Below are positions 1 to 11,606 of a DNA stretch of 11,606 bases, piece after piece. This DNA comes from Chloroflexota bacterium (GTDB lineage: Bacteria > Chloroflexota > Anaerolineae > Caldilineales > Caldilineaceae). The stretch covers positions 1 through 11,606 of the forward strand of contig QEUW01000261.1 in the NCBI GenBank assembly GCA_003577005.1, written 5' to 3'. A program made the position numbers and the translations under genes. The notes under the pieces were generated by a model. That model did no database searches and was not told the DNA's origin. It saw nothing but the letters and a program-made list of their open reading frames with translations. The stretch's first letter is position 1. Every line of letters begins with the position of its first letter.

Positions 1-63
1 ATGGGTGAGGGCGCTGCGTACTTCTTGGACAAAGTCAGCTTCGGGCAGGTGCAAAGGGCGCAT
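1..63 (-). CDS. Partial gene start, unrecognised protein
   Basis: Reading leftwards from an ATG at 63, the frame is open to the window edge and gives 21 residues beginning MRPLHLPEADFVQEV. Codon choice looks ordinary for this GC-rich genome and the amphipathic LPEADFVQEVRSAL stretch resembles a helical N-terminus. I do not recognise the family and no function can be assigned from so little. No clear Shine-Dalgarno precedes the ATG. It would be transcribed divergently from the hydrolase gene at 224, sharing the spacer 64-223. The opposite strand is also open from 1 to 72, but would only be the tail of a reading frame and looks less gene-like. Confidence 0.4.
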   Translation of the reverse strand, partial: MRPLHLPEADFVQEVRSALTH

Positions 64-139
64 AACAATTGATTGCCAGGATTGACAGCTTCTGGCGTAT
101 ATCTGACCGACGCCGGTGGCAATCGGGATAGAGTTGTTC

Positions 140-145
140 TATAAT
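140..145 (+). promoter_or_regulatory. Candidate -10 box (TATAAT)
   Basis: A perfect TATAAT lies 78 bases upstream of the hydrolase start at 224. The hexamer 17 bases upstream (TGGCAA) is a poor -35 match, so this rests mainly on the -10 sequence. It would give a leader of about 70 nt for the hydrolase/GATase cluster. The rest of 64-223 shows nothing else I can name. Confidence 0.3.
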
Positions 146-223
146 CGTCGGGTGCGTCGTACCCCATTGTAGCATGTTGCCATCGGCAGGACAACCTTTT
201 CTTCAAGGAGAGCCATCCATCCT

Positions 224-1186
224 ATGACGCTAACCAACACCTATTCGACACCACAAACGGGCGACTTTGTGTTCCAAGATTTCCGGCTTGCCAGTGGCGC
301 AGCTCTGGACGAAGTCCGTATCCACTATCGCACACTGGGCGAGCCGCGGCGCGACGAACAGGGCGTTGTCCGCAACGCAGTGCTCATCCTCCACGGCACT
401 ACGGGGCAGGGCGGCAACTTTCTCAACGAGATCTTTGCCGGCGAACTCTTTGGGGACCGCTTTCCCCGCTACGGCTATCGTGACATGATCGCCGCGCAAT
501 ACCGGCTTGTCAGCGAAGGGTTGCAAATCAACCACCTGCGGCTGGTCATGGGAACTTCCATGGGTGGTATGCATACCTGGCTGTGGGGGCAGATCTATCC
601 CGATTTTATGGACGCCCTGCTGCCACTCGCCAGCCTGCCAACGCAGATCTCCGGGCGCAACCGCATGTGGCGCAAGCTGTTGAGTGATGCGATCCGGTCC
701 GACCTGGAATGGAACAACGGCGAGTACCAGGAGCAGCCGCGCAGCCTCTCCTTTGCGGCTGGTCTACTTTTCCTCATGGCGAGCAACCCGTTGATGCGCC
801 AGCAGCAGGCGCCTACATTCTCCCAGGCGGACCGGGTCTTTGAAGCCGCCGTGGCCGAAATGGTCACGCGTTTAGATGCCAACGATGTGCTCTACGCCAT
901 CGAAAGCTCGTGGGATTACGACCCTAGCCCCGGTCTGGAGCGGATCCAGGCACCCTTGCTCGCCATCAACTTTGCCGACGACCTGGTCAACCCGCCGGAA
1001 CTGGGCATCCTCGAACGGGAAATTCAGCGGGTGAGGCGAGGCAAAGCAATCGTGATGCCGTTGAGCGAGGCCACCGTGGGGCACGGCACGCACACCAAGG
1101 CAGGGGTATGGAAACACCATCTTGTTGATTTCTTGCGGGAGACCGCACAGCACGATTATGTTCGTACAACGTATGGGGGTAAATAA
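224..1186 (+). CDS. MetX-like alpha/beta hydrolase with an internal deletion
   Basis: This 320-residue protein belongs to the alpha/beta hydrolase group related to homoserine O-acetyltransferase (MetX). The nucleophile elbow GTSMGG is present with Ser112. Asp252 or Asp253 lies in the NFADDLVNPPELG segment, and the C-terminal GHGTHT (His287 or His290) completes the triad. Family members as I remember them continue from LFG with about 32 residues, including a strand ending in LPD and an IGHG.S.KPSDGL loop, before RFPRY. Here G77 is followed directly by D78-RFPRY (nt 452-460), so that core strand and loop are missing. The reading frame is otherwise intact. An AAGGAG at 205-210 lies 13 nt before the ATG. 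The next gene starts one base after this stop, implying co-translation. Substrate is unknown, and the deletion makes activity doubtful; it may be an in-frame pseudogene. Confidence 0.8.
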   Translation: MTLTNTYSTPQTGDFVFQDFRLASGAALDEVRIHYRTLGEPRRDEQGVVRNAVLILHGTTGQGGNFLNEIFAGELFGDRFPRYGYRDMIAAQYRLVSEGLQINHLRLVMGTSMGGMHTWLWGQIYPDFMDALLPLASLPTQISGRNRMWRKLLSDAIRSDLEWNNGEYQEQPRSLSFAAGLLFLMASNPLMRQQQAPTFSQADRVFEAAVAEMVTRLDANDVLYAIESSWDYDPSPGLERIQAPLLAINFADDLVNPPELGILEREIQRVRRGKAIVMPLSEATVGHGTHTKAGVWKHHLVDFLRETAQHDYVRTTYGGK

Positions 1187-1187
1187 C

Positions 1188-1910
1188 ATGCGGAAATCAC
1201 TCAGAGTAGGGGTCATCGGCGATTATAACCCTGCTTCTCGTTTTCATGCCGCAACCAACACGGCCTTGGGCCATGCCGCCGACGCGCTGGCCTTGGCCGT
1301 GGATGTGGAGTGGTTGCCAACGCCAGCGCTGGCCGAGGACGGATACGAGGCTGTCCTCATCCCATTCGACGCGTTATGGTGTGCCCCTGGCAGCCCGTAC
1401 CAGAGTATGGCTGGGGCGCTGCAGGCCATCCAGTTTGCCCGTGAACGGGGCCGGCCGTTCTTTGGCACCTGAGGAGGCTTTCAACATACTCTGGTAGAGT
1501 ATGCACGCAATGTCATGGGCATCGCCACCGCCGAGCATGAAGAATCCGCGCCCGATGCGCCGACGCTGGTTATCAGTCGCTTGTCCTGCTCGCTGGTAGA
1601 TACGACACAGACTATCCACCTGATGCCCAACTCGCTGGCCCAGCAGATTTACGGGCAGACCAAAGTGATAGAAGCCTTTTCCTGTAATTATGGACTCAAT
1701 CCTATCTATCGGGAACAGTTTCAGCAGAGCGAACTGCGCATCGCGGGCAGCGACCTGGAGGGCGAAGTGCGCATTGTCGAGTTGCCCGCGCATCCTTTTT
1801 TTCTAGCCACCCTCTTTTTGCCACAGATGCGCTCTTCCGCCGGGCGACCGCATCCACTGATCGCAAACTATCTAAGGGTGGCGTCACAGCAAAGGAAAAC
1901 AGGAGTGTGA
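1188..1910 (+). CDS. CTP synthase C-terminal-like GATase, probable selenoprotein (in-frame UGA = Sec95)
   Basis: Read through the TGA at 1470-1472, one continuous frame encodes 240 residues resembling the class I glutamine amidotransferase domain of CTP synthase, without the synthetase domain. Diagnostic stretches are RVGVIGDYNP (6-15), then FARERGRPFFGT-U-GGFQH (83-100) aligning with the CTP synthase nucleophile region, and a C-terminal HPFF...GRPHPLIANYL (202-229). The TGA occupies precisely the catalytic Cys codon. Both sides of it are well conserved in the same frame, and a SECIS-like hairpin follows at 1485-1503. I recall a named family, 'CTP synthase C-terminal region-related (seleno)protein', which fits. 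His202 is kept, but the Glu of the usual HPE motif is Phe204, so classical glutaminase activity is uncertain. The start at 1188 has GGGGGT upstream and follows the hydrolase stop by 1 nt. The alternative is a nonsense-mutated pseudogene. Confidence 0.8.
1470..1472 (+). other. In-frame UGA, probable selenocysteine codon
   Basis: The TGA replaces the nucleophilic cysteine codon in the GT-C-GGFQH motif of a class I GATase domain. Frame and family similarity continue without interruption for 145 residues after it. A cysteine codon (TGC or TGT) differs by one base, so point mutation or sequencing error must be excluded, but the adjacent hairpin favours Sec insertion. Confidence 0.75.
1485..1503 (+). 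promoter_or_regulatory. Candidate bacterial SECIS hairpin
   Basis: CATACTCT (1485-1492) and AGAGTATG (1496-1503) form a perfect 8-bp stem closing a GGT loop (1493-1495). The first loop base is 20 nt beyond the UGA. Known bacterial SECIS elements lie immediately 3' of the UGA, with the apical loop roughly 16-37 nt away and containing an essential G and U, as in the AGGUCU loop of E. coli fdhF. The hairpin lies inside the coding sequence for HTLVEYA. Its codons ACT, GTA and TAT are A/T-ending, unusual beside the GC-ending codons around it, consistent with selection on RNA structure. Confidence 0.75.
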
Positions 1911-2023
1911 CAGCAGACGTTCGGGACATGCCCGAGGGTGTTGCCGTCCGCCGCGACGGCACTTTTTGGCACACTGTTGGCACAAACCACCTACCCCTAT
2001 CTCGATATATCAATATACAATAA
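1907..2023 (+). CDS. Small ORF overlapping the GATase stop, possible gene remnant
   Basis: A GTG at 1907 overlaps the TGA stop of the preceding gene in a 4-nt GTGA arrangement typical of coupled bacterial genes. AAAGGA at 1891-1896 sits 10 nt upstream. The 38-residue product begins VTADVRDMPEGVAVRRDGTFW and ends at TAA 2021-2023. Early codons are GC-ending and gene-like, then the sequence becomes AT-rich around 2000. I do not recognise the peptide. It could be a true small protein, the truncated 5' end of a third operon gene, or chance. Confidence 0.25.
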   Translation: MTADVRDMPEGVAVRRDGTFWHTVGTNHLPLSRYINIQ

Positions 2024-2156
2024 GAGCCAGCCCGATGGTCCGATTTACCTGGCTTGTAACATCTTCTCCCCGGATGGCTTGTCATCGACGCATGTCATTC
2101 TCTCTTTTCCGCCCCACCTTTTTCATGATACATTCTGACAACAGGAGGAATACAAG

Positions 2157-3566
2157 ATGGAACCTAATGGAAACGGTAATCAATTCTCACGTCGCACCTT
2201 TCTACGGCTCAGCGGGGGACTCACTGGCGTGGCATTGCTTGCCGCCTGCGCCCCGGCCGGCGCCCCGGCCACGACCGGCAGCGGCGAAGCGGCCGCACCA
2301 GCCGCCGGCGTAACCGAGATCACCTTTATGGGCTGGGGCGGCGCCGAGGAAGATGAGGGCGTGCGCGCTGCCATCGATGTCTTCCAGGAAGAACAGCCCA
2401 ATATCAAAGTGACCTGGCTCCACACCCCCGAAAATTACCAGGACAAGTTTCTTGCCAACATTGCCGCTGGCACGCCGCCCGATACGGCTTTTATCCAGAG
2501 CGCCACCTTCCAGACCTTTGTGCGCGACAGGGTGTTAATGGACCTTACTGACCAGCTTGAAGCCGACACGCTGGTGGGCGCCGACGGCTATTTTATCGAG
2601 CCACAGGAGAGCCAGCGCTGCACGGTAGAGGGGCGTTGGTACGGCATCGGTTCGTGTTGGGTGGCGCCGCACATCTATTACAACGCCGATATCTTCACCG
2701 AAGCCGGTATCGAGCCGCCCAGCAACGACCCCGACGAAGCGTGGGCGTGGGACAAGTTTGTCGAAGTCGCCAAACAGTTGACGGTCGATGCCAACGGCAA
2801 TCACCCCGGCGACAGCGGTTTTGACCCTGACAACATCGAACGCTGGGGTGTCCACTGGCCCACGTGGTGGATTCCCATCCACTCGGCTATCGAAGCCAAT
2901 GGCGGCCACTGGATCGACCCGGACTCGGGTCTGCTGGTGCTCGACCAACCTGAGGCCACGCAAGCGATCCAGAACGTGGCCGACCTGGTGCTCGTCCACC
3001 AGGTGATGCCACAGGCCACGGCCATGGAAGCGCTGGGCATGAGCAATGCGCAAATGCTGGAAAACGGTCGCCTGGCTATGGCTATCGACGGCTCGTGGGC
3101 GCTGGCCTGGATCCACAAGATCGCGCCGACCTTGGGCACCGCCGCGCTGCCAGCCATGAAGACAACGGCCACCAATATGCAGGCGCATCTGCACTCGGCG
3201 CTTGCCGCCACGCAACACCCGGAAGAGGCCTGGCAGTGGGTGCGCTTCCTCTCGACACCATTCTACCAGACCCAGTTCTGCCAGATCGGGTTGTGGCTGC
3301 CCAGCCAGACGGCGCTGATGACCGAAGAGGGCTTACAGACCTGGATCACCGACGGCGTTCATCCGCCGGGCTATGAGCTCATCGCTACCGAGTTCGTGCC
3401 CCGCTTTGGCAAGGTGCTCTACCAGCCCATCGGCTGGCCGCGCGCCGACGCCATCATCACACCCGCGCTGGAGCGGGTCTGGATCGGTGACGCCACGGCG
3501 GAAGAAGCCATGGCCGAAGCCGTGCCCCAGGCGAACCAGGTGTTGGAAGAAGAGGCAGCGCGATAA
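2157..3566 (+). CDS. Sugar ABC transporter substrate-binding lipoprotein (family 1)
   Basis: A 469-residue extracellular solute-binding protein of the carbohydrate-uptake (MalE/UgpB-like) type. The N-terminus carries a twin-arginine motif, SRRTFLRL (11-18), then a hydrophobic stretch and the lipobox LAAC with Cys31. This predicts Tat export followed by lipid anchoring on the outer face of the membrane. A low-complexity Ala/Gly/Pro linker (32-51) precedes the folded domain starting [20 protein letters not shown]. Typical family features follow, including [12 protein letters not shown] and a [16 protein letters not shown] segment. Tryptophans are abundant, as expected for sugar stacking. The start has a strong AGGAGG at 2143-2148, 8 nt upstream. 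Two permease genes follow, so this is the first gene of an importer operon. The actual sugar cannot be read from sequence. Confidence 0.93.
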
Positions 3567-3567
3567 C

Positions 3568-3665
3568 TGTCAATTGTCAATTGTCAATGATCAATTGTTA
3601 ATGACAGGATCTCGTTGACGGCGAAGCCTCATTAACAATTGACCATTGATCGTTGAGCGTTGACA
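3568..3665. repeat. Large imperfect inverted repeat of TCAATTG-type heptamers
   Basis: Arms at 3568-3604 and 3629-3665 (37 nt each, 24-nt spacer) match at 30 of 37 positions, including a perfect 14-bp inner stem (TCAATTGTTAATGA against TCATTAACAATTGA). The left arm contains a GTCAATT heptamer in tandem. It fills the gap between the binding-protein stop and the permease start. In RNA it would form a strong stem-loop that could protect the upstream mRNA or lower permease expression, as the malE-malF intergenic repeats do in enterobacteria (inference). Confidence 0.8.
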
Positions 3666-3698
3666 ATTCCCCGTGTTTTGTAACGTTGAAGGAAAGCC

Positions 3699-4616
3699 AT
3701 GACCACATCAACCTGGTTTGAGCGGTTGGGGCCGCGTACGTTAGCGGGGCGGCGGACATTGGTGGGGTATGTTTTTATTTCACCCTTTATCCTGGGATTT
3801 TTGCTCTGGTTTCTGGCCCCGGCGGCGACCGCGGTCTGGCTGACCTTTCAGGACTGGAACCTGATCGCACCGCCGCGCTATGTGGGCTTTCGCAACATTG
3901 CGCGTTTGGGCAGCGACTCGCTTTTCTGGCAGTCGCTCAAGGTGACGACCAATTTTACGTTGATCTCAGTGCCGGTGGGGTTGGTGTTGGGCTTTGTCAT
4001 CGCGCTGCTCATGAACGCCAAGGTGCGCGGCATCGCCTTCTTCCGCACGATCTACTATCTGCCCAGCATCGTGCCGGCGGTGGCGAGCGCCGTGCTCTGG
4101 GCGTGGATCTTTAATACCGAGTTTGGCCTGGCTAACGTGCTGGTGCGCGCCCTGGGTTTCCCCAAGATCATGTGGCTGCAACAGCCGGAGTGGGCGCTGC
4201 CGGCGCTGATCATCATGAGTCTGTGGGGGCTGGGCGGTGGCATGGTCATCTATCTGGCCGGCTTGCAGGGTATCCCCGAAGTCTTCTATGAGGCGGCCAA
4301 GATCGACGGAGCCGGGCGCTGGGCGCAGTTGCGCCATATTACGATCCCGTTGATGTCGCCAATCATCTTTTTTAATCTGATCATTGGCATCATCGGCTCG
4401 TTTCAGGTCTTCACCGCCGGTTATCTGGTGACCAACGGCGGGCCGCAAAACGCGACACTCTTTTATGTGCTCTATCTCTATCGCAACGGCTTCCAGTTTC
4501 TCGACATGGGCTACGCCGCCACCCTCGCCTGGGTGCTCTTCTTTATCATCGTCTTGTTGACGCTCTTTGTCTTCAAGTACATCGGGGCGCGTGTCCATTA
4601 TGAAGATGGCCGGTAG
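3699..4616 (+). CDS. Sugar ABC transporter permease, MalF/UgpA type
   Basis: A 305-residue polytopic membrane protein, inner membrane component of a carbohydrate ABC importer. After a short basic cytoplasmic N-terminus, the first membrane segment spans about residues 22-45 ([19 protein letters not shown]). Further hydrophobic segments lie near 85-105, 118-138, 167-187, 222-240 and 272-295, giving the six-helix pattern of this family. The EAA loop that contacts the ATPase is clear at about 198-221 ([25 protein letters not shown]). AAGGA at 3689-3693 precedes the ATG. It lies between the binding-protein gene and the second permease, separated from both by repeat-bearing spacers of about 110-130 nt. 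Confidence 0.92.
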
Positions 4617-4618
4617 AG

Positions 4619-4636
4619 AATTGTCAATTGTCAATG
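4619..4636. repeat. Second copy of the TCAATTG heptamer repeat
   Basis: The 18-nt sequence AATTGTCAATTGTCAATG here is identical to 3572-3589 in the other intergenic gap of this operon. It begins 2 nt after the first permease stop. Unlike the first copy, it lacks a matching inverted arm. No reading frame covers it. Confidence 0.75.
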
Positions 4637-4729
4637 GCTGATGGGATCTGCGGGACAGCCGTGACAACGGAGCGCCAATGGCAGCACACAGGCGGCTAAA
4701 TAGGCGGGCTGGAGAAAGGAGAACGGCTT

Positions 4730-5629
4730 TTGAGCACCTTACAACAGGCGTCACCGGCGTCCACGCTGGCTGCACCCCAGGCGGCACGCAGCTGGCTCTG
4801 GCGTGAGGAGACTTGGTGGCGGGCGGCCATCTGGCTGATCTTGATCGCCGGTGCGGTCCTAATGGCGCTGCCCTTTGTCTGGTTGGTGATCAGTTCGCTC
4901 AAGCCCCAGCAGAAGATCTTTCTCTTCCCCCCCGAATGGATACCCAACCCGGTGCGCTGGGAGAACTATGTCGAGTCGCTGACCTACAAGCCCTTTGGCC
5001 TCTATATTCGCAATACGCTCTATATTGTGCTTTTGAACGAGATCGCCATCCTGTGGTCAGCTTCGTTTTGTGGCTACGGCTTTGCCCGGTTGCGCTTTCC
5101 TGGGCGTGACTTTTGGTTTGCCATTGTCATGGCGACGCTCATGGTGCCCTTCTTTGTCTTGATGGTGCCGCAGTTTGTCATCTTTAGCCGGCTCGGGTGG
5201 ATCAATACCTTTCATCCGCTGACGATTCCCTTCTTTTTTGGTGGCGGGGCCTTCAACATCTTTCTCTTCCGCCAGTTTTTCCGCACCCTGCCCGAAGAGC
5301 TGGCCGACGCTGCCCGTATCGACGGCTGTACCGAGTTTGGCGTCTACTGGCGCATCATGTTGCCGCTGACCAAGCCGGCGCTGGCGACGATTGCCATCTT
5401 TACCTTTCTCAACGGTTGGAACGACTTTATCGGTCCGCTGCTCTATCTCAATTCGCCGGAGAAATTTACCGTCGCCATCGGTCTGGCGACCTTCCGCAGC
5501 GTGATGAATACCCGCTGGGACCTGCTCATGGCCGCGTCCACGGCCATGATCCTGCCGGTGATCTTGCTCTTCTTTTTTGCACAGCGTTACTTTATCCAGG
5601 GGATTGTGTTGAGCGGGTTGAAGGGGTAG
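4730..5629 (+). CDS. Sugar ABC transporter permease, MalG/UgpE type (TTG start)
   Basis: A 299-residue inner-membrane permease, partner of the preceding one. The chosen start is TTG at 4730, supported by AAAGGAG at 4715-4721 (8-nt spacing) and by an N-terminus of ordinary length; no ATG lies nearby in frame. A Ser/Ala-rich cytoplasmic tail of about 30 residues leads into the first membrane helix (about 33-55, [21 protein letters not shown]), followed by the family's [10 protein letters not shown] and RNTLYIV segments. The EAA loop is at about 190-217 ([28 protein letters not shown]). The C-terminus [19 protein letters not shown] is the classic MalG-type ending. No ATP-binding subunit follows, so a shared MsmK/UgpC-like ATPase elsewhere is likely. 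Confidence 0.92.
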
Positions 5630-5743
5630 CTGACAACGGATTTTGGGACCAGATTGAACGGATTTGCCTCTACAAATCTATGCTCGCTCGTCACCATCGG
5701 AACGGATTCTACACAACAATCCGGTCCCCGAATCCGTTGTCAG
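5630..5743 (+). terminator. Long inverted repeat with T tract after the ABC operon
   Basis: Arms at 5630-5650 and 5723-5743 are inverted copies matching at 19 of 21 positions. The first arm starts one base after the permease stop, and the second is followed directly by TTTTT. The 72-nt loop contains two further AACGGATT copies (5657 and 5701). It looks like an interspersed repeat that may also terminate the operon. The loop is much larger than in a textbook intrinsic terminator, so the terminator role is tentative while the repeat itself is certain. Confidence 0.5.
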
Positions 5744-5763
5744 TTTTTGTGTCCAGTCGCACG

Positions 5764-6480
5764 TCAACCGTGTAACCGCTCGACAAATGCCGCATGTTCC
5801 GGGGAGGACAGTCCCTGTTGCAGAATAGCGAGCAGCGCCGGCAGATCGTTTGACCAGATGGCGGCCGGTTGCAAATAGAGGCCGGGGAAGATCGCACTAC
5901 GCAGGATCCCATCAGCATCCGGCTCTTGGCGCTCATAGCCATTGTCACGCAAGATAAACCAGGCCACATCCTGTTCTAGTGTCAACAGGACCAGATACTC
6001 GGCCACCCCGTGCCGCGCATAGACATCCTTTTTCTGATTCATGTCATAGTTGCTGCTGCTGGCCGCGATTTCAACGATCAGTTCCGGTGGCCCTTCCAGG
6101 TAGCCGTCGGGGCCGATCCGCGAGCGGCCACCGTGTTCGGGGTCAAGCCGTAAAACGACATCGGGTTGCGGCTCGTTGAAGTAATCGAGACGGAGGGTTG
6201 CGTTGTCGCTACCACGCAGACCCGGGGTCGCGGCGGTGTAGACGCCCAGCCAGGTGATGATCAGAAAATGGGGGTCGCCGTGCGAATCAGCGCGTATCGG
6301 TGAAGGCATATAGACGATCCCTTCGATCAGTTCGGCCTTTTTGATTTCAGGGTGAGCCAGATAGCGCCGTTCGAACTCGGGGCGGGTCAGGTAGTCACCT
6401 GCCACCAGCGGTGGAACACCCGTTTGGAAGCTGGAATGGTTGGAAGCTTGTTTTGGTTGGTCAAGGGTCTGAACAGTCAT
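5764..6480 (-). CDS. Uma2 family (DUF820) endonuclease-like protein
   Basis: A 238-residue member of the Uma2/DUF820 family, which has a PD-(D/E)XK nuclease fold and is greatly expanded in Chloroflexota and cyanobacteria; its cellular role is not established. Family marks are KKAELIEGIVYMPSP (48-61), NEPQPDVVLRLDPEHGG with Asp107 (102-118), ELIVEIAASS with Glu137 (133-142), and the following Lys150/Lys151. These are the expected catalytic acidic and lysine residues. The C-terminal QQGLSSPEHAAFVERL also appears in relatives. I prefer the ATG at 6480 (MTVQTLDQP, with GGAAGG upstream), because relatives begin this way. An in-frame ATG at 6528 would add 16 residues. It stands alone between the ABC operon, which it faces tail to tail, and the SRPBCC gene. 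Confidence 0.87.
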   Translation of the reverse strand: MTVQTLDQPKQASNHSSFQTGVPPLVAGDYLTRPEFERRYLAHPEIKKAELIEGIVYMPSPIRADSHGDPHFLIITWLGVYTAATPGLRGSDNATLRLDYFNEPQPDVVLRLDPEHGGRSRIGPDGYLEGPPELIVEIAASSSNYDMNQKKDVYARHGVAEYLVLLTLEQDVAWFILRDNGYERQEPDADGILRSAIFPGLYLQPAAIWSNDLPALLAILQQGLSSPEHAAFVERLHG

Positions 6481-6637
6481 TGAGCGCCCTTCCACATGCA
6501 CAACTTGATCAGCTACGGTTGGGTTCATTATACCTTACCGTTACACGGCACGGCAATGTCTTGGATGACCGCCTTTTTCGTTATTTGCTTGCAGGTGGTT
6601 GCGGAAAACAACGACGTTATGATTTCAAGTTCATACC

Positions 6638-7525
6638 CTACTCGATCAACCCTTTCGCGACCTGTTCAATATGATGCTCCCATGCTGCCAATGCAGTCGC
6701 CTGATGCCCCACCGATTCATGGGATCCCGTCTGGGCGAGGATAAGGCGGGCGCCGTGGCCGGTGCCTTGTGCCAGTTCCCAGCGCACGCGACCGGCGGGG
6801 CGGCCCGCAACCTGCCACTCGTACTCAAGCAGGGTGGGAGATTCGACCGCGGTGACTGGACCGGCCTGCACCGCCTGGGTGGTAACCTCTTTGGGTGGCG
6901 CGCTACCGGCAGAGGGGGTGCTATCTCCGGTCAGCCTGGCCCAGACCTCGTCGATTGGTTTTATCAGTTGGCGCTCAAATCGCACCTGCCAGCCATCAGC
7001 CGTCGTCTCGACAGAGCCGGCGCTCAACCCCAAAGCGTCGGCATAGGCTTCGTGTAACTCGGCCATCTGGCGGCGCCATTCGGGCCCCGTATACGCTGCC
7101 TCGTCGACGGGTTTCCTGTCCAACACGTCTGCCATGGCACTCAGGCAGACCTGCCAGCCGGCGGCAAAACTGGCCGCGCCGGCCCGGTCGGCAAAGGTGT
7201 GGGTAAAGATCAACCGGCAGCCGTCACCGTCGGGCTGCAACTCCCAGCGGAGCAGGTCCCCGTACCAAGTGAAGGCCAGCAGGCGCGGCGGGTCAAGCTC
7301 GGTGATTTCGCCATCCGACGAGGGTTCTTTCGCACCCTTTTCGATAAAATGGACCTTGCCCCCAAGCCGGAGCTCGATCTCCACATCGAACGGAAACCAC
7401 TGGTTGAGCTGGGCGGGTTCGGTGAGGGCACGCCAGACTTTGGCGGGCGAGTGGGCAAAGCGCCGCTCCAGCAGCAGTTGGCTGCGACCGTTGTGGTGTG
7501 TTAGAGTTGGATTCAAAGTTCTCAT
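6638..7525 (-). CDS. Tandem SRPBCC (AHSA1-like) domain protein
   Basis: A 295-residue cytoplasmic protein with two START/SRPBCC-type domains. The first (about 15-136) has the typical AHSA1/CalC pattern: RRFAHSPAKVWRALTEPAQLNQWFPFDVEI, then LGGKVHF, DPPRLLAFTW and a GCRLIFTHTF strand followed by the long C-terminal helix. The second (about 178-292) begins similarly with WQVRFERQLIKPIDEVWARLTG. It has lost the central part of its first half, replaced by a Ser/Pro/Thr-rich stretch, but ends with RVRWELAQGTGHGARLILAQTG and a helix. These folds bind hydrophobic ligands; none can be named here. The gene lies 20 nt after an ArsR-type regulator, a common pairing. AAGGAAAG precedes the ATG at 7525. 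Confidence 0.85.
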   Translation of the reverse strand: MRTLNPTLTHHNGRSQLLLERRFAHSPAKVWRALTEPAQLNQWFPFDVEIELRLGGKVHFIEKGAKEPSSDGEITELDPPRLLAFTWYGDLLRWELQPDGDGCRLIFTHTFADRAGAASFAAGWQVCLSAMADVLDRKPVDEAAYTGPEWRRQMAELHEAYADALGLSAGSVETTADGWQVRFERQLIKPIDEVWARLTGDSTPSAGSAPPKEVTTQAVQAGPVTAVESPTLLEYEWQVAGRPAGRVRWELAQGTGHGARLILAQTGSHESVGHQATALAAWEHHIEQVAKGLIE

Positions 7526-7545
7526 CGCTCTTTCCTTTTTAAGAT

Positions 7546-7860
7546 TTACTCTGCGTCGGGCATGGTGTCGAGATGGCGCTCGAGCGCGTCAAGATGTTTC
7601 TCCCAGAGTCGGCGATAGGGGGCCAGCCATTCGTCTAGCTCGCTCAAAGCCTCGGGGCGCAGGGCGTAAAGGCGGCGTTGTGCATCCGGGCGCACCTCGA
7701 CCAGCCCTGCCTCCTTGAGGACACGCAGGTGTTTCGAGACGGCGGGCTGGCTTAACCCAAGCGCCTCCACGATCTCATTGACCGAGCGCTGGCCGTCGCG
7801 CAGCAGATCGAGGATGCGCCGCCGGTTTGGTTCTACGAGAACTGCGAAGAGTGTGTCCAC
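7546..7860 (-). CDS. ArsR family winged-helix repressor (GTG start)
   Basis: A 104-residue DNA-binding regulator. The winged-helix region is evident: VEPNRRRILDLLRDGQRSVNEIVEALGLSQPAVSKHLRVLKEAGLVEVRPDAQRRLYAL (9-67), with the recognition helix at SQPAVSKHLRVLKEAG. The cysteine metal-sensing motif of classical ArsR/SmtB proteins is absent, placing it with the metal-independent regulators typically found next to AHSA1-like genes. The C-terminal helix EWLAPYRRLWEKHLDALERHL is characteristic of that group. I choose the GTG at 7860, giving the family-like start MDTLFAVLVEPNRRRIL. An upstream in-frame TTG at 7896 coincides with a TTGACA promoter box. It is probably co-transcribed with the SRPBCC gene and autoregulated through the AT-rich dyads upstream. 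Confidence 0.88.
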   Translation of the reverse strand: MDTLFAVLVEPNRRRILDLLRDGQRSVNEIVEALGLSQPAVSKHLRVLKEAGLVEVRPDAQRRLYALRPEALSELDEWLAPYRRLWEKHLDALERHLDTMPDAE

Positions 7861-7863
7861 GGG

Positions 7864-7906
7864 ATATATATTGCCATAAAGGAATATATCTGTCAAGGCA
7901 TATATT
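7864..7906 (-). promoter_or_regulatory. ArsR promoter with overlapping AT-rich operator
   Basis: On the minus strand a consensus TTGACA (7896-7891) is followed after 18 nt by AATATA (7872-7867). Transcription would then begin at about 7860, the GTG start codon, giving a leaderless mRNA; no Shine-Dalgarno precedes that GTG. Imperfect inverted arms at 7866-7875 and 7897-7906 (ATATATTGCC and GGCATATATT), plus a third AT block at 7881-7890, flank and overlap the promoter boxes. Such a layout suits autorepression by the ArsR protein. Confidence 0.5.
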
Positions 7907-7926
7907 GTATGAAATGTGATTTGTCA

Positions 7927-7942
7927 TCGTGCGACCGCACGA
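7927..7942. other. 16-nt perfect hairpin (7-bp arms, 2-nt loop)
   Basis: TCGTGCG and CGCACGA flank AC in the spacer between the CtaG-like gene's 3' end (7984) and the ArsR promoter. On either strand only a weak T-rich run follows, so it may be a poor terminator for the CtaG transcript or a protein-binding palindrome. Confidence 0.4.
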
Positions 7943-7983
7943 GGTAATTATTTTGACAATAGAGGGAGGTCAGGCAGAGAGTG

Positions 7984-8799
7984 TCACATCCGCTCTGCGA
8001 GTTGTCTTTGTGGTCTGCGCTTGCCGTAGATGGCGCCACGACGCTGGTACCAGGTAGCAAACAAGGCTACGACCAGAAACAGTTCAGCGAGGTCGCCGCC
8101 GTAGTACATGAGTTGGGCCGCTGCCCGTATCTCGTCGGCGCTATGAGAGGTATTGGGAGGCCAGAGGTAGATGTACATAAGTTTGCTGAGATTGGCGTGG
8201 GCAGCGATGCCGATGAACAGCACGCCCAGGCGAGTGGCGAGACCCGGACGGCGTGGCATCGGGTCGGGACCGGCAATGGCCGCGGTGAACAGGCAGCCAG
8301 CCGCCAGGAAGTGGATTTGTACCAGATAATGCAAACTGGGGTTGGTCAAGCTCATGGCGTGAAGCGGTGTCAAGTACAGCAGGTACATTCCGCCGCTGTT
8401 CAACAGGAGTGCAGGGACCGGGTGGCTAAGCCACCGGCACGGCCAGCTATGCAATACGCTCGGGACAAATCGAGCGGTGCGAAGCGGCAACGTGCGCAGT
8501 GCCAATGTGACCGGAGCGGCAAAGACAAGCCCCAACGGGGCAAACATGCCGATCAGCAAGTGCTGGATCATGTGACCGCGCAGGTCATGATGCGCGCTGG
8601 TTGCCAATGGCGGTGAGAACGCGATGGCGAGTAGACCTATCCCGCTGACCATACTGAGGATGCGCCACCTGCTCCAGCGGCGCGGAAAGCGGCGCTGTCG
8701 CTTCGCCGCCACCAGGTAGGCAAACAGTACCCCGGCGATGATCAGCAACGGCGCAAGCGACAGCAGCGCGCCAGAATCAGTAGGGTGGTCATGCAACAT
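7984..8799 (-). CDS. CtaG-like cytochrome c oxidase assembly membrane protein
   Basis: A 271-residue multi-pass membrane protein of the CtaG/caa3-oxidase assembly family of Gram-positive and related bacteria (distinct from Cox11). The signature SAHHDLRGHMIQHLLIGMFAPLGLVFAAPVTLAL (68-101) is clear, with His70, His71, His76 and His80 as candidate copper ligands. GPDPMPRRP (177-185), AHANLSKLMYIYLWP (200-214) and the terminal QLMYYGGDLAELFLVVALF (229-247) follow in family order. Hydrophobic segments near 13-31, 47-62, 78-100, 126-146, 157-176, 190-209 and 234-250 suggest seven helices. The ATG at 8799 overlaps the DUF2243 stop by 11 nt, so translation is probably coupled. The role in oxidase maturation or copper handling is inferred from the family; it implies aerobic respiration. 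Confidence 0.87.
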   Translation of the reverse strand: MLHDHPTDSGALLSLAPLLIIAGVLFAYLVAAKRQRRFPRRWSRWRILSMVSGIGLLAIAFSPPLATSAHHDLRGHMIQHLLIGMFAPLGLVFAAPVTLALRTLPLRTARFVPSVLHSWPCRWLSHPVPALLLNSGGMYLLYLTPLHAMSLTNPSLHYLVQIHFLAAGCLFTAAIAGPDPMPRRPGLATRLGVLFIGIAAHANLSKLMYIYLWPPNTSHSADEIRAAAQLMYYGGDLAELFLVVALFATWYQRRGAIYGKRRPQRQLAERM

Positions 8800-9277
8800 T
8801 TTCACTGCTGGAAGCTGTACGGGTTTGTGACACTGGCCGCACTCGGAACGCCAACACAACGCCGATGACGATCAACGTAAGGCCAAACAGGTTCCACGCG
8901 ATGTCGTAAGGAAGAAGATAGACTCCGTAGCGGATCTGGTGCAGGCGCAACACCTTGTGGTTGACCAACCCGTCAAAAAGTTGAAAGCCGCCCGCACCCA
9001 GAAAAAAACCGGCCCACGCCCAGGCTGCTGCCAGAGCATTACGCCGGCGCAGATCAAGCAGCACGAAAAAGCCGGCTACAATCGCGATCAGTTCGGCCGC
9101 GTGCAGCAGCCCGTCTGACAGCAACCCGATGGCAGGGGTGGAGAGATCATAGAAGTGGTGCCAGGCTAACACCTGGTGAAAGATAATTTCGTCCACAGCA
9201 GCCATCATCCCGATGCCGGTGAGGGCTGCTGCCCACGTTGAGCGAGTTGGTTCACGAAGGTTTTGGTCTAGAGGCAT
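8789..9277 (-). CDS. DUF2243 family membrane protein
   Basis: A 162-residue integral membrane protein with the DUF2243 pattern. The signature is TGIGMMAAVDEIIFHQVLAWHHFY (20-43), then LLSDGLLHAAELIA (52-65), and GGFQLFDGLVNHKVLRLHQIR (96-116). Four hydrophobic segments lie near 17-34, 57-75, 83-103 and 125-145. His34, His40, His41, His59, His107 and His113 recur at helix ends, suggesting metal or heme binding; this is inference, and the family has no settled function. I prefer the ATG at 9277 (MPLDQNLREP), which gives the usual family length; an ATG at 9403 would add 42 poorly hydrophobic, atypical residues. It overlaps and precedes the CtaG-like gene, a pairing that points to a shared role in oxidase assembly. 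Confidence 0.85.
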   Translation of the reverse strand: MPLDQNLREPTRSTWAAALTGIGMMAAVDEIIFHQVLAWHHFYDLSTPAIGLLSDGLLHAAELIAIVAGFFVLLDLRRRNALAAAWAWAGFFLGAGGFQLFDGLVNHKVLRLHQIRYGVYLLPYDIAWNLFGLTLIVIGVVLAFRVRPVSQTRTASSSENVA

Positions 9278-9500
9278 CGTTCTGCTGCTTCCTGCTTCAT
9301 GTAACCGCTGGTATGATTGGGTAGGCGGAAGCAGCGCCGGCTCTGGGGCACAAAGGCTGTTCAGCCAGCCGGCGCATATACTCTCCCTGTCACAGTCTAC
9401 CACCTGCTTGTCATGAAACTACAGGCGAAAAGCTTTCTCACTGTACCAGGGCCAATCACGAGGATACATTTTGCTATCAATTGAAAATAACCGGTGACCT

Positions 9501-11411
<1,911 letters not shown>

Positions 11412-11417
11412 AAGCCA

Positions 11418-11530
11418 AACAGCAGGAACACAGAGCACACAGAGAAGACACAGAGAACACGGAGAATTTTGTTTTCTGCAATACTCTGTGTCCTCTGTGA
11501 AATCTCAGTGCGCTCTGTGTTCCTGCTGTT
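11418..11530. repeat. CACAGAG-rich long inverted repeat
   Basis: Outer arms 11418-11436 and 11512-11530 are perfect 19-bp inverted copies. Inside them, repeated ACACAGAG units continue the pairing imperfectly to about 11463 on the left and 11484 on the right. The repeat starts 6 nt after the GH127 stop. No T tract follows, so it is better described as an interspersed hairpin repeat that may act as a 3' boundary than as a standard terminator. Confidence 0.75.
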
Positions 11531-11601
11531 CGGGTGCTGTCTTAATCCGGTTGCTGATCGATCATTCAATCACTACCACCCAATCATCGAAAGGATCAAC
11601 C

Positions 11602-11606
11602 ATGCC
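11602..11606 (+). CDS. Start codon of the next gene, cut by the window edge
   Basis: An ATG at 11602 is preceded by AAAGGA (11590-11595) with 6-nt spacing, a good ribosome binding site. Only one and two-thirds codons are inside the window, so nothing can be said about the product. Confidence 0.45.

Follow-up and report, generated by a model that had tools for sequence, protein, structure and literature searches.

A predicted selenoprotein of family NF004836, related to the glutaminase domain of CTP synthase, in a Chloroflexota bacterium

The locus and its read-through gene

The stretch of DNA analysed here (the window) comprises 11,606 nucleotides from a Chloroflexota bacterium (GenBank assembly GCA_003577005.1, contig QEUW01000261.1), and contains a gene of the family NF004836 (PRK06186), which NCBIfam names "CTP synthase C-terminal region-related (seleno)protein" (Table 1). 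When TGA is read as U, this frame translates into a single protein in which the only internal TGA, at codon 95, lies in the context RPFFGT-U-GGFQHTLVEYAR, while the terminal stop at 1908-1910 is itself a TGA. The first-pass annotation of this DNA had proposed precisely such a frame with a lone TGA, and had anticipated that a standard gene caller would split it; calling with table 11 indeed yields one ORF ending at 1472, with its start placed by the caller at an upstream TTG (1122), and a second ORF at 1515-1910.

Table 1. Coordinates of the gene, its key codons, the candidate recoding element and the upstream gene (window positions)
Feature	Position	Strand	Details
Predicted selenoprotein gene, family NF004836	1188..1910	+	240 residues; one internal predicted Sec-TGA; terminal TGA stop
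TGA codon 95, where selenocysteine is predicted in place of CTP-synthase nucleophile Cys379	1470..1472	+	E. coli CTP synthase alignment; 28 distinct TGA relatives
Predicted bacterial SECIS hairpin	1485..1503	+	Stem CAUACUCU / AGAGUAUG; loop GGU (1493-1495); 20 nt from UGA to loop
Codon of Cys134	1587..1589	+	Cys in 160/164 family rows, 0/18 CTP-synthase rows
Codon of Cys166, aligned with His469 of E. coli CTP synthase	1683..1685	+	Cys in 163/164 family rows, 0/18 CTP-synthase rows
Codons 211-213, Leu-Pro-Gln at CTP-synthase His515-Pro-Glu517	1818..1826	+	Alignment to E. coli
Upstream MetX-like alpha/beta hydrolase gene (NF005071)	224..1186	+	Ends 1 nt before the ATG at 1188

The read-through protein scores 332 bits with the NF004836 profile (cut-off 260) in one continuous match that extends through both halves (residues 5-232; profile positions 1-227 of 228). 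The family-like character earlier ascribed to both flanks of the TGA is thus borne out, and the "(seleno)protein" family mentioned in the first-pass annotation does exist. At the GxUxG site, where this family is expected to carry Cys or Sec, the window has the TGA codon within GTUGG. A match to the class-I GATase domain of Pfam (31.7 bits) was also recovered. Structure prediction, with a mean pLDDT of 96.4, suggests a fold like that of the glutaminase (class I GAT) domain of CTP synthase. Identification of the protein as CTP synthase (PyrG) itself was rejected: the two PyrG models scored 131 and 126 bits, far below their cut-offs of 308 and 462.75, and matched only C-terminally (profile positions about 288-531), the N-terminal synthase domain being absent.

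The position of the upstream hydrolase gene, which ends a single nucleotide before the ATG, suggests that the two genes are probably co-transcribed. A functional tie between this hydrolase and the family is probably lacking; no homologue of it turned up among the ORFs selected at 46 other loci, a procedure that performs poorly in GC-rich loci and is unreliable in those of Rokubacteria. Similarly, no conserved neighbour pointing to a pathway was seen among the 20 neighbours looked up in Pfam. Individual loci show diverse settings. In one (L001, 4667-9944) the Sec gene lies in a histidine-biosynthesis-type cluster, with a histidinol dehydrogenase gene ending 2 nt upstream and an aminotransferase and a second, hisH-like GATase downstream; another (L002, 1176-6718) has downstream genes in common with it and a tRNA-binding-domain protein as the upstream neighbour. 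In two further loci (L003, 4258-6681; L004, 4252-6687) a CTP synthase-like (pyrG-like) gene of about 580 codons comes first, and its stop codon is followed immediately by the Sec gene. The rest of the window contains sugar ABC transporter-like genes (a binding protein and two permeases) together with a GH127-type glycosidase that resembles aceric acid hydrolase below cut-off (2157-5629 and 9501-11411), and, on the minus strand, a Uma2-family nuclease-like gene (5764-6528), an AHSA1-domain protein with an ArsR-type regulator (6638-7896), and CtaG-like and DUF2243 membrane proteins (7984-9403). Rfam at gathering scores returned nothing in the window, and ARAGORN detected no tRNA in it.

Decoding of the TGA at codon 95

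Residue 95 aligns with Cys379 of E. coli CTP synthase, in agreement with its earlier assignment to the amidotransferase nucleophile position. A translated scan of named genome contigs, which was seeded with peptides of the window itself and hence reaches close relatives only, recovered eight relatives (six from Chloroflexota and one each from Thermodesulfobacteriota and Rokubacteria), all eight with TGA at the same codon. This, taken together with the continuous match of both halves to one family, indicates that the interrupted frame is not a product of chance. Wider genome samples, each of which includes a centre genome picked for having the gene, show how TGA-containing and uninterrupted versions are distributed. 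Among 400 Chloroflexota genomes, 16 family places were found in 13 genomes at 214-333 bits, the next score group being CTP synthases from 166 bits; four of these places have one TGA and 12 are free of stops. In the phylum of the Rokubacteria relative (95 genomes) 18 of 21 family places have one TGA; in that of the Thermodesulfobacteriota relative (395 genomes) both of the two places do, the match of one beginning only at profile position 77; and 52 genomes from the family of G003, a relative with the TGA gene, gave five places, two with TGA.

After removal of entries whose DNA around the codon was identical, and with three second copies from the Chloroflexota sample left out, a set of 62 rows was obtained, consisting of 29 TGA rows (28 distinct relatives and the window), 15 Cys rows and 18 CTP synthases. 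The TGA falls on codon 95 in every TGA row, so that all 44 family rows read from DNA have either TGA or Cys at this place, as the first-pass annotation had expected of true homologues. The random stops elsewhere that would have spoken against it were absent from all family matches in the contig scan and the genome samples. These patterns bear directly on the reading that the TGA is a genuine stop and the locus a pseudogene or a pair of short genes. The splitting of the frame by a standard caller is compatible with that reading, which is nonetheless highly improbable, given that 28 distinct relatives have the TGA at one and the same codon, keep 40-60% identity on either side of it and show no further stop inside the matches.

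Even more improbable is a variant code in which TGA specifies Trp or another ordinary residue. It could be suggested by the 121-row protein alignment, in which residue 95 is C in 114 rows (the window being written as C), W in six and L in one; against it, TGG occurs at codon 95 in no family row read from DNA, and the window also uses TGA to end genes, both this one and the minus-strand gene at 5764-6528. On the tree, all seven of these W and L rows share a single group of 18 with the window, eight other TGA genes and two Cys rows (support 91, not starred), the grouping with TGA genes expected from code-4 misreading. We infer that the W rows, though not the L row, represent TGA codons misread by gene callers using code 4.

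A candidate SECIS element begins 12 nt after the TGA, where the DNA reads CATACTCT-GGT-AGAGTATG and can form 8 pairs. Among the limits for bacterial SECIS elements given in PMC13188914 are a loop of 3-9 nt, a G in the first two loop positions, a stem of 4-16 bp, a spacing of 16-37 nt and an energy of -7.5 kcal/mol or lower; the window hairpin lies within the first four, and its energy is -8.5 kcal/mol for a 39-nt stretch and -7.4 for the bare hairpin. Stems of 8-9 pairs occur at this place in 12 of the 29 TGA rows and are rare under free codon choice, being reached by only 3-24 of 2000 synonymous-codon shuffles per gene; stems of at least 8 pairs are found in none of the 15 Cys rows and in one of the 18 CTP-synthase rows. 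Nine of the 12 hairpin rows lie in the tree group of the window, and hence the 12 are related rather than independent tests. The remaining three (L068-L070), found in loci of 70-72% GC, retain A/T-ending codons here. A second type of hairpin, with the stem CGCGA/UCGCG, is present in 15 TGA rows and arises in 326-560 of 2000 shuffles. The loop of the best model hairpin is placed 20-21 nt past the codon in 25 of the 29 TGA rows and in none of the 33 others, these rows again being related. Folding energy relative to synonymous shuffles gave no separation (mean z -0.93 for TGA, -0.35 for Cys and -0.50 for CTP-synthase rows), and those published limits, as applied to bare hairpins, did not discriminate either (passed by 4/29, 2/15 and 3/18 rows, respectively). 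The informative signals are the length of the stem and the position of the hairpin, not the energy.

The genomes of the relatives were also searched for the selenocysteine machinery. SelB was over the cut-off in 26 of 27 genomes of relatives with the TGA gene: all eight of G001-G008, G064, and all 18 from the phylum of the Rokubacteria relative, with G007 counted once and G537 outside the 27. The exception, G103, has the TGA gene and only a broken sub-threshold SelB, with no SelA at the limit used. SelD was found in all 11 genomes searched; SelA was over the cut-off in seven of 11, partial in two, and absent from two at the limit used; and tRNA-Sec was over the cut-off in seven of eight with one borderline case, the cut-off being lax enough for five of 14 control genomes to pass as well. 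The SelD gene itself has one internal TGA in all 11 genomes (e.g. G003:C7:143218-144150). SelB was discarded as a discriminating test on account of its high base rate (307/400 Chloroflexota genomes and 83/95 in the phylum of the Rokubacteria relative) and its presence in all nine Cys-form Chloroflexota genomes; its presence in relatives is necessary for Sec decoding and, SelB being so common, hardly discriminating as evidence of it. On the whole, the TGA at 1470-1472 is very likely decoded as selenocysteine.

Active-site residues, proposed chemistry and evolution

Class I glutamine amidotransferases use a Cys-His-Glu triad, as set out in the part of PMC9138612 drawn on here. The HPE motif that supplies its latter two residues is present in all 18 CTP-synthase rows, whereas the catalytic His is absent at position 211 from all 164 family rows and the Glu is retained in 10 and replaced in 154. 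The window protein, with Leu211 and Gln213 in place of His and Glu, was accordingly rejected as an amidotransferase of the triad type. Only three of the 164 rows have Arg at the Arg470 position; in the oxyanion loop, the window has Gly at the Gly352 position, where 14 of the 29 TGA rows have Ala. The family retains the nucleophile, Gln99 and Glu119 positions and displays a constellation of near-invariant residues, His20, His100, His117, Cys134 and Cys166, which is absent from the CTP-synthase rows. One divergent member (L027, G365) keeps Cys95 and has lost Gln99, His100, Glu119, Cys134 and Cys166 together. Because the catalytic His is absent from every family row compared, ordinary glutamine hydrolysis is unlikely, which strengthens the earlier hint of a different reaction. 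Most database rows are Cys forms that have lost this His as well, implying that Sec is not required for activity.

The frame at 1188-1910 very likely encodes one Sec-containing NF004836 protein, and we lean, by a narrow measure, towards its catalysing selenol/thiol redox chemistry rather than glutamine hydrolysis. SelB with Sec-tRNA would read the UGA at codon 95, placing Sec on the old nucleophile position of a site in which the catalytic His and Glu are replaced. In what was once the glutamine pocket, the selenolate could then attack a substrate that is oxidised or electrophilic; Cys166, Cys134 or both might resolve the adduct as a selenenylsulfide, to be reset by a cellular reductant.

The main rival to this redox reading is a selenoprotein with retained hydrolase or acyl-transferase activity, in which the selenolate would attack an amide, ester or thioester, and either a new base (the conserved His100 or His117) or the low pKa of Sec would make up for the lost His. 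We consider this unlikely, in view of the near-complete replacement of the His and Glu and the rarity of Arg at the Arg470 position; such an activity also leaves the two extra Cys residues unexplained, and PMC13188914, in the portion used, treats the change from Cys to Sec mainly as a gain in thiol-based oxidoreductases. The near-invariant His and Cys residues that set the family apart from CTP synthases could alternatively belong to a selenoprotein that is an electrophile sensor or scavenger, or a metal binder. Such a protein would act through Sec95, Cys134, Cys166 and His, and DJ-1-like proteins would be its counterparts. As nothing that was found points to a sensor partner, this appears less probable still.

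A quick tree of 81 rows, computed with residue 95 masked, requires at least two changes of the TGA label on starred branches and seven by parsimony; two members on long branches (L029 and L028) are of unsure placement. Another (L025), from a genome placed in Chloroflexota (G064), falls among the Rokubacteria Sec genes, possibly through transfer or mis-binning. Somewhat more tentatively than the redox function itself, we envisage a glutaminase fold turned into a selenol oxidoreductase, in which the triad would have been dismantled, two resolving Cys residues gained, and the nucleophile switched between Cys and Sec several times across at least three phyla, in part with the same SECIS hairpin in the coding region.

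Because standard gene callers split such genes, as seen for the window, an enzyme that probably depends on selenium can easily go unnoticed in environmental Chloroflexota, Thermodesulfobacteriota and Rokubacteria; those database relatives that are named are mostly labelled "CTP synthase (UTP-ammonia lyase)". The residue comparison provides this orphan family with a testable hypothesis, namely that it is not a glutaminase and that Sec95 with Cys134/Cys166 serves redox chemistry, and its related Cys and Sec forms offer natural pairs for measuring what selenium adds.

Relationship to known systems

One related system is the glutaminase (GAT) domain of PyrG, from which the window protein differs in standing without a synthase domain, in a predicted Sec for Cys379, and in the replacement of His515, Glu517 and Arg468/Arg470. 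PuuD and SpuA, which are stand-alone glutaminase-type folds, show 18 and 16% identity to it, respectively; a listed H221N mutant of SpuA with a glutamyl-thioester suggests that SpuA has a catalytic His. DJ-1-like proteins belong to the same superfamily as the window protein. None appeared among the 50 matches listed, a result that excludes nothing.

A literature search of titles and abstracts found no biochemical study of the NF004836 family, and only two publications naming it, the deep-Sep study (PMC12013277) and a 2026 review (PMC13188914); PMC12575083 turned out to have no bearing on it. The portions of these two sources used here assign the family no function and make no mention of the loss of the catalytic His or of the two extra Cys residues. 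The review lists the same selenoprotein family with the motif GxUxG, and the excerpted deep-Sep text predicts that Desulfosediminicola ganghwensis has a Sec form of a COG0504-like 'glutamine amidotransferase'; it also describes homologues containing either TGA or Cys, and a SECIS-like structure downstream of the codon. The family is hence already in print as a predicted selenoprotein, and the window gene is a further member. What is added here, from the alignments, is the absence of the catalytic His and the presence of two extra near-invariant Cys residues across the 164 family rows compared. With the deep-Sep selenoprotein, as far as the excerpted text describes it, the window protein shares the Sec at the GxUxG nucleophile site, the Cys homologues and the SECIS-like structure downstream; the deep-Sep gene is from a different organism, whereas that of the window groups mainly with Chloroflexota relatives.
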